From Coriobacteriaceae bacterium (GTDB lineage Bacteria > Actinomycetota > Coriobacteriia > Coriobacteriales > Eggerthellaceae): 44,137 nucleotides of DNA. The position numbers were made by a program, and so were the translations under genes. The stretch covers positions 1 through 44,137 of the forward strand of contig JAIRPR010000064.1 of the NCBI GenBank assembly GCA_031256895.1, read 5' to 3'. Below are positions 1-44,137 of the stretch, piece by piece (the first letter of the stretch is position 1; each line of letters begins with the position of its first letter). The notes below the pieces were generated by a model. The model was given only the letters and a program-made list of their open reading frames with translations, did no database searches and was not told the origin of the DNA.

Positions 1-2999
1 CTGCCGGTGGCCACGATGTCGCCCTTGGCCACCTTGGCTCCGGTCGCCTTGTTGAAGGCGGTCACCTGTCCGGCGGCCACCAGGTCGGCGTTGGCGGCGG
101 CGACACCAGGCGCCACCAGATAGGCTGGGGTGGCACCGTATATCACATAGTCGGCGTTCTGGCCGATTATCTTCCCGCCGCTCACGCAGAAGTCCACGGT
201 ACCCTGGGCCTTGGGGCTTGCGGGATCGATCTCCACGGTGTAGGTGACGGGTTGAAGGGTTCCATAAGCTGCCACATCGGCACTCACCATGCCTGAGGCT
301 TTGATGTCTGCCTTGGACACAGGCTTGCCCGTGGCCTTGTTGAATGCGGTCACCTGGCCTGCCAGCACAGGGTCCGCATTCACGGCAGGCACACCGGCGG
401 CCACCAGGTATTGCGGGGTCACGCCGTAGATGATGTAATTCGCGCTTTCGCCGATTATCGTGCCGCCGCTCACATAGAAGTCCACATCGCCCTCCGCCTT
501 GACAGGGCTGGGGTCGATGGCCACGGTGTAGATCACGGGCTGGGCGGTACCGTACTTCGCCACGTCTGCGCTCACGGCGCCCGACACGGCTATGTCGCCC
601 TTGGCCACCGGGGTGCCTGTGGCCTTTTCGAAGGCGGTCACGCTGCCGGCTGCCACCAGGTCGGCGTTGGCGGCGGCCACGCCTGCGGACACCAGATAGC
701 TGGGGGTCGTGCCATAGATGATATAGCGGTCGCTTTCGCCGATTATCGTGCCGCCGCTCACATAGAAGTTCACCGTGCCCTGGGCAGGGGGTGTGCCCTT
801 ATCGTTGCGTATCGTGTAGGTGACCGCTTGGGCAGTGCCATAGAGCCCCACATCGGCCGACACGCTGCCGGTGACCACGATGTCGCCCTTGGCCACCGGG
901 GTGCCTGTGGCCTTTTCGAAGGCGGTCACGCTGCCGGCTGCCACCAGGTCGGCGTTTGCGGCGGCCACGCCGGGCGCCACCAGATAGGTGGGCGTTGCGC
1001 CATAGATCACGTAGTCGGCGTTCTGCCCGATGATGGCCCCGCCGGATACGTAGAAGTCAACCGTGCCTGAGGCCTTGGGCAGGGATGCATCCGCAGTGAC
1101 GGTATAGCTTATGGCTTGGGGAGAGCCGAAGGAGGCCTCCAAGCCGGACACCGAACCGACGATGCCTATCCCCCCCGAGGGAACCTGCGCGCCGGTCACC
1201 TTATCATAGGCGGTCACCTGTCCGGCTGCCACCAGGTCGGCGTTTGCGGCGGCGACGTCTGCCACCGTGAGGTACTGCGGGGTGGCACCGAAGATGACAT
1301 AGCCTTCGCTCTGGGCGATGATGGCACCACCGGACACGATGAAGTCAACGCTGGCCGTGGCTTGCGGGTTCGTGGGGTCGATGCCCACCGTATAGGTGAT
1401 GCCCTGGGCAATGCCGAAGAGCGAAGGATCGGCGGAAAGGGTGCCGGCTGTCACCAGGTCGGTCTTGGCCACCGGAGCGCCGGTCGCCCGGTTGAATGCG
1501 GTCACCGCCCCCGCCAACACCAGGTCGGCATTTGAGCGGGCTACATCCCGTACTTCCAGGAACTGCGGCGTCACGCCATATATCACATAAGCTGCGTTCT
1601 GACCGATGATCGAGCCCGCAGAAGTGTAGAAGTCCACGATGCCGCTTGCCTTAGGCATTCCCGTGTCATATCTCACCGAATAGGTTATGGGCTGGGCGAG
1701 GCCAAAGAGCGAGGGGTCGACGGAAAGGGTGCCGACAGCCACGATATCGGTCTTGGCAACCGGTGCGCCCGTCTGCCGATGGAAGGCGGTCACCGCACCG
1801 GCCTGGACCAAGTCGGCGTTGGCGGAAGCGACACCGGGCGCCACCAGGTACTGCGGCGAGATGCCGTAGATCACGTAATCGGCGTTCTGGCCGATGATGT
1901 CACCTGCGGCCACATAGAAGTCCACCTTTCCGGAAGCCTTGGGCGTTCCCGTGTCATATCTCACCGAGTAAGTGATGGCCTGAGAGGTGCCAAAGAGCGA
2001 GGGGTCGGCAGAAAGGGTGCCGACAGCCACGATGTCGCCCTTGGCAACCGGTGCGCCCGTCTGCTTGCGGAAGGCGGTCACCGTGCCTGCCAGCACCAGG
2101 TCGGCATTGGCTGCGGCTACGCCGGGTGCCACGAGGTAAGTGGGGGTCGCGCCATAAATGACGTAATCGTTGTTCTGGCCGATGATAGCGCCGCCGCTCA
2201 CGTAGAAGTCCACGGTGCCGATTGCACGGGGGTTGCCGGTGTCAGCGCGGATCGTGTAGGTGACGGTCTGGGCGGTGCCGAAATCGGCCACGGCTTCGGA
2301 AACAGTGCCGCTAGTCTCGATGTCGCCCTTGGCAACCTGGGCGCCGGTCGGCCGGTAGAACGCCGTCACCACACCGGCCTGCACCAGGTCGGCGTTGGCA
2401 GAAGCAACACCGGCTGCCACCAGGTACTGCGGCGAGCTGCCATAGATGACGTAATCGGCATTCTGTCCGATTATCTCCCCTTCACTCACATAGAAGTCGA
2501 CCTTGCCGACTGCCCGGGGGCTGCCGGTATCGCCCTTTATCTGGTAGCTTATGGGCTGGGCTATGCCAAAGAGGGCAATATCGGCCGACAGGGTGCCGCT
2601 GGCCTCGATGTCGGTCTTGGCAACCGGGGCGCCGGTCGCCCGATTGAAGGCGGTCACCTGGCCAGCCAGCACGCGGTCGATGTTTGCCATGGCCACGCCG
2701 GGGGCAATCAGATACTGCGGGGTAACGCCATAGATGACGTAATCGGCGCTCTGGCCGATGATGGTCCCGGCACTCACGTAGAAGTCCACCGTTCCTGAGG
2801 CACGGGGGTTGCCTGCGTCGCTCCGTACCAGGTAGGTGACGGATTGGGCGGTGCCGAAATCGGCTGCGTCGTCGGATATGACCCCTATTGCCAGGATGTC
2901 TGACTTGGCAACCGGAGCACCGGTCGCCCGGTTGAAAGCGGTCACCGCACCGGCCTGCACCAGGTCGGCATTGGCTGGTGCCACGCCGGGGGCGAGCAG
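1..2999 (-). pseudogene. Further continuation of the giant repeat protein, open in the same frame to the left window edge (11 repeat landmarks)
   Basis: Manual translation in the same phase gives uninterrupted FYVSGG.IIGQ...YVIYG.TPQYLVA.GVAAANADLVAAG.VTAF.KATG.PVAKGDI repeats to position 3. Not in the ORF track, probably because it runs off the window. Confidence 0.7.
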
Positions 3000-5900
3000 T
3001 TACTGCGGGGTGGTGCCGTATATCACGTAGTCTGTGTTCTGGCCGATGATGGTCCCGGCACTCACGAAGAAGTTCACGGTGCCTATGGCCTGGGGGCTTC
3101 CAGCATCGCCCCGGATAGTGTAGGTCACGGTCTGCGCGGTGCCGAAAAGGGCCACATCGGCAGACACGCTGCCCGTTGCCAGGATGTCGGCCTTGGCCAC
3201 CGGGGCGCCGGTCGCCCGGTTGAAGGCGGTCACCGTGCCGGCCTGCACCAGGTCGGCATTGGCAGCAGAAACACCAGGTGCCACCAGATAGGTGGGGGTC
3301 ACGCCATAGATGACGTAATCCTGGTTCTCGCCTATGATCGCCCCGGCGCTCACGTAGAAGTCAACGCTGCCGCTGGCCTTGGTGCTCGAGGGATCCACCG
3401 CCACGGTGTAGATGACGGTCTGCTTTTTGCCGTAATCCGCAACTGCGGCGCTCAGGGTGCCGTTTGCACTGATGTCAGCGGCATCCACCTTGGCCCCGGT
3501 CGCCTTGTTGTAGGCGGTCACCGCACCAGCATGCACCAGGTCGGCATTGGCGGCAGGGACGCCTGCGGCAACCAGGTAGGTGGGGGTCACGCCATAGATG
3601 ACGTAATTCGCGTTCTGCCCGATGATGGCCCCGCCGTTCACATAGAAGTCCACGCTGCCGCTTGCCGGGGGGCTTGCAAGGCCGATGTTCACCGTATAGG
3701 TGACGGTCTGTTTGCTGCCATAGTCGGCAACGGCGGCGCTCAAGGCGCCCGATGCCTGGATGTCGCCCTTGGCCACCGGGGCGCCGGTCGTCTTGTTGTA
3801 GGCGGTCACCGCACCAGCCAACACCAGGTCGGCATTGGCGGCAGGGACGCCAGCTGCCACCAGGTACTGAGGGGTGGCGCCATAGATGACGTACTCCGCG
3901 TTCTGCCCGATGATGGAACCCCCGCTCACGTAGAAGTCAACAGCTCCGCTCGCTTGAGGGCTGGCAGGATCCACGGCCACGGTGTAGGTGATGGTCTGCT
4001 TCGTGCCAAAATCGGCAACCGCGGCGCTCAAGGCGCCGTTTGCCCTGATGTCGCCTTTGGCGACCTTGCCACCGGTGGCCTTGTTGAATGCGGTCACCGC
4101 ACCGGCCTGCACCAGGTCGGCGTTTGCAACGGGCACGCCCGGGGCTACCAGGAACTGAGGGGTCGTGCCATAGATGACATAGTCTGCGGTTTCGCCGATT
4201 ATCGACCCGCCGCTCACATAGAAGTCCACAGGACCGCTTGCCTGGGGGCTTGCAAGATCCACTGCCACGGTGTAGGTGATGGTCTGCTTCGTGCCGAAGT
4301 CTGCCACATCAGCGCTCAAGGTGCCGGTTGCCTGGATGTCGGTCTTGGCCACCTTGGCACCGGTCGCCCGGTTGAATGCGGCCACCGCACCAGCCTCCAC
4401 CAGGTCGGCGTTGGCAGCAGCAACCCCTGCTGCCACCAGGTACTGGGGGGTGGACCCGTAGATCACGTAATCGGCAGTCTGTCCGATGATGGACCCCCCG
4501 TTCACGTAGAAGTCCACGATGCCCGCAGCCTTCGGGTTGCTGTTGTCATGGCGCACGGCATAGGTGATGGGTTGCGCGATGCCGAAGCGAGCGACGTCGT
4601 CAGTCAAAGACCCGCTTACGACCAGGTCGGTCTTGGCCACCTTGGCACCGGTCGCCCGGTAGAAGGCCGTCACCTTGCCTGCAAGCACCAGGTCGGCGTT
4701 GGCGGCGGTCACACCAGGGGCAACCAGGTACTGCGGAGTCTCACCATAGATGACGTAGTCGGCGTTCTGGCCTATGATGGCTCCACCGCTCACGAAGAAG
4801 CCAACGATGCCTATGGCCTTGGGGCTGCCCGTATCGCCCCGCACGGTATAGGTGACGTTCTGCGCCGTGCCGAAGAGGGCTACATCGGCGGATATACTGC
4901 CGCTGGCCTCGTTGTCGGTCTTGGCCACCTTGTCACCGGTCGCCCTGCGGAAGGCGGTCACCTGGCCGGCCGACACCAGGTCGGCGTTGGCTGCGGCCAC
5001 GCCAGAGGCAACCAGGTACTGCGGCGTGGCGCCGTAGATGACGTATTCCGCGTTCTGGCCTATGATGGACCCGCCGCTCACATAGAAGTCAACGGTGCCT
5101 ATGGCTTGGGGATTCCCTGTATCGCCCCGCACCGCGTAGGTGACAGGCTGGCGGGTGCCATAGTCTGCCACGGCATCGGAAAGGCTGCCACTGGCAAGGA
5201 TGTCGGCCTTGGCCACCGGTGCGCCGGTTGCCTTGCGGAAGGCCGTTACTGCCCCTGCCAGCACCAGGTCGGCGTTGGCGGATGCCACGTCCGGGGCAAC
5301 CAGGTAGGTGGGGGTCACCCCGTAGATAACGAAATCATCATTCTGGCCTATGATAGTGCCGCCGCTCACATAGAAGTCAACGGTGCCTTGGGCGCGGGGG
5401 CTGCCCGTGTCGCCCCGCACCATGTAGGTGATGGATTGGGCAGACCCATAACTTGCCACATCGGCGGAGATACTTCCGCTGGCCTCGATATCGGTCTTAG
5501 CCACCTTGGCACCGGTCGCCCGTTTGAAGGCAGTCACTTGTCCGGCTTGCACCCGGTCGGCGTTGGCGGCAGCCACACCGGGGGCGACCAGGTACTGAGG
5601 GGTCACGCCGTAGATCACGTAGTCGGCGTTCTGGCCTATGATGGACCCGCCGCTCACGAAGAAGTCAACCGTACCTATAGCCTGGGGGTTTCCTGTATCA
5701 CCCCGCACCGTGTAGGTGACGGCCTGGCGGGTGCCGAAGGTGCCCACGTCATCGGAAATACTGCCGCTTGCCTCGATGTCGCCCTTGGCTACCGGGGCGC
5801 CGGTGGCCTTGCGGAAGGCCGTCACCGCGCCTGCCAGCACCAGGTCGGCGTTGGCTGCAGCCACACCGGGGGCGACCAGGTACTGCGGGGTCGTGCCATA

Positions 5901-7097
5901 GATGACATAATCGGCGTTCTGGCCGATGATGGCCCCGCCGCTCACGTAGAAGTCCACGGTGCCTTGGGCGCGGGGGCTGCCGGTGTCGCCCCGTACGGTA
6001 TAGACGACAGGTTGCGCAGTGCCAAAGGCGCCCACGGCATCAGAAATACTGCCGTTTGCCTCGATGTCGCCCTTGGCAACCTGGGCACCGGTGGCCCTGC
6101 GGAAGGCCGTCACAGCACCTGCCAGCACCAGGTCGGCATTGGCTGCGGCCACACCAGGGGCGACCAGGTACTGCGGAGTGGCGCCGTAGATGACGTAGTC
6201 GGCGTTCTGGCCGATGATCGCCCCACCGCTCACATAGAACTTGACCTGGCCGGAAGCCGGGGGATTGCTTGGGTCGGCCTTCACGGTGTAAGTGACCGGT
6301 TGGGCCATGCCGAAGTACTGGGAGTCACCCGAAAGAAGCCCACTAGCCTCGATATCGCCCTTGGCCACCGGGGCACCGGTAGCCTTGCGGAAGGCGGTCA
6401 CAGCCCCTGCGGCCACGAGGTCTGCGTTGGCTGCGGCCACACCGGGGGCAACCAGGTACTGAGGGGTGGCCCCGTAGATCACGTATTCGGCGCTCTGGCC
6501 TATGATGGTGCCGCCGCTCACGTAGAAGTCCACCGTGCCCGATGCCTTCGGTGTCGCCGTGTCGATGGCCACCGTGTAGGTGATCTGCTGCTTGGTGCCG
6601 AAGAGGGCGGGGTCATCGCTCACCGTGCCGCTTGCCTGGATGTTTCCTTTGGGCACGGCAAAACCCGTCGTCTTGTTGAAGGCGGTCACCTGGCCTGCCA
6701 GCACGGGATCGGCTGCTACCGCTGCCACGCCAGGGGCCACCAGGTACTGAGGGGTGACGCCATAGATGATGTATTCGGCGCTCTGGCCTATGATGGTGCC
6801 GCCGCTCACGTAGAAGTCCACCGTGCCGGAGGCCTTGGTGGGGCTGATGTCAGATGTCACGGTGTAGGTGACCCTTTGGGCGCTGCCAAAGAGCGTCGTG
6901 TCGGCAGATACCGCACCGACGACCGCAAGCTCGCTCTTGGGCACGGGGGTGCCGGTCGCCTTCTTGAATGCGACCACCTGGCCTGCTGTCACCAGGTCGG
7001 CGTTTGCCGTGGGCACGCCTGCAGCCACCAGATAGGTGGGGGTCGTGCCATAGATCACGTAGTCGGCGCTCTGGCCTATGATGGTGCCGCCGCTCAC
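3000..7097 (-). pseudogene. Continuation of the giant repeat protein in the same frame between two in-frame stops (14 repeat units)
   Basis: Same codon phase as 7104..12278 (codon low coordinate divisible by 3). Consensus ...TVDFYVSGG reads MV*FYVSGG at 7104-7106; consensus TPQYLVAPG reads TPQ*LLAPG at 3000-3002. Confidence 0.75.
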
Positions 7098-7103
7098 GTA
7101 GAA

Positions 7104-10100
7104 CTACACCATTCCGCTGGCCGGAGGGGTGCTGGGGTCGATGTTCACCGTATAGGACACCGTTTGGGCAACCCCGTAGTCGGCCACGGCATCTGATAGG
7201 CTGCCGACAATGCTGATGGCGCTCGCCGGGACCGGGGTTCCGCTGGCCTTCTCAAAGGCGCTCACCTGACCTGCTGCCAGAAGGTCGGCATTGGCTGCGG
7301 GCACGCCTGCAGCCACCAGGTAGGTGGGGGTCGTGCCATAGATGACATAGTTTGCGTTCTGGCCGATGATGGTGCCGCCCGACACCTGGAAGTACACGGT
7401 GCCCGAAGCCCGAGGGCTGCTGGTGTCGGAATTCACCGTATAGGCGACCGGCTGGGCTGTGCCGAACAAGGCCGCACTGTCTGAGAGAGAAGGCGTTGCA
7501 CTGATGCCCGCAGAAGGCACCTTGTTGCCGCTTGCCTTCTCGTAGGCGCTCACATGGCCTGCGGCCACCAGGTCGGCATTGGCTGTCGCCACACCTGCAG
7601 CCGAAAGGTACTGGGGCGTCGCGCCGAACACGATGTAGGAAGCGCTTTCGCCGATGACCGCACCCTCCGACACATAGAAGCCCACGGATGCGGAAGCCGG
7701 GGGGCTGCTGACATCGGCCGCAACGGTATAGCGTACCTGCTGCAGAACGCCCAAGCTGGCTGCATCCTTTGCCAAAGGCCAGCCGCTGATGTCGATGCCC
7801 GATGCCGGCACCGGGGTGCCGGTGGCCTTCTCATAGGCCCTCACGCTGCCGGCGGCAACCAGGTCCGCATTGGCGGCGTCGACGCCCGAGACGGGCAGGA
7901 AGCGGAGGGTCTCGCCATAGATGACGTAGCGGGCGCTCTGCCCGATGACCGTGCCTTCGGACACATAGAAGTCCACGGTGCCAGAGGCCTTGGGCACACT
8001 GGTGTCTGCGGCCACGGTAAAGCTTATCGCTTGGCGCACACCCAGGTCGCTGTCCTGCCTGCCCAACACGCCTGCCACGGTGATGCCGGAAGCGGGCACG
8101 GTGGCACCGGTGGCCTTTTCCCGGGCGCTCACGCGGCCGGCCGTCCTCAGGTCGGCATTTGCGGCATCGACTTCAGAGACCGAAAGGAACTGCGGGGTCT
8201 GGCCGTACACCACATAGCTCGCGCTTTCCCCTATGATATCCATACCGACCAGGTAGTCGCGCCAAGCAGTGGCGGTGTTGCCATCGGAATCGGTGACCTC
8301 ATAGCTCACCCGGAAGACGCCAGGCACCGAGGTGTCGAAATAGCTTGCGGTGTTCGTTATCGGGCTTCCGGCGCCGTCGAGCACCCTCAGCCTGCCGGAA
8401 GCGATGAGCCCCGGCAATGAAAGCGCCGTCCAGGCGTCTTCGGCATCGGCCACGGCGACCCCGCTGTAAAGGTCCGACAGCGTTGGCACAGCAGCACCAA
8501 TGCCTAGGACGACCTGGGATGAAGCCGTTATCGTAGGGGTGCCGTCCGCGATGTTCACCGCAATGGTGGCCGAAGCGGCAGGCTCTTCCACCACATAGGC
8601 CACGAAGGAGTCGTTCGCCACGTGGTCCTTGGTGAAGCTCTCGTTCCGTATGGCCACGGTGGCAGCCGTCGTCTGGATGCCCGAGGCAGTGAAGCCGGTG
8701 ACGCGGTAGGCGCCCAGGCCGTGATAGCTTGGCTGCGAAAGCAAGGCCAGGCGGTCGGCGCTGCCCAAGGCCAGGTAGGAATCGACCCAGGCGTGGTTTC
8801 TGCGGGTGTTGTTGGCAGTGTAGTTCAGCACATAGCCGTTATGGTAGATGACATCGGCCGGCTCCACCCTGACATAGACCGTCTTCTTGTAGGCGGTGTT
8901 CTTGTCGAGCTGCACGGTGACCTTGTAGTAGCCGCCCGTGTCGGGGATGCTGGCTGTGTTGTTTATCGGGAAGGTGGTGTTGGCGGCATCGATGCTCACC
9001 GCTTGGGACGACCCATCGCTCAAGTCGGTAGCGCCCGCTTTGACCAACAGCAGCAACTGTGCCGCACTGGTGGTGGCGCGCGCTTGAATCATGCCTATGA
9101 CCTGGCTCTCAGCAAGAACGTCATAGGCGGTGGGCTGCACGGTGACATAAGGGGCAGAAGCAAAGCTGGCATCGTGGTAGGCGGTGGCGCCTGCCGGGGC
9201 GCTTGCGGTTCCTGCCGGGTTCGTGTTGCCCAGCCTGTCCACCAGCTGCACGTACACGCGGTCGTCCGCTTGGAGGGGCAGACCGGCCGGCAGCACCAGC
9301 TCATAGGTGCCCGTGGTGGGGCTTGTCTGCACCAGGCTCACCGCGGCATCGGTGGCCTTGTCCTTGATAACGCTGCCGTTCGCACGTACGATGCTGTAGA
9401 CTGCGCCGCCGGGGATGACAGGGCCATCGCTCAAGGGGTCTGCCAACGACGTCGTCATCGACCAGGTGCCTTCCAGGGTGCGCTCATTGGACCATATGGG
9501 GGATGCGGTCGTCATGACAGCAGCTTTGGGCGGGGTCGTGTCCGTGACCACCTCCACATCATCGGTGATGTACTCCGCAATCAACGAATCGGGGTCGTTC
9601 TTGTCCGCAGTGCCGCGCCAGGCATCGATGACCTCGTAGCGTGCGCCCTCCACCGCGAAGGAGCCCAGATCGAACTCTATCATGCCCTGGCGGGTGGTGC
9701 CAAAGACGTCCATCTCGTAGGTGCTCGAAGCCGTCATGGTGCGGGTGGTGCCCCCCAAGGAAGCCGGCAGCGTCTCTTTCAGCACGGCATAGACCTCGCC
9801 ATCATAGGCGGGGCGGCCGTCATCATCCAGTCCCTCAGGCACGCGCGCCTGCACGTATACATGTTTGTCGGCGTTCTCGACCGGCAGGATGTCGGTGATG
9901 CGCGGCGGCGCGTTGTTCGCGCTCAGGCGGATGAGCCGGTTGGGGTACACGGTCTTCCCCGCCCAGGTGTTGTTGCTGTTCCAGCCACCGAAGCTCGAGC
10001 TATAATTGCCCTTTTCCAGGCTGATGGCAGGGGCCGGCCATTTGTCGGGATCGCCTGTAGGCGAGTTGTCCTGTGTGTATTCCCAGCCCAGGAAGCGGCT

Positions 10101-12278
10101 GTTCCGTATATCCAAAACACCTCCGATCCAGACGGAAAGGGCAGTGGGGCCGTTGGAGTTGCCGCTTGCCCGAAGCTTGTAGGAGCGCTGCTGGATGTCG
10201 AAGTAACGGGGGAAATCCATGGTGAAGGTGAAGTCGTAGCCGTCTATGACGCCGTCTAGCTGTCCTAAGGTGCCCGATCCCCCGTCGGTGCGCCCATAGG
10301 CTTCCAGTATGGAACCGGGGCCCACGTTGAAAGAGAGCGATGAGTTGTTGTTCGAGATGGCAGCGCCGTATTCCGCATACAGGAGCAAGGCGCTCTTCTC
10401 GCCGGTGACCTCCAACAGGTTGTTGGTAGCAGAGCTCGGCATCCAGATGGCGGCGTTCTGCGCATCCCCATGGGGGGTGGTGGCGTGCTCGCGTTTGTTG
10501 CCTTCGTTATGGATGCGGCACATGGCGCCGTTGATGACCCGTATGCTGTTGTTGTTGGATGCCAGCACCAAGGCGTCCTGGTTGTAGCGGTCTGCGTTGG
10601 TGCTCACTCCGGGGTCCTTGCGCACTATCTCGAACAATGCCTGGTCGGTCACCAAAGCCTGCACACTGCGACGCATGTACAGCGTTCCTATGATTGCGTT
10701 GTCGATCCCGGTGTCCTTCGACTGGAAGTAGGCTTGGGAGCCTTGCCCTGCGATATCGATGCGCCCGTTCATCAGGTTCATCGACAAGGCATTGCCTAAG
10801 CCGTTGTTGACAACGCGCAGCTCGGCGCCGCCCGTCACAGTAAGGCCGGCATCGCCCGAGGCGTTCTGCCCGCTCAAGGCAAGCACCGCTCGGGACATAA
10901 GGTTGGTGTTCGCCGCTGTCGAGGTCCCGTCCCCCGTGATGGTCACAACAGCACCGTTCACCAGGGTCATCTCTGCCTTGCCGTTCGTTGCAGGGGCTGC
11001 CGCTGTATCCCAGCCCTCAATTTCCCCCAAAGCAACCGCGATACCCGACCCCGTGGACTCAAAAGCGGTGACCGGGCCCTTGTTGATGTTCACCACCGCG
11101 TTGTCGTACACACGGAAGTAGGTGCCTATGCTGTTGTTGCGCCCATTGCCCGTCAGGTTGACGCCCCGGCTGTTGCCGCTGAAGTCCAGGTACACCTGGG
11201 CACCGGCTTCCACCGTGAGGCCTTTCGCGTGGATATGCCCTTTCTGGCTGGCATTGGTTAACATGCTGACGTTCGACGCCCAGCGCACCGTGCCCGCAAG
11301 CACCAGGTCGCTGTTGGGGGCGCTGAAAAGCGGCGCGGTGTTGGCGTTGTCGCTCGCGACGCCTTCCAGGCGCACCGTCCAGTTGCGCGTGTCCTGCTCG
11401 AAGGTGGCGGCGGTGCCGGACTGGGTGGCAGCTGTGGTGGTGCCGGTGGTCACGTTGGCGTGGATGATGAAGTGGCTGTTCTTTGCCGTGGCCCCGCTGG
11501 TTGCGGTCTTTCTTACCACAAGGTCTACCAGGGAAAGGGTCTTCGCTGACGCCACGTTGGCCAACGTGAGGCCACGCCCGGTGTTGGTGCCGTAATCCAG
11601 CAGATGGCCATGGCCGTTTATGGTGAGGCTCTTGTCGATGTTGGCGGGGTTGGTGCCGTCATAGGTGATGTCTGCCCCCAGGTCAATGGTATCGCCTTCT
11701 GCGGCACCGTTCATCGCGGCGACGAAATCTGCCCAAGTGGTCACCGGGGCAGCGGCAGGCGTGAAATCGCGTGCCTGGGGGCTGAGCAGCCCATCGGCAG
11801 CCTGTGCGCCCCCCTCGATAGGTCCGGTTGCTGCGGCTTCATCGGGGTTCTCGGCGGCTCCAATGGCTTCCGTTGCCTCGGTGGCATCGCCACCTTCAGA
11901 GGCCTCCGTGGCCTCGGCAAGGCTGCTTCCCCCGGCAAGGCTGCCTAGCTCGGCAAGGCTGCCTGCCTCGGCGAGGCTTCCCGCCATGGCGCCAGCCATG
12001 CTCGCAGCAAGGTTGCCGGACGTGCCGCTTTCTGCGGCGCTCTCGTCGGCAAAGATAAGGCCGGTGCTTTGCAGAGGGTTCAAGGTGAGCACCAGGGCTA
12101 TGGTGAGCACCAGGGCAAGCAGCCGCTGGCCCTTCCTCACGATGCCGGTGCCCTTCAAAGCCCGGTTCCTGACCTTCTGCTGCGCGGTTGCGGCTTCACC
12201 CGCAGGGGTTGCGCTGCACCTGCCTTGGATGCCTTTTACCCACACGTCTGCGTTCCTCGTCTTGCTGGACCTGTCCAT
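7104..12278 (-). CDS. Giant surface/adhesin-type protein, N-terminal part (1724 aa), ends at in-frame TAG inside the repeat array
   Basis: ATG at 12278 preceded by AAGGAGAAGG-type RBS; long n-region then hydrophobic LLALVLTIALVLTLNPLQSTGLIFA signal peptide; A/G/S/L-rich low complexity; WADFVAAMNGAAEGDTIDLGADITYDG...LTINGHGHLLDYG beta-helix-like segment; Ig-like region; then 96-aa repeats (FYVSGGTIIGQNANYVIYGTTPTYLVAAGVPAANADL...). Confidence 0.85.
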   Translation of the reverse strand: MDRSSKTRNADVWVKGIQGRCSATPAGEAATAQQKVRNRALKGTGIVRKGQRLLALVLTIALVLTLNPLQSTGLIFADESAAESGTSGNLAASMAGAMAGSLAEAGSLAELGSLAGGSSLAEATEASEGGDATEATEAIGAAENPDEAAATGPIEGGAQAADGLLSPQARDFTPAAAPVTTWADFVAAMNGAAEGDTIDLGADITYDGTNPANIDKSLTINGHGHLLDYGTNTGRGLTLANVASAKTLSLVDLVVRKTATSGATAKNSHFIIHANVTTGTTTAATQSGTAATFEQDTRNWTVRLEGVASDNANTAPLFSAPNSDLVLAGTVRWASNVSMLTNASQKGHIHAKGLTVEAGAQVYLDFSGNSRGVNLTGNGRNNSIGTYFRVYDNAVVNINKGPVTAFESTGSGIAVALGEIEGWDTAAAPATNGKAEMTLVNGAVVTITGDGTSTAANTNLMSRAVLALSGQNASGDAGLTVTGGAELRVVNNGLGNALSMNLMNGRIDIAGQGSQAYFQSKDTGIDNAIIGTLYMRRSVQALVTDQALFEIVRKDPGVSTNADRYNQDALVLASNNNSIRVINGAMCRIHNEGNKREHATTPHGDAQNAAIWMPSSATNNLLEVTGEKSALLLYAEYGAAISNNNSSLSFNVGPGSILEAYGRTDGGSGTLGQLDGVIDGYDFTFTMDFPRYFDIQQRSYKLRASGNSNGPTALSVWIGGVLDIRNSRFLGWEYTQDNSPTGDPDKWPAPAISLEKGNYSSSFGGWNSNNTWAGKTVYPNRLIRLSANNAPPRITDILPVENADKHVYVQARVPEGLDDDGRPAYDGEVYAVLKETLPASLGGTTRTMTASSTYEMDVFGTTRQGMIEFDLGSFAVEGARYEVIDAWRGTADKNDPDSLIAEYITDDVEVVTDTTPPKAAVMTTASPIWSNERTLEGTWSMTTSLADPLSDGPVIPGGAVYSIVRANGSVIKDKATDAAVSLVQTSPTTGTYELVLPAGLPLQADDRVYVQLVDRLGNTNPAGTASAPAGATAYHDASFASAPYVTVQPTAYDVLAESQVIGMIQARATTSAAQLLLLVKAGATDLSDGSSQAVSIDAANTTFPINNTASIPDTGGYYKVTVQLDKNTAYKKTVYVRVEPADVIYHNGYVLNYTANNTRRNHAWVDSYLALGSADRLALLSQPSYHGLGAYRVTGFTASGIQTTAATVAIRNESFTKDHVANDSFVAYVVEEPAASATIAVNIADGTPTITASSQVVLGIGAAVPTLSDLYSGVAVADAEDAWTALSLPGLIASGRLRVLDGAGSPITNTASYFDTSVPGVFRVSYEVTDSDGNTATAWRDYLVGMDIIGESASYVVYGQTPQFLSVSEVDAANADLRTAGRVSAREKATGATVPASGITVAGVLGRQDSDLGVRQAISFTVAADTSVPKASGTVDFYVSEGTVIGQSARYVIYGETLRFLPVSGVDAANADLVAAGSVRAYEKATGTPVPASGIDISGWPLAKDAASLGVLQQVRYTVAADVSSPPASASVGFYVSEGAVIGESASYIVFGATPQYLSAAGVATANADLVAAGHVSAYEKASGNKVPSAGISATPSLSDSAALFGTAQPVAYTVNSDTSSPRASGTVYFQVSGGTIIGQNANYVIYGTTPTYLVAAGVPAANADLLAAGQVSAFEKASGTPVPASAISIVGSLSDAVADYGVAQTVSYTVNIDPSTPPASGMV

Positions 12279-12777
12279 AAGAATATCCTTCTCCTTTTAA
12301 CCTGGAATGCATCAAGATTGCTCGGCTGCTTGACTCGACCTTACTCGAACTGCCACCTGACCTTGTGCATGCGCCTTTCCTGGATGGCATGTCTGTCCAG
12401 AACCGCAATTCTCCACAAGCGGTACCGAAGCTTTATGCACCCATTCATCCGCACCCATGCCTGCAAAACCTCCTGGCCGCACAGGCGCACACGGATGGCG
12501 CTCAACACACAAAGTTTAGGATATGGTTCCGTTTCCCTCACAAATTGCTACGAGTTGTATTCATAGCACGACGAATGGTAACGTTTTTCCCCTCCCCTGC
12601 CACTTTACGGAAGAGCAAACATTGCGCAATGGCTGCGTGACAGTTGGAAGGCGCCGGTAATCCACTTGAAAGAAAGCCTTATAGTTTCCCGAGCCAGCTG
12701 ATGTGCTGGCTTATGCCTGCGTGTCGCGGACAGCGGGCAGGCATCGGCACAGGAAAGGAAACAGGAGGAAACAAGAC

Positions 12778-14703
12778 GTGAAGAAGACAAGCATAACCAG
12801 GCGCGACCTGTTCAAGGGCACAGCCGTACTGGGAGCAGGCGCAGCGGCGGCCTCGGTGTTCGGATCGCTTGTCGGGTGCAGCGACCCGAAGAAGGAAAAG
12901 GGCATGATAGCCGTGACCGCATCGGGGCGCAGCTTTGCCGTGCATGGCGCTGACATCGTGGTGGTGGGCGGGGGCATGGCGGGCATGAATGCCGCCCGTG
13001 TCGCCAACAACCGGGGCGCCTCGGTCATCCTGGTGGACAAAGGCCCCTTGGGGCATTCGGGCAACTCGGGGGTGCTCTGGGGCCAGACCTTCGTCAGTTC
13101 CGAGAACACCCACGACAACGGCGAAAAGGGCGCGGAGTTCATCACCATAGACGTGATGGGCATCCTGGACCAGGAACAGGCAAGAAACGTGTCACGTGCC
13201 CATATCGAGGCGCAGCCGCGCTCGATGATCGAACAGGCAGGCAACATGTTCCAGCGCGACGATGCCGGGAACACCGTGGGCGTCGATGCGCAGGACGAGA
13301 TATCCGTGACCCACAACGCGCTCCACAAACAGCAGGCCCAAGCCCTCAGAAGGCGCGGCATACCCGTCTTCGAGCACACCATGATGATCGATGTCCTGGT
13401 GTATGAAGGGCAGGCAGCGGGCATCGTGGCCATCGACCTCTTCGATGGCAGCGCACATGTCTTCCGGGGGAAGAAGGTTATCCTTTGCACCGGGGGCTAC
13501 CATTGGGCAAGCGGCAAGACGGGCGGCGGGCCCGAATCGACCGGGGAAGGCCATCTTGCCCTCCTGAAACGCGGCCTTGCCTTCAAGGACATGGAGTTCC
13601 CCCAGTACGACTTCTGCGGCATACATCCCTTCGGCTACCGCCCCGACAAGGAAAAGGACGCCATCGAGATAGCGGTGACCTATCCTTTGAACGGCGAGAT
13701 ACACCACCGTATCTACAACTCGGACAAGCAGTCCTTCACCAATGCCTTCTTCGAGGACCCCGAAGTGCAGAGCATCGCCTCTTTCCAGGGCACGCTGATC
13801 ACCGCCGCCAAGGAGCTCTACCAGGGCAAGGGTACCCCCGGCGACGGCACGGGCAATGGTGTCTATTTCGGGCTTGCCGGCATCATGGAAGAGCCCAACA
13901 CCCAATCATACCCTTCCTACAAGGGCATCACGCAAAACGTCATTGCCAACATGGGCTATGCCTGGCCCGATTACCTTGAATGCGTCGCGAACGAGTACAG
14001 TTCGTGCGGGGTGCCCCGTCAAGACCCTGCCACCTGCGAATCCGAGATACCTGGGCTCTACACCGTGTTCGTGGCGCTTTCGGCCATGAGCAGCATGTGG
14101 AACTGGGGGCAAAGCTACCTGGCCGGGGGCGATGCCGCGAAGAAGGCGGCTTCGGTGAAAGCCTTGCCTGCCTATGGCATCGAGGATGTCGATGCGGCAT
14201 TGACCCAGGCCTATGGCATGCTGTCGGCACAGCCCAAAGACGGCATCCGTTCGACCGAGGTGCATCGCAAGATCCAGCGCGCCTTCTATCGAGGCCAGGA
14301 CTTCATGAAGGATGAAGAAGGCATGCAGGTGATGCTGGCCGAGCTGGAAAGGATACAAAAGGAAGACGTCCCCCGGATGTATTGCCTGGACAGGTCCTTG
14401 ACCTGCAACCGTGATTGGAAGATGGCCATGGAAGTGGAAAGCATGTTGACCTGTTCCCTGGCAACCGTGCACGCAGCCCTCGCACGCAAGGAGAGCCGTT
14501 CGCCCTTCTTCCGCAGCGACTACCCCAAGATGAACAACTCTGACTATCTGTGCTACCTGTGGACAAGCCTTGACAAGAACGGCAACTGGAAGGTCGAGAA
14601 GGGCGATATCACAGACACCGTTGTCCCCCGCGACAAGATACGGCAGATCCTTGACGACAGCGACCCCCGCTACGACATATCGATAGCCAATAAATACCTC
14701 TAG
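12778..14703 (+). CDS. Tat-exported, predicted lipid-anchored FAD-dependent reductase, FrdA/SdhA-like flavoprotein subunit
   Basis: GTG start at 12778 with AGGAGG upstream; N-terminus MKKTSITRRDLFKG...GSLVGCSD (twin-arginine motif plus LVGC lipobox); dinucleotide-binding ADIVVVGGGMAGMNAARVA; STGEGHLALLKRGLAFKDMEFPQYD; C-terminal RKESRSPFFRSDYP. The ORF-track start at 12703 is upstream of the RBS. Confidence 0.85.
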   Translation: MKKTSITRRDLFKGTAVLGAGAAAASVFGSLVGCSDPKKEKGMIAVTASGRSFAVHGADIVVVGGGMAGMNAARVANNRGASVILVDKGPLGHSGNSGVLWGQTFVSSENTHDNGEKGAEFITIDVMGILDQEQARNVSRAHIEAQPRSMIEQAGNMFQRDDAGNTVGVDAQDEISVTHNALHKQQAQALRRRGIPVFEHTMMIDVLVYEGQAAGIVAIDLFDGSAHVFRGKKVILCTGGYHWASGKTGGGPESTGEGHLALLKRGLAFKDMEFPQYDFCGIHPFGYRPDKEKDAIEIAVTYPLNGEIHHRIYNSDKQSFTNAFFEDPEVQSIASFQGTLITAAKELYQGKGTPGDGTGNGVYFGLAGIMEEPNTQSYPSYKGITQNVIANMGYAWPDYLECVANEYSSCGVPRQDPATCESEIPGLYTVFVALSAMSSMWNWGQSYLAGGDAAKKAASVKALPAYGIEDVDAALTQAYGMLSAQPKDGIRSTEVHRKIQRAFYRGQDFMKDEEGMQVMLAELERIQKEDVPRMYCLDRSLTCNRDWKMAMEVESMLTCSLATVHAALARKESRSPFFRSDYPKMNNSDYLCYLWTSLDKNGNWKVEKGDITDTVVPRDKIRQILDDSDPRYDISIANKYL

Positions 14704-14714
14704 CTGCTCCTGGA

Positions 14715-14789
14715 CGGAAAGGGGCGTAGTGCCAGGCGGCTTAAAGCCGGTGGTGCACCCCGAGGGAGTCCTGTTGGGCAGCCTTTCCG
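14715..14789 (+). other. Candidate structured RNA element in the intergenic/leader region
   Basis: 8-bp closing stem CGGAAAGG (14715-14722) / CCTTTCCG (14782-14789) enclosing small hairpins GGC-TTAAA-GCC, GGTG-GTG-CACC and CTG-TTGGG-CAG. Confidence 0.35.
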
Positions 14790-14867
14790 GTGAATATCCC
14801 GACACAGCAGCCAAGCCAGCTCAATCCTATCCGTTCAGACCCGACCACCCTGTGACAAGGAGGCATC

Positions 14868-15611
14868 ATGCCTGAAAATTTCAAGATAAGCATCATGAAG
14901 CACGACCCTTCCCTCAACGAGAAGCCGGCGAAGAAGACCTACGAGGTGCCCGACGACCCCGAGTTCGCACCGATGACCGCCTTGAAGGCGCTCCACTACA
15001 TCAACCGTTACCTTGAGCCGGTGGCCTACGACTACAACTGCCGTCGCGGCACCTGCGGGCGCTGCGCCATGATGATAGACGGCCAACCAAGGCTTGCCTG
15101 TCTCTTCCCCCTCAGTGGCAGCCATACGCTCGAGCCCCTCTTTGGCTTCCCCGTCGTGCGCGACCTTGTCGTTGACAAGGGGGAAGCCTATGCCCGATTC
15201 GTCAACAGCAACCACTCTATCAAGACCTTAGGGCCAAAGCAGGTCTTGAAGCCGATACCTTTCAAACATTGGGAAGAGAAGATATACCCCTTGAACTCCT
15301 GTCGCGAATGCATGTCCTGCTATGCGAGCTGCCAATCGTGGCACCTGTTCAACCGGAAGGGTTCGTATGCGGGCCCGGGCGCCATGCAACAGATCTACCT
15401 GCGCCACATCGACACCGAAGACAAGATGGACCGCATCGAACAGGCGGTCTTCTCAGGCTTGTTCGAATGCGTCCAATGCGGCACCTGCACCCAGGTCTGC
15501 CCCGCCCTGATACCGGGTTCAGAGAACATCAAGGCTATGATGGACGAAGCCGAGGCACGCGGCCTGAAGCCCGCCTCTGGCCAGGCGACCGATTATTGGC
15601 CTGCACTGTAA
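14868..15611 (+). CDS. SdhB/FrdB-like iron-sulfur subunit
   Basis: 2Fe-2S motif CNCRRGTCGRCAMMIDGQPRLAC; CRECMSCYASC and CVQCGTCTQVCP cluster motifs; AAGGAGG upstream of ATG. Confidence 0.88.
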   Translation: MPENFKISIMKHDPSLNEKPAKKTYEVPDDPEFAPMTALKALHYINRYLEPVAYDYNCRRGTCGRCAMMIDGQPRLACLFPLSGSHTLEPLFGFPVVRDLVVDKGEAYARFVNSNHSIKTLGPKQVLKPIPFKHWEEKIYPLNSCRECMSCYASCQSWHLFNRKGSYAGPGAMQQIYLRHIDTEDKMDRIEQAVFSGLFECVQCGTCTQVCPALIPGSENIKAMMDEAEARGLKPASGQATDYWPAL

Positions 15612-15618
15612 GCCTTGG

Positions 15619-17016
15619 TCAGGCAAGCTTTGAGGCATCGACGGCCACGATATGCCCTTCTGAGTCCTCGAAGATGCACAGCGAGCCATCGCGGCTCTCA
15701 TAGATATGCCGGAAACGGGCGAAGGCACCCTTCAGGGGAACCCGCACCGCCTGCTGGCGATCCTGGGCAGCTTGCGCGGGAGCGCCTTGCGCGGGCTTTG
15801 CTGCCGCCGGATGGGCAGAAGCGCTTGGGGCGGGTTTCGCTGCGGCCGGTTGCGCAGCGGCGGCCTGTGCGGCTTGTACCGGCTTCCCTGCCGCCAGATG
15901 GGCGGAAGCAGCCGGTGCGGGCTTCTGGGCTGCTGGTTGGACGGAAGCGGTTTGCACCGGCCTTAGGGCCGCTGCTTGGGCGAAAGCAACGGGGGCTGTC
16001 TTTATTGCCGCTGTCTGGGTGTTTGTTTGCGCAGAGTCAATGCCCGAAAAGGCGAGGGGCTGTGCAGCAATACCCGGGACCTTGGCACTCTGGGGTGCAG
16101 CGGCCGGGGCGCCGGACGGGCTTGCTGCGGAGGCCCGGGCAATGGTGACCTGAGACTCGGCAGCTTGGACCGACACGGAATGGGTCGAGACAGAATAGGT
16201 GACGCCTTGGATCAGGTCTTGGGCATCCGGCTTGATCATCAGGGGCAAGGTGGCTGCGAGTTGGGCAGCTGTCTGGGCATGCAGCGCAGGGTTGGCCTGG
16301 GCGCCTGCGGCCTGATGCACAGCTGCCTGATGCGCGGCGGCTTCATGTGCAGCGGCTTCATGTGCGGCGGCTTCATGTGCGGCGGCTTCATGTGCAGCGG
16401 CGAACACGGCTGTTGGCTGTGAGGGCACCGGTTGGGCATATCCTGGGCGGCTTGCGGCGGAAGGGGCGCCAGAGGCCTGCCGCGAAGCCGTCGGGGCTTC
16501 TTCGGCAACCGCGCCAGACGGCCTTGGACGTTCCCTATTGCTGAACGCGTCCCCCACAACAGGGTGGTTTCCCCCAGAAGGGGCCGTCTCGCGAGGACTT
16601 GCGCCCAAGGGCACCGATGCGGCGCTTGCTGATGCGTAAGGCGCCGTTTCCGGCACAAGGGTCTCTCGGGGGGCTTGTGCAGGATAGGCAGCCCCGAGAG
16701 GGGGCTGTCCAGGATCCGAGGACGTCAGAGCGGGCATCCCCGGGGAGGTATCGGCATTCCCGTTCCTCGATGGCTCGTACTGGTCATGTTGGACGGCAGC
16801 GCCCATCCCCAACTTCCCGAGAAGCGAGGTGTTGGCCTGCGATATGGCAAGGAGCTCGTTCGCAAGCGCCTCGCGGTCCTTCTCTCGCGATGCGCCTTGC
16901 AGCCTTTTGGCTATCTGTGCCACGCGTCCCCACGAAAGCGCGTCGAAGCTCTCTTTCCGTGAAGCTAATTTGTCTGCTTCAACAATTATGTGTTGTTCAG
17001 CCGACTTCTTGAACAT
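15619..17016 (-). CDS. Hypothetical protein: globular ends joined by a long Ala/Pro/Gln-rich repetitive linker
   Basis: Likely start MFKKSAEQHIIVEADKLASRKESFDALSWGRVAQIAKRLQ with AGGAAGG RBS; tandem AAHEAAAHEAAAHEAAAHEAAAHQAA; C-term FARFRHIYESRDGSLCIFEDSEGHIVAVDASKLA. Confidence 0.7.
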   Translation of the reverse strand: MFKKSAEQHIIVEADKLASRKESFDALSWGRVAQIAKRLQGASREKDREALANELLAISQANTSLLGKLGMGAAVQHDQYEPSRNGNADTSPGMPALTSSDPGQPPLGAAYPAQAPRETLVPETAPYASASAASVPLGASPRETAPSGGNHPVVGDAFSNRERPRPSGAVAEEAPTASRQASGAPSAASRPGYAQPVPSQPTAVFAAAHEAAAHEAAAHEAAAHEAAAHQAAVHQAAGAQANPALHAQTAAQLAATLPLMIKPDAQDLIQGVTYSVSTHSVSVQAAESQVTIARASAASPSGAPAAAPQSAKVPGIAAQPLAFSGIDSAQTNTQTAAIKTAPVAFAQAAALRPVQTASVQPAAQKPAPAASAHLAAGKPVQAAQAAAAQPAAAKPAPSASAHPAAAKPAQGAPAQAAQDRQQAVRVPLKGAFARFRHIYESRDGSLCIFEDSEGHIVAVDASKLA

Positions 17017-17417
17017 ATGAACCCTTCCTCTGAGAAGTTTCATTATAGCGCTTAATGGCAGATGTCAAGACAGGAAGATGCAGATAAAGGTATTAAAATA
17101 GATACCTTGCAATTATCCGCGCCCCGGCCAAAGGATGAAGCACGCATACGTCCTATCGTTGTTTGAGGCCTGTCCCTTGAACTAAGATGCCAGTCAAACG
17201 TTTGGGTTCCGTCATAAGGCCTTACCTTGCAGATCCAAGGCCTGAACAGTCACGATACCTTCGATATGTCAAGACCCAAGGACCGGCCACTCCTGCCTGC
17301 CGGCAGCACTTGATGAATGCCAGCCGTTCCCTGGAGGGTCCGTAAGCCCCTTCGCGTTCGTTTCTCCTGCTACCGGCACCACTTGATGCATGACAGCTGC
17401 GGCTGGCATACGCTGCG

Positions 17418-18326
17418 TCAATAGGAGACCTGCCAAAAGACCAGTCCATGGGCCGGAGCGGTCTGCCCGGCTGCACGGCGGTCGCAGGCCAAGAGCACGT
17501 CTTGTGCCCATCTTGCGGGGCGGTTCCCCAGACCTATCGCCACCATGGTGCCCACTATGGTGCGCACCATGGAATGGAGGAAGGCGTTCCCCACCACCTT
17601 GATGACCACCAGGTTTTCCCCCATAAGGCACTCTTCTTCCACGGCGATCTGCATGACCTTGCGATTGGTCGGCTTGTCCTGGGCAGACACCGCCTTGCAG
17701 AAGCTCTTGAAGTCGTGTTCTCCTATCAGATAGGCTGCGGCATCCCGCATGGCCTCCAAATCCAGGGGCCGGCCAAGATGCCAGACCCTGTCGGCCAGAA
17801 GGACCGGCCGTGCCTCACCGGTGGCGATAAGGTAGCGGTACTCGCGCGACCTGGCATCGAAACGGGCAGAGAAGCCTGGTGCGCGTTCCTCTATAGCCAG
17901 GATTGCCGCGTTGTCGTCGATGAGTGCGTTCAAGGATCGCAAAAGCCCCGGAAGGGGGCGCCCCTGCAGCTCTGAAGGGCTCACGTCGAAGCTTACCACC
18001 TGGCCTTTGGCATGGACACCGGCATCGGTCCTTCCGGCGCAGGTCGTCTCTACCTGCCTGCGGTACAGGATCCGCAAGGCATTGTTCAGGCTTCCTTGCA
18101 CGGTGGGCTGGCCTGGCTGCTGCGCAAAGCCTGAGAAGTGCAGGCCGTTGTAAGACATGGTCAAGGCAAGCGTATGGAAGGGATGGGGCGCTGCATCCGG
18201 AGCGGGGCGCCCAGCGGCATCCGGCACGGGATTCCCAGCGGCTCCCGGCGCGGCAGCCGGCGCGGCAGCCGGCGCATCGTGGGCTTGAGACCCCTGTACA
18301 GCAGCATTGTCTACGAGGCTTGCCAT
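17418..18326 (-). CDS. truA: tRNA pseudouridine synthase A, with Ala/Pro-rich N-terminal extension
   Basis: TLALTMSYNGLHFSGFAQQPGQPTVQGSLNNAL, CAGRTDAGVHAKGQVVSFD, FLHSMVRTIVGTMVAIG motifs. Confidence 0.93.
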   Translation of the reverse strand: MASLVDNAAVQGSQAHDAPAAAPAAAPGAAGNPVPDAAGRPAPDAAPHPFHTLALTMSYNGLHFSGFAQQPGQPTVQGSLNNALRILYRRQVETTCAGRTDAGVHAKGQVVSFDVSPSELQGRPLPGLLRSLNALIDDNAAILAIEERAPGFSARFDARSREYRYLIATGEARPVLLADRVWHLGRPLDLEAMRDAAAYLIGEHDFKSFCKAVSAQDKPTNRKVMQIAVEEECLMGENLVVIKVVGNAFLHSMVRTIVGTMVAIGLGNRPARWAQDVLLACDRRAAGQTAPAHGLVFWQVSY

Positions 18327-21300
18327 ACCGGCCTTCCGAAAAGGTCCCCGATCTCCGAAAGCAGGGCGGCATTGCGGGCATCCACGGTAAGGGGCAGTTC
18401 TGCCCTGAACTTCCGCCCGTCGCTTTGGCTCACGAACAGCACCACGCCGTCGCGCCCCGGATGGGCTTGCAGGATGCGGTTCAGCTTCATGGATGCGGTC
18501 TGGTTGAACTCTGCCGAGGCCACCTTGAGCTCCAGATGGACAGGTCCGCTGCCGTCTGCGTCACTCAGCTCAAGCGCCTCGGCATCGAAGACGAGCAGCT
18601 GGTTCCCCCGGTCTGAATGTTCGAACTTGCCTTTCACCTTGATGATGGCATCTTCTTTGATGACCTCTTTGGCCTCTTCGAACTTGAAGCAGACGCATTC
18701 GATATGCCCGGTCGTATCCTCTAACACGAAGTTCGCCATCTTCTTGCCAAGCTTCGTGAAACGTTCGTTCACGCCCGAGACCATGCCCACGAAGGTCCCC
18801 GAAGGTATGTCTTTCTCACGCTCTGCCAGGTCACCAAGGCTGAAGGGCGACATACGCGCTATGAGCGACTCGTAGGGCTGGAGTGGATGCTCGGAAACGT
18901 AGATCTTCAGGATCTCCTTCTCGAAGGCCAGCTTCACCCGTTTCTCCCATTCGATGCCGTCGGGGGCGGGTATGTCTTGGCCGAAGCCCGAATCAGGCTC
19001 GTCGGCAAAGAGGTCGAACATGCTGGTCTGGCCTGCGTCGCGGTCGCGCTGGCGCTTCGAGGCCATTTCAAGGAGCTGCGTCTCATCGATGAAGCCCATG
19101 AGCTGCTTGCGCGTGTAACCGGTCGAATCGAAGGCTCCCGCCTTGATGAGCGCGTCGAGCACCTTGCGGTTGTAGCATTTCGAATCCATGCGGTTCACGT
19201 AATCGTGGAGCGAGGTGAAACGCCCGCCGGCTCTGCGTTCTTTGACGACCTCTTCGGCCACCTTCTCCCCCACGCCCCGGATGCCGGCTAGCCCGAAGCG
19301 GATGCCTTCTTCGGTGGGGGTGAAATCGAGGTTCGAGGTGTTGATGTCGGGCGGCATGACCGGGATGCCGGAATGGTTGCAGCTTGCGATATACTTCATC
19401 AGACGGTCGGCATTGCCCATGTACGAGGAAAGCACGGCTGCCATATAGTCGAAGGGGTAATGTGCCTTGATGTAGGCGGTGCGCATGACGATGACCGCGT
19501 AAGCCGCGGAATGCGACTTGTTGAAGGCGTACTTCGCGAACTTCTCGGCATCTTCCCATATCCTTTTCGCGACCTCGAGCGAATAGCCGTTCTGGACGGC
19601 GCCGTTGTTCCAATCCTCTTGCAGTTGGCGCATGATGTCGATGTTCTTCTTGCCCATGGCCTTGCGCAGCTTGTCGGCCTTGCCGGCCGAGAAGCCGCAC
19701 ATCCGCATGGACACCTGCATGATCTGTTCCTGGTAGACCATGGTGCCATAGGTCTCTTCCAAGATGGGGCGCAGACGGTCGTCATAATAGTTGACCTGGG
19801 TCTGGCCTTTCGCGCACTTCACGAAGTCGTCCACCATGCCCGACTCCAAGGGGCCGGGGCGGTTCAGGGCGATAGAGGCCACGATGTCAGAGAAATGGCG
19901 CGGCTTCATGCGGGCGAACAGGCTGACATACAGGGCGCTCTCCACCTGGAAGAGGCCGTCCATGTTGCCGCTGCACATGAGCTCGAAAGCGGCATTGTCG
20001 TCAAGGGGTATCTCTTCCGGCTTTATCTCCACCCCGAAGCGTTCTTTGACGTTCTTGCATGCCCGCGAGATGACCGAAAGGGTGCGCAAGCCCAGGAAGT
20101 CCATCTTCAACAGGCCAAGGTTGGGCGTATAGTGGCCGTCGTACTGGGTGATGATGTCGCCGCCCTTGGTGTCGCGCTTCATGGGGATGTGGTCAGAAAG
20201 GGGGTCGCGGCAGATGATGGTGGCGCAAGGATGCACGCCTTCGCCCCTCACGTGGCCTTCGATGGAAAGTGCCGCATCAAGCACGGCCTTGCTGTCGGGC
20301 TCGGAATCGTATGCCTTCTTGAGGTCGGGGTTCTTGGCGAAGGCTTCCTCCAGCTTGATGCCCAGCTCGTTTCCGACTATCTTGGCCAGGCGGTCGCCTA
20401 CGCTGTAGGGGTAGTCGAGCACCCGCGCCGCATCGCGGATGGCGTTCTTCGCCTGCAAGGTGCCGAAGGTGATCACGCTGGCCACGTGGTCTTCGCCATA
20501 TATCTCCTTCACATGGGCGATGACGTCGTCGCGGCGCTCGTCGTCGAAATCGACATCGATATCGGGCATCTCGACGCGTTCCTCCGAAAGGAAGCGCTCA
20601 AAGAGCAGGCCGTTCGACAAAGGGTCGAGGTCGGTGATGCCCAAGGCATAGCTCACGATGGACCCTGCGGCCGATCCGCGCCCCGGGCCCACGCCGATGC
20701 CATTGTCCTTTGCCCATTGGATGTATTCCTGTACGATAAGGAAATATGCCGGGAAGCCCTGCCGTATGATGACGTCGGCCTCGTGTTCGTAACGGGTCAT
20801 GACCTCGTCATTCAGGTCTTCGCCATAGCGGTGGTGCAGGCCTTCGAGGCACTGCTTGCGGAAATAGCTCTCCTCGGTCTCGCCTTCCGGCAGCGGGAAG
20901 CGCGGAAGGATAGGGTCGCTGTTGAGCACCACGTTGCATTTCTCGGCGATCCTCACCGTGTTGTCGCAGGCCTCATCGAAGTCTTTGAGGGCTGCCCGCA
21001 TCTCTTCCTCGGTCTTCATGTAGAACTGGTCGTTCGTGAAGCGCATGCGGTCGGGGTCGTTCATGGTGGAAGCGGTGCCGATGCACAGCAGGATGTCCTG
21101 GGCACGGGCATCCTCTTGCAAGAGGTAATGGAAGTCGTTCGTGGCAACGGTCTCCAAGCCCAGCTCGTGCGCTATCCTTGCCAGCTCGAAGTTCAGCTGG
21201 TTCTGCGTCATGCCGCCCTCGGTGGTGAGCCCTTGGTCTTGGAGCTCTATATAGAAGTCGCCCGGCTCATAGACGCTTGCCAGCTTGCGCGCCCATTCGA

Positions 21301-21775
21301 GCGCCTCGTCGAAACGGCTCTGGTCTATCATCCGGGGCACTATCCCCGCAAGGCAGGCACTGGTGGCTATGATGCCTTCAGAGTATCTTTGCAGCATGGA
21401 AAAGGTGGTGCGCGGCTTGTAGTAGAAGTTGTCGATCTGCGATTCTGAGACCAGCTTGATCAGGTTGTGGTAGCCGGTGTCGTTCTTTGCCAACAGCAGC
21501 ATGTGGTAGAGCTTGGGCTTGGCATCGCGCTTCAGTTCCTCATCAGTGGTGAAGTATATCTCACAGCCGAAGATGGGCTTCACCCGGATGCCCGTTTCCT
21601 TTTCAACGGTATCGCAGGCCTCGCTGAGCTCGGGCACCCCGCTCATCACGCCGTGGTCGGTGATGGCTATAGCCGGCATGCCCAGAGCGGCTGCACGCCG
21701 GACCATTGCTTCGATATGTGTCGCGCCATCGAGCAGCGAATACTGTGTATGGTTATGAAGATGCACGAATGCCAT
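18311..21775 (-). CDS. dnaE: DNA polymerase III subunit alpha
   Basis: MAFVHLHNHTQYSLLDG PHP start; VGPGRGSAAGSIVSYALGITDLDPL; PDIDVDFDDERRDDVI; overlaps truA start by 16 nt. Confidence 0.96.
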   Translation of the reverse strand: MAFVHLHNHTQYSLLDGATHIEAMVRRAAALGMPAIAITDHGVMSGVPELSEACDTVEKETGIRVKPIFGCEIYFTTDEELKRDAKPKLYHMLLLAKNDTGYHNLIKLVSESQIDNFYYKPRTTFSMLQRYSEGIIATSACLAGIVPRMIDQSRFDEALEWARKLASVYEPGDFYIELQDQGLTTEGGMTQNQLNFELARIAHELGLETVATNDFHYLLQEDARAQDILLCIGTASTMNDPDRMRFTNDQFYMKTEEEMRAALKDFDEACDNTVRIAEKCNVVLNSDPILPRFPLPEGETEESYFRKQCLEGLHHRYGEDLNDEVMTRYEHEADVIIRQGFPAYFLIVQEYIQWAKDNGIGVGPGRGSAAGSIVSYALGITDLDPLSNGLLFERFLSEERVEMPDIDVDFDDERRDDVIAHVKEIYGEDHVASVITFGTLQAKNAIRDAARVLDYPYSVGDRLAKIVGNELGIKLEEAFAKNPDLKKAYDSEPDSKAVLDAALSIEGHVRGEGVHPCATIICRDPLSDHIPMKRDTKGGDIITQYDGHYTPNLGLLKMDFLGLRTLSVISRACKNVKERFGVEIKPEEIPLDDNAAFELMCSGNMDGLFQVESALYVSLFARMKPRHFSDIVASIALNRPGPLESGMVDDFVKCAKGQTQVNYYDDRLRPILEETYGTMVYQEQIMQVSMRMCGFSAGKADKLRKAMGKKNIDIMRQLQEDWNNGAVQNGYSLEVAKRIWEDAEKFAKYAFNKSHSAAYAVIVMRTAYIKAHYPFDYMAAVLSSYMGNADRLMKYIASCNHSGIPVMPPDINTSNLDFTPTEEGIRFGLAGIRGVGEKVAEEVVKERRAGGRFTSLHDYVNRMDSKCYNRKVLDALIKAGAFDSTGYTRKQLMGFIDETQLLEMASKRQRDRDAGQTSMFDLFADEPDSGFGQDIPAPDGIEWEKRVKLAFEKEILKIYVSEHPLQPYESLIARMSPFSLGDLAEREKDIPSGTFVGMVSGVNERFTKLGKKMANFVLEDTTGHIECVCFKFEEAKEVIKEDAIIKVKGKFEHSDRGNQLLVFDAEALELSDADGSGPVHLELKVASAEFNQTASMKLNRILQAHPGRDGVVLFVSQSDGRKFRAELPLTVDARNAALLSEIGDLFGRPVWQAS

Positions 21776-21990
21776 TGTGTATGCCCTGTTCCCTTGTTGT
21801 GGACTCCGCTTGCGTGTGTGGTCGTGAACCCTTGGAGCGGTATACCCGCGCACTACGAAGGGTCAAGGCCTTTCCGTGAACCGGTGCCTCCTTACCTGCT
21901 CGTCAGATGTTCCCAAACCATGTGAGACCATAATAGCAGGATTCGGGGGCTTGCACAGAGAACATGCGATGGAGATTTGGTGGGCGGTTG

Positions 21991-22068
21991 CCTCACCCAA
22001 GACAGGCTCGCCCAAAGGCAGACTCACCCAAAGGCAGCCTCATCCAAGACAGGCTCGCCCAAAGGCAG
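21991..22068. repeat. Intergenic minisatellite between dnaE and atpC
   Basis: 31-bp unit cctca(c/t)ccaagacaggctcgcccaaaggcag at 21991-22021 and 22038-22068 with a partial unit (actcacccaaaggcag) between. Confidence 0.85.
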
Positions 22069-22110
22069 CCTCCCCCCGCATGCCACACCGGGGAGAGGCT
22101 GCACCCATTT

Positions 22111-23959
<1,849 letters not shown>

Positions 23960-24889
23960 TTACTCCTCCAATGCCGCAGCGCCGCCCACGATCTCTGAGA
24001 TCTCGGTGGTGATGGCGCCTTGGCGTACACGGTTGTATATTCTGGTCAAGGTATCGACCATTTCAGTAGCATTATCGGTTGCCGACTTCATCGCGTTGCG
24101 GCGGGCGCCCTGCTCGCCGGCTGCGGAATCTATCAGGGCGTGGTACAGGGTGGTCTTGACATAGGCCGGAGCCAAGCGGTCCAGCACGGCTTCGGCGCTC
24201 GGCTCGAAGGCGAACTCCCCGTGAAGGCGGGCCTTTTCCTGGGCGGAATCCCTTTCGGCCTTCAGCTCGCGATGGTAGGTGCCCTCACGTGCGGCAAGCA
24301 GCACCCCGGTATCGACCGGCAGGATGCGTTCTTCACGTAAGACCTGTTCCGCTGCGTTCTTCGCATGGTTGTAGACGACGACTACCTCGTCGATGGCTCC
24401 GCTCGTATAGCCTTCGATGGCATAGGCCGCGATGGACGCTGCCTCTTCGACCGTGGGATCGGCGGAAAGGTCGCGGAACTCAAGGACCGGCTTGATCTTC
24501 CGGTAGTTGAAATACCCGACCGCCTTTTTGCCGCACGCTATCAGGTGGGTCTGGATGCCGATGGCTGCCTTCTCTTTCATGAGGCGCTCGACACGGCGCA
24601 AGACATTGGCATTGAAGCCGCCCGCCAGGCCACGGTCGGAGACCACAGCAACGATCAGCGTGCACTTCACCTCGTCATGTGTCTGCAGCAAGGCGCAATC
24701 GGAGCCTTTCACCAGTTCTGCAACGTGCGCCAGCATCTCGGCCATCGAATCGGCATAAGGCGTCGCGGCCTCTACGCGCTCGTTCGCACGACGGATCTTA
24801 GCGGCCGCAACCATTTCCATGGTACGCGTAATCTGCTTCGTCGAACGGACGGAGTTGATTCGCTTCTCTATGTCTTTCAGGTTGGGCAT
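23960..24889 (-). CDS. atpG: ATP synthase F1 gamma subunit
   Basis: DIEKRINSVRSTKQITRTMEMVAAAKIRRA; C-terminal YNRVRQGAITTEISEIVGGAAAL. Confidence 0.97.
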   Translation of the reverse strand: MPNLKDIEKRINSVRSTKQITRTMEMVAAAKIRRANERVEAATPYADSMAEMLAHVAELVKGSDCALLQTHDEVKCTLIVAVVSDRGLAGGFNANVLRRVERLMKEKAAIGIQTHLIACGKKAVGYFNYRKIKPVLEFRDLSADPTVEEAASIAAYAIEGYTSGAIDEVVVVYNHAKNAAEQVLREERILPVDTGVLLAAREGTYHRELKAERDSAQEKARLHGEFAFEPSAEAVLDRLAPAYVKTTLYHALIDSAAGEQGARRNAMKSATDNATEMVDTLTRIYNRVRQGAITTEISEIVGGAAALEE

Positions 24890-24900
24890 GTCCTACCTGC

Positions 24901-26472
24901 CTATTCCGACGCCGAAACCGCGAACTGCGTTTTGAAGGTCTCAATGGCAGCGTTCAGATCGGATTCTATCTCGTCGGTGAACTTCTTCTCGGTGGCGACC
25001 GCAGAAAGCACTTCCGGCCTTGTGCCGCGCAGGAAGTCGATGAGCTCTCCCCTGAAACGCACGACGTCTGAGACCGGGATGTCGTCAAGGTAGCCCTTGC
25101 CGCCGGCATAGATTGATATCGCCTGCTCCTCGACAGGCATGGGCACATAGCGGCCTTGCTTCAAAAGCTCGGTCATGCGGGCGCCGCGATTGAGCTGTTG
25201 TTGGGTCGCCTTGTCGAGGTCGCTCCCGAACTGGGTGAAGGCCTGCAGCTCGCGGTAGGCGGCCAAGTCGAGGCGCAAGGACCCCGCAACCTGCTTCATC
25301 GCCTTGATCTGGGCGGAGCCTCCGACTCGGGAGACCGAGATGCCCACGTTGACAGCAGGGCGCTGCCCTTGGTAGAACAGGTCTGATACCAGGAATATCT
25401 GCCCATCGGTGATGGAGATCACGTTGGTGGGGATATAGGCCGAGACATCGCCTGCCTGGGTCTCGATGACCGGCAACGCGGTGAGCGATCCCGCGCCGTT
25501 CTTGTCCGAGAGCTTCACGGCACGTTCCAAGAGGCGTGAATGCAGGTAGAAGATGTCGCCCGGGTAGGCTTCGCGTCCGGGCGGGCGGCGCAGCGTCAAT
25601 GACATCTGGCGATAGGCGACCGCCTGTTTCGAGAGGTCGTCATAGATGCACAGCACGTGACGGCCTTTGTTGGTCTCGCTGGCAGGCTTGCCGTCTGCGC
25701 CGTTGTACATGAAGAACTCGCCCATGGCGGCGCCGGCCATGGGGGCGATGTACTGCAGGGGCGCCGAATCGGATGCCGATGCCGAGACGACGATCGTGTA
25801 ATCCATGGCGCCGTAGCGTTCAAGCGTCTCCACCAGGCCCGCAACGGTGGACGCCTTCTGGCCGATGGCCACATAGATGCAGATCATGTCTTTGCCCTTT
25901 TGGTTGATTATCGTGTCCACGATAATCGAGGTCTTACCGGTCTGGCGGTCGCCGATTATCAGCTCGCGCTGACCGCGACCGATGGGTATCATCGAGTCGA
26001 TGGCCAGGATGCCGGTCTGCATGGGCTCGCACACGCCCTGGCGCTCGATGACGCCGGGGGCGCGGAACTCGACCGGTCGCATGCCTTCGGCCTTGATGGG
26101 GCCCTTGCCGTCGATGGGCATGCCCAGGGGGTTCACGACGCGGCCTATCATCTCTTTGCCCGAAGGCACCTCTACGATACGGCCTGTCGTCCTTACCTGG
26201 TCGTTTTCTTTGATTGTCGTGACTTCGCCCAGAAGCACGGCTCCGACCTCTTCTTCTTCGAGGTTCTGGGCAAGGCCGTAGACGGTGTGCCCTTCGCTGC
26301 TCACGAACTCCAAGAGCTCGCCTGCCATGGCGTCCTTGAGGCCGTCGATACGGGCGATCCCGTCTCCGACCTGGATGACGGTACCGACCTCACGGGATTC
26401 GACGCTGGTCTCTAGGGCATCGAGCTGTTTGCGCAGCGCCTCGTCGATAGACTTTGCGGTTATCTCAGTCAC
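24901..26472 (-). CDS. atpA: ATP synthase F1 alpha subunit
   Basis: [18 protein letters not shown]; typical alpha N-terminus and [20 protein letters not shown]. Confidence 0.98.
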
Positions 26473-27055
26473 TGGCTTTCACCTCCATCTGTGATTGTTT
26501 AAGGGTTCTTCGCGCGCCTTCGAGGTGCGATCTGATGCTGGCGTCTATCCGCCTGCCTCGGGCGCTCATGATGATGCCGCCTAGGATTGAGCGGTCGATA
26601 TGCTCGCGCAGGACCACCCTGGTGCCCAGATCGGCCGCGGCTTTCTCGCTTATCAGCTGGCGGAGGCCGTCATCGAGCGGCACGGCAGTGGTCACGTCGA
26701 CTATGTTCAAGTCGAAGCGCTGCTCAAGCTGTTCGGTGTAGCTCGCCCATACCCGGCTGACCAGGCTGAAATCGCCCCGTTGCGCCATTACGGCCAATGC
26801 CTCGACCAGAAGGGGGGTCACCCCGAGGCCGGTGAGCACATTGACCATTATGGCCTTATGCTGCTCGGGCGTATAGCGCTTGTCATCCAAGGCATTGGCA
26901 AGCTCCAGGCTCTCCCGCGTGTACCTCACCAAGGCCTCGAGCTCGTCGCGCACCTGCACGGCTGCTTCCTGTCCGCCGCTTGCGAACGCACCGTCGAGCA
27001 GAAGGCTTGCATAGGCGGCTATCTTCTTCTTGACGACCTGGCGGTTAATGGGCAT
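26465..27055 (-). CDS. atpH: ATP synthase F1 delta subunit
   Basis: Delta-like sequence, C-terminal [43 protein letters not shown]; position. Confidence 0.92.
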
Positions 27056-27689
27056 TGAAGGTACCTGCCTCGTTCACGTAGCGCTCGACCACGCGGCGAT
27101 GCTCGGCATCGTCAAGGTCGGTGCCTATCAGCCGCGAGGCCACGGCGATAGAGGTGTCAGCCACCGTGCTCTGCAGCTCGGCGATGGCCGCCTTCTTCTC
27201 CGCCTCGATGGCTGCCCGGGCTTTGGCGATGATGCCGTCGGCTTCAGCTTGGGCACGGGCGCCCAGGTCGGCCATGGCTGCCTCGCCGGTCTTCTTCGCA
27301 TCGGCTATGATGGTTGCCGCCTGCGCCTTTGCTTCGTCGAGCTGCTGGCGGTACTCTTGGAGCAGCCTTTCGCTCTCGATGCGCGCCGCCTCGGACCTCT
27401 CAAGGGACTCCTTGATGGACGCCTCGCGCTTGTCGAGCATCGCGGCGAACATCGGCCAACCGAACTTGGCCAGCACGATGCACAAGGCGATGAAGCAGAC
27501 AAGCATGGGGATGAATTCCGCCATGTCGGGCAGAATGGCCGAGATGCCTGCGGCGCCTTCCGTGGCGCCTTCCGCTGTGGCCGCCTCCTCGTTAGCGAAG
27601 GCAGCAAGGGGGAAGGCGGTCAGCCCGGCAATGGCGGCAAGCGTGGGGGCGCAAGCCGTTGCGAGCGCCTTTTTCACTCCTGCTTTCAC
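27045..27689 (-). CDS. atpF: ATP synthase F0 b subunit with signal-peptide-like N-terminal extension
   Basis: AAGGAGG then GTG (27689) giving MKAGVKKALATACAPTLAAIAGLTAFPLAAFANEE...; LAKFGWPMFAAMLDKREASIKESLERSEAAR. The ORF-track start at 27935 overlaps atpE and is unlikely. Confidence 0.88.
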   Translation of the reverse strand: MKAGVKKALATACAPTLAAIAGLTAFPLAAFANEEAATAEGATEGAAGISAILPDMAEFIPMLVCFIALCIVLAKFGWPMFAAMLDKREASIKESLERSEAARIESERLLQEYRQQLDEAKAQAATIIADAKKTGEAAMADLGARAQAEADGIIAKARAAIEAEKKAAIAELQSTVADTSIAVASRLIGTDLDDAEHRRVVERYVNEAGTFNAH

Positions 27690-27738
27690 GTGCATTCCTC
27701 CTTCCAGGCTTTCGTATACTTGCACTACGAACGCCTGT

Positions 27739-27957
27739 CTAGACGAGGAAGGACATGACGAAGCCGATGAGGCCGAGGGCTTCGACCAGGGCAGCACCAA
27801 TGATGAAGTTGGTGAACAGGCGCCCCGCGAGTTCCGGTTGGCGGGCCGAAGCGGTGCAGCAGCCATAGCAGGCGATGCCGATGCCGATACCGGCACCGAT
27901 GACGCCCAAGCCATACCCGACGAGCTTAAGAGCACTGAGCACGAATACTGTTTCCAC
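27739..27957 (-). CDS. atpE: ATP synthase F0 c subunit
   Basis: GTG start preceded by [29 protein letters not shown] loop and [22 protein letters not shown] with the conserved carboxylate. Confidence 0.93.
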
Positions 27958-28102
27958 GTTTTTCCTCCTTTGACCGTTTAAGGACACCCTTAAACATCCA
28001 AGTTCTACTATTTCTTCAACCGGTTATGGAAGACCCGGCTAAAACCGAATAAATGCCCCGCCTTCATGATTGCGGGCGTTGCCTGAGGCTCACCTGTCCA
28101 TC

Positions 28103-28888
28103 CTAGTGCTCGGAAGTGGCAAGCGAGATGTACACCGCGCTCAGTATAGTGAACACATAAGCCTGCAAGAAGGCCACCAGGACCTCCAGCGCATACATGG
28201 CCACCAGGAACAAGACCCAGCCCACAGCGGGCAGGGCATACATGAGGTCGGTGTTGTTGATGGCATAGGAAATGAACAGGCTGGTCAACAAAGCGAATAT
28301 GCCCAACACCATATGCCCCGCGAACATGTTGGCATACAACCGGACCGCCAGGGTGAGCGCGCGCAGGCAGGCCGAGACCAGCTCCAGGAACCACACGATA
28401 GGCACCAGCACGATGGGCAGGCCAGAAGGGCAGAAGCTCTTCAGGTAGCCCAGGCCGCCATGGGCCTTGACACCCCAGTAGTTGAAGTACACGAACGAGA
28501 CGATAGCCAGCGCCCAGGTCACGCTGATGGACCCGGTCGGAGTCTTGCATCCGGGGATGAGGCCTACGAAGTTGCTTATCAGGATGAAGAAGAAGATCGA
28601 TGCCAGGAAGGGCACATGCCTTTTGTAGCCGTGTCCGATGGCATCCTTCGCCACCCCGCCCCGCACCAGATCATAGCCGTACTCGACCATGTTGACGAAC
28701 TTGTTCGAGGGCACCGGCTTGAGCTTGTGCGCCGCCACCAGCACGACTATCAGGGTAAGGGCAAGGCAGATGAACATCCAGAAGACATACTGCGTCAGGC
28801 CTATGCCACCTTCGCCGACCAGGAAGGCCGAATCGAAGGACGCCTTAAGATGGGGAATCTCTTCCTTTAGCGCATCAAGAGGATTCAC
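28103..28888 (-). CDS. atpB: ATP synthase F0 a subunit
   Basis: LRALTLAVRLYANMFAGHMVLG with essential Arg; multiple TM segments; ALEVLVAFLQAYVFTILSAVYI. Confidence 0.96.
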   Translation of the reverse strand: MNPLDALKEEIPHLKASFDSAFLVGEGGIGLTQYVFWMFICLALTLIVVLVAAHKLKPVPSNKFVNMVEYGYDLVRGGVAKDAIGHGYKRHVPFLASIFFFILISNFVGLIPGCKTPTGSISVTWALAIVSFVYFNYWGVKAHGGLGYLKSFCPSGLPIVLVPIVWFLELVSACLRALTLAVRLYANMFAGHMVLGIFALLTSLFISYAINNTDLMYALPAVGWVLFLVAMYALEVLVAFLQAYVFTILSAVYISLATSEH

Positions 28889-29002
28889 GTTGTGTTTTCC
28901 TTTCCTTACTCATCTTGCATAAAATGTAAGTGCTGTTCCTATCGTTCCTGCACTGCACAAGGGGCCTTATCGTTACGGCACTGCGCAGAAGGCGCCCTCA
29001 GG

Positions 29003-29302
29003 TCATTTCCTGACCAGCCGGTACACGCCGTAGCCGATTGCCGATGCGATAAGCCCGCCGACCAGCGAGAGCGCGAACGGCAAGACCATGTCCCGCGCCA
29101 GAAAGACGCAGAGGAACAATATTGCCGCAAGCAAGAGGAATGATATGAGCACTCCCAGCAGCAGGGCCCCCGCTTCGCCCAAGGCAGATGTGGCCGTTGC
29201 CCGGCGCGCAAGCCGCGTCCCGAGCAACAAAGGCGCAAACCCGGCGAACCCGGAAAGCACACCTAACACGATAGCAACAACCATAGCCTGCTTTCTGAGC
29301 AC
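29003..29302 (-). CDS. Small membrane protein in AtpI/subunit I position
   Basis: 99 aa, predicted hydrophobic helices, immediately upstream of atpB in the same orientation. Confidence 0.6.
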   Translation of the reverse strand: MLRKQAMVVAIVLGVLSGFAGFAPLLLGTRLARRATATSALGEAGALLLGVLISFLLLAAILFLCVFLARDMVLPFALSLVGGLIASAIGYGVYRLVRK

Positions 29303-29537
29303 TCCCGTTCACTTACAACAAACCAACGGGTATGGTAACGGAAAAGCCCCACCCATGACCAAGAAAGCGTCAAAACATTACAAAAAACTGGTAAATGGCA
29401 AAGCAATATGCAAGAGCCGGGCGGCCTTGGGCGCTTTCGGGGCCTTGGGCGCCGGCGGGGGTCATGAAGGCACGCAGCTTGAACAGGTCGGGGACCTTCG
29501 CGGCCTTCATGGCTTTCAGGGCCCTTGGGCACCGGCA

Positions 29538-29993
29538 TCAGGCTGTGAAGGCGCGCAGCCTGATGCCGGCTTCCTGAAGCAGCGACAAGGCCAGATCGTC
29601 GCTGTAGGGGTTTTGATAGACTATCTCGACCACCCCTGCGTTGATGAGCATCTTCGCACACACCACGCAAGGCTGATGGGTGACATAGATGACCGAGCCG
29701 GATATGTCTATGCCATAACGTGCCGCCTGGATGATGGCGTTCTGCTCGGCATGCAGCCCGCGGCATATCTCGTGGCGCTGCCCGCTGGGCACCCCGAGCT
29801 GCTGGCGCAGGCAACCGGTCTCGATGCAGTGGGTGAGGCCGCTGGGGACCCCGTTGTACCCGGTCGCCAAGATACGGCGGTCCTTCACAATGACGGCTCC
29901 CACCGCCCGGCGCAGACAGGTGGTCCTGGTGGCCACCTCATGCGCCAGGGTCATGAAGTACTCATCCCACGACGGCCTGTTGTATCCTTCCAT
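29538..29993 (-). CDS. dCMP/cytidine deaminase family protein (ComEB-like)
   Basis: [68 protein letters not shown] zinc motif. Confidence 0.93.
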
Positions 29994-30014
29994 GGATAGA
30001 TCCCCTTCCTGGGC

Positions 30015-30656
30015 TTACTTCGTCCCGAAGATGCGGTCGCCCGCATCCCCCAGCCCAGGCACGATATACGCATCATCGTTGAGGCCTTCGTCGATGGCAC
30101 AGGTGTAGACGTGCACCTTCTGGTCGGCGGCCAAGACGGTCTCGATGCCGATGGGCGCCGCCACAATGACCGCCAGCTTGATGCTTTTCACGCCCTGCTT
30201 GCGCAGGTAGGCTATAGCCGCTGTGGCAGACCCGCCAGTTGCCAGCATGGGGTCTACCAGGATGACGTCGCGCTCGGCGATGTCCTCGGGCAGTTTGGCA
30301 TAGTATTCGACCGGCTCATGCGTCTCTTCGTTACGGTACATGCCCAGATGGCCCACGCGCGCGGCAGGGGTCAGCTCGAGCATGCCCTCGACCATGCCCA
30401 GGCCTGCCCGCAGTATGGGCACTATGGCCACCTTCTTCCCCTTGATGGACTTACAGGCGGCGCGGGCTATGGGCGTCTGCACCTCGATATCGACCAGAGG
30501 AAGATCCCTGGTGGCCTCGTATCCCTCGAAGATGGCTATCTCCTTTATGAGGTCGCGGAACTTCTTCGACGAGGTCTCAGAGCTTCGCAGGATGGAGAGC
30601 TTGTGCTGCACCAGCGGATGGTCGAGCACCGTGACACGGTCGTATGCCTGGGTCAT
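30015..30656 (-). CDS. upp: Uracil phosphoribosyltransferase
   Basis: [59 protein letters not shown]. Confidence 0.95.
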
Positions 30657-30669
30657 CTTCGGCACCTTC

Positions 30670-31926
30670 TCAATAGTCGAATTCGGGGTACAGCGGATGT
30701 CTTGCGATGATGGCATCGACCTCTTCCTTGATGGCCGCAAGGCCTGCCTCGTCATGCACCGAGAACATGGTGCGGGCGATAAGGGCGCCCACCTGGTAAC
30801 AATCCCCCGCATCGAGGCCACGGGTGGTCGCCGCAGCAGAGCCAACCCTGATGCCGCTGGTCACAAAGGGCGAACGCGGCTCATTGGGAATCGAGTTCTT
30901 GTTGACCGTCAGGCCGACACGCTCGAGCAGCTTCTCGGCGTCCTTCCCGGTCACATCTGCCGCCGTCAGGTCCACCAGGCACAGATGGTTGTCGGTGCCG
31001 CCAGAGACCAGGCGCAGGCCGCCATCCATCATGCCTTTGCCCAGCTGCTCGGCATTCACGACCACTTGGTCGATGTAATCGGCATAACTGGGCTGCAAAG
31101 CTTCGCCGAAGGCGACCGCCTTGCCTGCGATCACATGCATGAGCGGGCCGCCCTGTGCACCGGGGAAGACTGCCTTGTCTATCTTTGCGGCGATCTCTTC
31201 ATTGTTGGTCAGGATGAAGCCGCCACGGGGTCCGCGCAAGGTCTTGTGGCTGGTGGAGGTGACCACATCGGCACAAGGAAGCGGGCTTGGGTGGGCACCG
31301 GTTGCCACGAGGCCTGCGATGTGGGCCATGTCCACCATGAACAAGGCATCGACCTCATGGGCGATGGCTGCCATGCGCTCGAAGTCTATCGTGCGTGGAT
31401 AAGCCGAAGCCCCGCCCACGACAAGGCGTGGGCGCAGCTCTTTGGCAAGGCGGGCCATTGCCTCGTAGTCGATCGTCTCAGTTTCAGGATGAAGGCCATA
31501 GGCGGCGAAGCGGTAGTATTTCCCCGAGAAGTTGACCGGTGAGCCATGGGTGAGGTGGCCGCCCTGGTCAAGGCTCATACCCAAGACGGTGTCGCCCAGG
31601 TCGAGCAGGGCGGTGTAGGCGGCGAAGTTCGCATTGGCACCGGAATGGGGCTGCACATTGGCGAACGAGCAGTTGTAGACCGCGCAAGCCCGCTCACGCG
31701 CAAGATCTTCGGCGATATCGACCTTCTCGCAGCCGCCATAGTAGCGCTTGCCGGGATAGCCTTCCGCGTACTTGTTGGTCAGCACGCTGCCGACCGCCTC
31801 CATGACGGAAGGCGAGGTGAAGTTCTCCGAGGCTATCAGCTCGATGCTTGAACGTTGGCGGGCCAGTTCCTGGGAAAGCGCGTTCGCGACGGCGGGGTCT
31901 GTTCGAGAGACATATTGCAGCGGCAT
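30670..31926 (-). CDS. glyA: Serine hydroxymethyltransferase
   Basis: [64 protein letters not shown] site. Confidence 0.97.
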
Positions 31927-32085
31927 CGTACCCTACTCCTTTTGCGTGGGGGCCTCATCGCTCAAGGCCCTGTTCTGGTAAGCTTCAGGCTTGGGTTCCC
32001 GGTACTGCTTGGGGCCAGCCTTCAGTGCCCATTGTAGCACGTCCAAGCCCCCAGCGTGCCCTTCGTCATGCTTTCAACAAGCCTG

Positions 32086-32277
32086 GTGGCCACAGGTTGC
32101 CTGCCTGGTTGCTTGACGGGCGGCTTGACGGGCGGCTTGACGGGTTGCTTGACGGGTTGCTTGACGGGCGGCTGTGCGCCTTCCCCCTGTCTGGCGGCCA
32201 CAGGTCGCCTACCAGGTTGCTTGACGGGTTGCTTGACGGGTTGCTTGACGGGCGGCTGTGCGCCTTCCCCCTGTCTT
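32086..32277. repeat. Nested minisatellite between glyA and the ApgM-family gene
   Basis: 12-bp units (ggttgcttgacg / ggcggcttgacg) in two clusters, each within a duplicated block ending ggcggctgtgcgccttccccctgtct. Confidence 0.9.
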
Positions 32278-32289
32278 CCCCTGTCCGCC

Positions 32290-33528
32290 TCATTCTGCCA
32301 GGAACAGGCTTCCCATGAAGGTGTGGCCTTCGGCAAGCAAAAGGCCGGTGGCGCCGGCCTGCGCCTCGGTCATACGTTGTGCGCCATTGTGGCTGACGCC
32401 CGGGCCTGCCAGCACAAAGGGCACCGGTTCGCGCGAATGCTTCCTGGTTGTAAGCGGTGTGGGGTGGTCGGGCATGACCGCTATGCGCAAGGGGTGCGAA
32501 CGGGCGTACTCGAGCAGGGGTGCCAGGATATGGGCGTCGCTTTGCTCTATGCTGTTGCGCTTCTCGTCGGGACGGCCGTCGTGGCCTGCCGCATCGGGCG
32601 CCTCCACATGGACGATGACGACCTCGTTCCCTTCCTTCAGCAGGGATATTGCCCCCCTTCCTTGTGCCGCGAAGTCGTTGGTGGGGCCATCGGTGACCCC
32701 TGCGAACTCGCAATACCGCATGCCTGTCATGAATGCCAAGCCTTTTAGCAGGTCAACGGCAGAATTGACCACCGCCTTCTTATGGTGCCTCTGGGCGAAG
32801 GGCACCAGTGACGAAGGCCTCATGCCTGGCCAGAAAGCCCAGACATGGTTGGCTGGCCACAGGCCTGCGCCCACGCGTCGTGCGTTCAGGGGGCTTGCGG
32901 CAAGCACCTTGTTCGCGGCCTGGATATAGCCGGTCAGGGCATGTGCCGCCTCATATGCGGCATGGCCTTCGGGTATGCCGCCCCCGCCGGGAAGCTGCGG
33001 CTGATATGCAGCCGTGATGTCGCGGCCCGTGTTGTCATGGGGGGTTGCATAAGCAAGGCCCATGAGCTCGGGGTGGCCGTTGACTACCAGGACCTGCCGA
33101 AACGAGGTGCCCGGATACAAGGTGAAGGTGTCGCTGTCGAGGGCAGACTTCAATTCTGCAGCCAAGGCGTTGCCGTCCTCGGTGGAGATGTTGTCGGTCG
33201 AATAGCCCCTCATGACGCCGTCTTCCACATAGCAGAGGTTCAACCGGAAGGCGACCTGCCCTGGCTCGAGGCAGATGCCGAGCGCAGCCGCCTCGATGCC
33301 GCCACGGCCAAGGTCGAAGGCGGCTGGGTCGTAACCCATGATGGAGAGGCAGGCGACGTCCGAACCGCTTTCCTTGGATGGGGGCACGTTCTGCATGAGC
33401 CCCGTGATGCCCGTCTGTGCCAAATGGTCAAGGCAGGGCGTACGGCTTGCCTCAAGGCTGGTCCTGCCCCCGAACTCAGGAACCGGGCAGCCCGACGCCC
33501 CATCGAGTATGACTAGTGCGTATTGCAT
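32290..33528 (-). CDS. Cofactor-independent phosphoglycerate mutase (ApgM) family protein; possible homoserine kinase by context
   Basis: MQYALVILDGASGCPVPEFGGRTSLEASRTPCLDHLA; GSDVACLSIMGYDPA; GRGGIEAAALGI; VEAPDAAGHDG. Confidence 0.85.
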   Translation of the reverse strand: MQYALVILDGASGCPVPEFGGRTSLEASRTPCLDHLAQTGITGLMQNVPPSKESGSDVACLSIMGYDPAAFDLGRGGIEAAALGICLEPGQVAFRLNLCYVEDGVMRGYSTDNISTEDGNALAAELKSALDSDTFTLYPGTSFRQVLVVNGHPELMGLAYATPHDNTGRDITAAYQPQLPGGGGIPEGHAAYEAAHALTGYIQAANKVLAASPLNARRVGAGLWPANHVWAFWPGMRPSSLVPFAQRHHKKAVVNSAVDLLKGLAFMTGMRYCEFAGVTDGPTNDFAAQGRGAISLLKEGNEVVIVHVEAPDAAGHDGRPDEKRNSIEQSDAHILAPLLEYARSHPLRIAVMPDHPTPLTTRKHSREPVPFVLAGPGVSHNGAQRMTEAQAGATGLLLAEGHTFMGSLFLAE

Positions 33529-33577
33529 GAAATCCTCCGCGCTTGGTCGTGCTTCGTTCTTTTTTCGTGCATAGTAT

Positions 33578-33593
33578 ACGTTACCGATAACGT
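33578..33593. promoter_or_regulatory. Near-palindromic operator-like site in divergent intergenic region
   Basis: ACGTTACCGATAACGT, a 16-bp imperfect palindrome between the ApgM-family gene start and the thrC start. Confidence 0.4.
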
Positions 33594-33614
33594 CCTCAGA
33601 AGGAAGAATGTCCT

Positions 33615-35165
33615 ATGACCCAGGTTTTCTACATCGACACACGCGGCCACTGCACCGAGCCGGTTCCTTTCACCGAGGCCTTGGTACAAGGGCTTGCCCC
33701 GGGCGGGGGGCTCTTCGTGCCGGTGAGCCTTCCCCATTTGAACCTTGATGAGATAGCGGCTCTGGCTAAGCTTCCTTATGCCGCCCGCGCCGCAGCCATC
33801 TACCAGGCTTTCGGAGTCGATCTCGAGCCTGAAGCCGTTGACGGGCTGATGGCGCAGGCTTATGGCAGCAACTTCGATGACCCCGATATCTGCCCGATAA
33901 CCTCGCTTGACGCTAACACCCATGTCCTTGAGCTGTGGCACGGCCCCACCAGCGCCTTCAAGGATATGGCGTTGCAATGCCTCCCCCGCTTCTTTTCGGC
34001 AAGCACCCGACAGCTGCGGGCACGAGGGCTGCCTGTCCCTGAGTTCTGCGTGTTGGTGGCCACTTCGGGCGATACCGGGAAGGCTGCCCTGGAGGGCTTC
34101 AAAGACATGCCCGGAGTGAGCATCGGCGTGCTGTTCCCGCAAGACGGGGTGAGCGACATCCAGTACAAGCAGATGGCGACCCAGTCGGGAAGCAATGTGA
34201 TGGTTTGGGGCGTTGAAGGGAACTTCGACGACTGCCAGACGGGCGTGAAGGCGGTGTTTGCGGACCGCGCCTTCAACGAACGTCTCGAACGGGAAGCCAA
34301 TGTTGCTTTGACCAGCGCTAATTCTATCAATTGGGGGCGGCTGCTGCCCCAGGTCGTCTATTATGTGTCAAGCTACGCAAGCTTGGTCGCCCAAGGGAAG
34401 ATAGCCTGCGGGGAAGCCATCGATGTGTGCGTGCCCACAGGGAACTTCGGGAACATCCTGGCCGCATGGTATGCGAAGCGCATCGGCACCCCCCTGGACA
34501 TGCTGATGTGCGCAAGCAACGAGAACCGGGTGCTGACCGACTTCATCAACACCGGGCGCTACGACATCTCCCAAAGGCAGTTCCTTTTGACCCCCTCCCC
34601 TTCGATGGACATCCTGGTGTCATCGAACCTTGAACGGCAGCTCTTCGAGCTCAACGGGCGCGATGCCATGGCCATCCGCACCTGGATGGAGGACCTGCGC
34701 GATGGAGGGCAGTTCAGGGTCGATGTCGACACCTTCGCCGCGCTGCGCAGGCATTTCGTGGCAGATTCGGTGAGCAACGCCGATTGCCTCGCAACTATCA
34801 GGCAGGCTTTTGAGAAGCACCGCTACCTTCTTGACCCCCATACCGCTGTCGCCTATCGTGTGGCAGAGCGCCTGCGGGGGCAAAACCCCGTCCTTATCGC
34901 CGCCACCGCCCACTGGGCGAAGTTCGGCGATTCCGTCTATCGGGCGCTGCACGGGATGGAGCCGAACGAGTCCCTCCCCGAAAACATACGGAGCTTGAGC
35001 GGTTGTGGGCTCAATAGGCTTATCTCCACCGAGACTCAGTGCTACAATATTCCCCAAGGCCTGGCTCGACTCGATGGGCTCGACCTTCGTTTCACCGATG
35101 TCATCAAGAAGCCTGCAGAAAGCATCGAAGAAGCAGTCCTGCAGTTCTTGGGAATTGGCGGTTGA
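33615..35165 (+). CDS. thrC: Threonine synthase
   Basis: HGPTSAFKDMALQCLPRFF; LVATSGDTGKAALEGF; CVPTGNFGNILAAWYAKRIG. Confidence 0.95.
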   Translation: MTQVFYIDTRGHCTEPVPFTEALVQGLAPGGGLFVPVSLPHLNLDEIAALAKLPYAARAAAIYQAFGVDLEPEAVDGLMAQAYGSNFDDPDICPITSLDANTHVLELWHGPTSAFKDMALQCLPRFFSASTRQLRARGLPVPEFCVLVATSGDTGKAALEGFKDMPGVSIGVLFPQDGVSDIQYKQMATQSGSNVMVWGVEGNFDDCQTGVKAVFADRAFNERLEREANVALTSANSINWGRLLPQVVYYVSSYASLVAQGKIACGEAIDVCVPTGNFGNILAAWYAKRIGTPLDMLMCASNENRVLTDFINTGRYDISQRQFLLTPSPSMDILVSSNLERQLFELNGRDAMAIRTWMEDLRDGGQFRVDVDTFAALRRHFVADSVSNADCLATIRQAFEKHRYLLDPHTAVAYRVAERLRGQNPVLIAATAHWAKFGDSVYRALHGMEPNESLPENIRSLSGCGLNRLISTETQCYNIPQGLARLDGLDLRFTDVIKKPAESIEEAVLQFLGIGG

Positions 35166-35315
35166 ACCGGGACATGTGCTGACGCCTTCCCCGCACATCC
35201 GTGCTGCAGGCAGGCTTTCACGTCCGGGACGGCTTGGCCGCTGCTTCCATGGGGAACTCAGGGCAGCAAGAAGACATGCAATAACCACACCGAGAAGCGT
35301 TGTAACGAGGAGACT

Positions 35316-35657
35316 ATGAAGAATCTATCCAAGCTCGAACCGAGTATCCGGCTTAGCATCGAAGGCCCCGACAACAAGGGCGGCTCGGTCTTCGGCCCGG
35401 GCATTGCTGCCCTTTGCCTGGGAGTGCGCGAGATAGGGTCGCTCAACGCCGCCGCAAAGGGCATGGGCATGGCCTATTCGAAGGCATGGCGCATCATCAA
35501 GGACACCGAAGCCGCATTAGGGGTGCTGCTGCTCAACCGTGACGGCGCCCATGGCAGCACGCTCACCGACGAAGGCAACAAGCTGCTCGACATCCACATC
35601 GAGCTCCATGACCGCTTGACAGAAGAAGCGGCCAAGATATACCAGAGCCTGCTCTAG
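35316..35657 (+). CDS. ModE N-terminal-like winged-helix regulator
   Basis: VFGPGIAALCLGVREIGSLNAAAKGMGMAYSKAWRIIKDTEAALGVLLLNRDGAHGSTLTDEG typical of ModE/LysR HTH. Confidence 0.8.
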   Translation: MKNLSKLEPSIRLSIEGPDNKGGSVFGPGIAALCLGVREIGSLNAAAKGMGMAYSKAWRIIKDTEAALGVLLLNRDGAHGSTLTDEGNKLLDIHIELHDRLTEEAAKIYQSLL

Positions 35658-35858
35658 GCGGATCGGATTCCACCCGCGGGGTGTTCGGGACGCCGGATAG
35701 CAGGGGCTCCGGGTGGCTGGGCACTCCGGGCGGCTGCGGACTGCGGCTCATCGGGGGCTCCGTGCGGCCGGGGGCTGCCCTCGCTCGGCTGGCTTGTGGG
35801 CTTGTGCCTGTTGAGGCTTGAAGGCTGAAGCCTCAGCCTGCGTGTGACTTCCCTTTCG

Positions 35859-36278
35859 TTAGCCGCAATGGGGCTGCTCCTCGGCGACCACATTCCAACC
35901 CACCCCGAACCTATCGGTGACTGCGGCATGGAATACGCTGTAGAACGTCTCAGTGGGCGGAAGCGTTGTCTTTCCGCCGTCACACAGCGCTTCAAAGACC
36001 TCCGCCGCAAGCTTCCCGGTCGAAACGATCGCGGAAAGCCTTATGCCTTCCCCTTTTGCCACCGGTGTGGCCTCATCGGCAAACCAGACGTCCGTGCCGC
36101 ATATGGTCATTTCCGCATGCATGACCCACGTCCGCAAGAGCTCGGGCGGCGTCTCAGACCCTTCCGGCATATAATCGCCGTAGGGCATGACCTTCGGCTC
36201 GTCGCACCGAAAGACCGAACGATAGAAGGCTAGAGCCTCTGCGCATTCGCCATTGAAAACAAGGTACGGGGATATCAT
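35859..36278 (-). CDS. VOC/PhnB-like glyoxalase-fold protein
   Basis: ISPYLVFNGECAEALAFYRSVF ... MHAEMTICGTDVWFAD ... FYSVFHAAVTDRFGVGWNV. Confidence 0.85.
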   Translation of the reverse strand: MISPYLVFNGECAEALAFYRSVFRCDEPKVMPYGDYMPEGSETPPELLRTWVMHAEMTICGTDVWFADEATPVAKGEGIRLSAIVSTGKLAAEVFEALCDGGKTTLPPTETFYSVFHAAVTDRFGVGWNVVAEEQPHCG

Positions 36279-36396
36279 CTTTGCCTTCCTTCCCTTTACT
36301 CTCTTGTTGATTATAGCAGAAACGAGCTGATGCTTTGGCGCCTATCGATCGAGCGGGGTACTGTTCGGCGGAGGAATGGGCATGTAAGGGGCATGG

Positions 36397-36556
36397 AAGG
36401 GGGCAGTCTTTTTCAAAAACGGGATACCGTTTCTAAACAGTATCCCGCTCTTGGGGTTTGTACTATCCCGCTTGCCCGCTGCCATAAAAAATGTTAATTT
36501 TACTGGCTTTTTGCCTGTTTTCTTATGTCAGCGGGGTTAAGGGGGCAGTCTTTTTC
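36397..36556. repeat. MITE-like AT-rich element flanked by 18-bp direct repeats and carrying two inverted repeats
   Basis: AAGGGGGCAGTCTTTTTC at 36397-36414 and 36539-36556; palindrome CGGGATACCGTTTCTAAACAGTATCCCG 36420-36447; CCCGCTGCCATAA (36475-36487) / TTATGTCAGCGGG (36523-36535). Confidence 0.6.
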
Positions 36557-36559
36557 GTA

Positions 36560-36575
36560 TGTTTCACGTGAAACA
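36560..36575. promoter_or_regulatory. parS: parS-type centromere-like palindrome, copy 1
   Basis: TGTTTCACGTGAAACA, identical to the classical chromosomal parS consensus. Confidence 0.8.
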
Positions 36576-36605
36576 TTTGTTCTTCTGCTCCGTTCATTCC
36601 CAGGG

Positions 36606-36621
36606 CGTTTCACGTGAAACA
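36606..36621. promoter_or_regulatory. parS: parS-type palindrome, copy 2 (outermost base differs)
   Basis: CGTTTCACGTGAAACA, 46 bp from copy 1, within a 46-bp tandem duplication (36561-36606 / 36607-36652). Confidence 0.75.
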
Positions 36622-36639
36622 TTTGTTCTTCTGTTCCGT

Positions 36640-37030
36640 TCATTCCCACGGCGTTGCTTCTTGCGCATACTGTGCGACCAGGCGGCCGAACACCATGGCG
36701 CCTCCAAACCCTATGCCTGAGGGGGCCTTCGTGCTGTGGTTCTTGATGTCAACGCCGTACTTCGCATAATTGCAGATGCCTCCGGCGCAGTACAGCCCTT
36801 CGATAGCTTCACCGAACACATCGATGACCTGCGATCTTTCGTTCTCCCTTAAACCGCCGGTCGTCGAGTACATGACCATGCCCGCCTCGAAGGCGTAGAA
36901 GGGCCCTTCGTCGAGAGCCTCGGGCACCAAGAAGACGACACCCCTGCCTGAAATTTCCACAGCGACACACGCGAGAGGTGTAGCGGCTTGCCGGTTTGAG
37001 GAAGATGTCGCCCCCGCACCCCGATGGCAT
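36640..37030 (-). pseudogene. C-terminal remnant of an FAD-binding (fumarate-reductase-like) flavoprotein, probably frameshifted
   Basis: GPFYAFEAGMVMYSTTGGLRENERSQVIDVFGEAIEGLYCAGGICNYAKYGVDIKNHSTKAPSGIGFGGAMVFGRLVAQYA matches flavoprotein C-termini; the upstream portion DIFLKPASRYTSRV is in another frame (36809..37030). Confidence 0.75.
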
Positions 37031-37177
37031 CTGTTATGGCATCTGTTATGGCATCTGCGCCCTCTCAGGCTGCATCGGACTTGTTGAATGCAAGAGACAA
37101 CTCATGAGCAACAGGTAAGCGTTGCGTGAGCACCTCTTGATCGGTGCCTAAACAACTCGTAGGCAACTCGTGAGCTG

Positions 37178-37212
37178 CGCGTGAGCGGCTGCAGCTTGCG
37201 GCCGCTCACGCG
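37178..37212 (-). terminator. Strong hairpin just downstream of the permease gene
   Basis: 12-bp perfect stem CGCGTGAGCGGC/GCCGCTCACGCG with 11-nt loop; no obvious U-tract, so terminator role is uncertain. Confidence 0.45.
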
Positions 37213-37223
37213 TATGGCTTGAC

Positions 37224-39335
37224 TCAGCCCCGCACCGCGCGGATGGTGTTTCGGGATGCCAGATAGGTGAACAGGAAATAGCCGCCGTACACCGCAACTG
37301 CGACAGAGGCCGTCATGGCAAGGGGTGCCTCGATATCGAGGTGGCCGAAGAGCTGCACGACGTCCTTTGCCACGCTCATGGCGACCGCCGAATGAGCCAA
37401 CGCCAAGACCAACGGGAACACGAAGTATATGACCGTCTGCCAGAACAGGGCGCCGTTCACCATGCGCTTGTCGGTGCCTATCTTTCCCAACAGGGCGTAG
37501 CGCTGGGCATTATCGGCAGCCTGGGTCAGCTGTTGGAGGGCCAGAATGGCCGCGCAGGTTATCAACAGGATGAGCCCTATATAGATGGCCAGATAAGAGA
37601 TGACCGCGGTAAGGCTGTTGTTCTGTTCGTAATAATCCTGGGCGCTCGATCCCGAAATGAATGGCCAGCCGTAATCGCCCTTGTTGAGATCGTTTACGGT
37701 GCCGTTATAATAGGCGTTGCCATACGCGGCAGCCACTGCCGCGGTGAAAAGGGGGTCTATGGTCTCACGTGCGCCATTGAACTTGATGTTGAGGACCGAT
37801 TTCGAAGGGCTCGTGCCTGCGGGGACCACCGCATCCGGCACCACCAGCACCCCGCTGTTGCCGCCTGCCTGCCCGGTTGCCACCAGCGTGTCAAAGGCCT
37901 CCTTGCCTTGGGGGCGCAGCGTTGTGCCGAACACCTCAAGCACGCCCCCCTGCCTGAAGAAGCCCTCGTAAAGGCCTTGGAAATCATCCATATCGCACCA
38001 GACGGCGAACTCGTCTGCAGCAAGCGACGCTGGTGCCTCCCCCAAAGAGGCGCGAAGGGCGTTGAATCGGGAAAGCGTTATGACATCGACAGGGGTCTCG
38101 CGCAGGCGCGTGCCCTCTATCTCGGCATAGGCTCCCGAGAAGCGGTAGCCGGAAACATCAAGGAGGTCGCCTAAGGTGATCCCCGCATCGAACAGGTCTA
38201 TCTGCACGCTGGAGCCGACAAGGCTGTCCCAGCTTTCCACGTGGCGGGCGAAGGCACGCGCCATGTCGTAGCCATCGGCTTGGGCCTGCCTCTCCACGAT
38301 GGTCTGTTCTTCCCCGGGCATCTGGCCGACCCCATAGTTTGCCACATAAGAGGCATCGAAGCGCGTGTTCTTTTCCAACATGCCATTGAACGAGGTCACC
38401 GTGGAAAAGCCGATGCACATGGCGGTCAGGGCACAGAACAGCACCATGCAGACCAGAGAAATCGAGAGGAACGCGGAATTGACCTTGCTTGAAAGCTGCC
38501 GCAGGGTGAACATGTTCAGACCCCTGAGGTAGAGGCCTTTGCTGCCTTGTACCAGCCGCAGCAGGAAGCCCGCAAGCGAGAAGAAGAACAGCACGGTGCC
38601 CGTGCATACCAACAGGGTTGATGCAATGAACTGGTTGCCGAAGTCGAGCATCCCGTTATCGATGAGCAGCCAGTAGGACACGCCGATCATCGCCAGGGAG
38701 ACAACGAACAAGACAATGGCGGCAGAAAGCCTTCTCAACTTGGGGCTTTCGCTCATCTGTCCGGCCAACAGAAGGTCTATCAGCTTATAGCGCGATACCG
38801 TGACAATGTTGAACACCAGCACGCACACGAAGATGATGATGAAGCAGCCAAGGGTGAACGCAGCTGCCCCGGGCGAGAAGAACAGGGCGAAGCCCGCGAC
38901 CTCTGTCTCGAAGAGCAATGCGGTCACCAAGAGCAGCACCTGGGAAAGCAGGTAGCCCAGCACCAGGCCTGCCACCAATGCCCCGAGGCCGACCAATACC
39001 GTCTCCATCACGATGATGCGTGAGATATGGCCCCGTGACATGCCCAGGCTCAAGAAGATGGCGAACTCCTTCTTGCGCCGACGGATAAGGTAGCGGTTGG
39101 CATAAAGGACCAAGAAGCCGAAAACCACCGCCAAGAACACCGTGACCATCTGTATGAGCGATTCAAGCATGCCGATAACCTGCATCTGGCGCTCCGACAG
39201 CGTGAGGACCGCCTGTTGGTCGGCTATGGAATTGAAGGCATAGAACACACAGGCGCCGAAAGCCAAGGTGAAGAAATAGATGGCGAAATCCCTCAACGAG
39301 CGACGCACCGAACGGAAGGCGAGCTTTGCGTACAT
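37224..39335 (-). CDS. ABC transporter permease, FtsX-like, BceB-type
   Basis: MYAKLAFRSVRRSLRDFAIYFFTLAFGACVFYAFNSI; multiple TMs with a ~200-aa extracytoplasmic loop. Confidence 0.88.
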   Translation of the reverse strand: MYAKLAFRSVRRSLRDFAIYFFTLAFGACVFYAFNSIADQQAVLTLSERQMQVIGMLESLIQMVTVFLAVVFGFLVLYANRYLIRRRKKEFAIFLSLGMSRGHISRIIVMETVLVGLGALVAGLVLGYLLSQVLLLVTALLFETEVAGFALFFSPGAAAFTLGCFIIIFVCVLVFNIVTVSRYKLIDLLLAGQMSESPKLRRLSAAIVLFVVSLAMIGVSYWLLIDNGMLDFGNQFIASTLLVCTGTVLFFFSLAGFLLRLVQGSKGLYLRGLNMFTLRQLSSKVNSAFLSISLVCMVLFCALTAMCIGFSTVTSFNGMLEKNTRFDASYVANYGVGQMPGEEQTIVERQAQADGYDMARAFARHVESWDSLVGSSVQIDLFDAGITLGDLLDVSGYRFSGAYAEIEGTRLRETPVDVITLSRFNALRASLGEAPASLAADEFAVWCDMDDFQGLYEGFFRQGGVLEVFGTTLRPQGKEAFDTLVATGQAGGNSGVLVVPDAVVPAGTSPSKSVLNIKFNGARETIDPLFTAAVAAAYGNAYYNGTVNDLNKGDYGWPFISGSSAQDYYEQNNSLTAVISYLAIYIGLILLITCAAILALQQLTQAADNAQRYALLGKIGTDKRMVNGALFWQTVIYFVFPLVLALAHSAVAMSVAKDVVQLFGHLDIEAPLAMTASVAVAVYGGYFLFTYLASRNTIRAVRG

Positions 39336-39345
39336 GGCGGCCTCC

Positions 39346-40113
39346 TTACAGCACTTCTGCCGTCTCGCCGCCCAGGAAGCCTACGACCTCCATGATGCGG
39401 TCGAAGAACTGCTTGCGTGGGGCGTCGCCCCGATGTATCTCATTGAAGAGGCGGCCATCGCGCAAGAACAGGATGCGATGGCAGTAACTCGCCGCGAAGG
39501 GGTCATGGGTGACCATCAGGATAGTTGCTTTGACCTCTGCATTAAGGGCTTCGAAGCTCTCAAGCAGCCTGCGTGCGCTCTTTGAGTCGAGTGCACCGGT
39601 AGGCTCGTCAGCAAGGATCAAGGTGGGGTTGCCGATAAGGGCGCGCGCTGCCGCAACCCGCTGCTTCTGGCCTCCCGAAAGCTGGTGCGGGAACTTCTCC
39701 AGCGCATCGCCTATTTGCAAGGCGGCAGCGGCAGCCTGCACCCGGGCGGGTATCTCTGAGGCAGGCGCCTTGGCGATGGTGAGCGCAAGTGCGATGTTCT
39801 CGAATGCGGTCAAGGTGTCAAGCAGGTTCGAGTCTTGGAAGATGAAGCCCAGTTCGTCCCTTCTGAAGCGGGCAAGCTCGTTTCCGGCAAGCGCCGTGAT
39901 GTCGCGCCCGCCGATGTGGATGAACCCAGCACTCACACTGTCTATCGTGGCAATGCAATTCAGCAGCGTGGTCTTGCCAGAGCCCGAAGGGCCCATGACG
40001 CCCACGAACTCGCCCTGTCTGACGTTGAAGGACACGCCGTCAAGGGCCTTGGTCACGTTGCTCCGATTGCCATAGTATTTCTCGATGTCCTTGCATTCCA
40101 ATACCGTATCCAT
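39346..40113 (-). CDS. ABC transporter ATP-binding protein, BceA/MacB-type
   Basis: GVMGPSGSGKTTLLNCIATID; LSGGQKQRVAAARALIGNPTLILADEPTGALDS. Confidence 0.95.
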   Translation of the reverse strand: MDTVLECKDIEKYYGNRSNVTKALDGVSFNVRQGEFVGVMGPSGSGKTTLLNCIATIDSVSAGFIHIGGRDITALAGNELARFRRDELGFIFQDSNLLDTLTAFENIALALTIAKAPASEIPARVQAAAAALQIGDALEKFPHQLSGGQKQRVAAARALIGNPTLILADEPTGALDSKSARRLLESFEALNAEVKATILMVTHDPFAASYCHRILFLRDGRLFNEIHRGDAPRKQFFDRIMEVVGFLGGETAEVL

Positions 40114-40318
40114 AAGCTTCCTTTCTCAAGCCAGCCCCCTGCATGCACCGCTCCTGTCGGCTTGCATAGCAGCCCTTGCGTCCGAGAAGCCGTGCTTGCT
40201 CCCAAAACCATGCCAGGGCTATCGAACCTGTCTTTCTTGTCGTCCCCTACTATGCCACTGAGGATCCAAGGCTGCCTTAGGGAAGGCTTACGGCAAACGA
40301 ACAATCCTGTAAGCTTAC

Positions 40319-40565
40319 GGGGGCACCGGGCGGTTCCCTATGGCGCTGCATGCCTCCCTCACGTACCCCCGTACGCCACGGTCGGCCTTCGCGCCATTTG
40401 GAACCGCCCGGTGCCCCCTCTGCGGGCCTGGAGCCGGGCGGCCCATGGGATGCTGCATGCCTGGCTCACGTACCCCCGTACGCCACGGTCGGCCTTCGCG
40501 CCATTTGGAACCGCCCGGTGCCCCCTTTGCGGGCTTGGAGCCGGACGGCCCATGGGATGCTGCAT
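40319..40565. repeat. Intergenic 107-bp direct repeats (2+ copies) with nested inverted repeats
   Basis: gctgcatgcc landmark at 40345, 40452, 40559; arms GGGGGCACCGGGCGGTTCC (40319-40337) / GGAACCGCCCGGTGCCCCC (40400-40418). Confidence 0.88.
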
Positions 40566-40626
40566 GCCTGGCTTTTATGTGGGGCAGGCATCACCCCTTC
40601 AGTTGGGGACTGCCTTCCCGTAAGAA

Positions 40627-41750
40627 CTATTCGTTCAGGGGTAATGCGATAGATACCGTGGTACCACTGCCCAGCACGGACGTGAGAGAGATGGCAAGGC
40701 CCATCTTCAGGCACAGGCGTTGGCACAGGTAAAGGCCCATCCCAGTCGATCGCTGGTTGATGCGCCCGTTCGCACCGGTGAAGCCTTTGTCGAACACCCG
40801 CGCCACATCTTCTGCCGTGATGCCGATGCCGTTGTCCCGGATACTGAGGAGAACCCGCTCATGCACGGTGCCCGCCTCAAGCAGCAAGGCTTGGAACCAC
40901 AAGGTGGGAGGATCGCCCTGCCGATGCTCGGGGCCTGTACCAGGGTCGGTGAGGGGGTCTGCGTCAAGGCAGGCATCCGCAACAGCCACAAGACCTGACT
41001 CAGCTGCATCGTCGGTTGCGGCTTGCGGTACGCAACCGCATTCGCGATGATCTGCCCCAGGATGAAGTCAAGCCATTTGGGGTCTGACAAGACCTCGAGA
41101 TCAGGAGGAAGCCCTTCGAGGTCCAAGGCCATGCCGGCTTCGATAAGCAGGCGTGCCCGTTTCTGTAACGCTGACTTCACCAGGGAACCCAGAGAGACCT
41201 TCTGTATCAGATAGTCCTTTTCAAGCGTCGCGCTGCGGGCATAATAGAGCGCCTGGTCGACAAAAGCCTCGACCCGGGCAAGCTCTAGGGAAAGCGAGGG
41301 CGCCAGGCTGCCCTTGTTGTTCTCCAGGATAAGGCCACACGCCGCAAGCGGCGTCTTGATCTCATGGACCCAGGTCTCCAGGTAATCCCGGTATTCCTCG
41401 CTTGCGCGGCGATGACGCAAGATGATGTCGTTCATGCTCTTCCCCGCCGCCCTCAAGGCATCATGGTCGAGCCTGCCTTCAAAGAAGGCGGGGCGGTCAA
41501 GGAGCTCGGCGATAAGATGGGGTTGGTCCAGATCCCTTAAAAGATAATAAAGACGCTGATAAAAGCTTCGTCTGAGCAGGTAATCATACACAAGCGCTGC
41601 CGCAGCAGCAAGCACCACGACCAAGTCGATGAAAGCCGTTGCAACGGTCCCATAACCGAACACCACCAGGGCAAGGGTAAGGAAGGCCAACACAAGGGCC
41701 AGCATGGCCAGCGCGAATGCCTTGTCCCTGATATAGCGGGCAAAGCTCAT
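40627..41750 (-). pseudogene. Sensor histidine kinase (BceS-like, short extracellular loop), split by an apparent -1 frameshift
   Basis: Frame 40707..41750 carries TM region, HEIKTPLAACGLILE and LGQIIANAVAYRKPQP; frame 40627..40989 carries LLSIRDNGIGITAEDVARVFDKGFTGANGR..STGMGLYLCQRLC. Both are needed for one kinase. Confidence 0.85.
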
Positions 41751-42439
41751 GCCTGCCCCTCATGCGGGTCGTGCAGCAGATAGCCCTGGCCGCGGCGCGT
41801 TTGGAGGAAGGAATCCCCCACACCGATGCCGGCAAGCGTGGCGCGCAGGCGGTTGACATTCACCGTGAGCGTGTTGTCGTCGACGAACTCATCCGAGAGC
41901 CACAGCTCTGCCTGGATGTCGTAGCGCGAGACTATCTCGCCTTTATGCCTCATCAGCAAAGAGAGGATGCGCAGCTCGTTCTTGGTCAGGCTTGTCGTGC
42001 GTCCCTCGAACGAAGCCTCGCTGCGCGCCGCGTCCAAGCTGACCCCCGCGAATACCTGCGCAGGCTCTGGCCGGTCGGAATAGCTCCGCCGCAGCAATGA
42101 GGCGATATGCGCAAGCAGGATAGGCGGGTCGTAAGGCTTGGCGATGAAATCGTCCGCCCCCCGCTCAAGGGCCAAAAGCTCGTCCATGCTGTTGTCGCGG
42201 CTGGTGACCACGATGATGGGAAGCTGGCTGTGCCTGCGGATCTCTTGGCACACCAGCTGGCCGTCAAGCATCGGCAGCGACAGGTCAAGCAGGAGCAGGT
42301 CGGGAGCGGAAGCTATCACCGCTTCGGGCACCTGCGTGAATTCCTCGGTAGCAGTTGCAGCATAGCCGTTGTTCCGGAGCAAGGTGACCAGCTCGTCACG
42401 TACCTTCCGGTCGTCCTCGACTACGAAGATGCTGAACAT
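41747..42439 (-). CDS. OmpR-family response regulator
   Basis: MFSIFVVEDDRKVRDELVTLLRNNGYAATA; LLLDLSLPMLDGQLVCQEIR; C-terminal winged helix LTKNELRILSLLMRHKGEIVSR. Confidence 0.95.
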   Translation of the reverse strand: MFSIFVVEDDRKVRDELVTLLRNNGYAATATEEFTQVPEAVIASAPDLLLLDLSLPMLDGQLVCQEIRRHSQLPIIVVTSRDNSMDELLALERGADDFIAKPYDPPILLAHIASLLRRSYSDRPEPAQVFAGVSLDAARSEASFEGRTTSLTKNELRILSLLMRHKGEIVSRYDIQAELWLSDEFVDDNTLTVNVNRLRATLAGIGVGDSFLQTRRGQGYLLHDPHEGQA

Positions 42440-42508
42440 GTCATCAACCTTCCTTTATGCATCATGTGACCCCCTCCCCCCATGGGGCAATCGATGGATG
42501 GAGGCCTC

Positions 42509-42664
42509 CTGAAAAGCGAGCGATGCGTACAGACGGTACGAGAGCGAGGTTTGAAGGCCTTATGCATTTGACAACCTCATGGGGCGCTCGGTGAATGCAT
42601 AAGGCCTGAAAAGCGAGCGATGCGTACAGGCGGTACGTGAGCGAGGTTTGAAGGCCTTATGCAT
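42509..42664. repeat. Intergenic pair of 59-bp direct repeats, second copy bounded by 12-bp inverted repeats
   Basis: ctgaaaagcgagcgatgcgtacagRcggtacgWgagcgaggtttgaaggccttatgcat at 42509-42567 and 42606-42664; ATGCATAAGGCC 42595-42606 / GGCCTTATGCAT 42653-42664. Confidence 0.92.
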
Positions 42665-42675
42665 CACCCAGCGCC

Positions 42676-43152
42676 TCATGAGGCACCCTCCTGCTCGAAG
42701 AAGGCCTTAACTTTGCCCAGTGCCCTCGCAAAGACCTCCACTTCTTCTTCGGTCAGTCCGGCGAGCGATTCGTTTATCATCTTTTGATGGAACAGGCTGT
42801 GGGCACGATAGGCCTGACGCCCTTTCTTGCTCAGGGCGATGAGCACCTTGCGGCGGTCGCTCTCGCTGCGCCGACGTTCTATGAAGCCTTTCTCGACCAG
42901 CTTGTTGACCGCTGTGGTCAGGGTGGCAAGGGTGACCCCGAGGCGTGAGGCCACGACGTTCATGGGGTTCTCTTCATAGAGGCCCAGCGCGACCAGCGTA
43001 TGCACCTCGGACATCGTGAGGCCTTCGGTGAGCTTGCTGCGCAAGGACCGCTCTTCTATGCGCAGGATGGCGTTGAAGGTGGTCGAGAGCAGGTCGTCGA
43101 GATGCTGGTACCTGCCCCTTCCCTTTTCGCTGAAGCGTTCCTGGTCATTCAT
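42676..43152 (-). CDS. MarR-family transcriptional regulator
   Basis: LTMSEVHTLVALGLYEENPMNVVASRLGVTLATLTTAVNKLVEKGFIERRRSESDRRKVLIALSKKG. Confidence 0.92.
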   Translation of the reverse strand: MNDQERFSEKGRGRYQHLDDLLSTTFNAILRIEERSLRSKLTEGLTMSEVHTLVALGLYEENPMNVVASRLGVTLATLTTAVNKLVEKGFIERRRSESDRRKVLIALSKKGRQAYRAHSLFHQKMINESLAGLTEEEVEVFARALGKVKAFFEQEGAS

Positions 43153-44137
43153 GGCTGCCCGCCATCCTGAAATCAAGGCGCCCCAAACGCTGGTCAGCAC
43201 GCTGAAGGACGACCCGTACCCTTTGTCCCAACCGGTAGCTCTTCCCGCTTTCCTCGCCTGTCAGGGTATGCCTTTGGGGATCGAAGGCAAAGTACTCGTT
43301 CCCGAGCGCGTCAAGGCCTATCATGCCTTCGGCGGTGTTCGCAAGTCGTACGAAAAGGCCATGACGGGCGACCCCCGAGATGACCGCATCGAAGGCAGAG
43401 CCGACCTCATGCGCAAGGAACTCTATCATCTTCATCTCTTGGGATTCACGGGCTGCCGCTTCGGCTATGCGCTCCTGCTTCGATGAGTGTTCGGCAAGAA
43501 GGGCCAGGTCATGTCCCTTGACTTTTGCGCTCTTGCTGCCTTTTCCACTCTGGGTTGTGCGGGGGTGCTGTGCGGCCTGAGCGCCAGCCGTGCCCTGTGC
43601 GGCCTGTGCGGCCTGAGCACCAGACTGCTCTTGCGCGCCCTGCGCGCCCTGCGTGCCTTGCGTGCCTTGCGTGCCTTGCGCGCCCTGTGCGGCCTGCGTG
43701 CCCTGCGTGCCCTGTGCGTCCTTTGCGGCCTGCGCACCAGACTGCTCTTGTGCGCCTTGCGTACCCTGCAGGAACGACTTGACGATGCGATGGACTACCA
43801 AGTCGGGATAGCGCCTGATAGGGCTGGTGAAATGTAGGTACTGGCTACGGGCGAGGCCGAAATGCCCGTCAGCGCAAGCGCGGTACTCCGCCCTCTGCAT
43901 GGCACGCAGGACAAGGTTCGAGACAAGCTCTTCCTCGGGCTTTCCTTTTGTGCGCTCCAACACCTCCTGGATGCAGAAAGGGTTCCCCGCGACGAAGTCT
44001 GCCGCCGGGATGTCGGAGAGGTAGTCGAACTCGCGTATGATGGGCACCAAAGCGGCCAGGCCGTCGGATGCCGGGGCGTCATGCACCCGGAATATGCCCG
44101 GCAGCCCATGTTCGGCCAAGAAACCCGCGATCGTCGT
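43145..44137 (-). CDS. rnr: Ribonuclease R/VacB family exoribonuclease, C-terminal part (5' end beyond window)
   Basis: YLHFTSPIRRYPDLVVHRIVKSFLQ (RNB domain), LAEHSSKQERIAEAAARES, S1-domain EVGSAFDAVISGVARHGLFVRL; reading frame open through the right edge (TTIAGFLAEHGLPGIFRVHD). Confidence 0.93.
   Translation of the reverse strand, partial: TTIAGFLAEHGLPGIFRVHDAPASDGLAALVPIIREFDYLSDIPAADFVAGNPFCIQEVLERTKGKPEEELVSNLVLRAMQRAEYRACADGHFGLARSQYLHFTSPIRRYPDLVVHRIVKSFLQGTQGAQEQSGAQAAKDAQGTQGTQAAQGAQGTQGTQGTQGAQGAQEQSGAQAAQAAQGTAGAQAAQHPRTTQSGKGSKSAKVKGHDLALLAEHSSKQERIAEAAARESQEMKMIEFLAHEVGSAFDAVISGVARHGLFVRLANTAEGMIGLDALGNEYFAFDPQRHTLTGEESGKSYRLGQRVRVVLQRADQRLGRLDFRMAGSHE
43505..43768 (-). repeat. 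In-frame low-complexity repeat insertion within rnr
   Basis: GTQGAQEQSGAQAAKDAQGTQGTQAAQGAQGTQGTQGTQGAQGAQEQSGAQAAQAAQ; 9-bp (QGT/QGA/QAA) units and a duplicated GAQEQSGAQAA block. Confidence 0.9.

Follow-up and report, generated by a model that had tools for sequence, protein, structure and literature searches.

The DNA analysed here (44,137 nucleotides, hereafter the window) forms contig 1 in an assembly of 2.36 Mb, which is fragmented into 224 contigs and estimated as 77.5% complete; its named relatives place it in the family of Eggerthella. Between a methyltransferase-like gene and the remnant of a flavoprotein gene it holds two sites lying 46 bp apart, with zero and one mismatch to parS, respectively (Table 1). 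Two copies of a 46-bp unit follow each other head to tail, and the second includes the stop codon (36640-36642, minus strand) and the last codons of the adjacent open reading frame. This frame encodes 106 amino acids and matches positions 350-398 of the 414 in the FAD_binding_2 profile (E 2e-5); since only the C-terminal part of the profile is matched, the description as a flavoprotein remnant is correct. Site 2 starts just past the remnant stop codon, and thus the duplicated unit consists of a gene end and a parS. The sequence-only reading of this DNA had proposed an exact parS 16-mer with a near copy 46 bp away, a tandem duplication of the whole unit, and an overlap of the second copy with the 3′ end of the remnant, all of which are borne out.

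Table 1. Coordinates of the site pair and of the features around it in the window.
Feature	Position	Strand	Basis and remarks
parS site 1, exact 16-mer TGTTTCACGTGAAACA	36560..36575	.	Motif search of the window
parS site 2, one-mismatch 16-mer CGTTTCACGTGAAACA	36606..36621	.	Motif search; 18 bp 3′ of the remnant-gene stop (minus strand)
46-bp tandem unit, copy 1 (reference copy)	36561..36606	.	Compared with copy 2
46-bp tandem unit, copy 2	36607..36652	.	44/46 identical to copy 1; extends into the 3′ end of the remnant gene
Extension of the right half-site of site 1, TTTGTTC	36576..36582	.	Fits the dispersed-class consensus TYYGTNC
Extension of the right half-site of site 2, TTTGTTC	36622..36628	.	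Compared with the dispersed-class half-site consensus
FAD_binding_2 flavoprotein gene remnant, C-terminal part only	36640..36960	minus	Open reading frame and profile match

The rest of the window contains no further parS match at up to three mismatches, a threshold at which 0.12 matches are expected and two matches appear in 1 of 100 shuffled sequences. A chance origin of the matches is rejected by this expectation and by that of 0.0003 exact copies in the 3.4-Mb chromosome of a relative. The surroundings of the pair contain other repeats. The sequence AAGGGGGCAGTCTTTTTC is present at 36397-36414 and at 36539-36556, the second copy stopping 3 bp before site 1, and no third copy was found in the contigs read. 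A terminator-like inverted repeat, CAAAAACGGGATACCGTTT / AAACAGTATCCCGCTCTTG, occupies 36414-36453, between the methyltransferase-like gene and the pair, and past the flavoprotein remnant the 12-bp unit ATGGCATCTGTT is repeated three times in tandem (37024-37059). The search of Rfam gave no match at the site.

The genome from which the window derives carries 23 exact and three one-mismatch copies of parS, that is 26 copies on 17 contigs, and the reversed control pattern gives zero matches in it. Local duplications around parS are common in this genome (46, 66, 123/198 and 162 bp), the 46-bp duplication of the window being one of them. A separate arrangement is seen on contig C91 (10158-11264), where the arms of a non-coding 204-nt inverted repeat, 95% complementary, enclose 36-bp tandem repeats and a parS 16-mer stands at each outer end. 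The sequence-only reading had also suggested that the pair may mark a ParB nucleation locus, or a duplicated ParB site at a distance from parAB. It is supported in part: the parS identity and the distance from parAB find support, but a view of the pair as an isolated or duplicated site outside an origin cluster does not, given the 26 copies in the same genome and the more than 100 copies around the chromosomes of relatives.

The distribution of the copies can be followed on the complete chromosome of such a relative (G005, 3,377,915 bp), where all 108 exact copies were placed with their flanks, matching an independent count. Here dnaA lies at 2,287,340 and parB at 2,295,570, and at distances up to 20 kb from the origin the density of parS is 45 per 100 kb, falling to 12.5 out to 100 kb and to 1.3-4 per 100 kb beyond that distance as far as the opposite pole. 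The copies beyond 100 kb are indistinguishable from a uniform distribution (KS p 0.20), with no depletion at the terminus pole, where the density is 4.0 per 100 kb. Proximity to oriC, which is typical of parS and not a defining property, is therefore not a feature of the dispersed class: 55 of the 108 copies lie beyond 300 kb from the origin, with 15 near the opposite pole. A cluster of six sites, located almost exactly opposite oriC (G005:C1:610953-618348), surrounds heavy-metal P-type ATPase genes, and at least three of its gaps also hold sites in Eggerthella sinensis.

The sites are mostly intergenic. In a contiguous 1.2 Mb, for which genes were called with a purpose-made simple codon model, 45 of 51 copies fall between genes, though 84% of the DNA is coding. 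The number of sites in the gaps of this stretch, whether tandem, divergent or convergent, scales with gap length, which is unlike promoter operators. Within tandem gaps the sites lie closer to the upstream stop (median 52 bp) than to the next start (146 bp; 42 of the 57 tandem sites). Recurrent pairs are formed as well: eight exact pairs are spaced 34-36 bp, and one exact pair and several with one mismatched member are spaced 48 bp. In the 34-36-bp modules, e.g., 612756/612790 and 1161169/1161203, the inverted repeat TCCGTT..AACGGA is found between the sites, and in 48-bp modules such as 2245209/2245257 it is TGTCGCA..TGCGACA.

The number of exact 16-mers in 140 Eggerthellaceae genomes is bimodal, with 0-8 copies in most species and 12-148 in one branch. 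This branch comprises E. sinensis (about 110 exact copies), Gordonibacter and their relatives, and the genera of the Eggerthella/Gordonibacter type reach 25-148. Among named representatives, E. sinensis DSM 16107 has 113 and Gordonibacter sp. 28C 34 copies (up to one mismatch), while low-copy species are represented by Slackia exigua with 4 and Collinsella provencensis with 2. The maximum outside the family is 21 copies, among about 380 Actinomycetota in a sample of 397 genomes from the phylum. In a tree of the ParB proteins of 45 species, three changes suffice for the high-copy label, compared with a mean of 15.3 after shuffling, and the label falls almost wholly into one clade; the genus of the window is adjacent to a second high-copy genus, in a neighbouring group, a placement with weak support. 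High parS numbers are thus restricted to nearly one clade. The extended form of the motif described below (CRRA-parS-TYYG) is also found in 14 stretches of IMG/VR viral contigs, one of them with two copies, which possibly reflects phage use of the host ParB or host contamination.

An intact parS-type ParB and SMC accompany the sites in these bacteria. Each of the 42 Eggerthellaceae ParB proteins compared, from high- and low-copy species and including two of the window's genus, has R173 and G201, the two positions reported to be absolutely conserved where ParB binds parS (PMC7383237). The CTP motifs are present, and the ParA-stimulating LGRGL peptide is found in nearly all of them, in high- and low-copy species alike. 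G005 encodes a single protein of the ParB family (TIGR00180), and hence no Noc paralog. SMC is present in 137 of the 140 genomes, including all high-copy ones, so that the tolerance of parS is not explained by a lack of SMC.

The copies fall into two classes according to their flanks, since the dispersed copies carry the flank CRRA-parS-TYYG and the origin-proximal ones do not. In G005 a C at position -4 occurs in 131 of 172 dispersed half-sites versus 7 of the 32 origin-proximal ones (p 8e-9), and in both halves of 48 of 86 dispersed sites versus 0 of 16 origin sites; A at -5 and G at -7 are enriched as well. The same split is seen in E. sinensis (C at -4 in 82% of dispersed versus 38% of origin half-sites). 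Neither low-copy Coriobacteriia nor other phyla have this flank at their parS. No ParB is known to read the CRRA/TYYG extension. The genome of the window is of the dispersed type, with C at -4 in 75%, A at -5 in 80% and G at -7 in 75%.

This class assignment bears on one alternative, in which the window lies within a usual parS cluster at the origin and its two sites are a conventional pair. Such an arrangement could have gone unseen because the origin contigs are missing from the 77.5% complete bin, which contains neither parB nor a true dnaA. However, the right flanks of the pair are those of the dispersed class, dnaA and parAB are absent from the 44-kb window, and the copies are spread over 17 contigs. 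The relative of the threonine synthase gene adjoining the pair lies 469 kb from dnaA in G005, a weak indication as it concerns one gene only. An origin-cluster location is accordingly very improbable.

The flank also raises the question of which protein reads the dispersed sites. In one scenario, another DNA-binding protein recognises the extended palindrome as an operator or nucleoid site, with ParB excluded or secondary. The absence of the extension from the origin copies and the recurrence of pairs at 34-36 bp (the eight exact ones) and 48 bp would suit such a protein, but convergent gaps carry as many copies as their length would predict, every copy has exactly parS as its core, G005 has no ParB or Noc paralog, and the NBS of Noc differs from parS, so that this scenario appears improbable. 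The sequence-only reading had named a motif abundant genome-wide, as the palindrome of a different factor, as the outcome that would speak against it. The first half of this, the abundance, is borne out; the specificity residues of ParB favour ParB as the reader, while the extra flank on the dispersed copies leaves room for another factor or for a repeat element.

The core-adjacent arms of a site agree with one another more often than in shuffled pairings. At positions -1 to -3 the excess in E. sinensis is z 6.2, 3.8 and 2.4, with arms such as CGGA/CGGA, CGAA/CGAA and CCGA/CCGA, and at -4 to -9 no matching was found in the larger set of sites. Covariation on G005 alone is nearly flat, and the matching at -1 to -3 emerges in the larger set. 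An RNA hairpin or terminator was considered as the general function and rejected, as G-U and A-C mismatches on the transcribed strand number 31 and 23, without a clear excess. The excess of T-runs at the sites is slight only.

Individual sites turn over between species. In an unbiased comparison of E. sinensis with G005, a site is kept in 2 of 10 independent comparable gaps, with about 0.4 expected by chance, and in a larger set, biased to site-bearing tiles, in 11 of 24. Within the genus Eggerthella, one of seven sites is intact, two are mutated relics and four are absent. The core is far better kept than the flanks, which vary: the contiguous 1.2 Mb holds 51 exact copies, seven with one mismatch and three with two, a retention that implies selection for recognition. 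Repeats are found in the flanks of 14 of 38 dispersed sites, compared with 107 of 300 control intergenic gaps; the flanks of the remaining 24 of 38 are without a repeat match, similar to the controls, and spread of the sites within a longer repeat is rejected on this ground. No clean empty site or insertion footprint was seen in the seven comparisons inspected.

These observations allow the evaluation of a further possibility, that the dispersed copies form a REP-like intergenic repeat, palindromic and about 24-32 bp long, (CGAA)CRRA-TGTTTCACGTGAAACA-TYYG(TTCG), which multiplies and decays, its core being derived from or equal to parS and ParB binding being tolerated and not useful. A repeat of this kind would account for the extension on dispersed copies only, the matching of the core-adjacent arms beyond shuffles, the preference for gene ends, the turnover, and the local duplications and 204-nt inverted repeat in the window's genome. 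It is harder to reconcile with flanks that are unique past about 8 bp at most sites and no more repetitive than control gaps, with the better-kept 16-mer core, and with alignments devoid of clean insertion footprints. We consider a REP-like origin rather unlikely, though less so than reading by another protein.

The sequence identity, the copy numbers, the chromosome-wide placement, the dispersed-class flank, the presence of intact parS-type ParB and SMC and the restriction to one clade together argue for a different interpretation. The pair probably represents a dispersed class of ParB-binding parS that became chromosome-wide in the ancestry of the Eggerthella/Gordonibacter branch, doubled here by the 46-bp tandem duplication. 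According to this mechanism, the ancestor would have distributed parS elements over its whole chromosome, and at the window locus one element just 3′ of a stop codon would have been doubled. ParB would recognise each 16-mer in the cell as it does a near-origin parS, close into a CTP clamp and slide, and ParB at the dispersed sites may load SMC. Such chromosomes would hold ParB at many places rather than in one partition complex. The broader proposal, of a centromere extended chromosome-wide in one Eggerthellaceae branch, with ParB clamps loading at up to about 150 flank-marked parS to form a distributed partition or compaction system of possible benefit to the cell, is somewhat less than an even prospect.

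The dispersed arrangement contradicts the reported rule of tolerance, as, in transposon screens cited by a review, tolerance of an additional parS was limited to about 600 kb around the native locus or the origin (PMC7333895). In model bacteria, additional parS sites distant from the origin are harmful (PMC7333895, PMC8357415), and scattered parS are argued to provoke SMC collisions (PMC8357415); more than 100 active sites would therefore need compensation. The same review regards the reason for the clustering of parS, and the limit on the number of sites, as an open question (PMC7333895). Gut bacteria, some of them cultured, which combine at least 100 exact parS from origin to terminus with an intact parS-type ParB and SMC provide a natural experiment on both the limits of clustering and the SMC collisions. 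In addition, origin finding based on parS may mislead in Eggerthellaceae. A literature search, with most subscription papers outside its reach, found no report of comparable parS arrays.

Among the closest known systems is the chromosomal ParABS of Bacillus subtilis, Streptomyces and Corynebacterium: the 16-bp palindrome is identical, the genomes with the Eggerthellaceae sites encode canonical ParA, ParB and SMC, and a dense dnaA-parAB cluster is present in both. The literature gives up to 20-23 parS near the origin (PMC7333895) and a span of 5-40 kb for most clusters (PMC8357415), whereas the 100-148 copies here extend to the opposite pole, those of the dispersed class with an additional conserved flank. 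The Noc/NBS system of Firmicutes is similar in having a ParB-fold protein and a 16-bp palindrome scattered around the chromosome. NBS are depleted at the terminus, unlike the sites in G005. Moreover, the NBS sequence departs from that of parS at two bases (PMC7333895) and is served by a dedicated paralog with Q173/R201, while the core here is parS itself and the residues are R and G. REP/BIME elements resemble the dispersed sites as short, many-copy intergenic palindromes near gene ends which turn over between species, but here the core is invariant and identical to a known protein site, and the adjoining DNA is not repeated beyond background. The matS/MatP system of enterobacteria offers a further likeness, as a protein site repeated tens of times (matS 23 times in 800 kb; PMC3330122) organises the chromosome; matS is confined to the terminus domain, while the Eggerthellaceae sites are chromosome-wide and equal to parS.
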